Source of the DNA: Gemmatimonadota bacterium
GTDB taxonomy: Bacteria > Gemmatimonadota > Gemmatimonadetes > Gemmatimonadales > Gemmatimonadaceae
Assembly: GCA_028287235.1 (NCBI GenBank)
Contig: JAQBQB010000025.1
Coordinates: 186,001-250,000 of the forward strand
Length of the DNA: 64,000 nt
Direction: 5' to 3'
The position numbers and the translations under genes were made by a program. The notes beneath the pieces were generated by a model. It made no database searches, was not told the DNA's origin, and worked only from the letters and a program-made list of their open reading frames with translations. This document shows, in pieces, positions 1 to 64,000 of this stretch (positions are counted from its first letter, which is position 1; each line of letters starts with the position of its first letter).

Positions 1-433
1 GGGCGCCGAAAAACATGACCGTCTTGGCATGCGCCGCCTCGCAGACATGCTTGGCGTTCGTGCAGATCTTCGTCCGGCGGCCGAGCGCGCCGAGGCAGAC
101 GGTCTCGAGATGGCCGAACGCGTCGTAGGGGCCTTCGACGGTCAGCACCGTGTCCCAGCTCTCGTACCGGTCGCCCTCGTACAGGGCGTTAACGGTGAGC
201 GCGCGCCAGTCGTCGCTACAGAGCTTGAGCAGCGCGATGGTCTCGTCGACGCCGCTCACCCACCCTTCGCTCTTGCCGGTGAATTGCATCAGGACCTGCG
301 GCGATCGCTTGTCCTGCCGCACGATCTCCCGCGCGCGCACGAAGTACGCGTCGGTGTAGAAGCCCGCCTTGATCTGCTCGACCGGCAGGTTGAACGCCGC
401 GGGCTCGATCCGTTTGCGCCGGCGCGGAGGCAT
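1..433 (-). CDS. Nicotinate phosphoribosyltransferase-like protein (N-terminal part, runs off the window)
   Basis: The first 144 codons read without interruption to the window edge. The N-terminus contains the PVEQIKAGFYTDAYFVR stretch and a later LETVCLGALGRRTKICTNA segment, which resemble the bacterial nicotinate/quinolinate-type phosphoribosyltransferases that join nicotinate to PRPP in NAD salvage. The ATG follows directly on the stop codon of the aspartase gene upstream (TAG then ATG, no spacer), so the two are probably co-transcribed and translationally coupled. The catalytic half lies outside the window, so substrate preference (nicotinate versus a related base) cannot be judged. Confidence 0.72.
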   Translation of the reverse strand, partial: MPPRRRKRIEPAAFNLPVEQIKAGFYTDAYFVRAREIVRQDKRSPQVLMQFTGKSEGWVSGVDETIALLKLCSDDWRALTVNALYEGDRYESWDTVLTVEGPYDAFGHLETVCLGALGRRTKICTNAKHVCEAAHAKTVMFFGA

Positions 434-2326
<1,893 letters not shown>

Positions 2327-2470
2327 AGGAGTGGGAAGATAATAGCCGGCTGGCGGGTGTCGGCTATCCGCTAACGGTGTGCTTCTGCTCCCGAATTCAG
2401 GCGATAGCCGCCAGCCGCCGGCCGCTATAAGATTCCCCGAGTCCGCCTTTCCGTCCCTTCGCGGAGGCCC
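2327..2470. promoter_or_regulatory. Divergent promoter region between aspA and the asparaginase gene, with inverted repeats
   Basis: The 144-bp gap separates two divergent genes. It contains ATAGCCG at 2342-2348 facing CGGCTAT at 2361-2367, and a second related copy, GATAGCCG at 2403-2410 followed by GCCGCTAT at 2421-2428. The two copies are also imperfect inverted repeats of each other. This could be a shared operator or a pair of hairpins. No clear -35/-10 boxes can be assigned by eye. Confidence 0.4.
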
Positions 2471-3691
2471 ATGTCCGTCTCACGCCGTAATTTCCTCGGC
2501 GCCGGCGCAGTCGCAGCCGCCGGCTTCGCGCTCCCAAAGCTCGCCGACGCGATGCCGGTCATCACCGTCCGCGACCGATCCGAGCTCCTCCCTCGCGCAT
2601 TCGCCGGGCGGCCCGTCATCATCTCGGCGTCCAACGGCTACAACGCCGACGCCTCGGGAAAGCGCGGAATTCAAGTCGCGTGGGACATGCTCGCCAAGGG
2701 CGCCGACCCGCTCGACGCGATCGTGGCCGGGGTGCAGATCGTGGAGCTCGATCCGAATGACCAGAGCGTGGGCCTGGGTGGGCTTCCGAACGAGGAAGGC
2801 GTGGTGCAGCTCGACGCCAGCGTGATGCACGGGCCGACCAAGCGCGCCGGATCGGTCGGCTGTCTCGAGGACATCGCGACGCCCGCCGCCGTGGCCAAGG
2901 CGGTGATGGACCATACCGACCACGTCATGCTCGTGGGCGCGGGCGCGAAGAAGTTCGCGCTGGAAATGGGCTTCAAGGAGCAGAACCTCCTCACCGAGGA
3001 GAGCCGCATCGCCTGGCTGCGCTGGAAGTCCAAGCTCAATCCGAACGACAACTGGCTCGACCCGGTCGATCCGCCGCCGCGCCGCCCCACGCCGGCCGGC
3101 AAGCCCGATGGCAAGCTCGATGGCAGGCTCGATGGCGAGCCGCGCTACTCGTCGTCGCACGTCTACTACGACGCGCGCGGCGTTGCGTACACCACTGGCA
3201 CGATCAACATGGACGCGGTCACCGCGAGCGGCGACATCGCGTCGGTGACGACGACGAGCGGGCTGTCGTGGAAGATTCCCGGGCGCGTCGGCGACTCGCC
3301 GATCGTTGGAGCGGGCCAGTATTGCGACAACGACGTTGGTGCCGCCGGCTCGACCGGACGCGGGGAGGCGAACATCAAGGTGTGCGGCGCGTTCCTCGCG
3401 GTGGAATTCATGCGGCAGGGGATGACGCCGGAGCAGGCGCTCATGAAAACGATGGAGCGCGTGATCGCGATGACCGAGAAGCGCCTGCTGAACGACAAGG
3501 GCCGCCCGTACTTCCAGCTCCAGTTCTACGCCGTCAACAAGAAGGGCGACTACGCCGGCGCGTGCGCGTACGAGGGATCGAGCTTCGCCGTCGCCGACGC
3601 CACGGGCGCGCGCGTGGAGCCGTGCGCGTACCTCTTCAAGAAATCGGAGCAGCCAACGGGGCCGCTCAGCGGCGTAATGCTCAAGCCGTGA
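2471..3691 (+). CDS. Tat-exported N4-(beta-N-acetylglucosaminyl)-L-asparaginase (Ntn-hydrolase)
   Basis: The protein starts with a twin-arginine signal (SRRNFLGAGAVAAAGFALP) and should act in the periplasm. The mature part is a glycosylasparaginase-family Ntn hydrolase: the precursor cleaves itself before a Thr that becomes the nucleophile, here Thr244 in GTINMDAV, followed by the GRVGDSPIVGAGQY and GSTGRGE motifs of the beta chain. The known family reaction splits GlcNAc-asparagine into aspartate and aminated GlcNAc. GGAGG lies four bases before the ATG. Just before the processing site there is a KPDG-KLDG-RLDG insertion from a 12-bp tandem repeat. It faces the aspartase gene divergently, so released aspartate could be deaminated by the neighbour. 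Confidence 0.88.
   Translation: MSVSRRNFLGAGAVAAAGFALPKLADAMPVITVRDRSELLPRAFAGRPVIISASNGYNADASGKRGIQVAWDMLAKGADPLDAIVAGVQIVELDPNDQSVGLGGLPNEEGVVQLDASVMHGPTKRAGSVGCLEDIATPAAVAKAVMDHTDHVMLVGAGAKKFALEMGFKEQNLLTEESRIAWLRWKSKLNPNDNWLDPVDPPPRRPTPAGKPDGKLDGRLDGEPRYSSSHVYYDARGVAYTTGTINMDAVTASGDIASVTTTSGLSWKIPGRVGDSPIVGAGQYCDNDVGAAGSTGRGEANIKVCGAFLAVEFMRQGMTPEQALMKTMERVIAMTEKRLLNDKGRPYFQLQFYAVNKKGDYAGACAYEGSSFAVADATGARVEPCAYLFKKSEQPTGPLSGVMLKP
3107..3140. repeat. 12-bp tandem repeat inside the asparaginase gene
   Basis: GATGGCAAGCTC and GATGGCAGGCTC are followed by the partial unit GATGGCGAGC. The array is in frame and encodes a short Asp-Gly-rich linker ahead of the autoprocessing site. Confidence 0.75.
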
Positions 3692-3794
3692 GAGCCGCCT
3701 GACCCGACGTATTCGCGCGGTCGCCTGGACCGCGCTCATCGCGCTCGCCGCGTTCCAGGCCTACGCGCAGCGGTACGTCATTGGCCCGGACGGG

Positions 3795-5627
3795 ATGTCG
3801 TACCTCGATCTGAGCGACGCGATCGTCACGGGGAACTGGTCCCGGCTCGTGAACCTGTACTGGAGCCCGGCCTATCCGGTGCTCATCGGGCTGGCACGCC
3901 TCGTCGCGCGAGCCGGTCCCGCGACGGAGATCGCGGTCATCCACGCCGTGAACCTGCTGTGCTTCGTCGCCCTGCTCGGCGCATTTGACTATATGCTCAT
4001 GAGCGTATTGTCATTGTCGGCGATCACGAAGCGGTCGCCGCTCGCCGAACCGTTGGGGGTGGCGGGCGCGTACGTGTTGTTCGGCTGCTTCGCGCTCACG
4101 ATGATCCCGCTCGAGCTCACCACGCCCGATCTGCTCAACGGCGCGTGCGCGTTCGCCGCGTTCGGCGCCATGCTTCGTCTGCACACCGGCACGCACCATC
4201 CGCGGCGCGACGCGATCGTGCTCGGCGCAGCCCTCGGCCTCGGCGCGCTGACGAAGTCGTTCATGGTGCCGTGGGCGCTCGTCTGCTTTGCGGTCATGGC
4301 GCTGGCGTTGCGCCGCCGCGGGCTGCGGGAGCTGGGCATCGCGGTGGGTGTCTGGTTGGTTTTCCTGCTGCCCTGGTCGGTGGTGATGTCGAAGGCGGCA
4401 GGCCGGCCCACCTTCGGCGACGCCGGGCGTCTCACCTACGCCTGGTACGTCAACGGCCAGGACACGCCGTCGCTGGGTGGCGTGCCGCCCGGCACCCGTC
4501 GGCAGAATACCGAGGCGATCCTCCCGGGCGTCGGCGTGCCGGGCGATACCACGGGCTCAGACCCAATGTGGTTCGACCCGGCGCGCTGGAACCAAAGCGT
4601 CGCGCCGCATCTGAGCTTCGACGACCAGCTCAAGATGGTGAAGGTGTTCATCGTGTTCTACGTGATGAACTTTTCGCCGCTGCTCTTTCTCATCCTGCTC
4701 GTCGCCGTCGCGCCGCCCGGTACGCGGCGTGTGGCGTGGCGGCGAGGGTGGGTCGTCTACGTCCCGGCGCTCGCGGGCCTCGCGGCCTACGCGATGGTCA
4801 TCGTGACGGCGCGATACGTCATGCCCTTCGTGCTCGCCGCGACGTTGACCGTGCTCGCGACGATTCCCATCGCGCAACGAATGCGCCCGACGTTGCTGTT
4901 GCTCGGGCTCGCGATTCCAATCGCCCTCGAGTTCTTTCATCCGCTCACCGTGCCCGGGCTCGCGCTCGTGACCTCCGTCGTGGGAGGCATGCTGGCTGGC
5001 GTGCTCACACCTACTCGCCGGCGCGTTGGCTGGATCGTGTCGATCGCGGTGGCACTGACAGCTACGCGCATTCTCCTCACGCCGAGCATTCCCGAGGTGC
5101 TGCGCGCGGGGGCGGTGGCACTCATGCTGATTCTCTGGCGCACGTCCTACGTCGCCGTGCGCGGCGGGCGAACAGTGCAATTCGCCGCGCGCGCGCAGGC
5201 GTCGCTCGGCTTCCTCCTCGCGACGCTGCTGCTTTTCCGTGTAGGGCTCAGACTCGATCAGGACGCCGCGGCCGCGCGGCGCGCCGCGTCGGCGGCCGTG
5301 GGGAACGTGTCCTGGAACATTGCCCTGGAGCTCCAATCGCACGGCATCGCACCGGGCGCCCGCATCGCCGTGATCGGGCCACATGCCGAATCGTACTGGG
5401 CGCGTGCCGGCCGCATGCACATCGTGGCGAACGTCCCGCGACCGCGCGCCGAAGCATTCTGGCAGCTTCCGCGCGCCGCGCAGGATGCCTTGTTGAACGA
5501 GTTCGCCGCCGCCGGCGCGACGGTCGCGATCGCGTCAGTCGGACCCGAGCACGGACAGCCGGATAGCAGCTGGACGCCAGTTCGCTATCGAGGCTGGATC
5601 CGGCCGCTCGTGCGGCCGGCGCGTTAG
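3795..5627 (+). CDS. Polytopic membrane protein resembling PMT/ArnT-type glycosyltransferases
   Basis: The 610-aa reading from the first conventional start has about ten or more hydrophobic segments and a C-terminal soluble part of about 120 residues. The early loop GPDGMSYLDLSDA followed by YWSPAYPVLIGL resembles lipid-linked-sugar-dependent membrane glycosyltransferases, where an acidic residue in the first external loop is catalytic; donor and acceptor are unknown. The frame stays open upstream to a stop at 3675 and encodes a convincing first membrane helix (AVAWTALIALAAFQAYAQ) before the ATG used here. No ATG, GTG or TTG exists in that stretch; CTG at 3699 or ATT at 3711 are the only near-cognate candidates. 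The real start may therefore lie upstream, coupled to the asparaginase stop at 3691. Confidence 0.65.
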   Translation: MSYLDLSDAIVTGNWSRLVNLYWSPAYPVLIGLARLVARAGPATEIAVIHAVNLLCFVALLGAFDYMLMSVLSLSAITKRSPLAEPLGVAGAYVLFGCFALTMIPLELTTPDLLNGACAFAAFGAMLRLHTGTHHPRRDAIVLGAALGLGALTKSFMVPWALVCFAVMALALRRRGLRELGIAVGVWLVFLLPWSVVMSKAAGRPTFGDAGRLTYAWYVNGQDTPSLGGVPPGTRRQNTEAILPGVGVPGDTTGSDPMWFDPARWNQSVAPHLSFDDQLKMVKVFIVFYVMNFSPLLFLILLVAVAPPGTRRVAWRRGWVVYVPALAGLAAYAMVIVTARYVMPFVLAATLTVLATIPIAQRMRPTLLLLGLAIPIALEFFHPLTVPGLALVTSVVGGMLAGVLTPTRRRVGWIVSIAVALTATRILLTPSIPEVLRAGAVALMLILWRTSYVAVRGGRTVQFAARAQASLGFLLATLLLFRVGLRLDQDAAAARRAASAAVGNVSWNIALELQSHGIAPGARIAVIGPHAESYWARAGRMHIVANVPRPRAEAFWQLPRAAQDALLNEFAAAGATVAIASVGPEHGQPDSSWTPVRYRGWIRPLVRPAR

Positions 5628-5640
5628 ACTTTTCTAACGC
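5621..5640. terminator. Bidirectional hairpin containing both convergent stop codons
   Basis: Arms of 8 bp (GCGTTAGA at 5621-5628 and TCTAACGC at 5633-5640) flank a CTTT loop. The left arm contains the TAG of the plus-strand membrane protein and the TAA of the minus-strand chemoreceptor. The stem is perfect. No strong U-tract follows on either side, so it may be a weak terminator or work with Rho. Confidence 0.6.
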
Positions 5641-7870
5641 CTCGCACGGGCGTTGCGCGGCCAATGGCGACGCCGGGCGGAAGGCGCACCGGGCTCGCCG
5701 GCTTGGGCGCCGCGGGGCGTGGGGCGGGCGCCACTTGCTCCGACTCGTCGAGCCGGAGATTCGCCACGATCCGCCCCAGACGATCGGCGGCTTCCGACAG
5801 CGTCGACGCGGCGGCCGCGATCTCCTCCGTGCTGGCGCTCTGCTCTTCGCTCGACGCGGCAACTTCCTGCATGGCCGCCGCGAACGACTCGGTGCCCGTG
5901 GAGAGCGAGTCCAACTTCGCGCGCATCGCGCGCGCGAGCTCACTGGCACCCGTCACGGCGTGCTGAATGGACGTCGTCCATCCGTCGGCATCGGCGACCG
6001 CTTTCTCGATCTGCCCGAAGGAGCGCGAGCCCTCTTCCGTAGCGCCGCGCACCGCGCGGACGGTATCGACGGTGCGCTCGCTCGAGCTGCGCGACTGCGC
6101 AATGCGATGCAGCACGCCGCTCACGACCTGCTCGGTGCGCTCGGCGGCATCCGACGACATGGCGGCGAGGCGGCGCACCTCTTCGGCGACGACCGCGAAC
6201 CCGTGTCCATGATCGCCGGCGCGCGCCGCCTCCATGGCGGCGTTCAGCGCGAGGAGCTTGGACTGCCGCGCTAGCTTCTGCACCAGGGTGACGAAGCTGC
6301 GCACCTCTTCCGATGCCTCGGCGAGCTGATCGATCGCCGCGGCGCTCGCTTCCACGTCGCCCGTGAGGGCGGTGAGCGAACGCGAGCTGTCGTCGAGACG
6401 GGCGCGGTTCTCCAACGCGAGCGTGCGCAGCTGCGCGTTCCGCTCGACACCTTCGCGCGCGCCCTCGTCGAGGTTCGTGGCAACGCGGACCAGGTCCTCC
6501 GACGAGCCCACGAGCGTCTGGATCGTCTCGGCCATTGTGTTCGATTGCTGGCTCAGATCCGACGCGGTGTGCGCGATCTCGCCGGCCGATGCCGCCATCT
6601 CTTCCGAGCTCGCGGTGATCTCCGCCGTCATGCTCGCCGTTTCCGACGCCGAGTCGTTCAGCGCGCCCGCCAACCGGCGAAGCTCGCCGATCATCGCGCC
6701 AACGGCGCGGGCCAGGCGGCCGATCTCGTCGTCGCTTCCGATCTGGCTCACCTGCTTCGACAGGTCGCCCGCCGCGACGGCTTCCGCCGCGATCGCGAGC
6801 TCCTGGGCCGGACCGGTGATGCGCCGCTCGATGAACCGGCTCACGAGCACGAGCGCCAGCACCACGAGGCCGAGCATGACCGCGACGCCGGCGATGAGCG
6901 CCGCCTGGGCCAGCTCGTAGGTGCGCGCGGCCTCGGCCTGGCTCATGTGCGCCACGACGTGCCAGCGACCACCGTTCGTGGCGACCGCCGCACCGCGCTG
7001 CAACGTCGAGCCGTCATTGAAGCCGAACACCGCACTAGTGTCCTGACTGGCCAGCGTCGAGAATCCGCCGAAGGGCTTGAAGCGCGTGGCTTGCACCGAG
7101 CTGGCGATGACCTTGCCGACCGAATCCACGAGATCCACGCGAAGCCCCGACTTGCCCGCGCCCTGCGCGAGCACCGAGTCGACGACCGAAAGCCCGAACT
7201 TCACCTTCACGACGCCGAGCTTCGTGGTGCCGTCGCGCACGACGCCCGAGAGCTCGACCACGGTGCGCTGTGTGGCCGCGTCGGCTGTCGCCTGCGCGGC
7301 GACCGCGCCGGACGTCCACGCCGTCTGCCACCAGCTCTCGTCGCTCTGCACGAAGTCCGACGAGGGCGACGTCGTCACCGCGTTGTAGCCGTACTGGTCG
7401 GTGACCATGACCTCGGCGATGTCGAGCTTCGCCAGCAGGTCGGTGAGGAAGGCTTTGGCGCCGTCGTCCACCTGCTGCGAGCGCGTCACCTTGAACATCT
7501 GCTCGAGCGCCGGAATGCTCATCGCGGGCAGTCCGCGCTGGCGCGACACGTCGCCGCCCTTGCGCGCCGCCACGATCACCGAGGGCGCCGAGGCGATGAG
7601 ATCGACCTGTCGCGTGCGTTCGGCGAGGACGCGATCCACGAGCTGCTTGGACAGCGAGGCGGCGTTCGCGATGCGCGCGTCTTCGTCGCCGCCCATGGAG
7701 CGCCGAAGGATGTACAGGCCGGTATAGGCCATACCGACGAGCACCACGATTGCCGCGGCACCGATGCCGAAGATCAGCCGGCGGCGAAGCGAGCGCGCGG
7801 AACGGTCGCCCGCGAGAGACGCCGGCACCGCGAACATGCCGGTGATGCTCGTACTGGGACGATGGTTCAT
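5624..7870 (-). CDS. Methyl-accepting chemotaxis protein
   Basis: The 748-aa transmembrane chemoreceptor has a TM helix at about 33-52, an extracytoplasmic sensor region of Cache-like length (about 55-320), a second TM helix (LIAGVAVMLGLVVLALVLVSRF), a HAMP domain (RRITGPAQELAIAAEAVAAGDL) and a long cytoplasmic coiled coil. The conserved hairpin tip lies near residue 560 (HGFAVVAEEVRRLA). It should pass ligand binding to CheA/CheW. No che genes are in the window, so the ligand and pathway are unknown. The C-terminus is a Pro/Ala-rich tail without a CheR-binding pentapeptide. The stop overlaps the convergent membrane protein gene by 4 bp. Confidence 0.92.
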   Translation of the reverse strand: MNHRPSTSITGMFAVPASLAGDRSARSLRRRLIFGIGAAAIVVLVGMAYTGLYILRRSMGGDEDARIANAASLSKQLVDRVLAERTRQVDLIASAPSVIVAARKGGDVSRQRGLPAMSIPALEQMFKVTRSQQVDDGAKAFLTDLLAKLDIAEVMVTDQYGYNAVTTSPSSDFVQSDESWWQTAWTSGAVAAQATADAATQRTVVELSGVVRDGTTKLGVVKVKFGLSVVDSVLAQGAGKSGLRVDLVDSVGKVIASSVQATRFKPFGGFSTLASQDTSAVFGFNDGSTLQRGAAVATNGGRWHVVAHMSQAEAARTYELAQAALIAGVAVMLGLVVLALVLVSRFIERRITGPAQELAIAAEAVAAGDLSKQVSQIGSDDEIGRLARAVGAMIGELRRLAGALNDSASETASMTAEITASSEEMAASAGEIAHTASDLSQQSNTMAETIQTLVGSSEDLVRVATNLDEGAREGVERNAQLRTLALENRARLDDSSRSLTALTGDVEASAAAIDQLAEASEEVRSFVTLVQKLARQSKLLALNAAMEAARAGDHGHGFAVVAEEVRRLAAMSSDAAERTEQVVSGVLHRIAQSRSSSERTVDTVRAVRGATEEGSRSFGQIEKAVADADGWTTSIQHAVTGASELARAMRAKLDSLSTGTESFAAAMQEVAASSEEQSASTEEIAAAASTLSEAADRLGRIVANLRLDESEQVAPAPRPAAPKPASPVRLPPGVAIGRATPVRGVRKV

Positions 7871-7894
7871 CGACGGCTAGATTTCACTGTAATC

Positions 7895-10405
7895 ATGACA
7901 GAGACGATCCATCCAAATCCGGCCGAAGACTCGGTCGGCTACGATCCGACCGCCATCGAGCGGAAATGGCAGGAGCGCTGGGAGACGCGCGGTACGAACC
8001 ACACCGACCTCGCTGCCGGCGTGCGTCCGTTTTATGCGCTCATGATGTTCCCGTACCCGTCGGCCGAAGGGCTCCATGTGGGCAACCTCTTCGCGTTCAC
8101 GGGCAACGACATCTATGGACGATTCCAGCGGCTCCAAGGGCACACGGTGTTCGAGCCCCTGGGATACGACGCCTTCGGCATCCATTCCGAGAATTTCGCG
8201 CTCAAGGTCGGCACCCATCCCGCCGACCTCATTCCTAGGAACATCGACAACTTCCGGCGCCAGCTTAAGCGCGCCGGGCTGATGATCGACTGGCGGCACG
8301 AGCTGTCGACCACCGATCCCGACTACTACAAGTGGACGCAGTGGCTCTTCTTACAGCTCTATAAGCGCGGGCTGGCCTACAAGAAGGGCGCGGCGGTCAA
8401 CTGGTGCCCGAACGACAAGACGGTGCTCGCCAACGAGCAGGTCATTGCCGGCGAGTGCGAGCGCTGCGGCGCAAAAGTGGAGCAGAGGTTCCTCGAGCAG
8501 TGGTTCTTCCGGATCACCGACTACGCTGGACGGCTCCTCGACAACCTCGACAGCCTCGACTGGTCGGATTCCACGAAGCAGGCTCAACGGAACTGGATCG
8601 GCCGCTCCGACGGCGCCGAGCTGAGTTTTCGCGTTCAAGATCTCGAAGAGCTCACGGGCACGGCGACCATCGCCAGCGGGGAGAGCGGCGAATACACCGC
8701 CGAGCCGATCGACGTCCGCGTCTTCACCACTCGCCCGGACACGATCTTCGGCGCGACGTACCTCGTGCTCGCCCCCGAGCACCCGCTCGTCGGCGCGCTC
8801 ACGACCGACGAGCAGCGCGGCGCTGTCCTGGCCTACCAGCAGCGTGCCGCGAAGCAGGATCTCGTGTCGCGGAAGGTGAGCAAGGAGAAGACGGGTGTCT
8901 TCACCGGCACCTTCGCGGTGAACCCCGCGACGCAGTCGCCGATTCCCGTATGGATCGCCGACTACGTGCTCATGGAGTACGGAACGGGCGCGATCATGGC
9001 GGTACCGGGCCACGACGAACGTGATTTCGAGTTTGCGAAAGTCTTCGACCTGCCCATCGCCCGCGTCGTGGCGCCGGGGGGCGCGACGGTGCCGCACGGT
9101 CCGATGGACGCGGCGTACACCGAGTCGGAGAACGTCCATCTGGTGAATTCCGGTGAGTTCACCGGCTTGAGCGTTGCCGAGGCGAAGAAAGCCATCGTCG
9201 TGTGGCTGGCCCTCAACGGGCACGCGAAGGCGGTCGTGAACTACCGCCTGCACGATTGGTGTATCTCGCGGCAGCGCTACTGGGGTCCGCCCATCCCCAT
9301 CATCTACTGCGACCACTGCGGTACCGTGCCCGTGCCGGAGCAGGATCTGCCCGTGGAGCTGCCGTACGTCGAGGACTTCAAGCCCGACGACAGCGGCGTG
9401 TCGCCGTTGGCGCGCGTCGAGTCGTGGTATCGCGTCGCCTGCCCCACCTGTGGCGGGCAGGCGCGGCGCGAGACCGACGTGTCGGACACGTTTCTCGACA
9501 GCGCCTGGTATTTCCTCCGCTATCCGAGCACCGGTTTCAGCGACACGCCGTTCGACGAGACGATCACCAAGAAGTGGCTGCCGGTGAACTCGTACATCGG
9601 GGGCAACGAGCACGCGGTATTACACTTGTTGTATTCGCGTTTTACTACGATGGTCCTGCACGACGCGGGGCTGATCGACTTCGAGGAGCCGTTCACGAAG
9701 TTCCGCGCCCACGGCATGATCATCCGTGAAGGGGCGAAGATGTCGAAGAGCCGCGGCAACGTGGTGAACCCCGACGAGTACATCGAGCGGTGGGGCGCCG
9801 ACACGTTCCGCACGTACCTGATGTTCCTCGGCCCGTACGAGGAGGGCGGCGATTTCCGCGACCAGAGCATCGCCGGCGTGCGGCGCTTCCTCGATCGGTT
9901 GTGGTACTCGGTCGTCGGCGCGACGACCGACGGCGCGCCGGACGCGGGCGTCATCCGCAAGCTGCACCAGACGATCAAGAAAGTCTCGAGCGACTTGCCG
10001 GTGCTCAGCTACAACACCGCGGTCGCCGCGATGATGGAGTACATGAACACCGTGCGCCGCGGCGAGCGAATGGCGCACCGCGCCGAAGTCGAGCCGCTGG
10101 TGCAGCTCGTGGCGGTGTTTGCGCCGCATCTGGCCGAGGAGCTGTGGGAGCGCCTCGGGCACGTCGAAAGCGTGTTCGACGCCGGCTGGCCGGTGTTCGA
10201 CGCGTCGCTGGCGGCGGAGGAGATGCAGACGATCGCGGTGCAGGTGGGCGGCAAGACGCGCGGCACCGTGCAGGTGCCGACGGGCGCGGGGCAGGAGGCG
10301 GCGCTCGAGGCGGCGATGGCCGATCCGAGCATCTCCAAGTTCGTCGTCGCGACGCCGAAGAAAGTCGTGTTCGTGCCCGGACGTCTGCTGAACCTGGTGA
10401 TTTAG
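7895..10405 (+). CDS. leuS: Leucyl-tRNA synthetase
   Basis: This 836-aa class Ia aminoacyl-tRNA synthetase charges tRNA-Leu. Visible landmarks are the HIGH-type motif, which here reads HVGN (residues about 62-65), a zinc-type Cys cluster (CPND...CERCG, about 170-190), the CP1 editing domain (TTRPDTIFGATY and YGTGAIMAVPGHDERD), KMSKS at about 615 and a C-terminal domain ending in VPGRLLNLVI. The ATG was chosen because the protein from there starts like the family (YDPTAIERKWQERWE); the frame stays open far upstream but that part is antisense to the chemoreceptor gene. Only 24 bp separate this start from the divergent chemoreceptor start. Confidence 0.97.
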   Translation: MTETIHPNPAEDSVGYDPTAIERKWQERWETRGTNHTDLAAGVRPFYALMMFPYPSAEGLHVGNLFAFTGNDIYGRFQRLQGHTVFEPLGYDAFGIHSENFALKVGTHPADLIPRNIDNFRRQLKRAGLMIDWRHELSTTDPDYYKWTQWLFLQLYKRGLAYKKGAAVNWCPNDKTVLANEQVIAGECERCGAKVEQRFLEQWFFRITDYAGRLLDNLDSLDWSDSTKQAQRNWIGRSDGAELSFRVQDLEELTGTATIASGESGEYTAEPIDVRVFTTRPDTIFGATYLVLAPEHPLVGALTTDEQRGAVLAYQQRAAKQDLVSRKVSKEKTGVFTGTFAVNPATQSPIPVWIADYVLMEYGTGAIMAVPGHDERDFEFAKVFDLPIARVVAPGGATVPHGPMDAAYTESENVHLVNSGEFTGLSVAEAKKAIVVWLALNGHAKAVVNYRLHDWCISRQRYWGPPIPIIYCDHCGTVPVPEQDLPVELPYVEDFKPDDSGVSPLARVESWYRVACPTCGGQARRETDVSDTFLDSAWYFLRYPSTGFSDTPFDETITKKWLPVNSYIGGNEHAVLHLLYSRFTTMVLHDAGLIDFEEPFTKFRAHGMIIREGAKMSKSRGNVVNPDEYIERWGADTFRTYLMFLGPYEEGGDFRDQSIAGVRRFLDRLWYSVVGATTDGAPDAGVIRKLHQTIKKVSSDLPVLSYNTAVAAMMEYMNTVRRGERMAHRAEVEPLVQLVAVFAPHLAEELWERLGHVESVFDAGWPVFDASLAAEEMQTIAVQVGGKTRGTVQVPTGAGQEAALEAAMADPSISKFVVATPKKVVFVPGRLLNLVI

Positions 10406-10419
10406 CGCCGGCGTCCAAA

Positions 10420-11046
10420 TTAGAACCGGACATGCGCGCTCACCGCTACACCGCGGTGGGCGAGCGGCACCACCGAGACGCTCGGCGCGAGCGGGAGCCG
10501 GTCGAGATGATCCCAACGGTCGCCGGCCACCGCCGCGCCGATCAAGGATCCGATCAACGATCCTGACAACGCGCCGAACGCGCCGAGGAACCCGGCTTTC
10601 TGCGTGGCGGTGAATTGCAGGAAATCGTTCCCCTTATCGTCACCCGACGCATAGCCGGCCACTGCGCCAAGTGCGCCGCCGGCGATGAATCCGGCGGCCC
10701 ACCCTTGAGCCCACTTGTGCTCGGTTCCGCGGTAGACGTCGAACGACCGTAGGTCCCACCGAGCAATGCGTTGGAGAGTCGAGTCGACGTCGAGCGTGAG
10801 CGAATCGGCGTCGATCGCGATCACCGATCCCGACAACGCCACCAGGCCGCGCGGCGTTCGCGCCGTGGCCCGGACCACGGAGCCCACTCGCACGTCGTCG
10901 CTTCCACTCGTGAGACGATGAATCGCACCGACGCCGAGTACGACGTATCCAACTCCGAGCGCCGTGCCCAAGGCCTCGCTTTGCGCGGGAAGTGACGTGG
11001 CGGAAGCAATGAGCCCGAGCAGAACGAGCATCGTACGTGACGACAT
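10420..11046 (-). CDS. Exported protein of unknown function with a glycine-zipper-like segment
   Basis: The 208-aa protein has a signal peptide (MLVLLGLIASATSLPAQ). The middle holds a beta-rich domain (VRVGSVVRATARTPRGLV, SGSVIAIDADSLTLDV) and then two Gly/Ala-rich hydrophobic stretches (GWAAGFIAGGALGAVAGYA, GAFGALSGSLIGSLIGAAV) of glycine-zipper type that could pack in a membrane. I do not recognise a named family. ATG at 11046 is preferred over GTG at 11052 because GGAG lies five bases before it. It converges on leuS with 14 bp between the stops. Confidence 0.7.
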   Translation of the reverse strand: MSSRTMLVLLGLIASATSLPAQSEALGTALGVGYVVLGVGAIHRLTSGSDDVRVGSVVRATARTPRGLVALSGSVIAIDADSLTLDVDSTLQRIARWDLRSFDVYRGTEHKWAQGWAAGFIAGGALGAVAGYASGDDKGNDFLQFTATQKAGFLGAFGALSGSLIGSLIGAAVAGDRWDHLDRLPLAPSVSVVPLAHRGVAVSAHVRF

Positions 11047-11145
11047 GCGCACTCCAGGAGGGTGAACCTCCCGGAAGCTCGCGCTCGTGCACGACAGCGG
11101 CGATACGTCGAATGACGTAGCCGCCGCCGCGACCGCCTCAATCCC

Positions 11146-12297
11146 CTAGCTGATGTGCTTGGCGATCTGTTCGCCCACGAAGTAGCCCGCGATGGCCACA
11201 CCCAGGCCGACGACGAACATGTCCATGCCCGACCGGAAGACGCTGCGTCCCGTGAACACCGAGCGCGCCGCGCCCACGAACCAGTGGGACAGCATGGCGA
11301 TCGCGAACGACAGGATCACCGCCGTCCAGCCCGACCAGACGAGAAAGGGGAACACGGGAATGAACGCGCCGATCGCCGTCGCGGTGCCGGTGATCCACGC
11401 CTCGCGCATCGGCGACATGTGCGGCTCCCCGATGCCAAGCTCCTCCTGTACTTGCTCCTCGAGCATGCGCTCGGGATTGCCCATCACTTCCGTGGCGAGA
11501 GCGTGTGCCGACTCGCGGTTCATGCCCTTCGCCTCGTAGATCAGCGCCAGCTCGTCGCGTTCGATCTCCGGCATGAGCGCGATCTCGTCGCGCTCCATCG
11601 CGATCTCGTTGGCGTAGACCTCCTGCTCGCTCTTCGCCGCGAGATAGCCGCTCGAGCCCATCGACAGCGCGTCGGCGATCAACCCCGCCACGCCGGCCAC
11701 GATGACCGTGTGGTGCTGCATCTGCGACGAGGCACCGATCACGCCGGCGACGAGACCGAAGTTCGCCGTGAGCCCGTCGTTGAATCCGTACACGACGTTG
11801 CGGAGAAATCCGCCCGATCCGGCGCGGTGCCACGGCTCGCCCGTCTTGCCCGCGATCGAGTTGAGCGTCATCGCATGCTCGGCCGACTCCTTGGCGAGCA
11901 GCAACGCTTCGTCGGCGCCGGCCTCGCCGCGCCCCGTACGGCGATGCATGTCGAGGTAGCCCTTCACCTCGCGCCCTTCTTCCGCGAGCAGCATGGGAAG
12001 CAGGAACGCCGGCCCGAAGATCTTGCCGAGCATGGCGAGCAATCGCGTGCGCGCGCTGGGGCGGAAGGCGCCCGGCTCTCGGCCGTGCTGCCGCATGAGG
12101 TTACCCCAGACGTCGACGTGCCGATCTTCGACCTCGGCCAAGCGCCGATAAATGTCCTTCTTCTTCGCGTCCGGCTCGGCATCGGAGAGCAGCCGGTACA
12201 GATAGGCTGCGTCGGCTTCGTCCTGCAAATGATGCGCGAAGGTGTGCAGATCGGGCGCGCGCGTGGGAGCGGGGGCGGGGGCGGCGGTCGGCGGCAT
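11146..12297 (-). CDS. Ferritin-like domain fused to VIT1/CCC1-family iron/manganese transporter
   Basis: The 383-aa protein has an N-terminal rubrerythrin/ferritin-like four-helix region (residues about 15-160) with possible metal ligands Glu27, Glu55/57 and His60 (RRLAEVEDRH) and a later AEEGREVKGY segment. A VIT1/CCC1 transporter domain with about five TM helices follows (GFNDGLTANFGLVAGVIGA, the long cytosolic EIAMERDEI helix, and C-terminal TM pairs). Family members of this design (Er-VIT1/MbfA-like) move Fe2+ or Mn2+ out of the cytosol, with the ferritin part thought to collect iron. The ATG beginning MPPTAAPAPAP was chosen over a 40-codon extension that is not family-like and overlaps the divergent PDZ gene. 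Confidence 0.85.
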   Translation of the reverse strand: MPPTAAPAPAPTRAPDLHTFAHHLQDEADAAYLYRLLSDAEPDAKKKDIYRRLAEVEDRHVDVWGNLMRQHGREPGAFRPSARTRLLAMLGKIFGPAFLLPMLLAEEGREVKGYLDMHRRTGRGEAGADEALLLAKESAEHAMTLNSIAGKTGEPWHRAGSGGFLRNVVYGFNDGLTANFGLVAGVIGASSQMQHHTVIVAGVAGLIADALSMGSSGYLAAKSEQEVYANEIAMERDEIALMPEIERDELALIYEAKGMNRESAHALATEVMGNPERMLEEQVQEELGIGEPHMSPMREAWITGTATAIGAFIPVFPFLVWSGWTAVILSFAIAMLSHWFVGAARSVFTGRSVFRSGMDMFVVGLGVAIAGYFVGEQIAKHIS

Positions 12298-12405
12298 GAA
12301 TAGAAGGTAAGGACAAGGGTAGAGCGTGGGACAGTCCGGCCGAGTAAACCCTCGCCTGGGGTCGCCGTGACTCACAGTACGCACACTCAACACCACTGAG
12401 GTCAT

Positions 12406-13401
12406 ATGCGATTTCACGTACTACTCCCGACGGTCTTGGCGACGAGCGCCATGATCTCGTCGCTACAAGCCCAGGACCCGCGCATCACGCGCGTTGGTCC
12501 CCGTACCGTGTTGGCGCCCGACGGGCGCTTCTTCATGAGCTCCGCCGACGAGCCTCGCGCGGTGATCGGCGTTTCGACGAGCAACTCCACGACGAGCCGC
12601 GACACCCTGGGCGTGCTCGTGAGCAGCGTACGCAGTGGAAGTCCCGCCGAAAAGGCGGGTATCGAAGAGGGCAACCGGATCGCCGCGATCAACGGCGTGA
12701 GCCTCAAGCTCGCCGCGGCCGACGTGGGCGACGACCAGATGGCGGGCGTTCTCTCGCGCCGCTTGAGCCGTGAGCTCGACAAGCTCAAAGCGGGCGACGA
12801 GGTGGAGCTTCGCCTCTACGCGAACGGCCAGAACAAGACGGTGAAGGTGAAGACGATCGCGCCGGCGGATCTGTACGAGTCGCGCGTGTCGCGCCGCGCC
12901 GAAGATCGCGCGACGCTCGGCGTGAACCTCGCCGTGACGGGCAGCCCGCGCGACACGCTCGGCGTGTTCGTGCTGTCGGTCGAAGAGGGCAGCGCGGCGG
13001 CGAAGGCGGGGATCGAGGAGGGCGCGCGCATCGCGTCGATCAACGGCGTGGACGTTCGCGGCCATCGGCCGAGCGACGACGACGACTTTGTCTTTCGCTC
13101 ATCGAACGTGAATCGCCTCGAGCGCGAGGTGTCGCGCCTCAAGCCCGGCGACGACGTGGATCTCCGCGTCTACGTCAACGGCCAGGCGCGCAACGTGAAG
13201 TTCAAGGCCGGTCGCATGAGCGATCTGCCGCGCCGCAACCGCGCCGTGACGATCGTGGGCGGCGACAACGTGATGGTGCCCGAGATCCTGTCGCGCATCG
13301 ACGCCCCGCGCATCGCCGACGACGTGCGGCGCTCCGTGGAAGCGAGCATGAACGGCATGGGCCGGGCGTTGTCGGGGATGGGCCGGCGGTTGAACTGGTG
13401 A
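12406..13401 (+). CDS. Secreted protein with two tandem PDZ domains
   Basis: A 331-aa protein with a cleavable signal peptide (residues 1-22). Two PDZ domains sit at about 50-155 and 165-275 and are clearly an internal duplication: both contain an RDTLGV...S(V)...GS...AGIEEG.RIA.INGV core and an RLKPGD/KLKAGD segment. No protease domain is attached, so it probably binds exposed C-termini in the periplasm as an adaptor or chaperone-like factor. The C-terminal 55 residues are rich in Arg and Met. It is divergent from the VIT1-type gene with a 108-bp gap; partner unknown. Confidence 0.8.
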   Translation: MRFHVLLPTVLATSAMISSLQAQDPRITRVGPRTVLAPDGRFFMSSADEPRAVIGVSTSNSTTSRDTLGVLVSSVRSGSPAEKAGIEEGNRIAAINGVSLKLAAADVGDDQMAGVLSRRLSRELDKLKAGDEVELRLYANGQNKTVKVKTIAPADLYESRVSRRAEDRATLGVNLAVTGSPRDTLGVFVLSVEEGSAAAKAGIEEGARIASINGVDVRGHRPSDDDDFVFRSSNVNRLEREVSRLKPGDDVDLRVYVNGQARNVKFKAGRMSDLPRRNRAVTIVGGDNVMVPEILSRIDAPRIADDVRRSVEASMNGMGRALSGMGRRLNW

Positions 13402-13420
13402 GATAGGGCGGAGGGGGGCG

Positions 13421-15502
13421 CTAGAACTCCACCTGCGCCCCCAGCTCCACCACGCGGTTCGGCGGAATGCCGAAGAACTCCGTGGCCGAGCGCGCGTTCC
13501 GCGACATCACCACGAACAACTTCTTCCGCCAGCGCGCCATGTGCGGCAGCACCGCGTCGTCGGGCGCCCGGCGTGTGCCGGGTTTCCGCTCGCCGTCGGC
13601 GATGATGATCCGCTCGCGGCCGAGATAGAAGGTCGTCTCGTTCGTCTTCGCCTTGATGCCCGCGTCGCGCGCCCACTGCAGGATCTCGGGCACATTTGGC
13701 TGCTCCATGAAGCCGTAACGCGCGGTGACGCGGTAGAAACCGTGCTCGAGCTTCTCGACCGACACGCGCTCCGACGCCTTGATCTCGGGCACCTCGTGCG
13801 TGACGACGGACATGAGGATCACCTGCTCGTGCAGCACCTTGTTGTGCTTGAGGTGATGCAGGAGCACCACGGGCACGCCGTCGTTCGACGACGTCATGAA
13901 CACCGCCGTGCCGGGAACGCGCGGCGGCTTGCGGCGTTCCACGTCGCCCAAGAAGAGGTCGAGCGGCAGCGCGCCGGCGTGCAGCGCCTGGTTGAGCAGG
14001 TTGCGGCCCTTCTTCCAAGTGCTCATGAGCGTGAACACCCCGATCGCGATGACGATCGGCACCCAGCCGCCATTCTCGATCTTGATCACGTTCGCGGCGA
14101 ACAACGTGAGATCGACGGCGAGGAAGACCAGCGTGATCGGCAGCACGTGCGCCAGCGACCAGTTCCACCGTCCGCGCGCGACGACGTAGAACAGGATGGA
14201 CGTAATCGCCATCGTGCCGGTGACGGCGATGCCGTACGCCGCGCCGAGCGCGATCGACGACTTGAAGGTGATGACGAGCAGCAGGCAGCCGAGCATCAAC
14301 ATGCGATTGATCTCGGGAATGAAGATCTGTCCCGCTTCGCTCTTCGAGGTGTGGACCACCGTGACGCGCGGCGAGTAGCCGAGCTGCACGGCCTGCTGAG
14401 TGAGCGAGAACGCACCGGAGATCAACGCCTGCGACGCGATCACCGCCGCCATGGTCGCGAGCACGACGAGCGGAATGAGCATCGCGTGCGGCGCCAACAG
14501 GTAGAACGGGTTGGCGACGGCGGACGGATCCCGCAGCAGCAAAGCGCCCTGGCCCATGTAGTTGAGCAACAGCGCCGGCAGCACGAGGGCGAACCAGGCG
14601 ATACGAATCGGCCGGCGCCCGAAGTGTCCCATGTCGGCGTAGAGCGCCTCGGCGCCGGTGACCGCGAGCACGACCGCGCCGAGCGTGAGGAACGCGACGT
14701 GTCGGTTGGACAGGAAGAACTGCACGCCGTGCCAGGGATTGAGCGCGGCGAGAATCCGCGGCGCCTGGAGGATCTCGCCAATGCCGAGCGCGGAGATGGT
14801 GAGAAACCAGAGCGCCATGATCGGTCCGAACATGACACCGACGCGCCCCGTGCCGAAGCGCTGCACGGTGAACAGCGCGAACAGAATCACCACCGACAGC
14901 CCGACGATGACGTTCTCCGACACGGGCGTCGCCACGTTCAGACCTTCCATGGCGGACAGCACCGAGATGGCCGGCGTGATGATGCCGTCGCCGTACAGCA
15001 GCGCCGCGCCGAAGAGGCCGAGCACCACGAGCAACATTCGGCGTTTCGAGTCGCTCGACCGGCGTTCCTGCTGGAGGATGAGCGCCAGCAGGGCGAGGAT
15101 TCCGCCTTCGCCGCGGTTGTCGGCGCGCATGATGAAGACGATGTACTTCACCGCGACGACGAGGACGAGCAGCCAGACGATCAGCGAGAGGATGCCGTAG
15201 ACGTTGGCGGGCGTCGGTGCGATGGCGAAGGTCTTCGACGTGAAGCACTGCTGCAGCGCGTAGAGCGGACTCGTGCCGATGTCGCCGTAGACGATTCCCA
15301 ACGCGCCAAGTGAGAGGAAGGTGAGCCGCTTTCCGGTGGGATGCGACTCGACGTGGTGGCGCTGTGGCACAGCGACGTGAAAGCCACTGGTGTTGGTGGC
15401 GTTCGGAGGAAGAACCCCCGGAGGCCGACCCGCGGCGGATTGCGCCTCGGCGGGCAGTGGATCGTCCGCGGGGTCGGTGGCGCGTTTATGCTTGGCTGTC
15501 AT
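13421..15502 (-). CDS. kup: KUP-family potassium uptake protein
   Basis: This 693-aa Kup/HAK/KT potassium transporter has the diagnostic first helix LGALGIVYGDIGTSPLYAL, about 12 TM helices to residue about 480, and a C-terminal cytosolic domain (about 500-693) ending in PPNRVVELGAQVEF, which is typical of the family. The family takes up K+ by proton symport. The N-terminal 60 residues before the first helix are longer than in E. coli Kup and low in conservation. It lies downstream of the PadR gene on the same strand but behind that gene's terminator. Confidence 0.95.
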   Translation of the reverse strand: MTAKHKRATDPADDPLPAEAQSAAGRPPGVLPPNATNTSGFHVAVPQRHHVESHPTGKRLTFLSLGALGIVYGDIGTSPLYALQQCFTSKTFAIAPTPANVYGILSLIVWLLVLVVAVKYIVFIMRADNRGEGGILALLALILQQERRSSDSKRRMLLVVLGLFGAALLYGDGIITPAISVLSAMEGLNVATPVSENVIVGLSVVILFALFTVQRFGTGRVGVMFGPIMALWFLTISALGIGEILQAPRILAALNPWHGVQFFLSNRHVAFLTLGAVVLAVTGAEALYADMGHFGRRPIRIAWFALVLPALLLNYMGQGALLLRDPSAVANPFYLLAPHAMLIPLVVLATMAAVIASQALISGAFSLTQQAVQLGYSPRVTVVHTSKSEAGQIFIPEINRMLMLGCLLLVITFKSSIALGAAYGIAVTGTMAITSILFYVVARGRWNWSLAHVLPITLVFLAVDLTLFAANVIKIENGGWVPIVIAIGVFTLMSTWKKGRNLLNQALHAGALPLDLFLGDVERRKPPRVPGTAVFMTSSNDGVPVVLLHHLKHNKVLHEQVILMSVVTHEVPEIKASERVSVEKLEHGFYRVTARYGFMEQPNVPEILQWARDAGIKAKTNETTFYLGRERIIIADGERKPGTRRAPDDAVLPHMARWRKKLFVVMSRNARSATEFFGIPPNRVVELGAQVEF

Positions 15503-15574
15503 TTAGTAGCTGCGAGCAGGTGCTCGCTTAATCCCGCATATGTTCACCGAGCAGACGAACGCTTCGGTAATACG

Positions 15575-15608
15575 CAAAAATGGGTCGCGGAAGAGATCCG
15601 CGACCCAT
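15575..15608 (-). terminator. Rho-independent terminator of the padR gene
   Basis: A perfect 12-bp stem (15580-15591 with 15597-15608, loop AGAGA) is followed on the minus strand by TTTTTGCG. It lies about 65 bp past the padR stop and upstream of kup, so it insulates the two genes. Confidence 0.85.
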
Positions 15609-15673
15609 CGTTGAATCTAGCGCCGGGAAACTGGCCGTCTAGCGGCCAGCGCGGGCAAGTTCTTTTACGGCAA

Positions 15674-16258
15674 CTACTTCGTTATCGCGTCGATTTCGTC
15701 GGCGGCGTTACGCAGAATGTCACGGATTTTTTCGACGACGGTCTTATCGGTGATGTGTGTCGTTGCTGTCTTGTAAGTGGCGCGAGCCAAGCGCTGGAAT
15801 GAGGAGTTTAGCTCAGTCATCGGCGCGTCGGTGAACCCTTCGACGAAGCGTGCGATGCGATCGAAGATGTCGTTGACCGTGCCGCTGTGCTCCGCGAGGT
15901 GCTTTCGTCCCTCGTCGGTGATCTCGTAGATCTTCTTGCCGCCCTCCTCGGGAACGACGCGCGCGAAGCCGAGGTCCTCGAGCATGGTGAGCGTGGGGTA
16001 GACGGTGCCGGGGCTGGGCGAATACGATCCGCCGAAACGGCTCTCGAGCTCCTTGATGATCTCGTACCCGTGGCGCGGCTTCTCCTCGAGCAGGCGGAGA
16101 ATGACGTACTTGAGATCGCCCTGTTCGAATAGTCGCGCGGCGCGCCCTCGCCAATGCGATCGGCCGCGTGGTGGCCCGCCGCCCCAATCGCCAAATCCTT
16201 CCCAGCCTCCGCGCGCTCGTCTGGGGCCACCGCAGTTTGCGTCGAATCCGAAGAACAT
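15674..16258 (-). CDS. PadR-family transcriptional regulator
   Basis: A 194-aa regulator with a Gly/Arg-rich N-terminal tail (residues 1-35), then a winged-helix DNA-binding domain of PadR type (LKYVILRLLEEKPRHGYEI, SPSPGTVYPTLTMLEDLG, EITDEGRKHL) and a C-terminal helical dimerisation region. The ATG that gives MFFGFDANCGG was chosen; the 32 codons upstream run through the operator-like promoter. PadR proteins generally repress and respond to small molecules or membrane stress. Immediately upstream is an AT-rich region with repeated GATATATCG, consistent with autoregulation. CsbD, a stress-type gene, is divergent and may share control. Confidence 0.88.
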   Translation of the reverse strand: MFFGFDANCGGPRRARGGWEGFGDWGGGPPRGRSHWRGRAARLFEQGDLKYVILRLLEEKPRHGYEIIKELESRFGGSYSPSPGTVYPTLTMLEDLGFARVVPEEGGKKIYEITDEGRKHLAEHSGTVNDIFDRIARFVEGFTDAPMTELNSSFQRLARATYKTATTHITDKTVVEKIRDILRNAADEIDAITK

Positions 16259-16268
16259 GGAACCGCTC

Positions 16269-16310
16269 CGATATATCGTTACGGCTAAGATATATCGGAC
16301 GTAATATCTT
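16269..16310. promoter_or_regulatory. AT-rich operator/promoter upstream of padR with repeated GATATATCG
   Basis: CGATATATCG at 16269-16278 is a perfect 10-bp palindrome, and GATATATCG recurs at 16289-16297, 19 bp (close to two helical turns) away; CGTAATATC follows at 16300-16308. In the GC-rich surroundings this is a sharp AT island and probably the promoter plus PadR binding sites. Confidence 0.6.
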
Positions 16311-16401
16311 TTGCAAGAGGGCATCGCGGGCATCGGCACACCCATTGCCTTCATTTTGCCGCATCGAAAGACGTGAAGTACCTCAATCTGGAGCTGGTCA
16401 C

Positions 16402-16596
16402 ATGGCAGACGATCTCAACCGAGATGGCATCGAGAACCAGGTCAAAGGCGCGTCCAAGCAAGTCGAGGGCAAGGTTCGCAACGCTGTCGGCGGGTTGACC
16501 GGCGACGCCAGCGAGCAGCTCAAGGGCAAGGCGAAGGATCTCGAGGGCAAGGCGCAGCGCAAGATCGGCGAAGCCGAGACGAACCTCGACGACTGA
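16402..16596 (+). CDS. CsbD-family small stress protein
   Basis: A 64-aa hydrophilic protein with the CsbD pattern: NQVKGASKQVEGKVRNAVG followed by a repeated KGKAKDLEGKAQRKIGEAE segment. CsbD proteins are general-stress proteins of unknown biochemical role, often sigma-B or RpoS controlled elsewhere. The length matches the family. It is divergent from padR and followed at once by a strong terminator, so it is monocistronic. Confidence 0.9.
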   Translation: MADDLNRDGIENQVKGASKQVEGKVRNAVGGLTGDASEQLKGKAKDLEGKAQRKIGEAETNLDD

Positions 16597-16613
16597 GGCC
16601 GATCAATCGAACG

Positions 16614-16647
16614 CAACGCGGCGACGGGACATCCCGTCGCCGCGTTG
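16614..16647 (+). terminator. Terminator of the csbD gene
   Basis: A perfect 15-bp GC-rich stem (16614-16628 with 16633-16647, loop ACAT) starts 17 bp after the csbD stop. A short TTG follows rather than a long U-tract. Confidence 0.75.
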
Positions 16648-16826
16648 TTGCTCGCGTCGCAATCGTTTCGTAATCCCGCCGTCACGGTGCGGTCACGCAT
16701 CGATCAGACTTTCATAATCGAGCGCTCACCGAGCGCTCATCGCTCCGCAACCGTCGTGCAACCTCGCAGTGGTACCCTCCCGTCGGGCGCGCCTCGTCGC
16801 TCACGACATCGTTTGCGGAGGGCATC

Positions 16827-17534
16827 ATGCTGGGAGTGCTACTCGAATCCAACGCTCGCAAGCAACGGCGGACCGGCGGCGCGGCGCTGAGCGTCGCGGC
16901 GCACATGGCCATCATCGGCGCAGTGACCGCCGCGACCGCGCATGGGAAGGGACGTCCGCCCGAGCCGGTCAAAGTCGAAATCGTGAGAATCACGCCACCG
17001 CCGCCGGCACACCCGGTGGAACAGCGGCACGCCGCGGCGCCGACGCCCAACACGCCGCGCACGCCGTTCACCGCGGTGATCGAGATCCAGCACATCTCCG
17101 TGCCCACGTCGATACCCACGACGTTGCCGAACATCGAGCCGGCGCACGGACCGCCAATCGACAGCATCGCAATCGGCGGCGCCGGTGCACGCTCGGGTCG
17201 CGCCGTTGGGCTGGACGTCGGCGACGACGCGCCGGCGAACGGCGAATGGAGCGGCGCGGAGCTGATGATGCGGATCATCACGTCGGCGAAGCCGCGCTAC
17301 CCCGAGTCGCTCCGGCAAACCGGCATCGCCGGCCGCGTGCTGGTTCGCTTCACCGTCGACACGTTGGGCCGCGTGGACATGAACACGATTCAGGTCGTGC
17401 AGTCGACCCACGATCTCTTCACCCGCGCCGTTCGCGACGCACTGCCCAACCTCCGCCTCAAGCCCACGGAGATTCATGGCAAACGCGTTCCGGCATTGGC
17501 GGAGATGCCGTTCGAGTTTGCGATCGTGAGATAG
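16827..17534 (+). CDS. TonB-family protein
   Basis: A 235-aa protein with one N-terminal membrane helix (ALSVAAHMAIIGAVTAATA, about 20-38), a Pro-rich periplasmic spacer (PPPPAHPVEQ) and a C-terminal TonB domain (about 150-235: RYPESLRQTGIAGRVLVRF, VDTLGRVDMNTIQVV, LPNLRLKPTEIHGKRVPA). TonB proteins pass proton-motive force from ExbBD to outer-membrane receptors. No exbB/exbD or TonB-dependent receptor is adjacent, and many TonB-family proteins in this kind of genome have unknown partners. GGAGGG lies just before the ATG. The stop is followed directly by the heptamer repeat array. Confidence 0.85.
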   Translation: MLGVLLESNARKQRRTGGAALSVAAHMAIIGAVTAATAHGKGRPPEPVKVEIVRITPPPPAHPVEQRHAAAPTPNTPRTPFTAVIEIQHISVPTSIPTTLPNIEPAHGPPIDSIAIGGAGARSGRAVGLDVGDDAPANGEWSGAELMMRIITSAKPRYPESLRQTGIAGRVLVRFTVDTLGRVDMNTIQVVQSTHDLFTRAVRDALPNLRLKPTEIHGKRVPALAEMPFEFAIVR

Positions 17535-17583
17535 CGTGGGGCGGTGAGCGTGGGGCGGTGAGCGTGGGGCGTGGGGCGTTGAG
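17535..17583. repeat. Seven G-rich heptamers (CGTGGGG / CGGTGAG type)
   Basis: The 49 bp directly after the TonB-family stop codon divide exactly into seven 7-mers: CGTGGGG, CGGTGAG, CGTGGGG, CGGTGAG, CGTGGGG, CGTGGGG, CGTTGAG. They face the complementary array at 17644-17720 across a terminator hairpin. Confidence 0.85.
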
Positions 17584-17590
17584 CCTCAGA

Positions 17591-17629
17591 GAAAAACGAG
17601 CGGGGCCGAGCATATCGCCTCGGCCCCGC
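17591..17629 (-). terminator. Terminator for the MacB-type permease gene, between two heptamer arrays
   Basis: An 11-bp stem (GCGGGGCCGAG at 17600-17610 with CTCGGCCCCGC at 17619-17629, loop of 8) is followed on the minus strand by CGTTTTTC. It therefore terminates leftward transcription and probably also acts on the rightward TonB-family transcript. Confidence 0.8.
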
Positions 17630-17643
17630 ATTGCAATATCTTC

Positions 17644-17720
17644 ACGCCCCACGCCCCACGCCCCACGCCCCACGCCCCACGCCCCACGCCCCACGCCCCA
17701 CGCCCCACGCCCCACGCCCC
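17644..17720. repeat. Eleven perfect tandem copies of ACGCCCC (G-rich on the minus strand)
   Basis: Eleven uninterrupted 7-bp units end at the stop codon of the permease gene. The minus strand, which is the sense strand of that gene's mRNA, reads GGGGCGT repeatedly: runs of four G with three-base loops, a classic potential G-quadruplex. Confidence 0.95.
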
Positions 17721-17723
17721 ACG

Positions 17724-18944
17724 CTACTCGTAGCGCAGCGCCGTGATCGGATCGAGCGACGCCGCGCGACGGGCCGGCCACACACCGAACGCCACGCCGA
17801 CGAACGCCGAGAAGAAGAACGCCATCACGATCGCCGCGGAGGAGACCTGCGTCGACCAACCGGCGGTCTTGCTCATGATCGCCGCGCCGCCGGTACCGAG
17901 CCCGATGCCGACCACGCCGCCCAAGACGCAAAGCACCACGGCCTCGATGAGGAACTGGAGGAGGATGTTGAACTTCGTGGCGCCGAGCGCCTTGCGAATA
18001 CCGATCTCGCGCGTGCGCTCGGTGACCGACACCAGCATGATGTTCATGATGCCGATGCCGCCGACGAGCAGCGACACCGCGGCGATGCCGGAGAGCAGGT
18101 AGGTCATCACCTGCGTGGTCTCCTGCGTCGTGGCGAGAATGTCGGACTGGTTGCGAATCTGAAAATCGTCGGGCAATCCCTGGCGAATCTTGTGTTGGCG
18201 GCGGAGCACGCGCTGAATCTCCGCCATCGCGTCGGGAATCTTGTCTTCGCTTTCCGCGAGCGCGCTGATCGACTGCAGGCGATCGGACCCGTTGACCCGA
18301 AAGCGCGCGGTGTTGATCGGGATCAGGATCTGGTCGTCGGGATTCTGGAACGCGCTGGCCTGTCCCTTGGACGCGAGCACGCCAACCACCAGGAACTGCG
18401 TGCCGCGGATGCGAACCTGCTCGCCGATCAGAGCCTCGGGTGTCGTGATGCCGAGGTTGTCGACGACGGCCGACCCCACGACGGCGACGCGCTGGCGTCC
18501 CTCATCGTCGGCCGCGGTGAACATCTTCCCGGCGCGGAGCGAATACTTGCGAACTTCGAGGTAGTTCGGCGACGTGCCGATGATCGTCGTGCTCGCGTTC
18601 TTGTTGCCGGAGACGATCTGCTGGGTCGAGCGCATCTCGGGCTGCACCGCGAGGAGTCCCTGTGCGCGCTCATCGACGGCCTTGGCGTCGTCGATCGTGA
18701 GGCGCTGCTGCGCGCCGGCGATCGCGATGCCGCCGCCGCGCTGCTGCCCGGGGCTCACCGTCAACAACGTGGTGCCCAGCGCGGCGATGCGGTCCTTCAC
18801 GGCCTGCTGGGCGCCCGTGCCCAGCGCGACCACCGCGATGACCGCGCCCACGCCGATCACGATGCCGAGCATCGTGAGCAGCGAGCGCAACTTGTTCGCC
18901 CTCAGCGCACCGAGGGCGACGCTGATGATTTCTCCAATGAGCAT
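17724..18944 (-). CDS. MacB/FtsX-type ABC transporter permease
   Basis: A 406-aa permease with one N-terminal TM helix (LLTMLGIVIGVGAVIAVVAL), a large periplasmic MacB_PCD domain (about 50-270) and three C-terminal TM helices of the FtsX domain with the family motif TREIGIRKALGATKFNIL. It ends in the usual DPITALRYE. It has no fused ATPase, unlike E. coli MacB, and no ATPase gene lies next to it. The ATG at 18944 follows GGGGAGG and lies four bases past the stop of the adaptor gene, so the pair is translationally coupled. With the adaptor it should form a tripartite efflux or lipoprotein-handling pump. Confidence 0.9.
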   Translation of the reverse strand: MLIGEIISVALGALRANKLRSLLTMLGIVIGVGAVIAVVALGTGAQQAVKDRIAALGTTLLTVSPGQQRGGGIAIAGAQQRLTIDDAKAVDERAQGLLAVQPEMRSTQQIVSGNKNASTTIIGTSPNYLEVRKYSLRAGKMFTAADDEGRQRVAVVGSAVVDNLGITTPEALIGEQVRIRGTQFLVVGVLASKGQASAFQNPDDQILIPINTARFRVNGSDRLQSISALAESEDKIPDAMAEIQRVLRRQHKIRQGLPDDFQIRNQSDILATTQETTQVMTYLLSGIAAVSLLVGGIGIMNIMLVSVTERTREIGIRKALGATKFNILLQFLIEAVVLCVLGGVVGIGLGTGGAAIMSKTAGWSTQVSSAAIVMAFFFSAFVGVAFGVWPARRAASLDPITALRYE

Positions 18945-18948
18945 GTGA

Positions 18949-20895
18949 TCAACCTCCCCGTCCGCCGCCGCCGCGCGGGCCACCGCCGCCGCCGCCCGGA
19001 CCGCCGGGGCCGCCCGGAGCCGTCTGGCCGCCCAGCGGGCTGGCGTTCTGACGCAAGCGGTCCTGCTGCTGCTGGCGCTGCGCCTGAAGCGCGAGAGCAC
19101 CGAGCATCACGACCCGCTCCCCTTCCTTGAGGCCGCTGAGCACTTCGGTGTAATCGAGATTGCCCTGGCCGAGCTGCACGATGCGCGGATGGAAGATCGT
19201 CTTCGTACTGTCGGAGACGAAGACGAGACCCGTGCGCGTGCGCGCCGGCCGGCCGCCCATCTCGGGCGACGGCGTGAGCGCGCCACCTTGCCGTCCGCCG
19301 GCGCCGGGCTGGCCGCCCTGCGCACGCTGCCCAGCCTGCCCACCCGACGCGCGCGTCTGGCCCGCGCCGCCGAATTGACCGGCGCCCATCTGACGCCGCG
19401 CGCACTGCCCCGCGGTGCGCGGATCGATAGCGAGCGTGGTGTAGATCGCGCGCAGCTGTTCGTTGATCGCTTGCATCTCCGGACTGCCGCCGCGCTGGCC
19501 GCTGCCACGGTTGTTGCCGCCCGTGGTGTCGCGCGGGGGGCGGTTGCCGCCGCCGCCACCACCACCGCCGCCGCCGAACCCGCCAGCCGGGCGAAGGGCC
19601 TGCATCTTGGCGCGCAGGTCGTCGATCTGCTTCTTCTCCTTCGGATGCTTTTTCAGGATGGCGTCGATGTTCGAGCAATCGGCGTCGGAAACCTGCTGTC
19701 CGAAGCCACCGCCGCCGCCGCCGCCGCCGCCCTGCTGTCCGGCCTGTCCCTGCTGGATCAGCGAGACTTCACCGGCCGCCGAGCCGCCGCGCGACGGAGT
19801 CGCGGCTGCGCCCTGCGGCGCGGCCCCCGGTGTAGCGCCCGCTGCTCCGCCGCCACCGTTGCCGCCATTGCCACCGTTGCGCCGCCCGCCATTGCCGCCG
19901 CCGAAGCCGCCACGATTTCCACCGCCGCCAAAGCCCTGCGCCTTGAGCTCGGCCTGCACGCTGTCCGAGCTGAGTCCGAGCATCGCGCCGGTGGCGACCG
20001 CTTCGCGCGGATTCTTCACCGCGTCGTTGGGGATGGCCAACACCTGGTCGCGCTGGTCGATGAGCACGGAGACCTCGCCGTTCATGCCCGGCTTGAGCAG
20101 GCCTTCCTGGTTCTGCAGGTTCACGAGCACGGGGAACATGGTCACGTTCTGCTGCACCACGGCCTGCGGCTCGATCTTTTCGACGACGCCGCTGAAGCGG
20201 CGATCGGGGAACGCGTCGACGGTGACATTGGCGGGCTCGCCCGGATGGACGTTGCCGATGTCCGCTTCGTTGAACAGCGCGCGAATGCGCACGACACCCA
20301 GGTCGGCCATCTTGATGATCGTCGTGCCGCCGCTCACCGAGCCGGTCGCCGATGCGATGACCGTTCCCTCGGACACGGTCTTGTCGATCACGGTGCCTTG
20401 GGCGGGCGCCTTGACGGTCGCATCTTCGAGGCTCTGGCGGGCGAGATCGAGATTCGCCTTGGCGCTCACGACGCCGGATTTCGCGTTCTCGTAATCCACC
20501 GCGACCTTGTCGAACTCCTGCGGCGTGATGACGCGCGCCTTGAACATCTCTTCGTTGCGCTTCTTGTCGCTCTCGGCCACGGTCAACCTGGCCTGCGCCG
20601 CGTCGAGCTGCGCCTTGGCTTGGTCGAAGCGGTTCTGAACGTCACGCGTGTCGATCTGGACGATCAGGTCGCCGGGGCTCACGTGCGTGCCTGTCTCGAC
20701 GGTCATCTTGGTGATGACGCCCGAGGCCTTCGATTTCACTTCGATGATGGCGATCGGCTCGATCACACCATTGGCTTGCGCATCGATGATGATGTCGCGG
20801 CGCGCGATGGTGGCGGTCTGCACGGTCGGCGCCTGAACCTTTCTGGCGCAGGCTGCGGCGGCGACGATCAGTGCCGCTCCGAAAATTCGTCTCAC
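18949..20895 (-). CDS. HlyD/MacA-type efflux adaptor lipoprotein with very long Gly-rich insertion
   Basis: The predicted lipoprotein (GTG start, lipobox ending AAAC) has a MacA-like order: beta-barrel/lipoyl start (RRDIIIDAQANGVIEPIAII), coiled-coil hairpin (about 95-160), and barrel-sandwich and beta domains to about 315. It is then interrupted by some 230 residues of Gly-, Gln- and Asn-rich low complexity (about 318-545, with a short helical CSNIDAILKKHPKEKKQID island), before the membrane-proximal end domain resumes (GLVFVSDSTKTIFHPRIVQL) and a Gly-rich tail follows. Family members normally lack this insert. GTG at 20895 was chosen for the signal peptide and an upstream AGGAG. It is coupled to the permease downstream. 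Confidence 0.85.
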   Translation of the reverse strand: MRRIFGAALIVAAAACARKVQAPTVQTATIARRDIIIDAQANGVIEPIAIIEVKSKASGVITKMTVETGTHVSPGDLIVQIDTRDVQNRFDQAKAQLDAAQARLTVAESDKKRNEEMFKARVITPQEFDKVAVDYENAKSGVVSAKANLDLARQSLEDATVKAPAQGTVIDKTVSEGTVIASATGSVSGGTTIIKMADLGVVRIRALFNEADIGNVHPGEPANVTVDAFPDRRFSGVVEKIEPQAVVQQNVTMFPVLVNLQNQEGLLKPGMNGEVSVLIDQRDQVLAIPNDAVKNPREAVATGAMLGLSSDSVQAELKAQGFGGGGNRGGFGGGNGGRRNGGNGGNGGGGAAGATPGAAPQGAAATPSRGGSAAGEVSLIQQGQAGQQGGGGGGGGGFGQQVSDADCSNIDAILKKHPKEKKQIDDLRAKMQALRPAGGFGGGGGGGGGGNRPPRDTTGGNNRGSGQRGGSPEMQAINEQLRAIYTTLAIDPRTAGQCARRQMGAGQFGGAGQTRASGGQAGQRAQGGQPGAGGRQGGALTPSPEMGGRPARTRTGLVFVSDSTKTIFHPRIVQLGQGNLDYTEVLSGLKEGERVVMLGALALQAQRQQQQDRLRQNASPLGGQTAPGGPGGPGGGGGGPRGGGGRGG

Positions 20896-21035
20896 GTGAG
20901 TCTGTCTCCTGAGGATCGGCCGGGGAGGATGGCCGCGTGCTGGTCGGACTGTCTGGTAACTGTACGCCGGGCGGGGTGGAAATGCTGAGAGTCCGCGCGG
21001 GCCAGACCATGGCACGCGGAGCCCGTAAAAGCAAC

Positions 21036-21062
21036 GGCACACCGAGCTTAGCCCGGTGTGCC
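21036..21062 (-). terminator. Terminator after tolC
   Basis: A 9-bp stem (GGCACACCG at 21036-21044 with CGGTGTGCC at 21054-21062, loop of 9) is followed on the minus strand by GTTGCTTTT. It separates the sigma-factor/TolC unit from the adaptor/permease unit. Degenerate CCTGTCG repeats lie next to it (about 21061-21089). Confidence 0.7.
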
Positions 21063-21129
21063 TGTCGTGTGCCTGTCGCCTGCCTGTCGGCCGGTGGAGC
21101 GCGGCCGCGCGAGCCGTGTGAGCCGCGGC

Positions 21130-22434
21130 TCAGGGCAAGTCGCGGCCGATGAACGCTTCGATCTGCGCGCGGGCGTTGCGGTAATCGAGGCGCGTCTGAA
21201 TCAACTGCTGGCGCGCCAGGATCAGGTTCGACTGCGACGTGAGCACATCGACGAGCGTGCCCGCACCCAAGGCATAGCGCTGCTGGGTGACGCGCAATGC
21301 TTCTTCGCTCGCCCGGATGCTGATCAGCTGCACGCGAATCTTATCCTCGTCGTTTCGCAGGAGGCCGATCTGCGTGATGATCGTCTGCTGCGCGGCGAGC
21401 TTCTGATCCTTGATCTGCGCCTGGGCGTTCTCGGCGTTGATCTGCGCGGCGGCCACCGCGTTCTCACGCTGATACCCGTTGAAGATGGGGTAGTTCAGGC
21501 TGAGGGCGAGCGCTTTGCTGTACGGGAACGGGTCGGCACCGATTCCGTAGGCACTCGTTCCGTTGCCGCCGTAGTTGAAACGCGCGGTGACGGTGGGGAG
21601 GTAGCCGGTCTTGGCGGAGCGCTGCGCGGCCTCGGCCGACGCGAGCTGCGCCTGGAACTGCCGAACGACCGGACCGTCCAATGCCCACGTCATGAGCGTG
21701 GCGCTGTCGAGCGTGGCGCGCGGCAGATCGACCGTGTCCGACGTGACGGCGGTGATCAGGTACGGCGTGCCGACGAGACGCGTGAGCGCGGCGCTGGCGG
21801 CGCGCGCGTTCTGCTGCGCGGTCAGAATGTTGATCTGTGCGTTGCCGACGGCGACGACGTTATTGAGCGAATCGGCGACGTTCGCCGCGCCGGCGTTCAC
21901 TTTGGCGATCGAGACCTGCAATTCCTGATTCGCCAGCTCGAGCTGCGCGCGCGCCGCCGCTTCCTGTTCCTTGGCGGCGAGGACGGCGTTGTACTGCTGC
22001 TTCACCTGCAGCGCGACGCTGAACTCGGTAGTCGTCACGTTCGCCTCCGCCGCGACGACGTCGGCCTTGCGGGCGCGCACGTCGGCGAAGGACTTGCCGC
22101 CGTCGAACAGTGTCTGCCCGATGGTCAGGCCGGTGCTGTAGGTCCATGCGGAGTTGTAGGGCACGAGCGTTCCGCTCTGGCCCAGGCGCTCGCCGGAGCT
22201 CTTGCTCTGGTTGAGCGAGCCGGTGACGCTCGGATAGAGCTCGGCCCGCGCCGAGCGGATCTGCAGGTTCGCGTTGCGCACCGAGTTCACGGCGGTCACC
22301 GCGGACACGTTGTTCTCCTTGGCGAGCCGCACCGCGTCTACCAGCGTGACGGGACGGTACGCGATGGTATCGGTCATCTGCTGCGCGCCCAACACCACGG
22401 GCACGGCGAGCAGCGCAATCAATTTGCTGAACAT
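21130..22434 (-). CDS. TolC-family outer-membrane efflux protein
   Basis: The 434-aa protein has a signal peptide (LIALLAVPVVLGAQ) and two repeated outer-membrane efflux (OEP) domains of long helices and beta strands, e.g. AVRLAKENNVSAVTAVNSVRNANLQI near the front and QQTIITQIGLLRNDEDKIRVQL near the end. TolC trimers form the outer-membrane duct of tripartite pumps. The adaptor and permease genes just downstream on the same strand are its likely partners, although a terminator intervenes. The start overlaps the end of the Spy-like gene by 16 bp. Confidence 0.9.
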   Translation of the reverse strand: MFSKLIALLAVPVVLGAQQMTDTIAYRPVTLVDAVRLAKENNVSAVTAVNSVRNANLQIRSARAELYPSVTGSLNQSKSSGERLGQSGTLVPYNSAWTYSTGLTIGQTLFDGGKSFADVRARKADVVAAEANVTTTEFSVALQVKQQYNAVLAAKEQEAAARAQLELANQELQVSIAKVNAGAANVADSLNNVVAVGNAQINILTAQQNARAASAALTRLVGTPYLITAVTSDTVDLPRATLDSATLMTWALDGPVVRQFQAQLASAEAAQRSAKTGYLPTVTARFNYGGNGTSAYGIGADPFPYSKALALSLNYPIFNGYQRENAVAAAQINAENAQAQIKDQKLAAQQTIITQIGLLRNDEDKIRVQLISIRASEEALRVTQQRYALGAGTLVDVLTSQSNLILARQQLIQTRLDYRNARAQIEAFIGRDLP

Positions 22435-22811
22435 GTCCTCTTTGGCTCCTTTGCACGCTCGGCCGCGCGGCGGGCGTCGATCACCTTCCGCTGGGCTTCG
22501 AGCTTTGTCTTTTGATCCTTCGTGAGCACCGAATCCCGCTGCGCCTGAAAATGCGCCTTCATTGCCTTGAGCGTCGAATCATGGGGCGCGATGATCGCCT
22601 TGATCGCGCAGTCCTGCTGGAACAACATCGAGTCGAGCGTCACGCGTTGTTGTGGCTCGAGGCCGATGTCGTCGTAGAAGCGCGCGCGCGATCCGTACTG
22701 TGACGCCAGCTTCTCGTGGCCAATGTACCGGTCGGCGGAAAAGCCGAGGGCTCCTCCGACCAGGACGGCCCCGAGAAGGAACATCAGCGCTTGTTGCTTG
22801 GGGCGCTGCAT
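22419..22811 (-). CDS. Spy/CpxP-like periplasmic protein with N-terminal anchor
   Basis: A 130-aa protein with an N-terminal membrane helix (MFLLGAVLVGGALGFSADRY) and a helical periplasmic part carrying a GLEPQQRVTLDSML segment and a DSVLTKDQKTKLEAQRK segment. This resembles the paired L-T-x-x-Q helices of Spy/CpxP/heavy-metal-resistance proteins, which bind unfolded proteins or metals. It sits between the anti-sigma and tolC genes, which supports an envelope-stress role. Similarity is by pattern only. Confidence 0.6.
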   Translation of the reverse strand: MQRPKQQALMFLLGAVLVGGALGFSADRYIGHEKLASQYGSRARFYDDIGLEPQQRVTLDSMLFQQDCAIKAIIAPHDSTLKAMKAHFQAQRDSVLTKDQKTKLEAQRKVIDARRAAERAKEPKRTCSAN

Positions 22812-22823
22812 GAGAGCTCCGAG

Positions 22824-23192
22824 TTAACGATTGGAACCGAACAGGTAGCGGATTCTCGCTTCCCGGTCGTCCTGCAAGGCGGGGCGGATGGTGGTCGACA
22901 CCGGAACGGACGGCGACGACAGCATGTTGTCGGCGGCGATGTCGGCCTCCGCCTGATGGGCGCGGACCATCGCCGCGCCCGCGGCGAGCAGCAGCACCGC
23001 TGCAGCGACCATGGCCGGACGAACCCAACGATCCAGTTCCGTCCACCACCCGAGCTCCACGTCGGAGACGCGGGCCATGATGCGCGACTCGAGCTCGTTC
23101 CAATACGCGTCGCCCGCCGGGGCCGCGTACAGCGAGCGGAGCCCGCGCACGACCTCGTCGTCATCGTTTGGAAACAGCACGCCGTCACTCAT
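22824..23192 (-). CDS. Probable anti-sigma factor (single-TM protein)
   Basis: The 122-aa protein has a cytosolic N-terminal part (about 1-58), one TM helix (PAMVAAAVLLLAAGAAMV) and a short periplasmic tail. It lacks a clear zinc-binding HxxxCxxC motif, so the family is not certain. Its start overlaps the sigma factor stop as ATGA, the usual sigma/anti-sigma arrangement, and this context is the main evidence for its role. Confidence 0.6.
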   Translation of the reverse strand: MSDGVLFPNDDDEVVRGLRSLYAAPAGDAYWNELESRIMARVSDVELGWWTELDRWVRPAMVAAAVLLLAAGAAMVRAHQAEADIAADNMLSSPSVPVSTTIRPALQDDREARIRYLFGSNR

Positions 23193-23743
23193 AGGTCGCT
23201 CCGAACGTCCTTTAACATGCGGCGCAGCGCCGCACGCGCGTGATGCAGGTCCGAGCGCGCCGTGCCCTCCGGGATACCCAGCATCTCGCCAATCTCTCCG
23301 TGCGTAAAGCCTTCGACATCGTGCAACACGATCACGGACCGCTGCCGATCGGTGAGCTTGACCAACGCCTCGTTCAACCGCCGGCGCAGCTCGTCCGACT
23401 CACCTGGATCACGAAAGGGTAACGCGATCGTTTCCGGCAGCTCGTCCGCGTCGCGAACTTTCCGCCGCCGCACCAGGTCCAGCGACGCATTGGCCATGAT
23501 GCGGAACAGCCACGCGCCGAACGGTTGGTCGGGAAGGAAACGATCCAGCGCCTTGAAGGCGTGGAGAAACCCCTCCTGCACCGCGTCCTCGGCGTCCTCG
23601 TGCGTGAGCACGATCGCGCGAGAGACCGCATACGCCCGCCGTTGGTGCAAACGCACGAGCTGAGCGAAAGCTTCGCTGCTCCCGCGCTGCGCCGCAATTA
23701 CGAGCGCCCGTTCATCCGACTTGGCGTCGCTAGACGACGACAT
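23189..23743 (-). CDS. ECF-type RNA polymerase sigma factor
   Basis: The 184-aa protein has sigma region 2 (about 20-90: FAQLVRLHQRRAYAVSRAI, AEDAVQEGFLHAFKAL, WLFRIMANASLDLVRRRK) and region 4 (about 120-178: LTDRQRSVIVLHDVEGFTH, GEIGEMLGIPEGTARSDL). Regions 1 and 3 are absent, as in ECF sigmas. ATG at 23743 follows GAGGG and is preferred over a TTG five codons upstream. It begins a compact unit with the anti-sigma candidate, Spy-like protein and TolC, and probably drives that unit in response to envelope stress. Confidence 0.93.
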   Translation of the reverse strand: MSSSSDAKSDERALVIAAQRGSSEAFAQLVRLHQRRAYAVSRAIVLTHEDAEDAVQEGFLHAFKALDRFLPDQPFGAWLFRIMANASLDLVRRRKVRDADELPETIALPFRDPGESDELRRRLNEALVKLTDRQRSVIVLHDVEGFTHGEIGEMLGIPEGTARSDLHHARAALRRMLKDVRSDL

Positions 23744-23788
23744 GCCGCACACCCTCAATAACGGACGGCCCGAGGCAAACGTTGGCTG

Positions 23789-24439
23789 TCAGTGGGCCGA
23801 TTCCTCGGCGGCCGACGCCGCCGTTCCCGGCGTGCCGGCGAGGCCGATCGCCTCGGCGGAACGCCGCATGGCGTCGATCACAAACTGTATATGCGGCTCC
23901 AACTCCAACCCCAGCTCCTGTGTGCCGAGGATGACGTCGTCGCGGTTCACGCCGCGCGCGAATTCTTTCTTTTTCATCTTCTTGAGCACCGACGACGCGT
24001 CGACGTCGTGCACGCTCTTTGTGGGCTTCACCAGCGCCGTTGCCGTGATCAAGCCGGAGAGCTCGTCCACTGCGAACAGTGCGCGGGCCATTTGAGTCTC
24101 TCGCGGCACGTTGCAGTAGGTGGCGTGGCCCATGATGGCCTGGAGAACGTCCTCCGGCCAGCCGCGCTCGCGGAGCAGTCGCACGCCTTCGGCAGGATGC
24201 TCCTCAGTCGGCGAGTGCGCCGCGTTGGGGAAGCGCTCATAGTCGAAGTCATGGATCAGCCCGGCTAAGCCCCAACGCTCCGGGTCTTCGCCAAAATATT
24301 CGGCGTATGCCCGCATCGCGGCTTCCACGCCGAGCATGTGCTTTCGCAACGACTCGCTGGCTGTGTACTCGTGCATGAGAGCGAGCGCATCCGCTCTCGT
24401 CGGCAGCGACTGGGCGGGAGAAGGGGAGGGAGAAGACAT
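23789..24439 (-). CDS. HD-domain phosphohydrolase-like protein
   Basis: A 216-aa cytosolic protein with an HD fold: the His-Asp pair at 63-64 in LIHDFDYERF, an upstream conserved His (RKHMLGVEAAM), and downstream His/Asp residues in IMGHATYCNVPRET and FAVDELSGL. This pattern matches predicted HD hydrolases that act on nucleotides or phosphoesters; the substrate is unknown. The extension upstream of the chosen ATG lacks family features. It lies 49 bp after the histidine kinase and 45 bp before the sigma factor gene on the same strand. Confidence 0.8.
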   Translation of the reverse strand: MSSPSPSPAQSLPTRADALALMHEYTASESLRKHMLGVEAAMRAYAEYFGEDPERWGLAGLIHDFDYERFPNAAHSPTEEHPAEGVRLLRERGWPEDVLQAIMGHATYCNVPRETQMARALFAVDELSGLITATALVKPTKSVHDVDASSVLKKMKKKEFARGVNRDDVILGTQELGLELEPHIQFVIDAMRRSAEAIGLAGTPGTAASAAEESAH

Positions 24440-24488
24440 GATCCAATATACAGTTGACGGCTGGGCTCGCCCCACCTGCCAGAAGCGA

Positions 24489-26066
24489 TCAGCCGAGAAC
24501 GAAGGCCGGGGCCTGGCCGTGAAGAGCGGCAACGTCGTCGGAGATTGCCGCGAGAGTCTTGAGATCGAATGGCTTCAACAGGACCTTGCACCCCGTTTCG
24601 GCCACAAATGACGCCACAGCGGGCGATTCGACTTCGCCGGTACAGAAGACCATTCGGTCCAGAACGTCGGGCCGCAGACTCTGTAGGGCCGCGTGAAGCT
24701 CGATTCCCGAGACCTCGGGCATCTTTACGTCGGAGATCACGAGATCGAACGATTCCGACGACTCCACGAGATGCTCGTATGCCCGAGCCCCATCTTCGGC
24801 CTCGGTCACGGTCCAGCCGCGGCGCGAGTAGAAGCGGTTGAGCGCGCGGCGAATGGTCACCTCGTCGTCGACGATGAGGACGTGGCGCGCACCTGTACCC
24901 TCCGCGGGCACGATTGGTCCCGCCGTGGCTTCGTCCACGGCGATGGCAACCGCGGGCATCGGCAGCCGAACGATGAAGCGTGCGCCCGAGGCGTTCTCCG
25001 AGCTGCCGTTCTCCGCGGCGATCGAGCCGCCATGCTGCTGCACCACGCCGAGCGACACGGACAGGCCGAGACCGGTACCTTGGCCCATCGGCTTGGTCGT
25101 GAAGAAGGGCTCGAAGATGCGGGGCATCACTTCGCTCGGAATGCCCAAACCGTCGTCGGTGACCTCGATGACGTACTGGCCCACTTCGGTCCGGGCCGCG
25201 AGCCAAACGTTGCCCCCGACGCCCACGGCCTGGGCCGCGTTGATGACGAGGTTGGTCACCACCTGCTCGATCCCGGCGCGATCGACGTGGATCACGGCGC
25301 CGTCGGGGGGCACGTCGACGTGCAACGTGACACCAAGTTCGGCGAGCTGCGGCTGCAGCGCGCGCTTTACCTGATTGAGGAAGGTGTTGGGTTCGATCGG
25401 CTCGCGCATCACCTCGCGGCTCCGCACGAACGACAGCAGATCGCGTACGATGGCCCGCGACCGGCGGGCCTGCTGCGCGATGATGCCCAGTGCCTCCTGC
25501 TCCTCGACCGGCCGTTGGGTCGCGAGCAGGTCTTCGGTGAACAATAGGATGGCCGAGAGCGGATTGTTCAGCTCGTGCGCCACGCCCGACACCAGTTGGC
25601 CGAGCGCGGCGAGCTTCTCCGATTGGCGGAGCGCCTGCTCGGTGGCGCGAAGGGGCGTGACGTCTTCGACGTAGCCGTCGAAGTGCTTGATGCGCCCCGA
25701 TTCGTCACGGTCGGCGTAGACCCAGACGCGCGTCGTGATGATGCGGCCGTCCTTGCAGCGCCACGGCACGTCCACGGGGGTGCCGTGCGGGCGGTATTCG
25801 TAGTCGGCGAGGAGTCGCTGGCGCTCCGCGGGGTCGACATAGAGCATCGAGATGCTCGCCGCGAACAGTTCCTGCTCGGTGTATCCCACGATGGCGCAGA
25901 GCGCCCGATTCACCGTGACGAACCGTCCATCGAACGCCACTCGGTAAATGCCGTACGGCGAATTGTCGACCACCGAGCGGTATCGCTCGTCGCTGACGCG
26001 TGGCTCAACGGCCGGCCGATGCTTGGAGCCGAGGCGCGAGCGGATGGCAGACAGGATCGTGCGCAT
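24489..26066 (-). CDS. PAS-domain histidine kinase with C-terminal receiver
   Basis: A 525-aa soluble sensor. A PAS domain (about 25-145: YRSVVDNSPYGIYRVAFDG) is followed by HisKA with the phospho-accepting His in GVAHELNNPLS (near 165), an HATPase domain with GQGTGLGLSVSLG, and a receiver domain (HVLIVDDEVTIRRAL, phospho-acceptor Asp in VISDVKMPEVSG, KPFD lysine). No TM helix, so it senses a cytosolic signal. A hybrid kinase normally passes phosphate on to an Hpt protein or another regulator, and none is adjacent. Translation could start at GTG 26069 or ATG 26066. Confidence 0.93.
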   Translation of the reverse strand: MRTILSAIRSRLGSKHRPAVEPRVSDERYRSVVDNSPYGIYRVAFDGRFVTVNRALCAIVGYTEQELFAASISMLYVDPAERQRLLADYEYRPHGTPVDVPWRCKDGRIITTRVWVYADRDESGRIKHFDGYVEDVTPLRATEQALRQSEKLAALGQLVSGVAHELNNPLSAILLFTEDLLATQRPVEEQEALGIIAQQARRSRAIVRDLLSFVRSREVMREPIEPNTFLNQVKRALQPQLAELGVTLHVDVPPDGAVIHVDRAGIEQVVTNLVINAAQAVGVGGNVWLAARTEVGQYVIEVTDDGLGIPSEVMPRIFEPFFTTKPMGQGTGLGLSVSLGVVQQHGGSIAAENGSSENASGARFIVRLPMPAVAIAVDEATAGPIVPAEGTGARHVLIVDDEVTIRRALNRFYSRRGWTVTEAEDGARAYEHLVESSESFDLVISDVKMPEVSGIELHAALQSLRPDVLDRMVFCTGEVESPAVASFVAETGCKVLLKPFDLKTLAAISDDVAALHGQAPAFVLG

Positions 26067-26288
26067 CACGGAAGGGTGACCGGGCGTTCTATTTTAATGA
26101 ACTAAGGGATGGTTCCGGGGGCGATAGCGGACGCAACAGGACCAAAACAGCCAATGCGTCGCCGTCTTTGACGATTGATAGGTGACGTAGGATACGGCGC
26201 GTGGCCCGCGGGCGCTCCCTGGCGGCGGCGCGGGACCTTCTGAACGGGCGGGAGCGCTTCCTCGAACACCGGAGGAAGCGCCGGCGAG
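26067..26288. other. 222-bp intergenic region upstream of the PAS kinase
   Basis: This gap lies between the start of the kinase gene and the stop of a small membrane protein gene, both on the minus strand. Besides the hairpin at 26254-26281 it contains an AT-richer stretch (TTCTATTTTAATGAA at 26088-26102) that could hold the kinase promoter. I see no gene in it. Confidence 0.5.
26254..26281 (-). terminator. Hairpin after the small membrane protein gene
   Basis: A perfect 10-bp stem (GCGCTTCCTC with GAGGAAGCGC, loop of 8) begins a few bases past the stop of the 55-aa gene. No U-tract follows, so this is a probable rather than certain terminator. Confidence 0.55.
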
Positions 26289-26456
26289 TTACTTCGTCGC
26301 TTCCGCCGCCGGCTTCTCGTTGTTGTACTTGGCGTTCGTGATGCCGACGATCGTGCGCATGATGCCGAAGATGACGATCGCGCCGAGGATCAGCCCCATG
26401 AACGCGGCGCGCGTGTCGGGGCCGAAGGTCGTGGATTCAGTGTCGTGTGCGCTCAT
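26289..26456 (-). CDS. Small single-TM membrane protein (55 aa)
   Basis: The 55-codon frame runs from an ATG 25 bp after the cyclophilin stop codon to a TAA followed by a hairpin. The protein has a polar N-terminus (MSAHDTESTTFGPDTRAAF), one TM helix (MGLILGAIVIFGIMRTIVGI) and a charged tail (NAKYNNEKPAAEATK). Composition and strand are consistent with a real gene co-transcribed with the cyclophilin. No family recognised. Confidence 0.65.
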   Translation of the reverse strand: MSAHDTESTTFGPDTRAAFMGLILGAIVIFGIMRTIVGITNAKYNNEKPAAEATK

Positions 26457-26481
26457 GACGGGAGTTGGAGACGGAAGGTGG

Positions 26482-26943
26482 TCAGGCGACGCGCACGGAA
26501 TTCATGACGTCATTGCGCTCGATCTTTTTCATCGCGTCGAGCCCACTCGTGATCTTGCCGAACACGGTGTGCACGCCGTTGAGGTGCTTCGTGTTGGCTT
26601 CGCTCAGCACCATGAAGAACTGGCTGCCGCCGGTATCCTTGCCGGCGTGGGCCATCGACAGGGCGCCCACTTCGTGCTTCTTGGGGTTGCCGGCCGTCTC
26701 GCACTTGATCTTGTAGCCCGGGCCGCCGGTGCCGACCCGCGGATCGCCCGCGGGCAGGTCCTTGGAGAGCGGATCGCCTCCCTGGACGACGAAGTCGGGA
26801 ATGACGCGGTGAAACTTCACGCCGTCATAGAACCCGCTGTTGGCGAGCTTCTCGAAGTTGGCGACCGTGATGGGCGCTTCCTTCTCGTACAGCTCGGCGA
26901 CGATGGTGCCCTTGTTGGTTTCGAACGTTGCAGTCTTTGACAT
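26482..26943 (-). CDS. Cyclophilin-type peptidyl-prolyl cis-trans isomerase
   Basis: The 153-aa cytosolic enzyme catalyses proline isomerisation in folding proteins. Cyclophilin motifs are all present: [20 protein letters not shown], the catalytic Arg in [28 protein letters not shown] and HTVFGKI. No signal peptide. Length matches the bacterial PpiB type. It heads a small unit with the 55-aa membrane protein. Confidence 0.95.
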
Positions 26944-27025
26944 ACCGGGAAATTAGACCGGGCCGGGACGTGGGGGAAGTCGAGGGATGACGCGCTAGCG
27001 CGCTCGCTCGGGATGCGCTGTCGAG

Positions 27026-27424
27026 CTACTTCTTCACCGGCTGCGCGAACATCACCGTATGGCCGCCTGCTTCGGCCACGCCAATCTCGTCCATTCCGTA
27101 AAAGGTGCGCCGGCGAGGGACTACGAGCGGCAGGCCGGCCACCTGTTTCTCGACCGCGTCGATGTCCGATACCTCGATGAACAGCGCCACTGACGTTCCC
27201 GTGCCTCGGGCCGGGGCGTGGCCCACGTCTTTTTCGACGCTCGCCCACGTCTGGTACATCAGCTCTACGCCATCTTTGGCGAGAATGACGAACCCCAGCT
27301 TGTCGCCGTCCGGCACTTCGGCGGTCTTTTCCCAGCCCAGGCGGTCGACCCATAATGGGAGGCAGGGCTCGATGGTGTCGACCATGAGCACAGGTGTGAG
27401 CTTCTTCGCGACGACGGTAGCCAT
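27026..27424 (-). CDS. VOC-superfamily (glyoxalase/bleomycin resistance-like) protein
   Basis: A 132-aa protein with the paired beta-alpha-beta-beta-beta modules of the VOC fold: LTPVLMVDTIEPCLPLWVD, DGVELMYQTW, SVALFIEVSDIDAVEKQV and GMDEIGVAEAGGHTVMFAQ. It may be a metal-dependent lyase, dioxygenase or antibiotic-binding protein; the substrate cannot be told. The ATG was chosen because the protein from there is family-like and the start faces the divergent AraC-type regulator across 84 bp, which probably controls it. Confidence 0.85.
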   Translation of the reverse strand: MATVVAKKLTPVLMVDTIEPCLPLWVDRLGWEKTAEVPDGDKLGFVILAKDGVELMYQTWASVEKDVGHAPARGTGTSVALFIEVSDIDAVEKQVAGLPLVVPRRRTFYGMDEIGVAEAGGHTVMFAQPVKK

Positions 27425-27508
27425 GACGACAGTTCCTGTAAGTGGTCTATGTTCGCGTCCGAGTGACACCCCGAACGTAGTTCGGGCGCCGGGCCTCGTC
27501 TTGGAAAA

Positions 27509-28336
27509 ATGGAACACGGCGTGAACGAATCGTACGCGGTGCCGGTGGGCTACACCGAGCATGTGCCGCCGCCCGACCTGGCGCCGTGGGTCGCGTGCTT
27601 CTGGACGGCGCTGTCGGTGGCGGCGCCCGCTCCCGGAGCGGTGCATCGCGTGTTGCCCGACGGATGCGTCGACATCATTCTCGGATTCGGGCGCGCGGGA
27701 GAGCCGGACGGCGAGTTGACCACCGCGATCGGCGTGGGTCCCATGACGAAGCCGATTTTCGTTCGCGAACCCGGTCCGCGGCTCCGCGTCGCGGTGCGAT
27801 TCAAGCCCGGCCGCGCGTACGCGGCGCTCGGCATTCCCGCCGGCGAGATCGTCGACGAGAACGTGCCTTACTCCGCGCTGAGCCTCGACGCGGCGGCGGA
27901 GATGGACGCGCTGTCGGTGCACACGTCGGATGCAGAGCGGCTGGGCGCGTTGATCGCGCTGGTGCGCCGCCGGCTCCTCACCGCGCCCGCCGTTCCGACG
28001 AGCGTGCGCGCGGCGGTGAAGCGCATCGTCGTGGCGCAGGGGAATCTCCGCATCGCGTCGCTCGCGTCGGAGATCGGCATCACACGGCAGCAGCTGGCGC
28101 GGCATTTCTCGACGCACGTCGGCGTGACGCCCAAGATGCTCGCGCGCGTCATGCGCACCCACGCCGTGCTCGCCCGGATGGACTCCGCGCGCGCCGCCTA
28201 CCCGCGCGCGGTCGATTGGAGCGGCATCGCCAACGAGCTGGGATACTACGACCAGCCGCACCTCATCGACGACTTCAAGGAGCTGACCGGCTCTACTCCC
28301 TGGCGGTTTTTCCACGCGCCGGGGCCGACGCCATGA
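27509..28336 (+). CDS. AraC-family transcriptional regulator
   Basis: A 275-aa regulator with an N-terminal DUF6597-like sensor part (YTEHVPPPDLAPWVACFW, RVLPDGCVDIIL) and a C-terminal AraC-type double helix-turn-helix (NLRIASLASEIGITRQQLAR and WSGIANELGYYDQPHLIDDF). The phrase GYYDQPHLIDDFKELTG is characteristic of this branch. It is divergent from the VOC gene, a frequent regulator/target pairing. Its last 14 codons overlap the convergent lipoprotein gene. Confidence 0.9.
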   Translation: MEHGVNESYAVPVGYTEHVPPPDLAPWVACFWTALSVAAPAPGAVHRVLPDGCVDIILGFGRAGEPDGELTTAIGVGPMTKPIFVREPGPRLRVAVRFKPGRAYAALGIPAGEIVDENVPYSALSLDAAAEMDALSVHTSDAERLGALIALVRRRLLTAPAVPTSVRAAVKRIVVAQGNLRIASLASEIGITRQQLARHFSTHVGVTPKMLARVMRTHAVLARMDSARAAYPRAVDWSGIANELGYYDQPHLIDDFKELTGSTPWRFFHAPGPTP

Positions 28337-28799
28337 AGTGATACACGCGCGGCACCTTGCATCCCGCGAGCTCCGCCGGCGAAAAGGTCCATTTCGGCAG
28401 CACGCTCTTCACGTTCGTGACGAGCCATGGGTGCGACGCGGCGACGACGGTGAACGTTTTCATGTCGGCGTGGCCGAGGGTGTCGATCAGCACGTCGACT
28501 TTGACGTCGGCGCTGCCGTCCTTGCGCAGCGCGGTCTTGGGGACCTTCTGCAACGGCGCCGGCTTCGCGACTACCGGCGACGGAATGCGATCGACCGCGA
28601 GGTCGGGCTTCGACGCCGCGCGGCGCAACGCCTCGGCGCAATCGCCAGGTGCAACGGGCTGGTCCGCCGGCGCAATGCGAACGTTGGCCACGGTCTCGGG
28701 AATCATCTCGGGAGTCACTTCGGGCTCGGGCGCGGGCGCCTGCGAGCAGGCGGCGACAAGGGCGCTGACGGCGATGAGCGAAAAGAAACGTTGGATCAT
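28293..28799 (-). CDS. Lipoprotein with TonB-C-like domain
   Basis: A 168-aa predicted lipoprotein (lipobox LVAAC at about 14-18), a Pro/Glu-rich spacer (APAPEPEVTPEMIPE) and a C-terminal domain (about 85-160) with ALRKDGSADVKVDVLIDTLG and VLPKWTFSPAELAGCKV, which follows the TonB C-terminal pattern. Unlike TonB it has no inner-membrane anchor, so energy transduction is unlikely; a scaffolding or secretin-like role is possible. It overlaps the AraC gene by 44 bp in antisense. Confidence 0.65.
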   Translation of the reverse strand: MIQRFFSLIAVSALVAACSQAPAPEPEVTPEMIPETVANVRIAPADQPVAPGDCAEALRRAASKPDLAVDRIPSPVVAKPAPLQKVPKTALRKDGSADVKVDVLIDTLGHADMKTFTVVAASHPWLVTNVKSVLPKWTFSPAELAGCKVPRVYHFMASAPARGKTARE

Positions 28800-28831
28800 G
28801 AAGTTCGAATGAGAGTGGTGCGTGTCACACG

Positions 28832-28858
28832 CGCTATGCTCGCTATGCTCGCTATACC
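28832..28858. repeat. 9-bp tandem repeat at the 3' end of nth
   Basis: CGCTATGCT occurs twice followed by the variant CGCTATACC, overlapping the final bases of the nth gene. Confidence 0.6.
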
Positions 28859-29526
28859 CGCGATGACGGGCAAAGATCGTTGAGGAAACATATCTCGCAC
28901 TTGGGACGGCGTGCGTCGCAGATCTGGCGGCCGTGCTCGATGAACAGATGCGACAGCATCGTCCAGCTCTCGCGCGGGAAGAGCTTCACGAGGTCCTGTT
29001 CGATCTTCACGGGATCGGTCTGTTTCGTGAGCCCAAGGCGTTGTGTGACGCGGCTCACATGCGTGTCGACGACGACGCCTTCGTTCTTGTCGTAGGCATT
29101 GCCGAGGATGACGTTCGCCGTCTTGCGGCCGACGCCCGGAAGGTCCACCAGCGCGTCCATCGCATCGGGCACGCGGCTGCCGTGCAGTCCGGCCACCGCG
29201 GCGGCCATGCCGATCAGGTTCTTCGCCTTGGTGCGAAAGAAGCCGGCGGACTTGATGATCTCCTCGAGCTCCTCCGGCTTTGCCGCCGCGAGCGCTTCGG
29301 GCGTCGGATACTTCGCGAACAGCGCCGGCGTCACCATGTTGACGCGCTTGTCGGTGCACTGCGCGCTGAGGATGGTGGCGATCAGGAGCTGAAAGGGATT
29401 CCTGAAGTCGAGCGCGCAGTGTGCGTTCGGATAGTGCGCCAGGAGACGCTCGTAGATCACCGCCGCGTACTCCGGGGTCGCCTTCGTTCTCGGCGCCCGC
29501 TTCGCCGCCGTCGTTTTCTTGGACAT
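28852..29526 (-). CDS. nth: Endonuclease III (DNA glycosylase/AP lyase)
   Basis: A 224-aa HhH-GPD base-excision repair enzyme removing oxidised pyrimidines. It shows LIATILSAQCTDKRVN, the helix-hairpin-helix LPGVGRKTANVILG (near 127-140) with the catalytic Lys segment, the catalytic Asp in VDTHVSRVTQRLG, and a complete iron-sulfur Cys set at the C-terminus (C-x6-C-x2-C-x5-C in CDARRPKCEICFLNDLC). The basic N-terminal tail is short. It starts 9 bp after polX, so the two repair genes form one unit. Confidence 0.97.
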   Translation of the reverse strand: MSKKTTAAKRAPRTKATPEYAAVIYERLLAHYPNAHCALDFRNPFQLLIATILSAQCTDKRVNMVTPALFAKYPTPEALAAAKPEELEEIIKSAGFFRTKAKNLIGMAAAVAGLHGSRVPDAMDALVDLPGVGRKTANVILGNAYDKNEGVVVDTHVSRVTQRLGLTKQTDPVKIEQDLVKLFPRESWTMLSHLFIEHGRQICDARRPKCEICFLNDLCPSSRV

Positions 29527-29535
29527 GAGTGTTAT

Positions 29536-31227
29536 CTAATTGCCGAGGCGTCGCGCGCGGGCGAACGCGACGACGTCGTCGGCGCTGCGGGCATTGAGAA
29601 CGTCGCTGCGCTCGAGCCAGCCTTTGCGCGCGATGCCGATGCCAACGTCCATGTTGTCCAATCCGTTCGTCGAGTGCGCGTCGGGGCCGATCTCGATGGT
29701 CACACCGAGCTGCTTCGCCTTGTGCAGATGGCGCCAGTCGAGATCGAGGCGGTGCGGGTCGGCGTTGAGCTCCACGGCCGCGCCCACCGCGGCGGCTTTT
29801 TCGAGGACGGCATCGACGCCGAGCGCATACGGCGCGCGCGCGAGCAGCAAGCGGCCGGTGGGGTGCGCCAGGATGGTGAGGCGTGGATCGTCGAGTGCGC
29901 GGAGGACACGCGCGGTCATCGCGGCGCCGTCCATCGAGAAGCGCGAATGGATCGAGCCCACGACGAAATCGAATCGGTCGAGCAGGTCGTCGCCGTAGTC
30001 CACCTGGCCGTCGGCGAGAATGTCGGCCTCGATGCCCTTGAGCACTCGAAAGCCGGTGAGCGTCGCGTTGAGCGCGTCGATCTCGTCGTGCTGCGCGAGC
30101 ACGGCGTCGCGCTTGAGGCCTCCGGCGTAGAAGGCCGCCTGGGAATGATCGGTGATCCCGATGTAGCTCCAGCCGCGCGCCTGCGCGGCCCGCGCCATCT
30201 CGGCGATCGTGGCCTTGCCGTCGGAGTAGGTGGAGTGGCAGTGCAGGACGCCGCGAATGTCGGACGCGACGAGCAACTCGGGCAGCACGCCGCGCCGCGC
30301 GGCGTCGACTTCACCCATTCCCTCGCGCAGCTCCGGCGCAATGACGGGGAGACGCGCGGCGGCGTACACCTCGTCTTCCTCACGCGCAGACGCGATGACG
30401 GCCGGCGTCTCGATGAATCGCTTCACGTCGGCGACGTGCGCGTCCCCGCCCGTCTCCTCGAAGAACGCGATGCCGAAGCGATCCGGTTCGACGCAGCGCA
30501 GGCGCATGCGCGCACCGTCGACGAACTCGACCGACACCGTTGCGCCGCTGCCGTCGGCGCTTCGTACACCCGGCAAACGGGCGAACGACTGCGCGACCGC
30601 CTCCGGGTTCGTCGTACACGCCGCGACGATGTCGATGCTGCCCACCACCTCGAGCTTGCGGCGCAGCGCGCCGGCCAGCTCGGCGCGCTCCACGAGGGGG
30701 TGACTCCGCACGGACGCGAGTAGCGGCTGCGCTTCGACGAGCGCGTGCGGATAGAGACGCAGCGAGCCATGCGCGCGCGCCGTCGAGATGCCCTCGAGGA
30801 TCTTCGCGGCCGTTTTCGGTCCGAGCTTCGGCAGCGTGGCGAGACGCCCGTCCTGCGCCGCGGCCTCGAGCTCTTCGATCGTCGAGATGTTGAGCGTTTC
30901 GTAAATCTGATGAATTCGCGCCGGGGTGAGGCCGGGCACGTCGAGCATGGCGAGCAACCCTTCCGGCGTCGACTCGCGCAGCTGCTCGAGGTAGCGCGAC
31001 GCGCCCGTCTCGATCAGGTCGCGCACCACCGCCAGCGTGGCGGGTCCGAGGCCGCGGACCGCCGCGAGCTCGCCCGACCGGTTCATTGGGCCGAGATCGT
31101 CGGCTCCCAATGCGAGCAGCGCCTTGGCGGCGCCGACGTACGCCCGCGTCTTGAACGTGTTCTCGCCCTTCAGCTCGAGATATGCCGCGATGCGGGAAAG
31201 CGTGTGCGCGGCCGTGCGTGAGTCCAT
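29536..31227 (-). CDS. polX: PolX-family protein with PHP nuclease and degenerate polymerase site
   Basis: The 563-aa protein has the PolX order: helical 8-kDa-like and HhH domains (about 1-150, RGLGPATLAVVRDL, LPKLGPKTAAKIL), a Pol-beta-like nucleotidyltransferase region (about 150-260) and a C-terminal PHP domain (about 320-560). In the polymerase region the usual GSxRR...DxD motif reads AGALRR...GSIDI (Ser197 in place of the first Asp), and the third catalytic Asp position appears to be Arg242, so polymerisation is probably lost. The PHP motifs are intact: HCHSTYSDG (329-337), ITDHS, GIEADI, GSIHS, HPTGR, NADPHR and DAHS. It is likely a 3'-5' exonuclease or AP-site repair nuclease working with endonuclease III. 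Confidence 0.92.
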   Translation of the reverse strand: MDSRTAAHTLSRIAAYLELKGENTFKTRAYVGAAKALLALGADDLGPMNRSGELAAVRGLGPATLAVVRDLIETGASRYLEQLRESTPEGLLAMLDVPGLTPARIHQIYETLNISTIEELEAAAQDGRLATLPKLGPKTAAKILEGISTARAHGSLRLYPHALVEAQPLLASVRSHPLVERAELAGALRRKLEVVGSIDIVAACTTNPEAVAQSFARLPGVRSADGSGATVSVEFVDGARMRLRCVEPDRFGIAFFEETGGDAHVADVKRFIETPAVIASAREEDEVYAAARLPVIAPELREGMGEVDAARRGVLPELLVASDIRGVLHCHSTYSDGKATIAEMARAAQARGWSYIGITDHSQAAFYAGGLKRDAVLAQHDEIDALNATLTGFRVLKGIEADILADGQVDYGDDLLDRFDFVVGSIHSRFSMDGAAMTARVLRALDDPRLTILAHPTGRLLLARAPYALGVDAVLEKAAAVGAAVELNADPHRLDLDWRHLHKAKQLGVTIEIGPDAHSTNGLDNMDVGIGIARKGWLERSDVLNARSADDVVAFARARRLGN

Positions 31228-31258
31228 GTGCGTCGCGGGGCGGAGGTGACCGGGTCGG

Positions 31259-31714
31259 TCAGTCCTCGACGCCAGCGCTGTGCCGCAGCCGCTCGATGCA
31301 CTCGTGGAGTTGCTTCTCGGTCAGGTCGATCTCCTGCTTGGCGCCGTCGCCGTCGAGCAGGCCGTCGCGCATGGCGATGGCGATCTGGTTGATGTAGCGA
31401 ATCTTCGTCAGTACGTCGTCGGTGACGCGGCGGAGCTTGATGAAGCGCCGCTTTTCCGCCAGCGCGCGGCGATGGCGGAGGCCGAGCTCATGCGGCGTGA
31501 GCCGCCGGGCGAGATCGATCACTTCCTCGCGACTTGCGCCGGGGATGGCCGCGCGGTCGGGAGAGCCCGCGTCGTCCCAATCCTCTTCGGCAAACCAGAG
31601 GCGTCCGACGAACTCGATTCCATCGAACCCCACGCGGCAGGTCACGATGTACCGGCGCCCGAGGTGGTCGATTGTGGCGATGTAGGGGTGTGTCGGTGTC
31701 TCGGGTGCGGACAT
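31259..31714 (-). CDS. Conserved-looking hypothetical protein, 151 aa
   Basis: Not recognised. The first half is beta-rich (YIATIDHLGRRYIVTCRVGF, VGRLWFAEEDWD), the second half helical and basic (LRHRRALAEKRRFIKLRR, DVLTKIRYINQIAIAMRDG). No signal peptide, TM helix or cysteine cluster, so it should be cytosolic. It is the gene before polX on the same strand with a 31-bp gap, so a link to DNA repair is possible but only by position. Confidence 0.6.
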   Translation of the reverse strand: MSAPETPTHPYIATIDHLGRRYIVTCRVGFDGIEFVGRLWFAEEDWDDAGSPDRAAIPGASREEVIDLARRLTPHELGLRHRRALAEKRRFIKLRRVTDDVLTKIRYINQIAIAMRDGLLDGDGAKQEIDLTEKQLHECIERLRHSAGVED

Positions 31715-31789
31715 AGAAGACAGCTAACAGGCCGAAGGTGTCGGTGGCAAGGGAGCAGACTCAACTCTTCCCGCGTTTGGCCGCAACGG

Positions 31790-32671
31790 TCAGTCGGTCG
31801 CCGAGAGGAAGTCGCGGATCGCAGCGAAGAGCGGCGCGGGGTTCTCGACGTATGGAACGTGGCCCGCGCCGGGGATCGCGACGAGCTTCGCGCCCATGGC
31901 CTTCGCCGCCGCTTCCGATGACGCGATCGGGATGGGATCCCGGTCGCCATGCAGAATGAGTGTCGGCACGCGAACCGAATCGAGAGAGCCGGGCGCAAGA
32001 AGATCGAAGTCGCCGAGGCTGTCCCAGACCGACTGCTGCACGCGGCCGGTGACGCGGAAGGGCGTGAGGTCGTGGGCGGCCGCGGCGTCGGCGAAGTAGC
32101 CGGCGACGCTCAGCTCGAAGGTGCGTTGACGGTACGCCTCCGGGTCGCGCTCGCGGAGACCGGAAGTCGCCAATTCTGCGCGAAGCTTCGCGACGGCGGG
32201 GTCGGCCTGGCGGCGCGCGAACTCCGTTTCGAAGACACGGCGATACTCGCGATTCACCGGCGCCGGGTCGATGAGCACGAGTCGCTTGGGCTCGTGTCGC
32301 GCGCGGCCGGCAGCCGTCTCGATGGCGTAGAGCATCGCGAGCAGTCCGCCCCACGAGTAGCCGATGAGCGACAGCGGATCGAGGCCGAGCTCGTCGATCA
32401 CCAGGTCGAGATCCTGGACGTGCGTCTGCCAGGTGATCGGAGCGCGATCGTCGGTCTTGGATTGTCCGCCGCCGCGCTGGTCGTAGAAGACCAGCTCGTA
32501 GCGATCCGCCAGCTCGAGCATCTGCGGGAGCAGATAGTCGTGGTGCGCTCCGGGGCCGCCGTGGAGCACGAGGAGCTTTGGTGCGTCCGGTGGGCCGTAT
32601 CGGGCCCAATAGAGCGGCACGGGGGTGGTGATGGTGAAGCCCGACGCACGCGGGGTGGGGATGGGCGGCAT
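31790..32671 (-). CDS. Alpha/beta-hydrolase, proline-iminopeptidase-like
   Basis: A 293-aa cytosolic hydrolase. It has the oxyanion-hole motif LVLHGGPGAHHDY, the YDQRGGGQS turn seen in prolyl aminopeptidases, the nucleophile elbow GYSWGG (family usually GGSWGS), a helical lid (about 135-215), the acid segment TLILHGDRDPIP and the His in IPGAGHVPYVE. The reaction could be removal of N-terminal Pro or hydrolysis of another amide or ester. The ATG giving MPPIPTPRASGF replaces a longer non-family extension. Confidence 0.87.
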   Translation of the reverse strand: MPPIPTPRASGFTITTPVPLYWARYGPPDAPKLLVLHGGPGAHHDYLLPQMLELADRYELVFYDQRGGGQSKTDDRAPITWQTHVQDLDLVIDELGLDPLSLIGYSWGGLLAMLYAIETAAGRARHEPKRLVLIDPAPVNREYRRVFETEFARRQADPAVAKLRAELATSGLRERDPEAYRQRTFELSVAGYFADAAAAHDLTPFRVTGRVQQSVWDSLGDFDLLAPGSLDSVRVPTLILHGDRDPIPIASSEAAAKAMGAKLVAIPGAGHVPYVENPAPLFAAIRDFLSATD

Positions 32672-32772
32672 GGCTCGGAAGCTAGAACGGCACGAACGCG
32701 GACGACAGCCGGACACGCGCGAATCCGGTCGCCTGAGCCCGGGACGCGAATTCCCGGCATTTCGCGACGAGG

Positions 32773-32812
32773 CGAAAAAAACCGGGGACGCGATTGCGTC
32801 CCCGGTTTTCCC
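32773..32812. terminator. Strong bidirectional terminator after the pilin gene
   Basis: A 13-bp stem (32779-32791 with 32796-32808, loop GATT) is flanked by A6 on the left and T4 on the right. On the minus strand it ends the pilin transcript about 55 bp past its stop. Confidence 0.9.
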
Positions 32813-32863
32813 CTTCCATCGGCTGACGGCGGGCGCCGTCAGCCGAGAGAACTTCGAGAGAGC

Positions 32864-33250
32864 TTACTTACAAGCCGGCTCGCCTTCGGCCGCCGTCGTA
32901 CCGACCGTCGGATTCGTCGTGTTGATGCCGATACCGCAGGTCATGCCGCTGAGCTGCGTGTGCGAGTTCGTCGCGTACCAGTAGCCGGCGCCCGTCGAGA
33001 TGGTCGGGGCGTTCGTGCCGGACGAGTTCTGGTACTTGAGCTGCGAAACCGTCGCGGTGTACTTCGAGCTGTCGGAGAAGAACGCTTCTTCGGCGGTGAC
33101 GAGGTTACGGAGATCGGACTTCATCGCCGTGATGTACGCCTTCGACTTGGTGTTCGCGAACTTCGGGATCGCGATCGCGGCCAGGATGCCGATGATCACG
33201 ACCACGATCAGCAGCTCGATCAGGGTAAAGCCTTTGCGGGTACGCAGCAT
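32864..33250 (-). CDS. Type IV pilin-like protein (PilA/GspG type)
   Basis: A 128-aa prepilin with a short basic leader (MLRTRKG), prepilin peptidase cleavage expected between Gly7 and Phe8, and the N-methylated hydrophobic helix beginning FTLIELLIVVVIIGIL with Glu5 of the mature protein present. The globular part is small, Ser/Thr-rich and has Cys near the end (MTCGIG, EPACK) that may form the D-region disulfide. No other pilus assembly genes lie nearby, so it is an orphan major or minor pilin. Confidence 0.92.
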   Translation of the reverse strand: MLRTRKGFTLIELLIVVVIIGILAAIAIPKFANTKSKAYITAMKSDLRNLVTAEEAFFSDSSKYTATVSQLKYQNSSGTNAPTISTGAGYWYATNSHTQLSGMTCGIGINTTNPTVGTTAAEGEPACK

Positions 33251-33536
33251 GGATGGTCCTCATGAAAGTTGGATGGGACTCTCGTGCGGCAAGCGGCGCG
33301 GATCACGAGGCGGTACTGGCAGGACAGGTAGTGCCGGTGGTGCGAACTACGGACGGTTCAGAACAGGAAGGAACACGGCAGCCAGTAAGGCAAAGCGAGG
33401 ACCGCGGCTGACATCGCCTGTAACTCGTTGCCAGCAAACGAGTTCAAAAGTTTGGAACCGGCGGCTGCTCCCTCGGAATGCCAGCCAATTGCACGATTCA
33501 GTGCAAACTGCCAGACGAAAAAGCCTCGCACGTTTA
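33251..33536. promoter_or_regulatory. 286-bp region upstream of the pilin gene with two dyads
   Basis: No gene is visible. Dyad one is AACTCGTT (33422-33429) with AACGAGTT (33437-33444), 7-bp spacer. Dyad two is TTGCAC (33489-33494) with GTGCAA (33501-33506), 6-bp spacer. The second lies just past the stop of the HDAC-like gene and could be its terminator; the first is better placed as an operator or leader structure for the pilin. Confidence 0.5.
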
Positions 33537-34448
33537 CTATCGGCTGCTCGCGAAGCCAGCTGCAATCCTGGCGGTCTCGACATGGATACGAACGGTCTCA
33601 TCGATCGCAACACCGTAGCCGCCCGCGATCGTGAGGGCCACGGGAATTCCCGCCTCGCGGCACCGTTCGATCACCAAGGTGTCGCGCCGCGCGAGACCGT
33701 CGAAGCTGAGACTGAGGCGCCCGAGGCGATCGTGCTCGTGCGGGTCGGCACCGGCGAGATAGATGACCAGCTCCGGCCGCGCAGCCGCGAGAACGGGCGG
33801 TAGGGCGTCGGCCAGGAGCGCCAGGTACTCGTCGTCGCCCGTACCGTCGGCGAGCTCGATGTCGGCGCGGCCGGGCACCTTGTGGAAGGGATAGTTCTTT
33901 CCGCCGTGCATGCTGAAGGTGAAGACGCGCTCGTCGCCCGCGAACACGGCATGCGTTCCGTTACCCTGATGGACGTCGAGGTCGACGACCGCGGCGCGCG
34001 CAATTCGGCCGTCGCGCTGCAGCGCGCGAATCGCGATCGCCACGTCGTTGAAGACGCAGTAGCCCTCGCCGTGGTCGGGGAACGCGTGATGGGTGCCGCC
34101 GGCGAGATTCATCGCGATGCCGTGATCGAGCGCGTGGCGCGCGACTTCGACCGTGGCGCCGGCGGTACGGTACGACCGCTCGACGAGCGCCTCGGACCAG
34201 GGAAAGCCCAAGCGCCGCTCCTCGTCGCGCGTCAGCTCGCCGCGAGTGAATCGATCGACGTAGTCGGCTGTATGGACCAGCAGCAAATCGTCGCGCGGCA
34301 CGCGTGCCGGCTCGTGCACGTCCTCGCGTGCGACGACTCCCTCCGCGAGCACGCGATCGCGGAGGACCGCGTACTTCGAGATCGGAAAGCGATGACCGTC
34401 TGGGAGAGGAAAGGTGTATTTCGCGCTCGACCAGACGTGAAGAGACAT
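33537..34448 (-). CDS. Histone-deacetylase-family (acetoin utilisation-like) hydrolase
   Basis: A 303-aa zinc deacetylase-fold enzyme. It has the tandem His pair 120-121 (LAGGTHHAF), the zinc ligands Asp158 and His160 in VDLDVHQGNGT, GKNYPFHKVPG and the second Asp ligand region in YLAGADPHEHD. Bacterial members remove acetyl groups from polyamines, acetyl-lysine or small molecules; the substrate is unknown. It starts 4 bp past the stop of the Pro-rich membrane protein gene, so the two are coupled. Confidence 0.92.
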   Translation of the reverse strand: MSLHVWSSAKYTFPLPDGHRFPISKYAVLRDRVLAEGVVAREDVHEPARVPRDDLLLVHTADYVDRFTRGELTRDEERRLGFPWSEALVERSYRTAGATVEVARHALDHGIAMNLAGGTHHAFPDHGEGYCVFNDVAIAIRALQRDGRIARAAVVDLDVHQGNGTHAVFAGDERVFTFSMHGGKNYPFHKVPGRADIELADGTGDDEYLALLADALPPVLAAARPELVIYLAGADPHEHDRLGRLSLSFDGLARRDTLVIERCREAGIPVALTIAGGYGVAIDETVRIHVETARIAAGFASSR

Positions 34449-34452
34449 GCGC

Positions 34453-35301
34453 TCAGAATGGAGACGGGGGTGGAGACGGGAGCGACGTTGGCGTTCGTTT
34501 CATCGCGAGCGAGTCGCGCCGCAGCGAATCTAGGCGGATCGAATCGCGTTTCTGATACATCCGGTCCTGAAGACGATAGAGGCGCGCCTGATTTTCCGCC
34601 GCGACGACCGCGTCGCGCTTGCGCTGCGCCGCGGACGGGCCGGGTTCGAAGATCGGGAACGGCAGCGTGACACCAACACCCATCACGGGCTCGCCCGTGG
34701 ACCGCGCAGGGACCTTCGAGCTCACGCCGGTCTGCGAACGGCCTGGGCCCGCGATGTCCGGCACCTCCGCCATCGAGGCGGCGATCACCGAGTCGCGAAT
34801 CCGCGCCGTCATGGTGATGCGTTGCGCCGTGACGCCCGCGGGCGAAATCGGCGCGCCGCCGCCCGCCGAATGCGGGACGTACGGAGGCGTCTTCGGTGGA
34901 AGGATGGAGAGCGGGATCGTGGGCGACGGCGGCGCGGCGGTGTTGACGGCCGTGTCGGCCGACGCCGGACGCGGTGAAGAGATCGGCGCTGAGGCCGATG
35001 ACTCGACCGCAGGCGCGGTCGGCGCGCGATCGATCGTTGCCGGAACGTCGCGCGGCGCGATCGCACGCGGCCGAACCGGCGCGGGAGCGATCACCGGCGT
35101 GGGCGTTGGGATGGGAACCCACTGCACGCGCTCCTGGGGTGCCGCATCGGAGGAGACGCGCACCGCGCGAAGCGACGTCATCGCCGCGAGCGCCGCCGCG
35201 AACAGCGCGGCAGTGGCGAGCGCAGACAGCCCCAGCTCCCTGGCGCGGGGCTCGGGCGCGCTTGTTAGATCGAGCCACCGATTGATGTGCGTAGCGCTCA
35301 C
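34453..35301 (-). CDS. Proline-rich single-TM protein of unknown function
   Basis: A 282-aa protein with a cytosolic start (MSATHINRWLDLTSAPEPRA), one TM helix (LSALATAALFAAALAAMTSL, about 25-44), a long Pro/Ala-rich spacer (about 55-150) and a C-terminal domain (about 155-275) with TMTARIRDSVIAASMAEVPD and an Arg/Asp/Ser-rich coiled-coil-like end (RMYQKRDSIRLDSLRRDS). The topology recalls TonB-type proteins but no TonB-C domain can be seen. It is immediately upstream of, and apparently coupled to, the HDAC-like gene. Confidence 0.6.
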   Translation of the reverse strand: MSATHINRWLDLTSAPEPRARELGLSALATAALFAAALAAMTSLRAVRVSSDAAPQERVQWVPIPTPTPVIAPAPVRPRAIAPRDVPATIDRAPTAPAVESSASAPISSPRPASADTAVNTAAPPSPTIPLSILPPKTPPYVPHSAGGGAPISPAGVTAQRITMTARIRDSVIAASMAEVPDIAGPGRSQTGVSSKVPARSTGEPVMGVGVTLPFPIFEPGPSAAQRKRDAVVAAENQARLYRLQDRMYQKRDSIRLDSLRRDSLAMKRTPTSLPSPPPSPF

Positions 35302-35382
35302 GGATCACAGGCGAGGCGTTGGTGGACCTGCGCCATTCAGTGTCCGTGGTACCAACGCACCGGCCGAACGTTCCGAACGTTG

Positions 35383-36621
35383 CTACGCGCCGCGCTTGCC
35401 GAGTGTGACCTCGAGCCGAATGCGCTGCCCGCCACGCATCACGACGACGGTGACCTCGTCGCCGGGCTTGTGCGCGTAGAGTGCTTCAGAGTATTGGTAT
35501 AAATCCTTCACGGGCTTGCCGCCGAACTCCACGATCACGTCACCGGCCTTGAGGCCTCCGACGTCGGCGGGACTTCCGGCGCGGACGCCGGTGAGCCGCA
35601 GGCCGGGTGTGTCGCCGCCGGCCATGTCGGGAATCGATCCCAAATACACATCGGAGCCCTGCGACGCGCTCATCTGCGGCGGCGCGGCGGAGCGAACGTA
35701 CGTCAGCCGCGACGGCCGGTTGGCGATGTCGCGCACCACGCGCTCGGCGAGTGCGACGACGCGCGCTTCGCCGGCGCCGTTGATCTTGTCGGGCGTGTCG
35801 GTGGCGCGATGGTAGTCGTCGTGCAGATCGGTGAAGAAGTGCAGCACCGGGATGTTCTTCGCGTAGAACGAGCTGTGGTCCGACGGCCCGAAGCCGTCGC
35901 CCTGCGCGGTGATCCGCAACTTGGTCAACGTGTTCGCGCTGTCGAGCAACGCGGGCAGCTCGGTGGCCGTAGCGACGCCGTAGACGATCAGCTTGTCGTT
36001 CGTCAGCCGGCCCACCATGTCGAAGTTGAGCATCGCGTCGATGCTGTCGATCGGCACGGGGCTGTGCTCCGTGAAGTACTGGGAGCCGAGCAGCCCTTCT
36101 TCTTCGCCGGAGAAGTTCGCGAAGATGATCGAGCGCCGCGCCGGTGCGTGCGCAAAGAGACGCGTCAGCTCGAGCACGGCCGCGGTGCCCGAGGCGTTGT
36201 CGTCGGCGCCGCGGCGGAGGTCGTGCGAATCCGGGTCGAGCGCGCCCTCGGTCGAGGCGCCGAGGTGGTCGAAGTGCGCGCCGACGACGACGTACTGTCC
36301 GCGCAGCAACGGATCGCTGCCCGGGAGAACGGCGAACACGTTCTGCGTGGGAAGCGACGGGCTCGGCGCGTTGTGCGCCGGAGGACGCGCGGTGAAACGC
36401 TGGAGATACGACGGCGACGTGGCGGTGAGGCCGAGCGCGGCGTAGCGCCGGCCGAGATACGCCGCGGCGGAGTCGTTGCCGGGTGTGCCCGTGAGACGGC
36501 CGGCAAGCGCGGGGCTCGCGAGATAGTCGATGTCCCGGCGAATGGCGAGCGAGTCCGGCTGCAGCGATGGACTCGGAGCCGACTGCGCGCTACAGGCGAC
36601 GCATGCCAGCACCAATGTCAT
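35383..36621 (-). CDS. M28-family metallopeptidase with C-terminal PDZ domain
   Basis: A 412-aa secreted aminopeptidase-like enzyme. Residues 1-13 (MTLVLACVACSAQ) are a very short lipoprotein-type signal. The M28 domain carries both-zinc ligands: GAHFDHLG, RRGADDNASGTAAV, FSGEEEGLLGS, LNFDMVG and HDDYHRATDTPDK. A PDZ domain follows (about 310-405: PGLRLTGVRAGSPADVGGLK, GDVIVEFGGKPV). The ATG falls inside one arm of a palindromic repeat; the 38 codons further upstream translate that repeat and are not believed to be protein. It follows the M42 peptidase gene on the same strand. Confidence 0.9.
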   Translation of the reverse strand: MTLVLACVACSAQSAPSPSLQPDSLAIRRDIDYLASPALAGRLTGTPGNDSAAAYLGRRYAALGLTATSPSYLQRFTARPPAHNAPSPSLPTQNVFAVLPGSDPLLRGQYVVVGAHFDHLGASTEGALDPDSHDLRRGADDNASGTAAVLELTRLFAHAPARRSIIFANFSGEEEGLLGSQYFTEHSPVPIDSIDAMLNFDMVGRLTNDKLIVYGVATATELPALLDSANTLTKLRITAQGDGFGPSDHSSFYAKNIPVLHFFTDLHDDYHRATDTPDKINGAGEARVVALAERVVRDIANRPSRLTYVRSAAPPQMSASQGSDVYLGSIPDMAGGDTPGLRLTGVRAGSPADVGGLKAGDVIVEFGGKPVKDLYQYSEALYAHKPGDEVTVVVMRGGQRIRLEVTLGKRGA

Positions 36622-36683
36622 CCTGAGCGCAGCGAAGGATCCCGTTGCGGTGGGCAGCGATCCTTCGCTGCGCTCAGGCTGAC
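36617..36683. repeat. REP-like palindromic repeat overlapping the M28 start codon
   Basis: Inverted arms of about 24 bp (36617-36640 and 36660-36683, one or two mismatches) of the CATCCTGAGCGCAGCGAAGG type flank a 19-bp loop. Such dispersed palindromes are common in several environmental phyla. Here the ATG of the peptidase (36621-36619) lies within the left arm. Confidence 0.8.
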
Positions 36684-36692
36684 GACTCACGG

Positions 36693-37763
36693 CTAGCGCG
36701 CGGTGAAATCGGTCTTGCTCGTCACCTCGCGGCACACCTCGGCGAGCAGCGTGGACGTCTTGTCGACGTCGTCGAGGCTCACGAGCTCGTTCGGCGAGTG
36801 CATGTACCGGTTGGGGATGGAGACGAGACCCGTGGCGACACCTTCACGCGCGATGTGAATCGCGTCGGCGTTCGTCGACGTGTCGCGGCCGGCGGCGTGC
36901 ACCGAGTACTTGATCCCCTGACGCTCGGCGGTGGCGCGGAGCATGTCGAAGACCACCGGCGAGATGATGGCGCCGCGGCTCAACACCGGTCCGCCGCCGA
37001 TGCGATGGTCGCCGATCTCCTTCTTCTCGACGCTCGGATGATCGGTGGCGAAAGTGACGTCGATGACGAGAGCCATCTGCGGATTGATGCAGTTCGTGCA
37101 GACGAGCGCGCCGCCGCCGTGCCAGGCGATCTCCTCTTGCGTCGTGGCCGCGGCGACCACGCGTGCCGGTCCCGGGTTCTGCGCGTACCGGCGTAACGCC
37201 TCGAGGGCGACGAACGCGCCGATGCGGTCGTCGATCGAGCGCGACACGATGCGGTTGTTCGGAAAATCGATCGTCTTCGAATCGATCACGCCGGCGTCGC
37301 CGACGCCGAGACGTCCTTCGGCTTCGGCGCGGCTCGAGGCGCCGATGTCGACCCAGAGATCGGTCATCTTCGACGCGTTGTCGCGGTCGGCCGATTTCAT
37401 GAGATGGATCGGCTTCTTGCCGACGACGCCGAGGACGTCACCGCCGCGCGCGAGGAAACGAATGCGCTGGCCGACGAGCACCTGCGGATCCCAGCCGCCG
37501 ATCGGCGACGGATAGACGAAGCCGTCGTCGTCGATGTACTGCACGATGAGGCCGATCTCGTCGATGTGCCCGTCGATCATGATCGTGGGCGAGCCGCCGG
37601 GATTGATCTCGGCCATGCTGTTGCCGGCGACGTCGGTCGTGACGCGGTCGGCGAAAGTCGATGCCTCTTCGCGCCAGACGCGTGCGGCGGCCGCCTCGAA
37701 ACCAGAGGGGGCGGGGGTATCCAGCAAACGCTTCAAGAACGCGAGCGAGGACGGACTCAGCAT
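36693..37763 (-). CDS. M42-family aminopeptidase (FrvX/CelM-like)
   Basis: A 356-aa cytosolic metallopeptidase. Landmarks: LLDTPAPSGFE at the front, MIDGHIDEIGLIVQYI with the first metal His and catalytic Asp, SRSIDDRIGAFVALEAL with the bridging Asp, ATTQEEIAWHGG with the catalytic Glu, and the C-terminal IPNRYMHSPNELVSLDD with a metal His. M42 enzymes form dodecameric shells that trim peptides. The ATG giving MLSPSSLAFLKRLLD is preferred to an upstream extension without family match. Confidence 0.93.
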   Translation of the reverse strand: MLSPSSLAFLKRLLDTPAPSGFEAAAARVWREEASTFADRVTTDVAGNSMAEINPGGSPTIMIDGHIDEIGLIVQYIDDDGFVYPSPIGGWDPQVLVGQRIRFLARGGDVLGVVGKKPIHLMKSADRDNASKMTDLWVDIGASSRAEAEGRLGVGDAGVIDSKTIDFPNNRIVSRSIDDRIGAFVALEALRRYAQNPGPARVVAAATTQEEIAWHGGGALVCTNCINPQMALVIDVTFATDHPSVEKKEIGDHRIGGGPVLSRGAIISPVVFDMLRATAERQGIKYSVHAAGRDTSTNADAIHIAREGVATGLVSIPNRYMHSPNELVSLDDVDKTSTLLAEVCREVTSKTDFTAR

Positions 37764-37968
37764 TGGCAGAATGAGGATTTGGTCGATTGGGCGTTGCAAT
37801 CCCGGAAATGCTAGTCCCGGAAGAGGATAGATGGAAGAGCGGGACTGTCCGGCGGCGAGACGAGCCACTCGAATACGACGGCCCCGTAATTTTGCTGACG
37901 GATGACGCGGATCATGCGGACACGGCCGGATTGCTCCATGCGCAGCGGCGACGCCGCGCCCAACGAGC
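37764..37968. other. 205-bp gap, no gene seen
   Basis: This lies between the M42 peptidase start and the stop of a membrane protein gene on the same strand. It has no convincing start/stop pair, no strong hairpin and no repeat. It probably holds the peptidase promoter. Confidence 0.4.
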
Positions 37969-38421
37969 CTAGGCCTTGTCGCGCACAGGAAAGACCAAGA
38001 ACGAGATCCCTAAGATCACCAGACCGGCGACGTACGCCCGCAGATCTTCCGTCAATCCGTAGTAGAGGATTCCGAACCAGGCGAGCATCTGCCCGAAGAG
38101 CCAACCGTGCAGGCTGTCGGGGATGCCCGTCGACGCGCGCCGGCGCTGAGCCCAGCGGCTGTTGTAGAAGCGCATGTCGACCATCTGGACCAGCGCATAG
38201 ATCCAGGTCATCAGGCCAACGCCGCGCAGCTTCTTGATGAGCTCGGGTTGCGCCGCATGCGACACGCCGAGCGTGTGGAAGACGTAGACCGCGAGGCCGA
38301 CGAAGAGCGTGAGCGCGAGCAGAATGGCTCGGAGGCGCGTGAGGCGCTCGGAGGTAAGCCAGCCCTGCCGTTCGCCGATCGATTCCGTAGCGGGTCCGAG
38401 GCCCGCGATTGGTGGAACCAT
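37969..38421 (-). CDS. Small polytopic membrane protein of unknown function (150 aa)
   Basis: Four predicted TM helices (AILLALTLFVGLAVYVFHTL, GLMTWIYALVQMVDMRFY, LHGWLFGQMLAWFGILYYGL, LRAYVAGLVILGISFLVF) follow a cytosolic N-terminus. No family recognised and no catalytic motif evident. It lies 30 bp downstream of the amidohydrolase stop's partner region on the same strand and may be co-transcribed with it. Confidence 0.65.
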   Translation of the reverse strand: MVPPIAGLGPATESIGERQGWLTSERLTRLRAILLALTLFVGLAVYVFHTLGVSHAAQPELIKKLRGVGLMTWIYALVQMVDMRFYNSRWAQRRRASTGIPDSLHGWLFGQMLAWFGILYYGLTEDLRAYVAGLVILGISFLVFPVRDKA

Positions 38422-38451
38422 ACACCCGCCTGAAGAGAACCCGTGGGCGTC

Positions 38452-40125
38452 TCAGCGACTCCGCTCGAAAACTGCCCGACCGGAAATATATGTTGCGAAC
38501 ACCCGCGCGCCGAGAATTTCAGCGTCGGGAATTGTCATGATGTCCCGGTCGAGGATCACAAAATCGGCATATTTGCCTGGCGTGAGCGAGCCCGTGAGCG
38601 TTTCCTGGAACGCGGCGTAGGCGGGCCAGATCGTCATGCCCTTGAGGGCCTCGTCGCGCGTCATCTTCTGCTCGGGGAACCAGCCGCCCGGCGGCCAGCT
38701 GCTGTCGTCCTGACGCGAGACCGCGGCGTGAAAGGAGTAGAGTGGATTGACGCGCTCCACCGGAACGTCGCTCCCGTTGGGAATGATGACTCCGGTATTG
38801 AGCAGCGAGCGCCAGGCGTAGGCGCCGAAGGTGCGAGCGTAGCCAAGGCGCGCCGGTGCCCAATACATGTCGCTCGCTTGGTGGACGGCCTGCATCGACG
38901 GAATCACGCCGAGCTGCGCGAAGCGCGGAACGTCGGCGTGATCGAGGATCTGCACATGCTCGATGCGGAACCGGTGATCGACCGTCGGTACCGATTTGAG
39001 CGCGCCTTCGTAGGCGTCGAGCGCGACACGGTTGCCGCGGTCGCCGATGGCGTGCGTCGCCACCTGAAAGCCGTGCTGCAAGGCGCGCGTCGAGACGTCC
39101 TGCAAATGCTGCGGCGTGGACTTGAGCAATCCCACATTCTTCGGATCGTCGGCGTACGGATCGAGCAGCGCGGCGCCGCGTGAGCCGAGCGCGCCGTCGG
39201 CGTAGAGCTTGATGGTGCGAATCCAGAGATGGCCGTCGTACAACGCGCTCTGCGGTCCGCGCTGGAAGTAGTGCTCGATTGTGCCGCTGTCGTCGGAGAT
39301 CATGACGTAGGCGCGGAGGCTGAAGGTGCCCGCTTTCGCGAGCTCCTCGAAGACGTCGATGATCTCGCGCGGCTCGCCGGCGTCGTGCATGCCGACGAGA
39401 CCATACCGGTTCGCCTCGGCGATGGCGGCGAGCGTGGCGGTGCGCATGTCGTCGTGGGACATCTGGGGCAGGGCGTGCTGGACGAGGCCCATCGCGTTGT
39501 CGACGAAGACGCCGGTGGGTTGGCCGTTGGCGTCGCGCTCGATGCGGCCGCCGGCGGGGGCCTGCGTCGCCGCGGTGACGCTGGCGGCGCGCATCGCGGC
39601 GGCATTCGCGAGGATGGCGTGGCCGTCCACGCGCTCGAGCACCACCGGATTGTTCGGTGAGATGCGAGAGAGCGCCTCATGCGTGGGAAAGCGAGTGTCG
39701 CCCCACTTGTTCTGGTCCCAACCGCGGCCGAGCACCCAACGGTTGGCCGGCGTGTCCTTGATGCGCGCGGCGACGCGAGCCACGATCTCATCGAAGGACC
39801 GGGTGTCGGTGAGATCGATGTTACGCAGTCCGGCGCCGAGCTCGAACAGGTGGCCGTGCGCGTCGACCATGCCGGGAATGACGGTCTGGCCGGCGGCGTC
39901 GATCACGCGCGTCGATGCGCCGCGCAGCAGCAGCGCTTCGCGCGCGGACCCGACGAACTGCACGCGGCCGTCGCGCACGGCCATGGCCGAGACGAACGGG
40001 TGCGAGTCGTCGACGGTGTAGATCCGGGCGTTCGTGACGATGAGGTCGGCCGGCTGCGGCGTGGCGCGCTGGGCGGCGAGGGAGGACGAGAAGGCGAGCA
40101 GCGCGCAGAGGGCGGTCAGACGCAT
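38452..40125 (-). CDS. Secreted YtcJ-type amidohydrolase
   Basis: A 557-aa enzyme with a signal peptide (LTALCALLAFSSSLAAQ). It is an amidohydrolase-superfamily protein of the YtcJ/N-substituted-formamide deformylase group: the beta-sandwich start DLIVTNARIYTVDDSHPF, the metal motif GMVDAHGHLFELG, long inserted domain, later metal His residues in VATHAIGDRGN and RIEHVQILDH, and the Asp in NGSDVPVERVNPL. The end TPGKYADFVILDRDI returns to the sandwich. The substrate is unknown. The ATG at the signal peptide was chosen over one 18 codons upstream. Confidence 0.9.
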   Translation of the reverse strand: MRLTALCALLAFSSSLAAQRATPQPADLIVTNARIYTVDDSHPFVSAMAVRDGRVQFVGSAREALLLRGASTRVIDAAGQTVIPGMVDAHGHLFELGAGLRNIDLTDTRSFDEIVARVAARIKDTPANRWVLGRGWDQNKWGDTRFPTHEALSRISPNNPVVLERVDGHAILANAAAMRAASVTAATQAPAGGRIERDANGQPTGVFVDNAMGLVQHALPQMSHDDMRTATLAAIAEANRYGLVGMHDAGEPREIIDVFEELAKAGTFSLRAYVMISDDSGTIEHYFQRGPQSALYDGHLWIRTIKLYADGALGSRGAALLDPYADDPKNVGLLKSTPQHLQDVSTRALQHGFQVATHAIGDRGNRVALDAYEGALKSVPTVDHRFRIEHVQILDHADVPRFAQLGVIPSMQAVHQASDMYWAPARLGYARTFGAYAWRSLLNTGVIIPNGSDVPVERVNPLYSFHAAVSRQDDSSWPPGGWFPEQKMTRDEALKGMTIWPAYAAFQETLTGSLTPGKYADFVILDRDIMTIPDAEILGARVFATYISGRAVFERSR

Positions 40126-40229
40126 GGGGGAAGTCAGAGGAGTTGTCGTCTCGACGAGCGAGGTTCGGCGTTCGGACAAAGCTGGCCGAACAGTATTGAG
40201 TGTAGCCGGCCACTATCACGTCACAATAG

Positions 40230-40257
40230 ATCCCGGCTCGCTTCGCTCGTGGGATGA
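40230..40257. repeat. Short REP-like palindromic element
   Basis: ATCCC and GGGAT arms flank a GCTCGCTTCGCTCG core in the gap between the plug-protein stop and the amidohydrolase start. It resembles, but is not identical to, the palindrome at 36617-36683. Confidence 0.45.
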
Positions 40258-40278
40258 CAAGGGGGGCGCGGCCGCCAA

Positions 40279-41055
40279 CTACGGCTTCGCCTTCTCGTTC
40301 CCGGGAATTCGCGTCCAGATCACGACCGTGCCGCAGTTCACGGTGCTGTGCAGCCGGTTGTACTCGGGCGGCAGGCCGGCGGCGCCGGCGTAGAGCTCCA
40401 CGCCTTCCACGTCGCCGGGAGGCATCTCGTCGATCGTGAAGCCCATGGCCTGAATGCCGTCGACGAAGAACTGCGGCGGGCAGTTCGCCGCGCCTGAGCG
40501 GGCAAAGCGAAGGCTAACGCGGCCATTTTCTCCGGAGTAGAGACGCGTGCCGGGGATCATGCGGAGCATGTCGCTCAGCAGCATCGGGTGCCGCTGCTCG
40601 ATCTGATAGCGCGTGATGAAATGTCCGATGCCCTGTCTGCGGCGCGACTCGAAGGCTTCGAGAATGCGGCGATGCTCGGGGTCGGCGAGGACGACGACGC
40701 CGGTGAGCTTCTGCGCAACGACGGTCAGCGTGATCTCCACCTCGGTGGTGTCGTTCGCCGTCACCTGCATCATGAGCAGTACTGGCTCGAAGGCGAGGCG
40801 GCGAAAGCTGATGTCGAGATTCCCCGCCGGAATCTTGGAGAGGATGAACTCGCCGGCCGTGTCGGTACGCACGGTGGCCGAGGTCTTGAGCACCGTCACT
40901 TCGACGTTCGGAACGGGATGACCAAGTTCGTCCTTCACCAGGCCGCTGACCGCGCCGGTCTTGCCCTGCGCCGCCGCGCGGCCCGCCATGAGAAGGAGCG
41001 TGGCCACCGACCACGCGAGGCGCTCGATCCGTCCAGCAGATGAGCATATTCTCAT
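40279..41055 (-). CDS. CarboxypepD_reg plus TonB-receptor plug protein without a beta-barrel
   Basis: A 258-aa exported protein (signal peptide ending GRAAAQ). It has a carboxypeptidase-regulatory-like domain (about 30-115: GAVSGLVKDELGHPVPNVEV, AGEFILSKIPAGNLDISFRR) and then a plug-like domain (about 120-250: ITRYQIEQRHPMLLSDMLRM, IPGTRL, DGIQAMG, DVEGVELYAG). In TonB-dependent receptors these precede a 22-strand barrel of about 600 aa, which is absent here. It may be a free-standing signalling or binding domain. GGGGG precedes the ATG; it starts 17 bp after the OPT gene stop. Confidence 0.8.
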   Translation of the reverse strand: MRICSSAGRIERLAWSVATLLLMAGRAAAQGKTGAVSGLVKDELGHPVPNVEVTVLKTSATVRTDTAGEFILSKIPAGNLDISFRRLAFEPVLLMMQVTANDTTEVEITLTVVAQKLTGVVVLADPEHRRILEAFESRRRQGIGHFITRYQIEQRHPMLLSDMLRMIPGTRLYSGENGRVSLRFARSGAANCPPQFFVDGIQAMGFTIDEMPPGDVEGVELYAGAAGLPPEYNRLHSTVNCGTVVIWTRIPGNEKAKP

Positions 41056-41072
41056 GACGACCCCCGTCTGAA

Positions 41073-43256
41073 TCACAAACGCCGGCGGCGCGCGATCGCG
41101 TAGACCGGAACGGCGAGCAACAGCACGTACGCGGCGACCGCCACCATCGCGCTCGACGAGCCGAAGGTCTTCGACTGGTCGATCGCGGCATCGAGTCCCT
41201 TGGCCTGAAGCGCGGCGAGCACCACGCCGGTAATGGCCCCGCCGGCGATGAGCCCCGACGCAAAGAGGACCCCGGGACCGGAATCCGCCTCAGGGCCCTC
41301 GCGTTCCGCGGGCGACATCCGGCGGTCGACCAACCAGCGCAGCACGCCGCCCGCGAACATCGTGGCGGACGTCGAGATCGGCAGATACACGCCCACCGCC
41401 ACGGGCAGGGACGGAACGCCGATCAACTCCATGGCGACGGCGAGAAACGCGCCTACGAGGATCAAACCCCACGGAAGCTTCTGCGTGAGTATGCCGTCCA
41501 CGACAAGCGCCATGATCTGCGACTTCGGCGACTCGAGCTTGTCGATCTCGCGTCCGTCGTAGTTCACCCGCTCGCGGCCACCGAGACCGGGGTCGACGAG
41601 ATACTTGATGGCGCCCGTGTCGTCCACGAGATACTTGCCGGCCGGCGCGTTGCCCGTGGTCTCGAACAGATGGCCGATACGATACGTGGGTCCGGCAGCG
41701 CCCGCAGTCGCCGAGATCATTCGTCCGCCGCCCAGCGCGTACGTGCCGGGCTCGACGCTCGAGACGACGACGCCCGGATAGCTCTTCGCGACGATCGTCT
41801 GCTTCGCGGTATTCAGGAAATAGATGATGCCGCCCACGAGCAGCGCCGACGCCGTCACGCCGAAGAGCAAACCGATCTGCTGCCGCGCCGGCGTGGCGCC
41901 AACGAGAAACCCGGTCTTCAAATCCTGTGACGTGGCGCCCGCGGTCGACGCGGCGACGCACACCACGCCGCCGATCGTCAGCGCGAGCACCCGGTATTGA
42001 ATGCCCACCCAGCCCACAGCGAGAAACATCAACGACGTGAGCAGCAGCGTCGCGACCGTCATGCCCGACACGGGATTGGACGACGATCCGATCTGGCCGG
42101 TGATGCGGCTCGACACGGTCACGAACAGAAACGCAAAGAAGAGCGCGAGCACCGCACCCGCGACGTTGATGTGGATCTGCGGAAGCACCACCATCGCGAT
42201 GCCGCACGCCAGCGCGCCGCCCACCACGACGATCATCGGGAGGTCGCGCTCCGTGCGGCGCGTGTTGTCGCCGTCGCCCGCGCCGCGGAAGTCCTTGAGA
42301 CCGGCGACGAGCGCCTGCCAGATGGTCGGCATGGTGCGGCCGAGGCTGATCAGGCCCGCCGCGGTGACCGCGCCGGCGCCGATGTAGTAGATGTAGTTCG
42401 ACCGGATCTCGCTCGCCGACATGTCGGCGATGAGCTTGTTGGCGGGGAAGATTGCCGTCGTGAATCCCGAGCCGAAGAACTTGATCGCCGGAATGAGCGC
42501 GAACCACGAGAGCACGCCGCCGCCGAACAAGTAGCCAGCCACGCGCGGCCCAATGATGTAGCCCACGCCCGTGAGCTCCGGGCTGATCTCCGCCTGGATC
42601 TCGCCGAACAGCTGCGTGCGGCCGCCGACCAAGGCGCGCTCGAACGCGCGCCGTGGTACCTCCAGCCAGAGATGCACGCCCGAGACGAGGAACTTGTAGA
42701 CCGCGCCAAGCCCGAAGCCCATGAACACGGTTTTCGCCTGCGTGCCGCCCTGCTCGCCGACGATGAGCACCTGCGCGCACGCGGTGCCCTCGGGATACTT
42801 CAGGTTCGCGTGCTCCTTCACGATCAGGCTGCGCCGCAGCGGGATCATGAAGATCACGCCCAGGATGCCGCCCACGATGCCGATCGCCGTGACGGTGGTC
42901 CACGGCAAGTTGTAGCCGAGGAGCAACAAGGCCGGCAGCGTGAACGAGATGCCGGCGGCGATCGATTCGCCGGCGGACCCCGTGGTCTGCACCATGTTGT
43001 TCTGAAGAATCGTCGCCGGCGGCTTGCCGAGGATCCGCGAGATGTAGCGGAAGATCGTGATCGACAGCACGGCGACGGGAATCGACGCGCTCACGGTGAG
43101 GCTGACCTTGAGCGCAAGATAGACGCTCGAGGCGGCGAACATCAATCCGAGAATGATTCCCAGAATGATGACGCCCGGCGTCAGCTCGGCGGGCGCTTCG
43201 GTCGCCGGAACGTATGGACTGTGGACGGCGTCGTCGGTGCGTGCGAGATCGGTCAT
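41073..43256 (-). CDS. OPT-family oligopeptide/metal-chelate transporter
   Basis: A 727-aa membrane protein with about 16 hydrophobic segments. The start (APAELTPGVIILGIILGLMF followed by SSVYLALKVSLTVSASIPVA) and the FMIPLRRSLIVKEHANLKYPEGTACAQVL segment are characteristic of prokaryotic OPT proteins, which import peptides or iron-chelates with protons. A non-membrane stretch at about 485-575 is unusual but seen in related proteins. ATG 43256 is preferred over TTG 43265. It is divergent from the M61 peptidase gene, so peptide release and import may be linked. Confidence 0.92.
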   Translation of the reverse strand: MTDLARTDDAVHSPYVPATEAPAELTPGVIILGIILGLMFAASSVYLALKVSLTVSASIPVAVLSITIFRYISRILGKPPATILQNNMVQTTGSAGESIAAGISFTLPALLLLGYNLPWTTVTAIGIVGGILGVIFMIPLRRSLIVKEHANLKYPEGTACAQVLIVGEQGGTQAKTVFMGFGLGAVYKFLVSGVHLWLEVPRRAFERALVGGRTQLFGEIQAEISPELTGVGYIIGPRVAGYLFGGGVLSWFALIPAIKFFGSGFTTAIFPANKLIADMSASEIRSNYIYYIGAGAVTAAGLISLGRTMPTIWQALVAGLKDFRGAGDGDNTRRTERDLPMIVVVGGALACGIAMVVLPQIHINVAGAVLALFFAFLFVTVSSRITGQIGSSSNPVSGMTVATLLLTSLMFLAVGWVGIQYRVLALTIGGVVCVAASTAGATSQDLKTGFLVGATPARQQIGLLFGVTASALLVGGIIYFLNTAKQTIVAKSYPGVVVSSVEPGTYALGGGRMISATAGAAGPTYRIGHLFETTGNAPAGKYLVDDTGAIKYLVDPGLGGRERVNYDGREIDKLESPKSQIMALVVDGILTQKLPWGLILVGAFLAVAMELIGVPSLPVAVGVYLPISTSATMFAGGVLRWLVDRRMSPAEREGPEADSGPGVLFASGLIAGGAITGVVLAALQAKGLDAAIDQSKTFGSSSAMVAVAAYVLLLAVPVYAIARRRRL

Positions 43257-43368
43257 GCAGGCCAATATGGGGGCGGGTTAGACGGGCGGACAGGTGGCGG
43301 TTCCGACCCGATGTATGGATCCTGTCCACCCTGCTCCGAACTCGGCTTTCTCTTACTACCTTCCCGGG

Positions 43369-45210
43369 ATGAAACGAGTCTCTGCCACCACCGGGCTCAC
43401 GCTTGCGACGCTTGCGATGCTCGCCGCCGCGGTCGTGACCCCACCGCCGGTGCCGGCGCAGGCCGGCGGCCGCGCACCCGCCGACACCGTATCGGCGCCG
43501 ATCCGCGACGTGCGATACGACGTGACCTTCCTGCGCGCCAACGGCCAGCAACGAGCGATCGACGTGAGCATGACGCTGGTGACGGCAGGGTCGTCGCCGG
43601 TGCTCCTGTCACTTCCCGCCTGGACGCCCGGCGCGTACGAGATCAGCAACTTCGCGCGCTGGATCACCGGCTTCGAAGTGACGGGCGACGGCAAGCCGCT
43701 CGTCTGGGACAAGCTGGATTACGATACGTGGCGCATTCGGCCGGCCGGCGCGAAATCGCTGCGGGTGAGCTACCACTACCTCGCCGACACGCTCGACAAC
43801 GCCATGGCGTGGGCGAAGCCGGACTTTCTGCTGTTCAACGGCACGAACGTCTTCCTCTACGCCGAGGGACAGCCGCTCGACTTCGCGTCGACGGTGACGA
43901 TCCATACCGAGCCGGATTGGAACGTGACCACCGGGCTCGCCGCCGCAGGACGCACGCGCTCGTACGCGTCGACCAACTACCACGATCTCGTCGACATGCC
44001 CTTTTTCGTGGGCCACTACGACGTCGATAGCGCGCGCATCGCCGACCGGTGGGTGCGGCTCGCGACGTATCCCGCCGGCTCGATCGGCGCGCAGACGCGG
44101 CTCATGGCCTGGGATCAGCTCAAGCGCGTGATTCCGCCGGAGATCGCCGTGTTCCGCGAGACGCCGTGGGAGAACTACACGGTCATGCAGATCGTGGACT
44201 CGACGTACGGCGGCGCGAGTGGGCTGGAGCATCAGAGCTCGCACGTGGACGTGTTGGCGCCGTCGTACGTGGGCAGCGAGTTCCAGCCGTCGCTGTACGC
44301 GCACGAGATCTTTCACTCCTGGAACGTGAAACGGCTGCGGCCCGCCGAGATGTGGCCATACCAATATGCTCATGCTCAGCCGACGCCGCTGCTCTGGGTG
44401 TCCGAAGGGATCACCGACTACTACGCGGACCTGGCCGAGGTGCGCGGCGGCGTGGTCGATGCCTCAGGGTTCTACGCGTTGACGAGCGAAAAGATCAACG
44501 AAGTGGCGAACGCTCCGCCTACGGCGCTCGAGGATGCATCGTTGAACACGTGGGTGCATCCGGTCGACGGCACGGGGTATCTCTACTACCCGAAAGGGTC
44601 GCTCGCCGGACTGATGCTCGACATCCTCATTCGCGACGCGAGCGACAACCAGCATTCGCTCGACGACGTGATGCGCGGGCTGTATCAGTCGACGTACAAG
44701 AAGGGGCGCGGCTTCACGTCGGCGGACTGGTGGACCGCGGTGTCGGCGGCGGCGAACGGCAAGTCGTTCACCACGTTCAGCGCCCGCTACATCGACGGAC
44801 GCGAGCCGTTTCCCTGGGACAGCATTCTGCCGATGGCCGGCCTTCGCGCGCGGCGCGAGCGTGTTCCGCGGCTGGGCGTGGTGACGCAGATGGAGCCCAC
44901 CGGCGGCGTCATCGTGGTCAACGTGCAGGACGCCAGCTCGGCGGCATTGGCCGGGGTGAAGCCCGGCGACGTCCTCATCTCGGTGGGGGACATTCCGGTG
45001 GAGGACCAGAATTTCGGCGCGAAGATGCGCGCCAAGTTCGGCGCGTCGGTGGAGGGTCTCGCGCTTCCGATCAAGATTCGCCGGGGAACGGAAAATCTCA
45101 CACTCGCCGGCAGGCTGCAGTTCGCGGCGGGAGACATGGTGGTCGAGGCGGATCCAGTCGCCAAGCCGAAGGCGGTGGGGATTCGGAATGGGATATTGAA
45201 AGGGAAATAG
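43369..45210 (+). CDS. M61-family glycyl aminopeptidase with PDZ domain
   Basis: A 613-aa exported peptidase (signal peptide residues 1-30). It has the M61 N-terminal beta domain (DVRYDVTFLRANGQQ, SLPAWTPGAYEISNFARWI), the catalytic zinc motif HEIFHSWNVKRLRP (about 311-324), the downstream Glu ligand in WVSEGITDYYADL, and a C-terminal PDZ domain (about 500-590: GGVIVVNVQDASSAALAGVK, GDVLISVGDIPV). Family members cleave N-terminal Gly or Ala. The ATG at the signal peptide was chosen. It is divergent from the OPT transporter gene. Confidence 0.93.
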   Translation: MKRVSATTGLTLATLAMLAAAVVTPPPVPAQAGGRAPADTVSAPIRDVRYDVTFLRANGQQRAIDVSMTLVTAGSSPVLLSLPAWTPGAYEISNFARWITGFEVTGDGKPLVWDKLDYDTWRIRPAGAKSLRVSYHYLADTLDNAMAWAKPDFLLFNGTNVFLYAEGQPLDFASTVTIHTEPDWNVTTGLAAAGRTRSYASTNYHDLVDMPFFVGHYDVDSARIADRWVRLATYPAGSIGAQTRLMAWDQLKRVIPPEIAVFRETPWENYTVMQIVDSTYGGASGLEHQSSHVDVLAPSYVGSEFQPSLYAHEIFHSWNVKRLRPAEMWPYQYAHAQPTPLLWVSEGITDYYADLAEVRGGVVDASGFYALTSEKINEVANAPPTALEDASLNTWVHPVDGTGYLYYPKGSLAGLMLDILIRDASDNQHSLDDVMRGLYQSTYKKGRGFTSADWWTAVSAAANGKSFTTFSARYIDGREPFPWDSILPMAGLRARRERVPRLGVVTQMEPTGGVIVVNVQDASSAALAGVKPGDVLISVGDIPVEDQNFGAKMRAKFGASVEGLALPIKIRRGTENLTLAGRLQFAAGDMVVEADPVAKPKAVGIRNGILKGK

Positions 45211-45230
45211 CAGGCTCTCGGATCACGGAA

Positions 45231-45254
45231 AACGGCAGCCCGCAAGCTGCCGTT
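45231..45254. terminator. Hairpin between two convergent genes
   Basis: A 9-bp stem (AACGGCAGC with GCTGCCGTT, loop CCGCAA) lies 20 bp past the M61 stop. On the minus strand it is followed by TTCCG after the stem-flanking TTTT, so it can end both the M61 and the lipoprotein transcripts. Confidence 0.6.
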
Positions 45255-45281
45255 CTCACTGCTCGATTCCAGCCGACAACG

Positions 45282-45920
45282 TCAGGGCGGGAAATCCGTC
45301 GCGTAGGCCGCCCAGGGCCCAGACGTTCCCGTTCGCTCGCGCACCAGCTTCGTCACCGTATTCAGCGCGTCGTTGTCCTCGATCGGCACCGTCAACCCGG
45401 CCACCTTCGTGCGGAGCGTGGCATACGGCAGCGGCTGTTGCGAGGCGTAGATCAGCAGGAAGCCGCGCTGGTTGAAGCCGAAGGTCGGCATCGTGTCGCG
45501 CGGGTTGCGGCCGCGGTTCTGGTTTGGGTTCGTGGGACGCGTGCCGACCGGGCCCTGGCCCGGGCGCCGAATGAGCTGCGAGCTGTCGGTGCCCGTCGCG
45601 CGGACCATCGATGTCTCGAGCAGGTGTGAGCCCGCTTCCACGTATTGCGGCGCCGTCGAATCCTGCGGGAAGAGCAGGATCGTCGAACGGCCGGGCATCA
45701 CGAGAAAGACCGCGACATTCGCCGGCCGCGAAAGCTGCGCGGTGACGTGCAGCGGCAGGCGCTCGCCGGGCGTGGCGGCCACCCGCGGTGCGAGATCGTT
45801 GAACTGCCCGAACGTGTGCGGCTTGCTGCTCGCGCAGCCGGCGGCCATGCCTACGAGCATGGCGGCGACCAATGCGGCAGAGCTTATTCTTCCAGAACCC
45901 ACTGAACCCTCACGAAGCAT
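45282..45920 (-). CDS. Lipoprotein of unknown function with DUF4384-like pattern
   Basis: A 212-aa predicted lipoprotein (hydrophobic SSAALVAAMLVGMAAGC, lipobox AAGC). The mature part has GERLPLHVTAQLSRPANVAV, FLVMPGRSTILLFPQDS and a C-terminal VRERTGTSGPWAAYATDF segment; the feature order resembles DUF4384-type domains that carry serum-opacity-like beta folds, but this is tentative. A basic, Asn/Arg-rich loop lies in the middle. Starts at 45920 or 45947 are possible; the first avoids overlap with the divergent protease gene, whose start is only 17 bp away. Confidence 0.65.
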   Translation of the reverse strand: MLREGSVGSGRISSAALVAAMLVGMAAGCASSKPHTFGQFNDLAPRVAATPGERLPLHVTAQLSRPANVAVFLVMPGRSTILLFPQDSTAPQYVEAGSHLLETSMVRATGTDSSQLIRRPGQGPVGTRPTNPNQNRGRNPRDTMPTFGFNQRGFLLIYASQQPLPYATLRTKVAGLTVPIEDNDALNTVTKLVRERTGTSGPWAAYATDFPP

Positions 45921-45937
45921 TTGAGAGAAGACCCCCA

Positions 45938-48412
45938 ATGATCCCATCACCCCGTCGCGCGCTGGCAACCGTGCTGGCGCCCGCAACGCTCATTGCCCTT
46001 GCGGGCCCGGCCGTCGTGACTGCGCAAGCAACATCGGCGCCAGTGTCCACGTCGATCGCCACCAGAACCCAGGGGATGGAGCGCCGAGACGGCTTCCTTC
46101 CAATCTATCTCGACCAGCGGCAGGGCGGGGGACGCATCCTGCTCGAGATACCGCGGGACTCGACGCGCGCGCTCCTGATGATTACCCAGGCCACGGGACT
46201 AGGTTCGAACCCGATCGGCATCGACCGCGGATCCAGCGGCGTGACCCACGTCGCCCGCTTCGACCGGGACGGGGACCGCGTGCTGCTGGTGCTCGAGAAC
46301 TGGGCGTACAGGAGCTCCGCGGTCAATCCCGACCACGCTCGCACCGTGGCCGAGGCGTTCCCGCCGAGCACGGTCGCGGCGCTGCCGTTGCTGGCCGACG
46401 AGGGCGGAAAGCTGCTGGTGGACGTGACGGACGTGGCGATGCGCGACTGGAACGACGTCGCCGGCACGCTGACGCGCGCGCAACAGGGGGCGTATGCGGT
46501 GGCGCGCGATCGGTCGACGATCTACCGCCCGTACACCAAGGCGTTTCCCGAGAACACCGAGATCGACGTTGCGCTGACGTACGCGACCGCCGGCCGGCCG
46601 GGCAACACGGTGGAGTCGATCGTGCCCGACGGACGCGCCGTGACGCTGCGCCAGCATCTGACTTTTCTCAAGCTGCCCGACGCCGCGTTCAAGCCGCGCG
46701 TGCTCGATCCGCGCGTGGGATACTTCGGTATCTCGTTCAAGGACTACGCGCAGCCGATCCAGGAGCCTTTGACGGTGCGTTGGGCATCGCGTCATCGGCT
46801 GGAGCGCGTGAACCCGAACGATCCGAGCTCGCCGATCAAGGAGCCGATCCGCTACTACGTCGACCGCGGCATTCCCGAGCCGTTGCGCACGGCGACGCTC
46901 CAGGGCGTGAAGTGGTGGGAGCAGGCGTTCGACCGCGCGGGGCTCAAGGGTGGGCTCGTCGTGGATCTGCTGCCCGAAGGCGTCGATCCGATGGACGCGC
47001 GGTACAACGTGGTGCAGTGGGAGAACCGCAACGAGCGCGGATGGTCGGTGGGCGGTGCGCTCACCGATCCGCGCACGGGTGAGATGCTCAAGGGAATGGC
47101 GCGGCTCGACTCGCATCGCGCGCGCACGGACTACAACCTCTACGCGGGCTTGATGAGCGCGGGCTCGTCGGCGGCCGACACGGCGTTCGTGCTGGCGCGC
47201 GTGCGGCAGGTGAGCGCGCATGAAGTCGGGCACACGCTCGGGTTGCAGCACAACTACATCGCGTCGACATACGGCGACCGCGCGTCGGTGATGGACTATC
47301 CGGCGCCGCGCGTGCGGCTCGACGCGAACGGCAAGATCGATCTCTCGCAGGCGTACGGCGTGGGACCGGGGATCTACGACGTGTGGGCGATTCATTGGGG
47401 ATACGGTGTGTTCCCGGCCGCGACCGAACGCGACTCGTTGAGCGCGATCGTCGCCGACGGTCTGAAAAAGGGCTACCTCTACCTGTCCGACGCGGACGCG
47501 CGCCCCGAGTACGGCTCCGACCCGCGGGTGAATTTGTGGGACGACGCCGCGACGCCGTACGACTTCCTCAGGTCGCAGACGGCGGTGCGCCGGGTGGCGA
47601 TGAGCACCTTCGGCGAGCGCAACATCAAGCCGGGCGAGCCGATCACGCTGCTCCAGGAGCGGTTCGTGCCCGTCTACTTCATGCACCGCTTCGCGTTGAA
47701 CGGCACGTCCAAGGCGATCGGCGGCATGGAGTACACCAACGCCGTGCGCGGCGACGCGCAGCAGGCGACGTGGCCGGTGCCGTACCAACAGCAGGCCGAC
47801 GCGCTGCGCCTGATGGTCGACGCGCTGCGTCCGTCGGAGCTGGCGATTCCCGACACCGTGCTCACGCTCATGGCGCCGGGCGCTACGACGGTGACGCCGA
47901 ACGTCGAGCTGTTTCAGAGCCGCACGCGCCCGTCGTTCGACGAGCTGGGCGCGGCGCAGACGCTGTCGCAGATGATCGTGGACATGGTGCTGCAGCGCGA
48001 CCGCGCGGCGCGACTCGTGGAGTTCGCCACGCGTGGCACGGGGCCGCATCTCACCCTCGGCGCAACGATCGACGCGCTGGTGGGCGGCACGTGGGAGGCG
48101 GCGGTACCGGCGTCGCCCAAGCTCGCGGCGTTGCAGCGCGTGTCGCAGCGGACGGTGGCCGACAAGCTCATGATGCTCGCGGCGGACGCCGAATCGGCGC
48201 CGCAGGTGCGCGCCATGGCGGAGCTCAAGATTGGCGACCTGCGTGCGCGGGCGAGAGCGAAGCAGGCCGCGGCGAAGAGCGACGACGAGCGGGCGCACTG
48301 GCTGTCGATCGTGAACGATTTCACGCGGTGGATCGACAAGCGGGAGCTGCCGAAGTTCTCGCCGTCGCTGGTGGCGCCGCCGGGAGATCCGTTCGGGATG
48401 GATTGGCCGTGA
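45938..48412 (+). CDS. Large secreted zinc-dependent metalloprotease
   Basis: An 824-aa exported protein (signal peptide about 1-28) of the DUF5117/DUF4953-type metalloprotease group found widely in Bacteroidota and Gemmatimonadota. It has DGFLPIYLDQRQGGGRILLE near the front, a beta-rich central part, the extended zinc motif AHEVGHTLGLQHN (near residue 427), the Met-turn-like SVMDYPAPRV some 20 residues on, and a helical C-terminal domain. Gluzincin/metzincin-like: the HExxHxxGxxH pattern with Met-turn argues for metzincin relationship. Substrate unknown. The ATG shown gives a proper signal peptide. Confidence 0.88.
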   Translation: MIPSPRRALATVLAPATLIALAGPAVVTAQATSAPVSTSIATRTQGMERRDGFLPIYLDQRQGGGRILLEIPRDSTRALLMITQATGLGSNPIGIDRGSSGVTHVARFDRDGDRVLLVLENWAYRSSAVNPDHARTVAEAFPPSTVAALPLLADEGGKLLVDVTDVAMRDWNDVAGTLTRAQQGAYAVARDRSTIYRPYTKAFPENTEIDVALTYATAGRPGNTVESIVPDGRAVTLRQHLTFLKLPDAAFKPRVLDPRVGYFGISFKDYAQPIQEPLTVRWASRHRLERVNPNDPSSPIKEPIRYYVDRGIPEPLRTATLQGVKWWEQAFDRAGLKGGLVVDLLPEGVDPMDARYNVVQWENRNERGWSVGGALTDPRTGEMLKGMARLDSHRARTDYNLYAGLMSAGSSAADTAFVLARVRQVSAHEVGHTLGLQHNYIASTYGDRASVMDYPAPRVRLDANGKIDLSQAYGVGPGIYDVWAIHWGYGVFPAATERDSLSAIVADGLKKGYLYLSDADARPEYGSDPRVNLWDDAATPYDFLRSQTAVRRVAMSTFGERNIKPGEPITLLQERFVPVYFMHRFALNGTSKAIGGMEYTNAVRGDAQQATWPVPYQQQADALRLMVDALRPSELAIPDTVLTLMAPGATTVTPNVELFQSRTRPSFDELGAAQTLSQMIVDMVLQRDRAARLVEFATRGTGPHLTLGATIDALVGGTWEAAVPASPKLAALQRVSQRTVADKLMMLAADAESAPQVRAMAELKIGDLRARARAKQAAAKSDDERAHWLSIVNDFTRWIDKRELPKFSPSLVAPPGDPFGMDWP

Positions 48413-48500
48413 GGGCACACAGCGAGCGCAAGCGAGCAGCGAGCGAGCGGCGAGCACTTCCCAGACAGGCTATCTCTAAGAACTAGCAGCGAGAGAAAAA
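48413..48500 (+). promoter_or_regulatory. Leader of the beta-oxidation operon with GCGAGC simple repeats
   Basis: The 88-bp gap contains degenerate AGCGAGCG repeats (48420-48452), then TATCTCTAAGAACTAG and the purine-rich AGCGAGAGAAAAA directly before the fadN-like ATG. It is probably a promoter plus ribosome binding site. Confidence 0.35.
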
Positions 48501-50816
48501 ATGCGGATTCGAAAGCTGGGTGTGGTGGGCGCGGGGACGATGGGAAGCGGGATCGCCGCGTTGGCGGCGTCGGCCGGCGTGCCGGTCGTGTTGCTCGACA
48601 TCCCGTCGGAAGGCAAAGACCGCAACGCCGCGGCGCGCGCCGGCGTCGAGCGCGCCAAGAAGGCGAAGCCGGCGGCGTTCATGGATCCCGACCGCGCGTC
48701 GGCGATCGAGATTGGAAACACCGAGGACGATCTCGAGAAGCTGGCCGCGTGCGATCTGGTCGTGGAAGCGATCATCGAGCAAGTCGAGCCGAAGCGCGCG
48801 CTGTACGAGCGGCTCGAGAAGATGCTGCCCGACCACACGATCGTCGCGTCGAACACGTCCGGCATTCCGATGCAGATGCTGACCAAGGGACGCTCGGCGT
48901 CGTTCAAGGCGCGTTTCCTCGGCATGCACTTCTTCAATCCGCCGCGCTACCTGCACCTGCTCGAGATCATTCCGACGCCCGACACGTCGAAGGAGACGGC
49001 CGAGGCGGCGCGGCGGTTCAGCGATCGCATTCTGGGCAAAGGCATCGTCGTCGCCAAGGACGTGCCGGGGTTCGTCGCCAACCGGCTCGGCGTGTACGGC
49101 ATGGTGCTGGCGATCCGGATGATGGAGAAGCACGGCCTCACGATCGACGAAGCCGACGTGCTGACCGGCGTGCTCACGGGCCGCTCGAAGTCGGCCACGT
49201 TTCGCACGGCGGACCTGTCGGGCATCGACGTCATCGGTCACGTCACGAAGGGATTGAGTGAGACGACGGGCGAAGACTTCTCGCTGTCGCAGTGGGTGCT
49301 CGACCTGGTGAAGGCGGGAAACGTCGGCGAGAAGAGCGGCGCGGGCTTCTACAAGCGGGTGGGCAAGGAGATCCACACCCTCGACTGGACGACCGGCGAG
49401 TACAAGCCACAGACGAAGCCCGACAACCCGGAGCTGGCGCGGCTCGCCAAGCTGCCGCTCACGAAGCGGTTCGCCGTGATCCGCGACTGGACGGGCCGCG
49501 AGGGAAGTTTCGTACGAGAATACTTACTACGATTCTCTCATTACGTCCTCGCGACGACGCCGGCGATCGCCTACGACATCGCGTCGGTCGACCACGCCAT
49601 CGAGTGGGGCTACGCGTGGGAGGCGGGCCCGTTCAAGCAGATGGACCTCCTCGGCGCGGACTTCCTGCGGAAGGGCTTCGCCGAGCTCGGGCTCGACGAG
49701 CCGCCGCTGCTGCGCCTGGCGGTGAACGGGTTCTACTCCGCCGACGGCGTCCACGTGCTGTCGCTCACCGGCGGCTACGAGGACATTCCGCGTGAGCCCG
49801 GCGTGATTCGGCTCGCCGAGCTCAAGTCGCCCGGCAACCGCGCGCGCCACGTGCTCGAGGATTCGGCCGACGCGTCGCTGATCGACGGCGGAAGCGGCGT
49901 AGCCGTGCTCGAGTTCCACAGCAAGATGAACACGCTGGGCGCCGGTGTCATCGACATGGTGCATCGGTCGCTCGACCGCGTGGAGCGCGACGGGCTCGCC
50001 GGTCTCGTGATCGGCAACGAGGACCCGCGCACCTTCACCGCGGGCGCCGACCTGTCGATGGTGCTCGGGCTCATTCAGGCGGGCGACTGGAAGAAGCTCG
50101 AGGAGGCGGTGCGCACGTTCCAGAACACCTCCCTGCGCATCCGGCAGTCGCCCTTTCCGGTCGTCGCCGCGCCGTTCGGTCTCACGCTGGGCGGCGGGTG
50201 CGAGTTTTCTCTGTACGCCGACCGCGTTCAGGCGCACGCCGAGCTGTACATGGGGCTCGTGGAAGTGGGCGTTGGCCTGATTCCCGCGGGCGGCGGCACC
50301 ACCGAGCTGTTGTTCCGCTTCGCGAGCGAGCTGCTTCCCTATGCCGAGGACGATCCGTTCGAGGCGGTGAAGCGCGCATTCAACCTCATCGCGATGGCGA
50401 CGACGAGCACGAGCGCGCTCGAGGCGCGGAAGCTCGGGTTTCTGCGCGCGAGCGACCGCATCACGATGAACCGCGACCGGCTCATTGCCGACGCGTCGGC
50501 GCGCGTCACGGATCTCGCGTCCGACTACACACCGCCGTTGCCGCGGACGATCGTCGCGCTCGGGAAGGAGGCGATCGGCAACCTCAAGTACGGCGTATGG
50601 TCGATGCGCGAGGCGGGGCAGATCACGGAACACGAGGTCCGTATCGCGAGCGAGCTCGCCTACATCCTCGCCGGCGGCGACGGCCCGCCGCGCCGCGTGA
50701 CCGAGCAGGACATTCTCGATCTCGAGCGCGAGGCGTTTCTGAGGCTGTTGGGTACCAAGGAGACGCAGGAGCGGATGGCGTACACGCTCAAAACGGGGAA
50801 GCCGTTGCGGAATTGA
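48501..50816 (+). CDS. 3-hydroxyacyl-CoA dehydrogenase/enoyl-CoA hydratase (FadN type)
   Basis: A 771-aa bifunctional beta-oxidation enzyme. The N-terminal Rossmann domain (KLGVVGAGTMGSGIAALA), NAD-domain end (HFFNPPRYLHLLEIIPT) and C-terminal dehydrogenase domains (FVANRLGVYGMVLAIRMME, AWEAGPFKQMDLLGADF) come first, and an enoyl-CoA hydratase/crotonase domain comes last (about 470-680: DPRTFTAGADLSMVLGL, FGLTLGGGCEFSLYADRV, VGLIPAGGGTTELL). This dehydrogenase-first order matches FadN of Bacillus rather than E. coli FadB. The thiolase gene 35 bp downstream completes the cycle. Confidence 0.93.
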   Translation: MRIRKLGVVGAGTMGSGIAALAASAGVPVVLLDIPSEGKDRNAAARAGVERAKKAKPAAFMDPDRASAIEIGNTEDDLEKLAACDLVVEAIIEQVEPKRALYERLEKMLPDHTIVASNTSGIPMQMLTKGRSASFKARFLGMHFFNPPRYLHLLEIIPTPDTSKETAEAARRFSDRILGKGIVVAKDVPGFVANRLGVYGMVLAIRMMEKHGLTIDEADVLTGVLTGRSKSATFRTADLSGIDVIGHVTKGLSETTGEDFSLSQWVLDLVKAGNVGEKSGAGFYKRVGKEIHTLDWTTGEYKPQTKPDNPELARLAKLPLTKRFAVIRDWTGREGSFVREYLLRFSHYVLATTPAIAYDIASVDHAIEWGYAWEAGPFKQMDLLGADFLRKGFAELGLDEPPLLRLAVNGFYSADGVHVLSLTGGYEDIPREPGVIRLAELKSPGNRARHVLEDSADASLIDGGSGVAVLEFHSKMNTLGAGVIDMVHRSLDRVERDGLAGLVIGNEDPRTFTAGADLSMVLGLIQAGDWKKLEEAVRTFQNTSLRIRQSPFPVVAAPFGLTLGGGCEFSLYADRVQAHAELYMGLVEVGVGLIPAGGGTTELLFRFASELLPYAEDDPFEAVKRAFNLIAMATTSTSALEARKLGFLRASDRITMNRDRLIADASARVTDLASDYTPPLPRTIVALGKEAIGNLKYGVWSMREAGQITEHEVRIASELAYILAGGDGPPRRVTEQDILDLEREAFLRLLGTKETQERMAYTLKTGKPLRN

Positions 50817-50850
50817 CGATACGATCGGTGGCTTCAAGGAGTTTATATAT

Positions 50851-52071
50851 ATGAAAGAAGTGGTAATCGTCTCCGCCGTCCGCAGCGCGGTCGGCAGGGG
50901 GAAGGCCGGCGGCAGTCTCGCGAACGTCCACGCGGTGGAGCTGTCGGCCGCGATGATGCGCGCCGCCATAGAGAAAGTCGATGTCGATCCGATGACGATC
51001 GACGACGTCTATTGGGGCTGCGCGATGCCCGAGGCGACGCAGGGGTTGAACGTTGCGCGACAGGCGTGGCTGGCGGCCAAGCTGCCGGTGGACGTGCCAT
51101 CCGCCACCGTCAACCGATTTTGCTCGTCGGGTTTGCAGACGATCGCCCTCGCGGCGCAGGAGATCCTGAGCGGCATGGCCGACGTCGTCCTCGCCGGCGG
51201 CGTCGAGATGATGAGCCAGGTGCCGATGTCGGGCTACCACACGCGCCTCGACCCGGAGATCACCGAGTCATATATCGGCATGGGCTTCACCGCCGAGCGT
51301 GTGGCCGAGCGGTGGAAGGTGAGCCGCGAGGATCAGGACAAGTGGGCGCTCGGCAGCCAGCAGAAGGCCGCGCGCGCGTTGAAGGAAGGAACGTTCGACA
51401 GCCAGATCGTGCCCGTGCCGGTCGAGCAGGTCGCGTGGACCGGGGCCAAGAAAGAGACGAAGACGGTCGACTTCGCGCGCGACGAGTTGCCGCGTCCAGA
51501 GACGACGATCGAAGGACTCGCGAAGCTGCGGCCCGCGTTCAAGACGAACGGCACCGTGACGGCAGGCAACGCGAGCCCGTACTCCGACGGTGCGGCGGCG
51601 CTGCTGCTGATGACGGCGGACCGTGCGAAGGAATTGGGTCTGACCCCACTGGCGCGATTCATCACCTTCGCGGCGGCGGGCGTCGAGCCGGACGTGATGG
51701 GAATCGGCCCGATCAAGGCCGTGCCCAAAGCGCTCAAGCGCGCCGGCCTCGAGATGAAGGACGTCGACCTGATCGAGTTCAACGAAGCGTTCGCGGCGCA
51801 GGTGGTCGCGGTGGTTCGCGAGCTCGGCATGCCCGAGGAGCGAGTGAACGTGAACGGCGGCGCGATCGCGCTCGGCCACCCGCTCGGCGCCACGGGCTCG
51901 AAGCTGACGACGCAGCTCATCTACGAGCTGGGCCAGCGCGGCGGCGGAACGGGACTCGTGACCATGTGCATCGGCGGCGGCATGGGCGCCGCGGGATTGT
52001 TCGAGGTGTACCGGCGTAGGTGTGAGAGAGCGACAACGTATCAAGTCGCCTTCCCGAAGCGCCGATACTGA
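50851..52071 (+). CDS. fadA: Acetyl-CoA acyltransferase (thiolase)
   Basis: A 406-aa thiolase carrying out the last step of beta-oxidation. The nucleophile is Cys91 in VNRFCSSGLQ; the base residues are in GGAIALGHPLGATGSK (near 345) and CIGGGMGAAG (Cys near 373). The protein continues 19 residues past the usual C-terminal strand (GLFEVYRR) with a basic tail that is not family-like, as if an original stop had been lost. It is the second gene of the unit after the FadN-type gene. Confidence 0.95.
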   Translation: MKEVVIVSAVRSAVGRGKAGGSLANVHAVELSAAMMRAAIEKVDVDPMTIDDVYWGCAMPEATQGLNVARQAWLAAKLPVDVPSATVNRFCSSGLQTIALAAQEILSGMADVVLAGGVEMMSQVPMSGYHTRLDPEITESYIGMGFTAERVAERWKVSREDQDKWALGSQQKAARALKEGTFDSQIVPVPVEQVAWTGAKKETKTVDFARDELPRPETTIEGLAKLRPAFKTNGTVTAGNASPYSDGAAALLLMTADRAKELGLTPLARFITFAAAGVEPDVMGIGPIKAVPKALKRAGLEMKDVDLIEFNEAFAAQVVAVVRELGMPEERVNVNGGAIALGHPLGATGSKLTTQLIYELGQRGGGTGLVTMCIGGGMGAAGLFEVYRRRCERATTYQVAFPKRRY

Positions 52072-52118
52072 TCATTGGACGACCTCCATCTCCAATGACC
52101 AGAAGTGATTGAACGACA

Positions 52119-53180
52119 ATGCTGAGGCGAGCGGCCCCATTCGACGGATGCGACGACGCACCGTCACGCGCCGGCGAACCAGGGCGATTGTTCCTGTGGT
52201 TCCCAGTGGGACTGGCGGTTCGAAAAGTCAGCCGTTTCTTGCGGCAGATCGAGCGCACCTTCAGCACGACGTCGACCGGTGCGCTCACGGTCGACGCGCC
52301 CGAGGGCTATCCGCAGGAGCTGCTGCTCGACCTCACCGAGCTGCTCACCGACGACGAGGCCGCGGACACGCGCTGCGTGTTCAAGACGGGTGACGACGAT
52401 CTGGAAGTGGAGGACATCGATCGCGTCCGCACGATCCACGAGCTGCGTCAGCTGCAGGCATCGGCGTGGCTCGTAGAGATGATGCGCGGCGAGCGGTTGA
52501 CGAGCGTCTTTCAACCGATCGTGCACGCCGACGAGCCGAGCCGCCTGTTCGGCCACGAGGCGCTGCTTCGCGGCATTGGGCACGACGGGCGCACGATGTC
52601 GCCGCTGCGATTGATCGACGCGGCGCGCGATTGCGGCATGCTCACGGAGCTCGACTCCGCCTCCCACCGCTCGGCGATCCGCGCCGCCTCGGCGCACGAC
52701 GGCCGCCGCCAACTCTTTCTCAACTTCACGCCGGATGCGCTGCGCGACGGCGCGCGCTGCCTCGCACCGACCTTCGCCGCGATCGACGCGGCCGACATTC
52801 CGCGTAGCGCGGTCGTCCTCGAGGTGATCGACGCTGAGCAGACGGCCGACGTCCGGCATCTCCGTACCGTGCTCGATTCGGTCCGCGACGCTGGCGTGCG
52901 CGTGGCGCTCGACGACATCGGCTGCGCCGAGCAGTCGCGCCGCCTGATCCACGAGGTGCGGCCCGACTACATCAAGCTCGACATGGAAGAGGTGCGGCGC
53001 GTGGCCGGCGGTCCGTCGGTGCGCGATGCCGAGCGCCTGCTCGATCTGGCGGGACAGCTCAAGATCCAGACGATCGCCGAGGGTGTGGAGACGGGCGAGG
53101 AGCTCGACTGGAATCGCCAGTTCGGAGCGACGTACGTGCAGGGGTATTTCATCGGACGGCCGGCGTCGTTCGCCGCTTGA
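52119..53180 (+). CDS. EAL-domain protein (predicted c-di-GMP phosphodiesterase)
   Basis: A 353-aa soluble protein. The EAL domain occupies about 120-350: the EAL motif in GHEALLRGI, the Asn in LFLNFTPDAL, the Glu in VVLEVIDAEQ, the Asp pair in VALDDIGCAEQS (family usually DDFGTG), the Lys in YIKLDMEEV and the Glu in TIAEGVETGEE. Metal-binding residues are therefore mostly present, so it may be active, but loop 6 after the Asp pair is altered, which often reduces activity. The N-terminal 115 residues have no recognised domain. Start codon uncertain. Confidence 0.87.
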   Translation: MLRRAAPFDGCDDAPSRAGEPGRLFLWFPVGLAVRKVSRFLRQIERTFSTTSTGALTVDAPEGYPQELLLDLTELLTDDEAADTRCVFKTGDDDLEVEDIDRVRTIHELRQLQASAWLVEMMRGERLTSVFQPIVHADEPSRLFGHEALLRGIGHDGRTMSPLRLIDAARDCGMLTELDSASHRSAIRAASAHDGRRQLFLNFTPDALRDGARCLAPTFAAIDAADIPRSAVVLEVIDAEQTADVRHLRTVLDSVRDAGVRVALDDIGCAEQSRRLIHEVRPDYIKLDMEEVRRVAGGPSVRDAERLLDLAGQLKIQTIAEGVETGEELDWNRQFGATYVQGYFIGRPASFAA

Positions 53181-53245
53181 GCTGCAGTCATTGATAAGCA
53201 GGAGGCTCCGAGCTAATCTCTCGCCACGCCTCTCATGGACAATCA

Positions 53246-54454
53246 ATGCGCTCGCTCGTTCTGCTCCTCGTCGCCGCTCCACTCCTTGCACAATCGCCCG
53301 CAATGAAGCCGATCGTCCTTCATGCCGACCGCGTGCTCGACGGTAAGGGACACGTCATCGCCGGAGGGACGGTGACCGTGACCGGCGACAAGATCTCCAA
53401 GGTCGACAAGGCGGCGACGGGCGCGGCGACGTACGATCTGAAGGGGCTGACGCTGCTTCCGGGAATGATCGACGCGCACTCGCATCTCACCTGGTACTTC
53501 AATCGCCAGGGCCGGTATCACACGAACGGCGACGGCGACACGCCGATCCAGTCGATGCTCTCGACCGCCGGCAATGCCTACGCGACGCTCATGGCCGGGT
53601 TCACGACGATCCAGAGTCCGGGATCGCCGGAGGACAAGGATCTGCGCGAGTGGATCGCGCTGGGGCAGATTCCCGGGCCGCGCGTCATCACCTCGCTCAA
53701 CCCGCTCAGCAACAACCGACTCGGCCCTGACTCCCTTCGCGCGATCGTTCGCCGGCGGAAGGCGGAGGGCGCGGACGTCATCAAGATCTTCGCGTCGGCG
53801 AGCATTCGCGACGGCGGCGCGCAGACGATGACCGACGAGCAGCTCCAGGCCATCTGCAGTGAGGCGAAGGCGCAGGGGCTGCGCACGATGGTGCATGCGC
53901 ACAGCTCAGAGAGTATCAAGGCGTCGGTGCTCGCCGGCTGCGACCAGATCGAGCACGGGGTGTTCGCGAACGACGAAACGCTCAAGCTGATGGCCGATCA
54001 TCACGTCTACTTCGACCCGCAGGTCTGTCTCGTCTTCCGAAACTATCTCGACAATCGCGCGAAGTACGACGGCATCGGCAACTACAACGAGGCCGGGTTC
54101 GCCGCGATGGAGAAGGCGCTTCCGCTGGCGAGCGCGATGTTCACCCGCGCCATCCACACGCCGGGGCTCAAGGTGATCTTCGGGACCGACGCCGTCGCGG
54201 GTGCGCACGGACGCAACGCCGAGGAGCTAGTCTGTCGCGTGCAGGCCAGCGGCCAGTCGCCGATCGACGCGATCACGTCGGCGACGTCGCTCGGCGCCGA
54301 GGCGCTGCGCATGGGCGATCAGATCGGTTCGATCGCGCCGGGGATGCAGGCCGACATGATCGCCGTACAGGGCGATCCGACGAAGGACATCACGGCGCTG
54401 CGGCGCGTGATGTTCGTGATGAAGGGCGGAAAGGTGTACAAGAACGAGAAGTAG
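53246..54454 (+). CDS. Secreted metal-dependent amidohydrolase
   Basis: A 402-aa enzyme with a signal peptide (SLVLLLVAAPLLAQ). It is an amidohydrolase-superfamily member of the imidazolonepropionase/prolidase-like group: GTVTVTGDKISKV at the beta-sandwich, GMIDAHSHLTW metal motif, a Lys in ADVIKIFASAS (likely carboxylated bridging Lys), MVHAHSSESI and CDQIEHGV His ligands, and the Asp in IFGTDAVAGAHG. Such enzymes cleave dipeptides or cyclic amides in the periplasm. It follows the EAL gene by 65 bp but has its own upstream gap. Confidence 0.9.
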   Translation: MRSLVLLLVAAPLLAQSPAMKPIVLHADRVLDGKGHVIAGGTVTVTGDKISKVDKAATGAATYDLKGLTLLPGMIDAHSHLTWYFNRQGRYHTNGDGDTPIQSMLSTAGNAYATLMAGFTTIQSPGSPEDKDLREWIALGQIPGPRVITSLNPLSNNRLGPDSLRAIVRRRKAEGADVIKIFASASIRDGGAQTMTDEQLQAICSEAKAQGLRTMVHAHSSESIKASVLAGCDQIEHGVFANDETLKLMADHHVYFDPQVCLVFRNYLDNRAKYDGIGNYNEAGFAAMEKALPLASAMFTRAIHTPGLKVIFGTDAVAGAHGRNAEELVCRVQASGQSPIDAITSATSLGAEALRMGDQIGSIAPGMQADMIAVQGDPTKDITALRRVMFVMKGGKVYKNEK

Positions 54455-54507
54455 AAATCGGGAAAGACGCTTCCCTTTGGATCTCATCGAGTTACCGATG
54501 ACGGACT

Positions 54508-56301
54508 TTACGGCTCGCGTTTCAGCTCCAGCGAAAACACCGAGCCCTTTCCTACCTCGCTGCGCACCGTGAGGTCGCCGCCCATGCCGCGCGCGAGGTC
54601 GCGGCTGATGGCGAGGCCGAGTCCCGTGCCCTGACGCTGGCCGGCGTACCCGCGATCGACTTGCACGAACGGCTCGAACACCGCCGCCAGTTTGTCCCGC
54701 GGAATGCCGACGCCCGTATCGCACACCTCGGTGATCACCCGGTCCTCCGTGGCGCGACACTCGATCGTGATGCGGCCGCCCTCTTTCGTATAGCGCACGG
54801 CGTTCGACGCGAGATTGACGAAGATCTGGATGAGCTTCTCTTCGTCGGCGCACACGAAGACGTTGGAACACTCGTTGACGAACCGATAGGTGAGCTTCTT
54901 CGCCAATGCCTGCGGCGCGATGAGCTCCTCGACGCGGCTCAACACGCTCGCGACCGCGACGCGTTCGAGGTGGAACTCCAACCGTCCGGCTTCGATCTTC
55001 GCGAAGTTCAGGATGTCGTTGATCAATCCCAGCAGGTGCTGTGCGCTGCGGTCGATGCGGCGGAGGTCTTCGTGCTGCAGCTCCTCGAGCGGGCCGTGGA
55101 CGCCGACATCCAAGAGCTGGGAGTAGCCCATGATCGCGTTGAGCGGCGTGCGGAGCTCGTGGCTCATCGACGCGAGGAAGTCGCTCTTCGCGCGATTGGC
55201 TTCGTCGGCCTGTTGCCGGGACTCTTCCGCCTGCGCCTTCTCGGTGCGGAGCGCTTCGTTCGCCGCGCGGAGCTCCTCGACCGTCGTCTGCAGCTCCGCG
55301 GCGCTCTCCTCCAGCTCGGCGGCCTGGTATTGCAGCTCCGTGGCCTGTTGCTCGAGCCGCTCGCGTGACTCGCTCACTTCGGCGAACAACATCGCCTTTT
55401 CGATCGCTTCGCCCGCGCGTTGCGCGAGATCCTGCGCGAGATCGAGATCGCGCTCTGCATACCGCCGAGCGGATTCGGCGGTGACGAGGGTGATGGCACC
55501 CACGACGCGTCCCTGCGCGCGCAGCGGAACGATCATCGCCGAACGAAGGCCGAGGTGCTGGAGAAGCTTCAGTCGGGCGTCCTCGATGGCCGCGCTGGCG
55601 AGCAGCGCTTCCGAGATGTCGGGAATCAGAACGGGCTCTCCGGTTCGGACGACGTGATTCACGCCCCCCGGCTGGTTGGGTTCCTCCGGAAAGCGCTCGG
55701 CCAACTCCACCGCCGCCGACACCTTCTCGGGATCGCGGTGCGATACCTCGAGCCGGCGCAGAGCGCCGCGAGCATCGACCATGTCCACCGCGTACCAGTC
55801 GGCGAACGCCGGCACCACCACGTGGCTGAGATTGCGCAGCGTTTCCTCGTAGTCGAGTGACGCCGCCAGGATGTCGCTGGCTCCGAGGAGCAGTTGCTGC
55901 ACGCTCTCGAGCCGCTTCTGTTCCGTGAGGTCGCGGAGATATGCGGCAAAGATCGTGGGACCCGGCTGTTCGACGCGGAGAATCGTCAGCTCTACCGGAA
56001 AGACGTCGCCATTCGACCGGCAACCACGGATCTCGATTCGCTTGTTGAGGACGCGCGCCTCGCCGGTCTCGAGATAGTGCGCGAGGCCGGCTCGATGCGC
56101 GTCGCGCAGGTCGGGCGGCACGATGAAGTCCACCATCGGCTTGCCCAGCACCTCCTCGCGGCGATAGCCGAAGGTGCGCTCCGCGGCGGGATTGAACTCC
56201 AACACCTTGCCCGTCTCGTCGATCATCACGATGCAATCGATCGCGACGGCGAGCATGGCCGTGTACAGGGCCGACAGTCGCCGCTCCGATTCGGTGCTCA
56301 T
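54508..56301 (-). CDS. PAS-GAF sensor histidine kinase
   Basis: A 597-aa soluble kinase. A PAS domain (about 15-125: AIDCIVMIDETGKVLEFNPA, FGYRREEVLGKPM) is followed by a GAF domain (about 140-300), a heptad-rich coiled coil (about 305-375), HisKA with SHELRTPLNAIMGYSQLL and HATPase with NLASNAVRYT, CDTGVGIPRDKL and GTGLGLAISRDLARG. No TM helix and no receiver. Its ATG overlaps the stop of a PRC-barrel gene (ATGA), making it the last gene of the oxidase/transporter series. No response regulator follows, so its partner is elsewhere. Confidence 0.94.
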   Translation of the reverse strand: MSTESERRLSALYTAMLAVAIDCIVMIDETGKVLEFNPAAERTFGYRREEVLGKPMVDFIVPPDLRDAHRAGLAHYLETGEARVLNKRIEIRGCRSNGDVFPVELTILRVEQPGPTIFAAYLRDLTEQKRLESVQQLLLGASDILAASLDYEETLRNLSHVVVPAFADWYAVDMVDARGALRRLEVSHRDPEKVSAAVELAERFPEEPNQPGGVNHVVRTGEPVLIPDISEALLASAAIEDARLKLLQHLGLRSAMIVPLRAQGRVVGAITLVTAESARRYAERDLDLAQDLAQRAGEAIEKAMLFAEVSESRERLEQQATELQYQAAELEESAAELQTTVEELRAANEALRTEKAQAEESRQQADEANRAKSDFLASMSHELRTPLNAIMGYSQLLDVGVHGPLEELQHEDLRRIDRSAQHLLGLINDILNFAKIEAGRLEFHLERVAVASVLSRVEELIAPQALAKKLTYRFVNECSNVFVCADEEKLIQIFVNLASNAVRYTKEGGRITIECRATEDRVITEVCDTGVGIPRDKLAAVFEPFVQVDRGYAGQRQGTGLGLAISRDLARGMGGDLTVRSEVGKGSVFSLELKREP

Positions 56302-56630
56302 TCCGGTGTGTTGCGCAGCACGCGGTCGAGCGCGGCCTTGGGAACGAGAACGCGCGGGTGGCGTGGATCGGACAGGTCCATGTCCTGCCAGCGCACGCGA
56401 TACTCTTTCAGCGCGAAGGGGAGATACGCGATCAACGGCAGCTGCGACACGAATCCCGTGATCCGCTCGACGAACGCGGCGCTGCCGATGTGGAACTCGG
56501 TGATGACCGCTTCACCGTCGACGACCTCCACGCGAAAGTCCTCGAGCCGTCCGATGTGCCGTCCATCGGCGTCGCGAACGCGATAGCCGAGGAGCCGCTC
56601 GACGTGCACCTCCGTTCCGGTAATCGTCAT
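56298..56630 (-). CDS. PRC-barrel-domain protein
   Basis: A 110-aa soluble protein with a PRC-barrel pattern: ERLLGYRVRDADGRHIGRLE, FRVEVVDGEAVITEFHIG and VRWQDMDLSDPRHPRVLVP. PRC barrels dock on other proteins or RNA (RimM, photosynthetic reaction-centre H subunit). Both ends overlap neighbours by 4 bp (ATGA), with the kinase downstream and a second PRC-like gene upstream. The context suggests a regulatory link between transporter and kinase. Confidence 0.75.
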   Translation of the reverse strand: MTITGTEVHVERLLGYRVRDADGRHIGRLEDFRVEVVDGEAVITEFHIGSAAFVERITGFVSQLPLIAYLPFALKEYRVRWQDMDLSDPRHPRVLVPKAALDRVLRNTPE

Positions 56631-56983
56631 CCGCCGGGGATCCGTTGGACGATGTGTCGGCTCAGCCAATCTTCCAGCGCGTTGATCGGCGTCGATCGTA
56701 CGTCGATGTCCATGCGGAGCGTCGGCCCTTCGCGCGTCACTCGGGCCCAGGGAACACGATAGGGGACGCCGCGCCCCGGTCCGAGGCGCGCGTCGTACTT
56801 TGCGTACCACCGCGCCAAGCGTTCGCTGAATCGCCCCAGGAGCGTGATGGGACTGACCTCGAGGTACGCGAGCAGCGGCGGCTGTCCGTCGCGCAGCTCC
56901 AGCACGATTCCGTCGATCCTCCCGGAATTCTCTCCGCGTGAGTCGCGAAGCTGCTCGTCGAGAATGTCCGCGATGAGGTGCAC
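56627..56983 (-). CDS. PRC-barrel-like protein, partner of the Nramp-type transporter
   Basis: A 118-aa soluble protein whose first half (DSRGENSGRIDGIVLELR, PLLAYLEVSPITLLGRF) follows the PRC-barrel pattern. The second half has a VPWARVTREGPTLRMDIDV strand pair and an amphipathic end. GTG at 56983 is preferred because GGGGGG lies at the right distance; a TTG at 56989 overlapping the transporter stop is the alternative. It sits between the transporter and the other PRC-barrel gene with overlaps. Confidence 0.65.
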   Translation of the reverse strand: MHLIADILDEQLRDSRGENSGRIDGIVLELRDGQPPLLAYLEVSPITLLGRFSERLARWYAKYDARLGPGRGVPYRVPWARVTREGPTLRMDIDVRSTPINALEDWLSRHIVQRIPGG

Positions 56984-56985
56984 GC

Positions 56986-58200
56986 TCAACCCCCCGCGAG
57001 CTGGAGGGGAATCGACACCACCGCGAGCACCGCCGCCAAGCCGCTGATCACCATGACGACGGCGTTGCCGAAAAATCCGTTGGTATGCTCGCCGAGGTAT
57101 TCCCGGTCGTTCATCAGGATGAGGAAGGGAAAGACACCGACGGGCAGCGATGCGGCGGTGAGCGCCATGGAGATCTCGGTGAGCTTGAGTGGATCGACTC
57201 CAAAGAGCACAAAAAGCGCCGCCGCCGCGATGAGCAGGGTATACGTCAGACTGAACCGGGCGTCATCGTGGGGCTCGAGGTCCTCGCCCCAGCGCCAGCC
57301 GAATCCCTGGGCAATGGTGTAAGCGAGCGCGAGCGCGATCTCCACCGTGGCGCCTAGGCAGGCGATGCCGAGCGACGCCACGACGAGCCAGAAGCCCTTT
57401 CGGCCGAATACACCGGTGAGCAGCTCCGGCAGCTGTTGATAGTGCTGGACTTCTACGCCCTTCGGATGAAACACGAGCGCGCCGAGGACGAGGACGGCAA
57501 GCGACAGGAAGCCGCCGAAACCCATGCCGATCGCGGCGATGACTCGATTGACGCCGACGTAACTCGCGTCCCACTTGTCCTCGATCGCGCCCGACGAGTA
57601 GAAGTAGTAGAGCGACGGGGTGATGGAGGCGCCCAGGACACTCACGGCGACGAACCAGTAGTGCACACGGTCATGGGTCGGCAGCGATGGAACCATGCCC
57701 GTCATCACCGCGTGATAATCGGGGTGCATCTTCGCCGCGCCCACGGCGAAGGCGATCGTCACGAGGCCGAGAGCCGACACGCCATTTTCGATGAAGCCGA
57801 ACGTCCCACGCCAGAGCAGCAGCCATGCGAGGATGGCGACGGGAGTGGCCCATGCGGGAATCGGCCATCCGGTCGCCATCTCGAGCGCCGCGGCGATGCC
57901 GCCCTCTTCGGCGGCAAGGACGAGCAGCGTCACGCCGAGCAGCACGGCGAGAGTGATGGCGAAGAAGTTCACGCCGAACCGCTCGCGCATGGCGTCGGGA
58001 ATCGTGTGCTTGCTGCACGCCGAGAAGCGGCCGGACATCTCGACGAGAAAAGCGATACACAGGGTGCCGAGCACCACGACCCACGCGAGCTGAAAGCCGA
58101 AGCCGGCGCCGGCCTGCGCCGCGGTCGTGATCGACCCGATCTCGAGGAAGCCGCCGACGCTCGTGACGATGCCGAGCGAGATCTCGATCAGTTTTTTCAT
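56986..58200 (-). CDS. Nramp-fold transporter lacking canonical metal-binding motifs
   Basis: A 404-aa protein with 11 hydrophobic segments. The overall pattern is Nramp/SLC11 (QAGAGFGFQLAWVVVLG after TM1, IPDAMRERFGVNFF, YVGVNRVIAAIGMGFGGF, GVFPFLILMNDREYLG). The TM1 signature DPGN, which binds the metal, is replaced by LEIG (residues 19-22 in GGFLEIGS), and the TM6 signature MPH is replaced by TPS (194-196 in GASITPSLYYF). It may carry another ion, such as Mg2+ in Nramp-related transporters, or be a transceptor. It lies 43 bp after the HbpS-like gene and directly before two PRC genes. Confidence 0.82.
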   Translation of the reverse strand: MKKLIEISLGIVTSVGGFLEIGSITTAAQAGAGFGFQLAWVVVLGTLCIAFLVEMSGRFSACSKHTIPDAMRERFGVNFFAITLAVLLGVTLLVLAAEEGGIAAALEMATGWPIPAWATPVAILAWLLLWRGTFGFIENGVSALGLVTIAFAVGAAKMHPDYHAVMTGMVPSLPTHDRVHYWFVAVSVLGASITPSLYYFYSSGAIEDKWDASYVGVNRVIAAIGMGFGGFLSLAVLVLGALVFHPKGVEVQHYQQLPELLTGVFGRKGFWLVVASLGIACLGATVEIALALAYTIAQGFGWRWGEDLEPHDDARFSLTYTLLIAAAALFVLFGVDPLKLTEISMALTAASLPVGVFPFLILMNDREYLGEHTNGFFGNAVVMVISGLAAVLAVVSIPLQLAGG

Positions 58201-58243
58201 CGTCGACGGCGCTCTCTCGTGCGGCGGGGAAACCGGCGAAGGC

Positions 58244-59005
58244 TCAATATCCTACGGCTGGAGCCTCATCGCCAATTTTGCGTCCGTCGCGGTAGGTGTT
58301 GGGACAGAGCGGATGGGTGTAGATCGACGGTCCATCCGCTTTCGCGTACTGGATGTCGTCGGCCGCCGGTCCCTTGGCGGGATCGAGTCCCGCGTAGTGG
58401 CGCACGCGCTTGGCGATCTCGTGGTCGGCGCAGGGCGTATCACCGCTGATGCCGAGCCCTCCGACGATGCGGCCGTTCTTGTAGAGCGGCACGCCGCCGC
58501 CGAAGGCGATGCCGCCGCCGCACACTTTGATGTTCGCGTTCGGGTCGAGACAGGCGGGGTTGAACGGCTCCGGCTGTGCAACGCCCCACAGCGAATGGCC
58601 AGGCTGCGTGAGAGTGTAGAGTCGCGCGGTGGAGAGGGCAGACGTGTCGGTGCTGAACCCGTTCGCGGTGAACGCCTTCGCCATGGAGATGCTGCGGCTG
58701 CCCGGCCAGTAGCCGCCGGCGGAATCGCTCGGTGGAACCACCGCGCAGATCTCACCGTTGCGATTCACGATCGCGCCCCACTCGGCGGTCCCGTGAAAGA
58801 GCCCGCCGGCCTCGCCCGAATCGGGGGCGGCCTTGAGATACTTCGCCAAGTCGCCGGCGTTCGGAAGCGAGGAGCATCCAGCTACGGCGACGGCGCGGGG
58901 CGACTTCGCGTTCGCCGTGTCCATCGTGCCGTTCTCTTTGCCCGACGACGTGCACGCCGAAAGCGCGAACGCGACGACGGCCATCGCTGCGAGTGTTCGA
59001 TTCAT
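58244..59005 (-). CDS. HbpS/GlcG-family haem-binding-like lipoprotein
   Basis: A 253-aa predicted lipoprotein (MAVVAFALSAC lipobox). The mature part shows the HbpS/GlcG fold: WGAIVNRNGEICAVVP, SRSISMAKAFTANGFS, GGGIAFGGGVPLYKNGRIVG and GLGISGDTPCADHEIAKRV. Family members bind haem or degrade-pathway ligands, and some act as redox or haem sensors with kinases. Several Cys residues are present. It follows the FNT gene by 28 bp and precedes the Nramp-type gene by 43 bp. Confidence 0.85.
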   Translation of the reverse strand: MNRTLAAMAVVAFALSACTSSGKENGTMDTANAKSPRAVAVAGCSSLPNAGDLAKYLKAAPDSGEAGGLFHGTAEWGAIVNRNGEICAVVPPSDSAGGYWPGSRSISMAKAFTANGFSTDTSALSTARLYTLTQPGHSLWGVAQPEPFNPACLDPNANIKVCGGGIAFGGGVPLYKNGRIVGGLGISGDTPCADHEIAKRVRHYAGLDPAKGPAADDIQYAKADGPSIYTHPLCPNTYRDGRKIGDEAPAVGY

Positions 59006-59033
59006 TCGAGACTCCTCCAGGTTGAGCGTGGCG

Positions 59034-59876
59034 CTAGGACTTTGCGCCGCCGCCACGCTCGTGGTGTATCTGTCCGTAGTTGAGCAATGCCACGAGCACG
59101 ACACCGCCGATCGTGTTGCCGATCACGGCCGGGACGATGAACCCACCGCCCATCTCTCCCAGCGATGCCGTGCCGGCGGCGACGCGATAGAACGCCTCCA
59201 CCGATCCAACGATCGAATGGCGGAAGCCGAGCCACGCGATAGGCGCGGTCGTCAACCAGATGAGCATGAGGTGGGCGACGGATTCCTGCGTCGACGCCAG
59301 CAGCCAGGCGAGCAGCGCGATGAGCCACCCGGCCATGACGCCGCGAACCAGCGTGAGCGAGAACCCGTCGGACGTCGACGCTTGTGCGATGCCCGACAAC
59401 TCGCGTCGTACGTCCGCATCGCCGATCACCGGGGAGTGATACATCACCCAGGCGAACAGCGCCGCGCCGACCAGGTTGCCCACGAGCAGCAGCCCCCACA
59501 GCCGCAACATCTTCATGAGCGTTTCGACGTCGCGGTTGTGCAGCAGCGGAATCACCGGCTCGAGGGTGTTCTCGGTGAACAGCTCGCTGCGCGCGAAGAT
59601 CACGAACATGAAGCCGAGTGGGTACACGGCGCCCGAGATTGCGTGGGCGTAGCGCTGCGGTACGAGCGTTTGTGCATATGCGCCGATGAGAAAGCTGAAT
59701 CCGATCGTGAGCCCGGATGCGAACGCCGACCAGAGCAGCGCGCTCGCCGAACGCTCCATCTCCTCCTTGGCGGGACCGAGGATGTTGTCATGGATCTCGG
59801 CCGCGGAGAGCCGCGTTCCGGCCTCCGGCTTGTCGACCGACTTCGGCCGGTCGGGGCCGGGCTCGCTCGTAGTCAC
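59034..59876 (-). CDS. Formate/nitrite transporter (FNT)-family channel, YfdC-like
   Basis: A 280-aa membrane protein with six TM helices in the FNT fold. The N-terminal SAAEIHDNILGPAKEEMERS and SALLWSAFASGLTIGFSFL, the ARSELFTENTL loop, and GFRHSIVGSVEAFYRV with the pore His resemble the YfdC branch. FNT proteins conduct small monovalent anions or weak acids (formate, nitrite, lactate, HS-); the YfdC branch has no settled substrate. The GTG start overlaps the ctaG stop (GTGA). Confidence 0.9.
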   Translation of the reverse strand: MTTSEPGPDRPKSVDKPEAGTRLSAAEIHDNILGPAKEEMERSASALLWSAFASGLTIGFSFLIGAYAQTLVPQRYAHAISGAVYPLGFMFVIFARSELFTENTLEPVIPLLHNRDVETLMKMLRLWGLLLVGNLVGAALFAWVMYHSPVIGDADVRRELSGIAQASTSDGFSLTLVRGVMAGWLIALLAWLLASTQESVAHLMLIWLTTAPIAWLGFRHSIVGSVEAFYRVAAGTASLGEMGGGFIVPAVIGNTIGGVVLVALLNYGQIHHERGGGAKS

Positions 59877-60682
59877 AACGCGGCAGTCGCGCGCTCGCCG
59901 CGCGCGACTCTCCATTCCGAATCTCGGAGCCAGCGGCGGACAATCATCAACGCCGCGATCAAGTACGCGAGGCTCGCGGGAATCCACATCATGAGGCCGG
60001 CCAGCTGCTGGTCCTCGAGCGGAGTCAGACCCCACGCGGCGGCTCCGCTGGCGTACATCGGATACCAGGGCGTCCGCGCGAAGGTCATGAGGGCGCCGAG
60101 CACCGCGGTATGGACCGCCGTGGTGAAGAGATAGACGATGGACAACCCCAGCGCCGCGCGGCGCGTGGGATGGATCACCGCCCACCAGAAGAGCAGCGCG
60201 CTTCCGACGAACGACAGGTGTTGGAGCGCGTGCATCGCCTCGCTGCGCAGCGTGGCTTGAAAGAGCACGGGCGCGTGCCACAGCCAGATCACGAGTCCGT
60301 GAATGAGCCATGCGTCGAACGGCCGCGACAGTGCGTGCCACGCGGCGCGCCACGCCGGCGTTCGCACGGCGCGCGCCAGAGCGTGTCGCGTGCGAAGCGG
60401 GAGCGCCCACAGCATGACGACCGCCGGCCGGCCGACGATGAGCAACGGCGCGGCGGCAACCATCAAGAGCTCGTGCTGAATCATGTGCGCCGTGAAGATC
60501 TGCTCCGACGCCTCGTGGAGCGGCGACAACAGCGCGAGCGCGAGAATGACCATACCGGCCGCGAACGACGCGATCTCCCACGTGCGCACGCCACGACGCG
60601 CGTCGTGCGACCAGAGCACCTGCACTCCGCGCGCGTACAGCATCGTTCCGGCGAGCAGCGGCGGAATCAAGCCCGCTGGCAT
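59873..60682 (-). CDS. ctaG: Cytochrome c oxidase assembly protein, CtaG (caa3) type
   Basis: A 269-aa polytopic protein with about seven TM helices. It has the caa3_CtaG pattern: an early SPLHEASEQIFTAHMIQHEL segment with conserved His residues, RPFDAWLIHGLVIWLWHAP, MHALQHLSFVGSALLFWW and a C-terminal DQQLAGLMMWIPAS. The protein is needed for maturation, probably of the copper sites, of caa3 oxidase. It overlaps the small membrane protein gene upstream by 16 bp and the FNT gene downstream by 4 bp. Confidence 0.92.
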   Translation of the reverse strand: MPAGLIPPLLAGTMLYARGVQVLWSHDARRGVRTWEIASFAAGMVILALALLSPLHEASEQIFTAHMIQHELLMVAAAPLLIVGRPAVVMLWALPLRTRHALARAVRTPAWRAAWHALSRPFDAWLIHGLVIWLWHAPVLFQATLRSEAMHALQHLSFVGSALLFWWAVIHPTRRAALGLSIVYLFTTAVHTAVLGALMTFARTPWYPMYASGAAAWGLTPLEDQQLAGLMMWIPASLAYLIAALMIVRRWLRDSEWRVARGERATAAL

Positions 60683-61077
60683 GGCGCGAACACGAAGATG
60701 GCGAGCCACTGCGCCAGGATCACGAGGCTCGAGAACACGCTGATCGACATGCCGAGCAACGCGAGGAAGCGGGTGCGCGTGGCGATCGTTGCCTGTTCGT
60801 CTTCCACACCGCGCCCCACGGCTTGCCAGTTTCGATATGCGCCGACGGCCGCGCCCGCAACGACGATGAGACACAACGCCGGCACGATGTGCAGCGCGGC
60901 GCGGAAGCCGCGGCCGCACACCCACATGTCCGCCGCGTAGATCGCCTGTTGATTGACGAGCGCCACGACCGGGCCAAGCACGATCGCGAGCGAGAGGCTG
61001 AGCAGCCCGGGCCAGCGTGTGAACTGGGCCGACTCCTCGCCGGAGCGAAGCGCGCTAGAAGATTCGGGGGCCGACAT
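60667..61077 (-). CDS. Small three-TM membrane protein of the oxidase cluster
   Basis: A 136-aa protein with TM helices at about 20-40 (LLSLSLAIVLGPVVALV), 55-75 (ALHIVPALCLIVVAGAAVGA) and 100-130 (ALLGMSISVFSSLVILAQWL). Not assignable to a named subunit by motif. Its position between subunit III and ctaG, with overlaps on both sides (23 and 16 bp), suggests an accessory subunit IV-like or assembly role. Confidence 0.7.
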   Translation of the reverse strand: MSAPESSSALRSGEESAQFTRWPGLLSLSLAIVLGPVVALVNQQAIYAADMWVCGRGFRAALHIVPALCLIVVAGAAVGAYRNWQAVGRGVEDEQATIATRTRFLALLGMSISVFSSLVILAQWLAIFVFAPCQRA

Positions 61078-61663
61078 AGACGATGAGGTACACGGGAATC
61101 CACACGCCAACCGTGAAGTACCAGTAGAAGCTGTTGTCGGTGGCGTCGCTGAACGCCTTCACCGGCATCTTCTTGATGAAGAAGAACAGAGTGAGTCCGA
61201 TCGTATCGAGAATGTCGAGTAGAAGCAGCGAGGTGTGGAAGCCGACGATCGTCCACGCGGCGCTGCCGTAGGCAGTGGTGTCCCACCGGGTGTTGAGCGC
61301 CCAGAGCTCCCACCAGCGCAGTACGAGCGTTGGAATCGTGGCCGCGCACATCACGAGCAACCACCGTTTGACCGCGGGCTCGTCGAGGCGCTTCGCGGCC
61401 TTCGCGACCATGGCGGAGGGCACGACGCTGACGAGCAGCAGCAAGAGGTTGATCGACGGGATCAACAGCGACGGATAGGGCGTGCGCAGCGGCGGCCACG
61501 CCTCGTAATTCTGCCGCAAATAGAGATAGCTGCCCACGAGGAGCGCAGTGGTCCATCCCTCGATCGTCATGAAGCCGAGCGTTCCCCACCACATCAGGCT
61601 GCGCGGACCGAACGTGACCGTGGGAAGCGCGGAAACGTCGTCGACCGGGCGGAGCGGCTTCAT
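61055..61663 (-). CDS. ctaE: Cytochrome c oxidase subunit III
   Basis: A 202-aa protein with five TM helices in the COX3 pattern: MWWGTLGFMTIEGWTTALL, YLRQNYEAWPPL, AAWTIVGFHTSLLLLDI and a C-terminal NSFYWYFTVGVWIPVYLIVY. In haem-copper oxidases subunit III stabilises subunit I. The start overlaps the subunit I stop (ATGA). Confidence 0.93.
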   Translation of the reverse strand: MKPLRPVDDVSALPTVTFGPRSLMWWGTLGFMTIEGWTTALLVGSYLYLRQNYEAWPPLRTPYPSLLIPSINLLLLLVSVVPSAMVAKAAKRLDEPAVKRWLLVMCAATIPTLVLRWWELWALNTRWDTTAYGSAAWTIVGFHTSLLLLDILDTIGLTLFFFIKKMPVKAFSDATDNSFYWYFTVGVWIPVYLIVYVGPRIF

Positions 61664-63627
61664 ACGCGCTCCACAATCGGTCCGTCGGGCAACGCCACAC
61701 GCTCAACGCCGCTCGGCTGCGTGCTCTGCCATGCCCAGCCGAGCAGGCCGACGAGCGAAACACCGAGCCCGCCGAGCACGAAGTACGGCGAAAAGATGGA
61801 CCCGATGAAGACGAGGCCCATGCTCAGCGCGGTGTACAACGGCCAGATCGAACCGTCGGGGGAGTTGTGCCTCGAGTCCGGACGTGCGTCGAACGTGGTG
61901 GTGACAAGAATTTCTCTCCGATCGCTCCGCAATCCCACGACGACGGGGAGCTCCACCGTCGGCTCCCACAACGGGTGCCGGCTGCGCACGAGCGGCGTGT
62001 GGATGAAGTTGTACGGCGGCGGAGGAGACGCGGTTGCCCACTCGAGGCCCGCTGCCTCCCACGGATTCTCCTTCGCCAGCTCGCCACCGAACCAGCTCTT
62101 CGCGGCGTTGACGACGAAGATGAGCACCGAGAGCGCGATGGTCAGCGCGCCGGCCGTCGCGAGCAGGTTGAGCGGGCCCCATCCGGTGGGCGCGAGGTAG
62201 GTGTAGATGCGCCGGGGCATGCCGTTCAGCCCGAGGACGTGCATCGGGAAGAACGTGACGTTCGTGCCGATGAGAAAGAGCCAGAAGTGGAGCTTGCCCC
62301 ACGACTCCTTCAACAGGCGTCCGGTGATCTTGGGGAACCAGTAGTAGAATGCACCGAACAACGGCATGAGGCCGCCGCCGATCAGCACGTAATGCAGGTG
62401 GGCGACGACGAAGAACGTGTCGTGCGCCTGTTTGTCGAAGGCCACCGAGGCGAGCATCACGCCGGTGATGCCGCCGTTGATGAAGGTGAAGAGAAACCCG
62501 AGCACGAAGAGCATCGGCACGGTGAGCCGCGGGCGTCCGGCCCACATCGTCGCGATCCAGCAGAAGATCTGCAGACCGGTGGGAATGGCGATGACCATGC
62601 TCGCCGCCGTGAAGAGACTCTGCCCGAGCTCGGGAATGGGCGTGGCGAACATGTGGTGCACCCAGAGGCCGAACGCGAAGAAGGCCGTGGTGATGTTCGC
62701 CATCACGATTGCCGTGTAGCCGAAGACCTGTCGCCGGCAGAAGGTCTCGATGATCGGCGTGACCATGCCGACGGCCGGCAGGAAGATGATGTAGACCTCG
62801 GGGTGTCCGAAGAACCAGAAGATGTGCTGCCACAGCAGCGCGTCGCCGCCTTCCGCGGGATTGAACCAATGCATGTTCACCGCGCGATCGGTGGCGAGCA
62901 TGAGCGTGCTGCCGGTGGCCACCGCGGGCATCGCGAAGACGATCATGAATGCGACCACGAGCTGCGCCCAGACGAACAGCGGAATGCGATTCAGCGACAT
63001 GCCGGGCGCGCGCATCTTGAAGACGGTCGCGATGATGTTCACCGCGCCGCAGAGCGCGGCAATCTCGGTGAACGTCACGACCTGTGCCCAGACGTCCACG
63101 CGGTGCCCGGGCGAGTACGCCGGCCCCGAGAGCGGCACGTACGCGAACCAGCCGGTGTCCGGTCCCGTGTTGGCGAAGAGCGAGACGTAGAGAAAGACGA
63201 CGCCGACGAAGTAATTCCAGAAACCGAAGGCGTTCAGGCGTGGAAAGGCGATGCTCCGTGCGCCGATCATGAGCGGCACGAAGTAGAGGCCCATTGCGGT
63301 CATGATGGGCACGGCGAAGAGGAACATCATCGTCGTGCCGTGGGTCGTGAACAGCTGGTTGTACCGATCGGGACCGATGAGGTTGTTTTCCGGCCGCGCG
63401 AGTTGCAGACGCATCAACGCCGCCTCGATGCCGCCGGCGATGAACATCAAGAACGCCGTGATGATGTACCGCTTCGCTGTCGTCTTGTGGTCGACGGCAG
63501 ATAACCAGCCCCATACGCCGGGTTTGTCGCGCCATGTCGTGTCGAGCGCCATCGCCTCGCGGAGCAGTTCGTCCGGCGACAGCGTCACGTCGGCGGGCAG
63601 CTTCTCGTTCACCGGCAGCGTCGTCAC
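61660..63627 (-). CDS. ctaD: Cytochrome c oxidase subunit I
   Basis: A 655-aa haem-copper oxidase catalytic subunit that reduces oxygen and pumps protons. It has the low-spin haem His region (FTTHGTTMMFLFAVP), the CuB/active site (WQHIFWFFGHPEVYIIFLP with the His-Tyr pair), VAHLHYVLIGG haem ligands and 12 core TM helices, followed by a C-terminal extension with two more TM helices (about 605-640) as in caa3 enzymes. GTG at 63627 overlaps the subunit II stop (GTGA) and is preferred over a much longer reading that is antisense-like. Confidence 0.97.
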   Translation of the reverse strand: MTTLPVNEKLPADVTLSPDELLREAMALDTTWRDKPGVWGWLSAVDHKTTAKRYIITAFLMFIAGGIEAALMRLQLARPENNLIGPDRYNQLFTTHGTTMMFLFAVPIMTAMGLYFVPLMIGARSIAFPRLNAFGFWNYFVGVVFLYVSLFANTGPDTGWFAYVPLSGPAYSPGHRVDVWAQVVTFTEIAALCGAVNIIATVFKMRAPGMSLNRIPLFVWAQLVVAFMIVFAMPAVATGSTLMLATDRAVNMHWFNPAEGGDALLWQHIFWFFGHPEVYIIFLPAVGMVTPIIETFCRRQVFGYTAIVMANITTAFFAFGLWVHHMFATPIPELGQSLFTAASMVIAIPTGLQIFCWIATMWAGRPRLTVPMLFVLGFLFTFINGGITGVMLASVAFDKQAHDTFFVVAHLHYVLIGGGLMPLFGAFYYWFPKITGRLLKESWGKLHFWLFLIGTNVTFFPMHVLGLNGMPRRIYTYLAPTGWGPLNLLATAGALTIALSVLIFVVNAAKSWFGGELAKENPWEAAGLEWATASPPPPYNFIHTPLVRSRHPLWEPTVELPVVVGLRSDRREILVTTTFDARPDSRHNSPDGSIWPLYTALSMGLVFIGSIFSPYFVLGGLGVSLVGLLGWAWQSTQPSGVERVALPDGPIVERV

Positions 63628-64000
63628 TTGAGCGTCTCCAGATAGGACACCAGTGCGTTCAGCTCGGCGGGCTTGAACGGCAGCGCGGGCATCCGCACGC
63701 CCGGCTTGATCGCCGACGGATTCTGAATCCACCGCGTGAGATTCGCGCGCGTGTTGGCGAGCGAGCCCGCGGCGATCGACGAGCGTCCCTTGAAATGCGT
63801 GAGATCGGGTCCGACCGTGGCTTTCGCTTCGGTGCCGCCGATCGCGTGGCACACCGCGCACCCGCTGCTCATGAAGACGCGCTGGCCATAGAGCAGCGTG
63901 GAATCCGTCGGCGGCTCGGGCGGCGCCGACCCGGCGGCGAGCCACGCGGCGAACTTCACCGGCGGCTCGGCCACGATGTAAAACGCCATCTGCGCATGTT
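63624..64000 (-). CDS. ctaC: Cytochrome c oxidase subunit II with fused cytochrome c (C-terminal part)
   Basis: The frame is open to the window edge. The first visible residues, HAQMAFYIVAEPPVKFAAWL, are the end of the CuA domain (the His and Met of the CuA ligand loop). A class I cytochrome c domain follows with haem motif CAVCH and a distal Met in RMPALPFKPAE. This fusion defines a caa3-type oxidase that accepts electrons directly from its own haem c. The N-terminal TM helices and CuA cysteines lie outside the window. Confidence 0.92.
   Translation of the reverse strand, partial: HAQMAFYIVAEPPVKFAAWLAAGSAPPEPPTDSTLLYGQRVFMSSGCAVCHAIGGTEAKATVGPDLTHFKGRSSIAAGSLANTRANLTRWIQNPSAIKPGVRMPALPFKPAELNALVSYLETLK

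Follow-up and report, generated by a model that had tools for sequence, protein, structure and literature searches.

The PolX protein encoded in the stretch of 64,000 nucleotides analysed here (the window) is, judging by its residues, very probably a nuclease that has no polymerase activity. The latter is taken as absent because homologues with an altered catalytic triad have none: the PolX proteins of Deinococcus radiodurans (triad AEE) and D. gobiensis (ARE) displayed strong exonuclease but no polymerase activity in vitro, and the D203A mutant of Bacillus subtilis PolX lost its polymerase with the exonuclease still active (PMC9226535). Nuclease activity, in turn, is taken as present because the nuclease residues are intact. 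Given the motif loss and the behaviour of these homologues, the original prediction of a PolX turned into a nuclease only is well supported, and it is not new in kind. The source genome (G000) belongs to the Gemmatimonadaceae; its relatives are numbered G and PolX loci L. The relevant features of the window are the following:

29536..31227, minus strand: gene for a noncanonical PolX of 563 aa (ATG at 31227, stop codon at 29536-29538) with the triad S197/D199/R242 and an intact PHP domain
29539..30252, minus strand: PHP nuclease domain, residues 326-563, with HHHEHHEDH ligands and basic DNA path
30320..30490, minus strand: fingers, about residues 247-302, with the dNTP Lys/Asn and the steric gate lost, and shorter by ~12 residues than in congeners and Thermus
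30637..30639, minus strand: AGC codon of Ser197 at the first catalytic Asp position (Tth D198), from alignment and codon reading
30631..30633, minus strand: GAC codon of Asp199, the second catalytic Asp (Tth D200), kept, from alignment and codon reading
30502..30504, minus strand: CGC codon of Arg242 at the third catalytic Asp position (Tth D243), from alignment and codon reading
28852..29526, minus strand: nth, endonuclease III, 224 aa, starting (ATG) 9 bp downstream of the polX stop codon (TIGR01083, 259 bits; cut-off 211.7)
31259..31714, minus strand: uncharacterised gene of 151 aa, 31 bp directly upstream of polX

The polX reading frame encodes the 8-kDa/HhH, thumb, palm and fingers domains and a C-terminal PHP domain in a single chain, i.e. 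in the order of bacterial PolX (PolX1). Pfam matched HHH_8, HHH_5 and PHP and no palm or fingers family, and the NCBIfam PolX equivalog scored 416.6 bits, slightly below its cut-off of 426. With phmmer, residues 7-560 align with Thermus PolX (3AU2/3B0Y, E ~1e-97) and residues 6-559 with Deinococcus PolX (2W9M). The top structural match of an AlphaFold2 model built from an alignment of 12 sequences (pLDDT 89, pTM 0.78) was Thermus PolX 3au6_A (Z 45.9, rmsd 4.5, 546 residues). Palm strands 198-204 and 240-246 are still present in this model, which predicts a palm domain that folds yet is unarmed.

Opposite D198/D200/D243 of Thermus PolX, the alignment shows S197/D199/R242—an SDR instead of the DDD triad, and thus not the three acidic residues of a canonical polymerase. 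A destroyed active site with Ser at the first and Arg at the third Asp position had been proposed from the sequence, and the Thermus alignment bears this out, with the second Asp kept. Since the AGC and CGC codons are each two substitutions away from GAC/GAT, a single miscall cannot account for Ser197 or Arg242; sequencing error was ruled out on this ground and because congeners carry other substitutions in the same columns. The Ser of the GS motif is likewise replaced, by Ala187 (GS to GA), with the Arg of the motif kept. In the fingers, TGSKxHN reads TGGDAHV, which places D262 at the basic dNTP Lys and V265 at the Asn that corresponds to N279 of Pol beta, the GS cis motif has become GG and the steric gate YF has become EE. 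The fingers comprise 58 residues, compared with 70 for Thermus and 70-71 for the three congeners, and this loss of 12 residues is confined to the window copy within the genus, whereas the palm retains its full length of 81 residues. A replaced triad, lost dNTP-site residues and a retained PHP consensus are the hallmarks by which noncanonical PolX was delineated (Prostova et al. 2022), along with deletions in palm and/or fingers, a frequent though optional feature that here affects the fingers and not the palm.

Retention of D199 and of the GS-motif Arg might suggest that the palm still performs some nucleotidyl transfer via Asp199, making the protein an altered but working polymerase, and there is one report of polymerase activity in the D. 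radiodurans AEE enzyme (cited, and disputed, in PMC9226535). This is highly improbable: two of the three metal ligands are gone, one of them now being an Arg, a single triad mutation abolishes the polymerase of B. subtilis PolX (PMC9226535), and the triads of the congeners differ, reading SDE, NVD and RDQ next to the SDR of the window, one of them (NVD) without even the second Asp. Ser197 and Arg242, whose conservation in relatives was to be checked, are therefore not conserved; a new conserved site was ruled out, and the variety of congener triads reads as drift in a dead site. No second, canonical PolX that could take over polymerisation was found in G000; some other genomes do carry one (e.g. 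G010, G030, G063 and G250), with no clear relation to the state of the triad.

The claim that all PHP metal motifs are present proved correct, as the nine ligands read HHHEHHEDH, the consensus stated for 98% of altered PolX (PMC9226535). Also intact are the DNA-path residues F430, R459, R464, N488, R493 and K535, which correspond, by their spacing from the common PHP ligands, to F440, R469, R474, N498, R503 and K545 of B. subtilis PolX, residues needed for its nuclease activities (PMC6616362). The equivalents of R459, R464, N488, R493 and K535 are kept in 112/112 rows tested.

The further proposal of a two-gene repair unit with nth holds in part. About 150 PolX loci were collected and 146 rows kept, in 114 of which nth lies directly downstream of polX on the same strand, nearly always within -55 to +350 bp. 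Among related loci with enough downstream sequence, nth adjoins polX in 114/115, nearly all of them from Gemmatimonadota; the clade members without nth are L098 and L120, whose contigs stop at polX or shortly beyond it, and L032, with 914 bp lacking nth. On a PolX tree computed without the palm and fingers columns, nth linkage amounts to one change, and in the available flanks no nth was found beside canonical Gemmatimonadota PolX copies, the six from Bacillaceae or other unlinked PolX. The close spacing suggests co-transcription of polX and nth; a scan of the region for sigma-70-like promoters gave none, a type of result that says little in a GC-rich genome. What does not hold is the limitation to two genes, as the 151-aa gene, which has no Pfam, NCBIfam or PHROG match, usually precedes polX in Gemmatimonadaceae, and nth persists where polX is missing. 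Further upstream, an ORF at 32864-33250 (minus strand) begins MLRTRKGFTLIELLIVVVIIGILAAIAIPKF, a type IV pilin-like N-terminus.

Two other loci deserve mention. L035 (CAJXCW010000311.1), from an uncultured bacterium of unassigned phylum, encodes an nth-linked PolX with the triad DDR that is 40% identical, so the link may extend beyond Gemmatimonadota. L033 (CALQGY020000094.1), titled Candidatus Kuenenia stuttgartiensis, and L097 (G230, from the window's family) share an identical length of 15,688 and the same PolX match, and the Kuenenia title is therefore probably wrong.

Across the 114 nth-linked PolX proteins, the fingers Lys is lost in all and the fingers Asn in 113. A DDD triad is found in 46 of them, an all-acidic one in 48 and an altered one in 66, the altered triads of the clade taking about 39 different forms. 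Within the clade, the tree requires at least 12 switches between intact and altered triads, and 10 changes of the GS Ser. This Ser is kept in 46/46 DDD members and lost in 61/66 members with an altered triad; of 7 independent pairs with good support, 5-6 show both losses together and none shows them in opposite directions (median p 0.06). Because the fingers Asn, Lys and steric gate are missing even from DDD members, we infer that their loss probably preceded that of the triad and goes back to the common ancestor, a re-gain being formally possible.

Substitution rates differ between the domains. Within the window's genus, dN is 0.14-0.16 for PHP, 0.26-0.33 for the palm and 0.45-0.61 for the fingers, with a dS of about 0.6-1.3 that is high enough to leave the dN ratios by domain rough. 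The dN of the 8-kDa domain is low as well, and in pairs with DDD triads the dN of the palm is close to that of PHP. On these rough ratios, selection in the window's genus appears to maintain the nuclease and not the polymerase. It is tempting, at rather less than even confidence, to view the nth-linked PolX of Gemmatimonadota as a lineage of its own in which the dNTP-selecting residues were lost in a common ancestor, ahead of the metal triad: the 46 DDD members would be living intermediates with metal chemistry but without normal dNTP selection (perhaps capable of ribonucleotide or untemplated addition after Nth), and pure PHP nucleases would have arisen repeatedly. A separate altered PolX occurs in family f5 (L080 in G049, L082 in G189 and L083 in G079), with the triad TDR, the fingers motif TGPPAY, an intact PHP domain and no nth nearby; it represents an independent loss of the polymerase in the same phylum.

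Complete loss of polX has also occurred. Seventeen genomes without a full PolX match of the nth-linked clade still have nth, and in 14 of these a homologue of the 151-aa gene sits upstream of nth, in the place where it would precede polX. One of the 14, L163 (G115), retains a PolX remnant between the two genes, of which the N-terminal 43 residues and residues 475-555 are left, in overlapping frames; either a genuine deletion or a collapse in the assembly may explain it. In the congener G004 (L160), also among the 14, polX is lost and the 151-aa gene homologue and nth are adjacent. The persistence of nth where polX has been lost argues that the unit neither depends on polX nor is obligate. Such losses, the L163 remnant and the fingers deletion, unique in its genus to the window copy, are compatible with plain gene decay, in which the polymerase goes first, the whole of polX later and no lineage-specific role exists. 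That account seems rather improbable, as PHP ligands unchanged in 114/114 nth-linked proteins and the low dN in the PHP and 8-kDa domains point to continued selection on the nuclease where polX is kept.

As to what this nuclease may do, cleaning of 3′ ends after Nth in base excision repair is, with modest confidence, the most likely role. Nth cleavage leaves a blocked 3′ end. In the proposed scheme, Nth would take out an oxidised base and cut the AP site by beta-elimination, generating a blocked 3′ sugar remnant. PolX, which would no longer polymerise, may survive as a DNA-binding scaffold made up of the 8-kDa domain, the thumb and the residual palm that presents 3′ ends to the Mn-dependent PHP nuclease; the latter could then remove the blocked remnant or incise AP sites to yield a 3′-OH for another polymerase. 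This role, with its putative handover from Nth to PolX, is favoured by the conserved adjacency of polX and nth, even though gene neighbourhood alone is no proof of a common pathway. Two observations speak against it: G000 carries two Nfo (endonuclease IV) matches, which might perform the same 3′-end cleaning, and nth occurs without polX in several relatives including a congener, meaning that Nth does not need PolX. No Xth match was found in G000; PolX as the sole AP endonuclease was ruled out by the two Nfo matches.

Alternatively, the nuclease with its dead polymerase could serve double-strand break repair by trimming ends for Ku and a LigD that has no nuclease domain of its own. In G000, the gene for Ku (C28:125427-126185) precedes one for a LigD that comprises a ligase and a polymerase domain and in which Pfam found no phosphoesterase domain, and this combination is the NHEJ-Nuc setting that has been linked to PolX (PMC9226535). 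However, polX sits with nth, away from ku/ligD, and a Ku match is absent from many Gemmatimonadaceae with nth-linked polX (e.g. G042, G050, G062, G063 and G076), making this role unlikely, if worth keeping in mind. At the locus itself (L158; G000:C28:124500-131500), the genes for Ku, LigD (a ligase joined to a primase-polymerase, with no nuclease domain detected) and another ATP-dependent ligase lie side by side, forming an end-joining cluster that lacks the LigD nuclease.

In all sequence features examined, the window PolX belongs to the noncanonical PolX group already described, which was defined by these features, with the absence of polymerase and an active 3′-5′ exonuclease shown on two Deinococcus enzymes (Prostova et al. 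2022; PMC9226535), and whose trend was confirmed by a 2026 survey (PMC12926913). It resembles the D. radiodurans (2W9M, AEE) and D. gobiensis (ARE) enzymes in its altered triad, lost dNTP residues, fingers deletion, intact PHP consensus and domain order, yet its palm measures 81 residues as opposed to 69 in D. radiodurans by the same measure, and, unlike them, it is encoded beside nth. On a tree without Bacteroidetes sequences, D. radiodurans PolX has a long branch that arises from an open fork and places it loosely in the vicinity of the nth-linked clade. The PolX neighbours listed by class in PMC9226535 are LigD, MutS2, ZapA, PHP and ligase; its main text contains no nth link and does not mention Gemmatimonadota. 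In the open-licence literature, no paper on an operon of PolX and endonuclease III was found, nor, in main texts, a description of the nth-linked clade, in which the fingers residues probably went before the triad and the triad was lost repeatedly.

With canonical PolX (Thermus thermophilus 3AU2/3AU6, B. subtilis), the window protein shares the fold (Z 45.9 to 3au6_A), all domains, the PHP ligands and the basic path, but it lacks two of the three catalytic Asp, the GS Ser, the dNTP Lys/Asn, the steric gate and 12 fingers residues. Like palm-less PolX-like PHP proteins (PMC12926913) and Escherichia coli YcdX, it keeps a PHP nuclease-type domain in the absence of polymerase function; unlike these, it still encodes a palm and fingers that are predicted to fold. 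Palm-less proteins of this type also exist in Gemmatimonadota: L048:1999-3105 (G003), L049:2051-3154 (G004; both of the same genus) and L050 encode PHP proteins of 353-369 aa without palm or fingers, whose similarity to PolX lies chiefly in the PHP domain and whose best NCBIfam match is NF005928 (slightly below cut-off for L048).

Taken alone, the window PolX is thus one more member of a described group. The nth-linked clade, by contrast, differs from the noncanonical PolX of PMC9226535 in that triad losses are repeated inside a single clade that also keeps DDD members. Since the forms found in related genomes, beside a fixed neighbour, range from DDD and partly or fully altered to truncated or deleted, it allows a direct test of the order in which the parts of a polymerase are lost, and of Nth-dependent base repair versus end joining.
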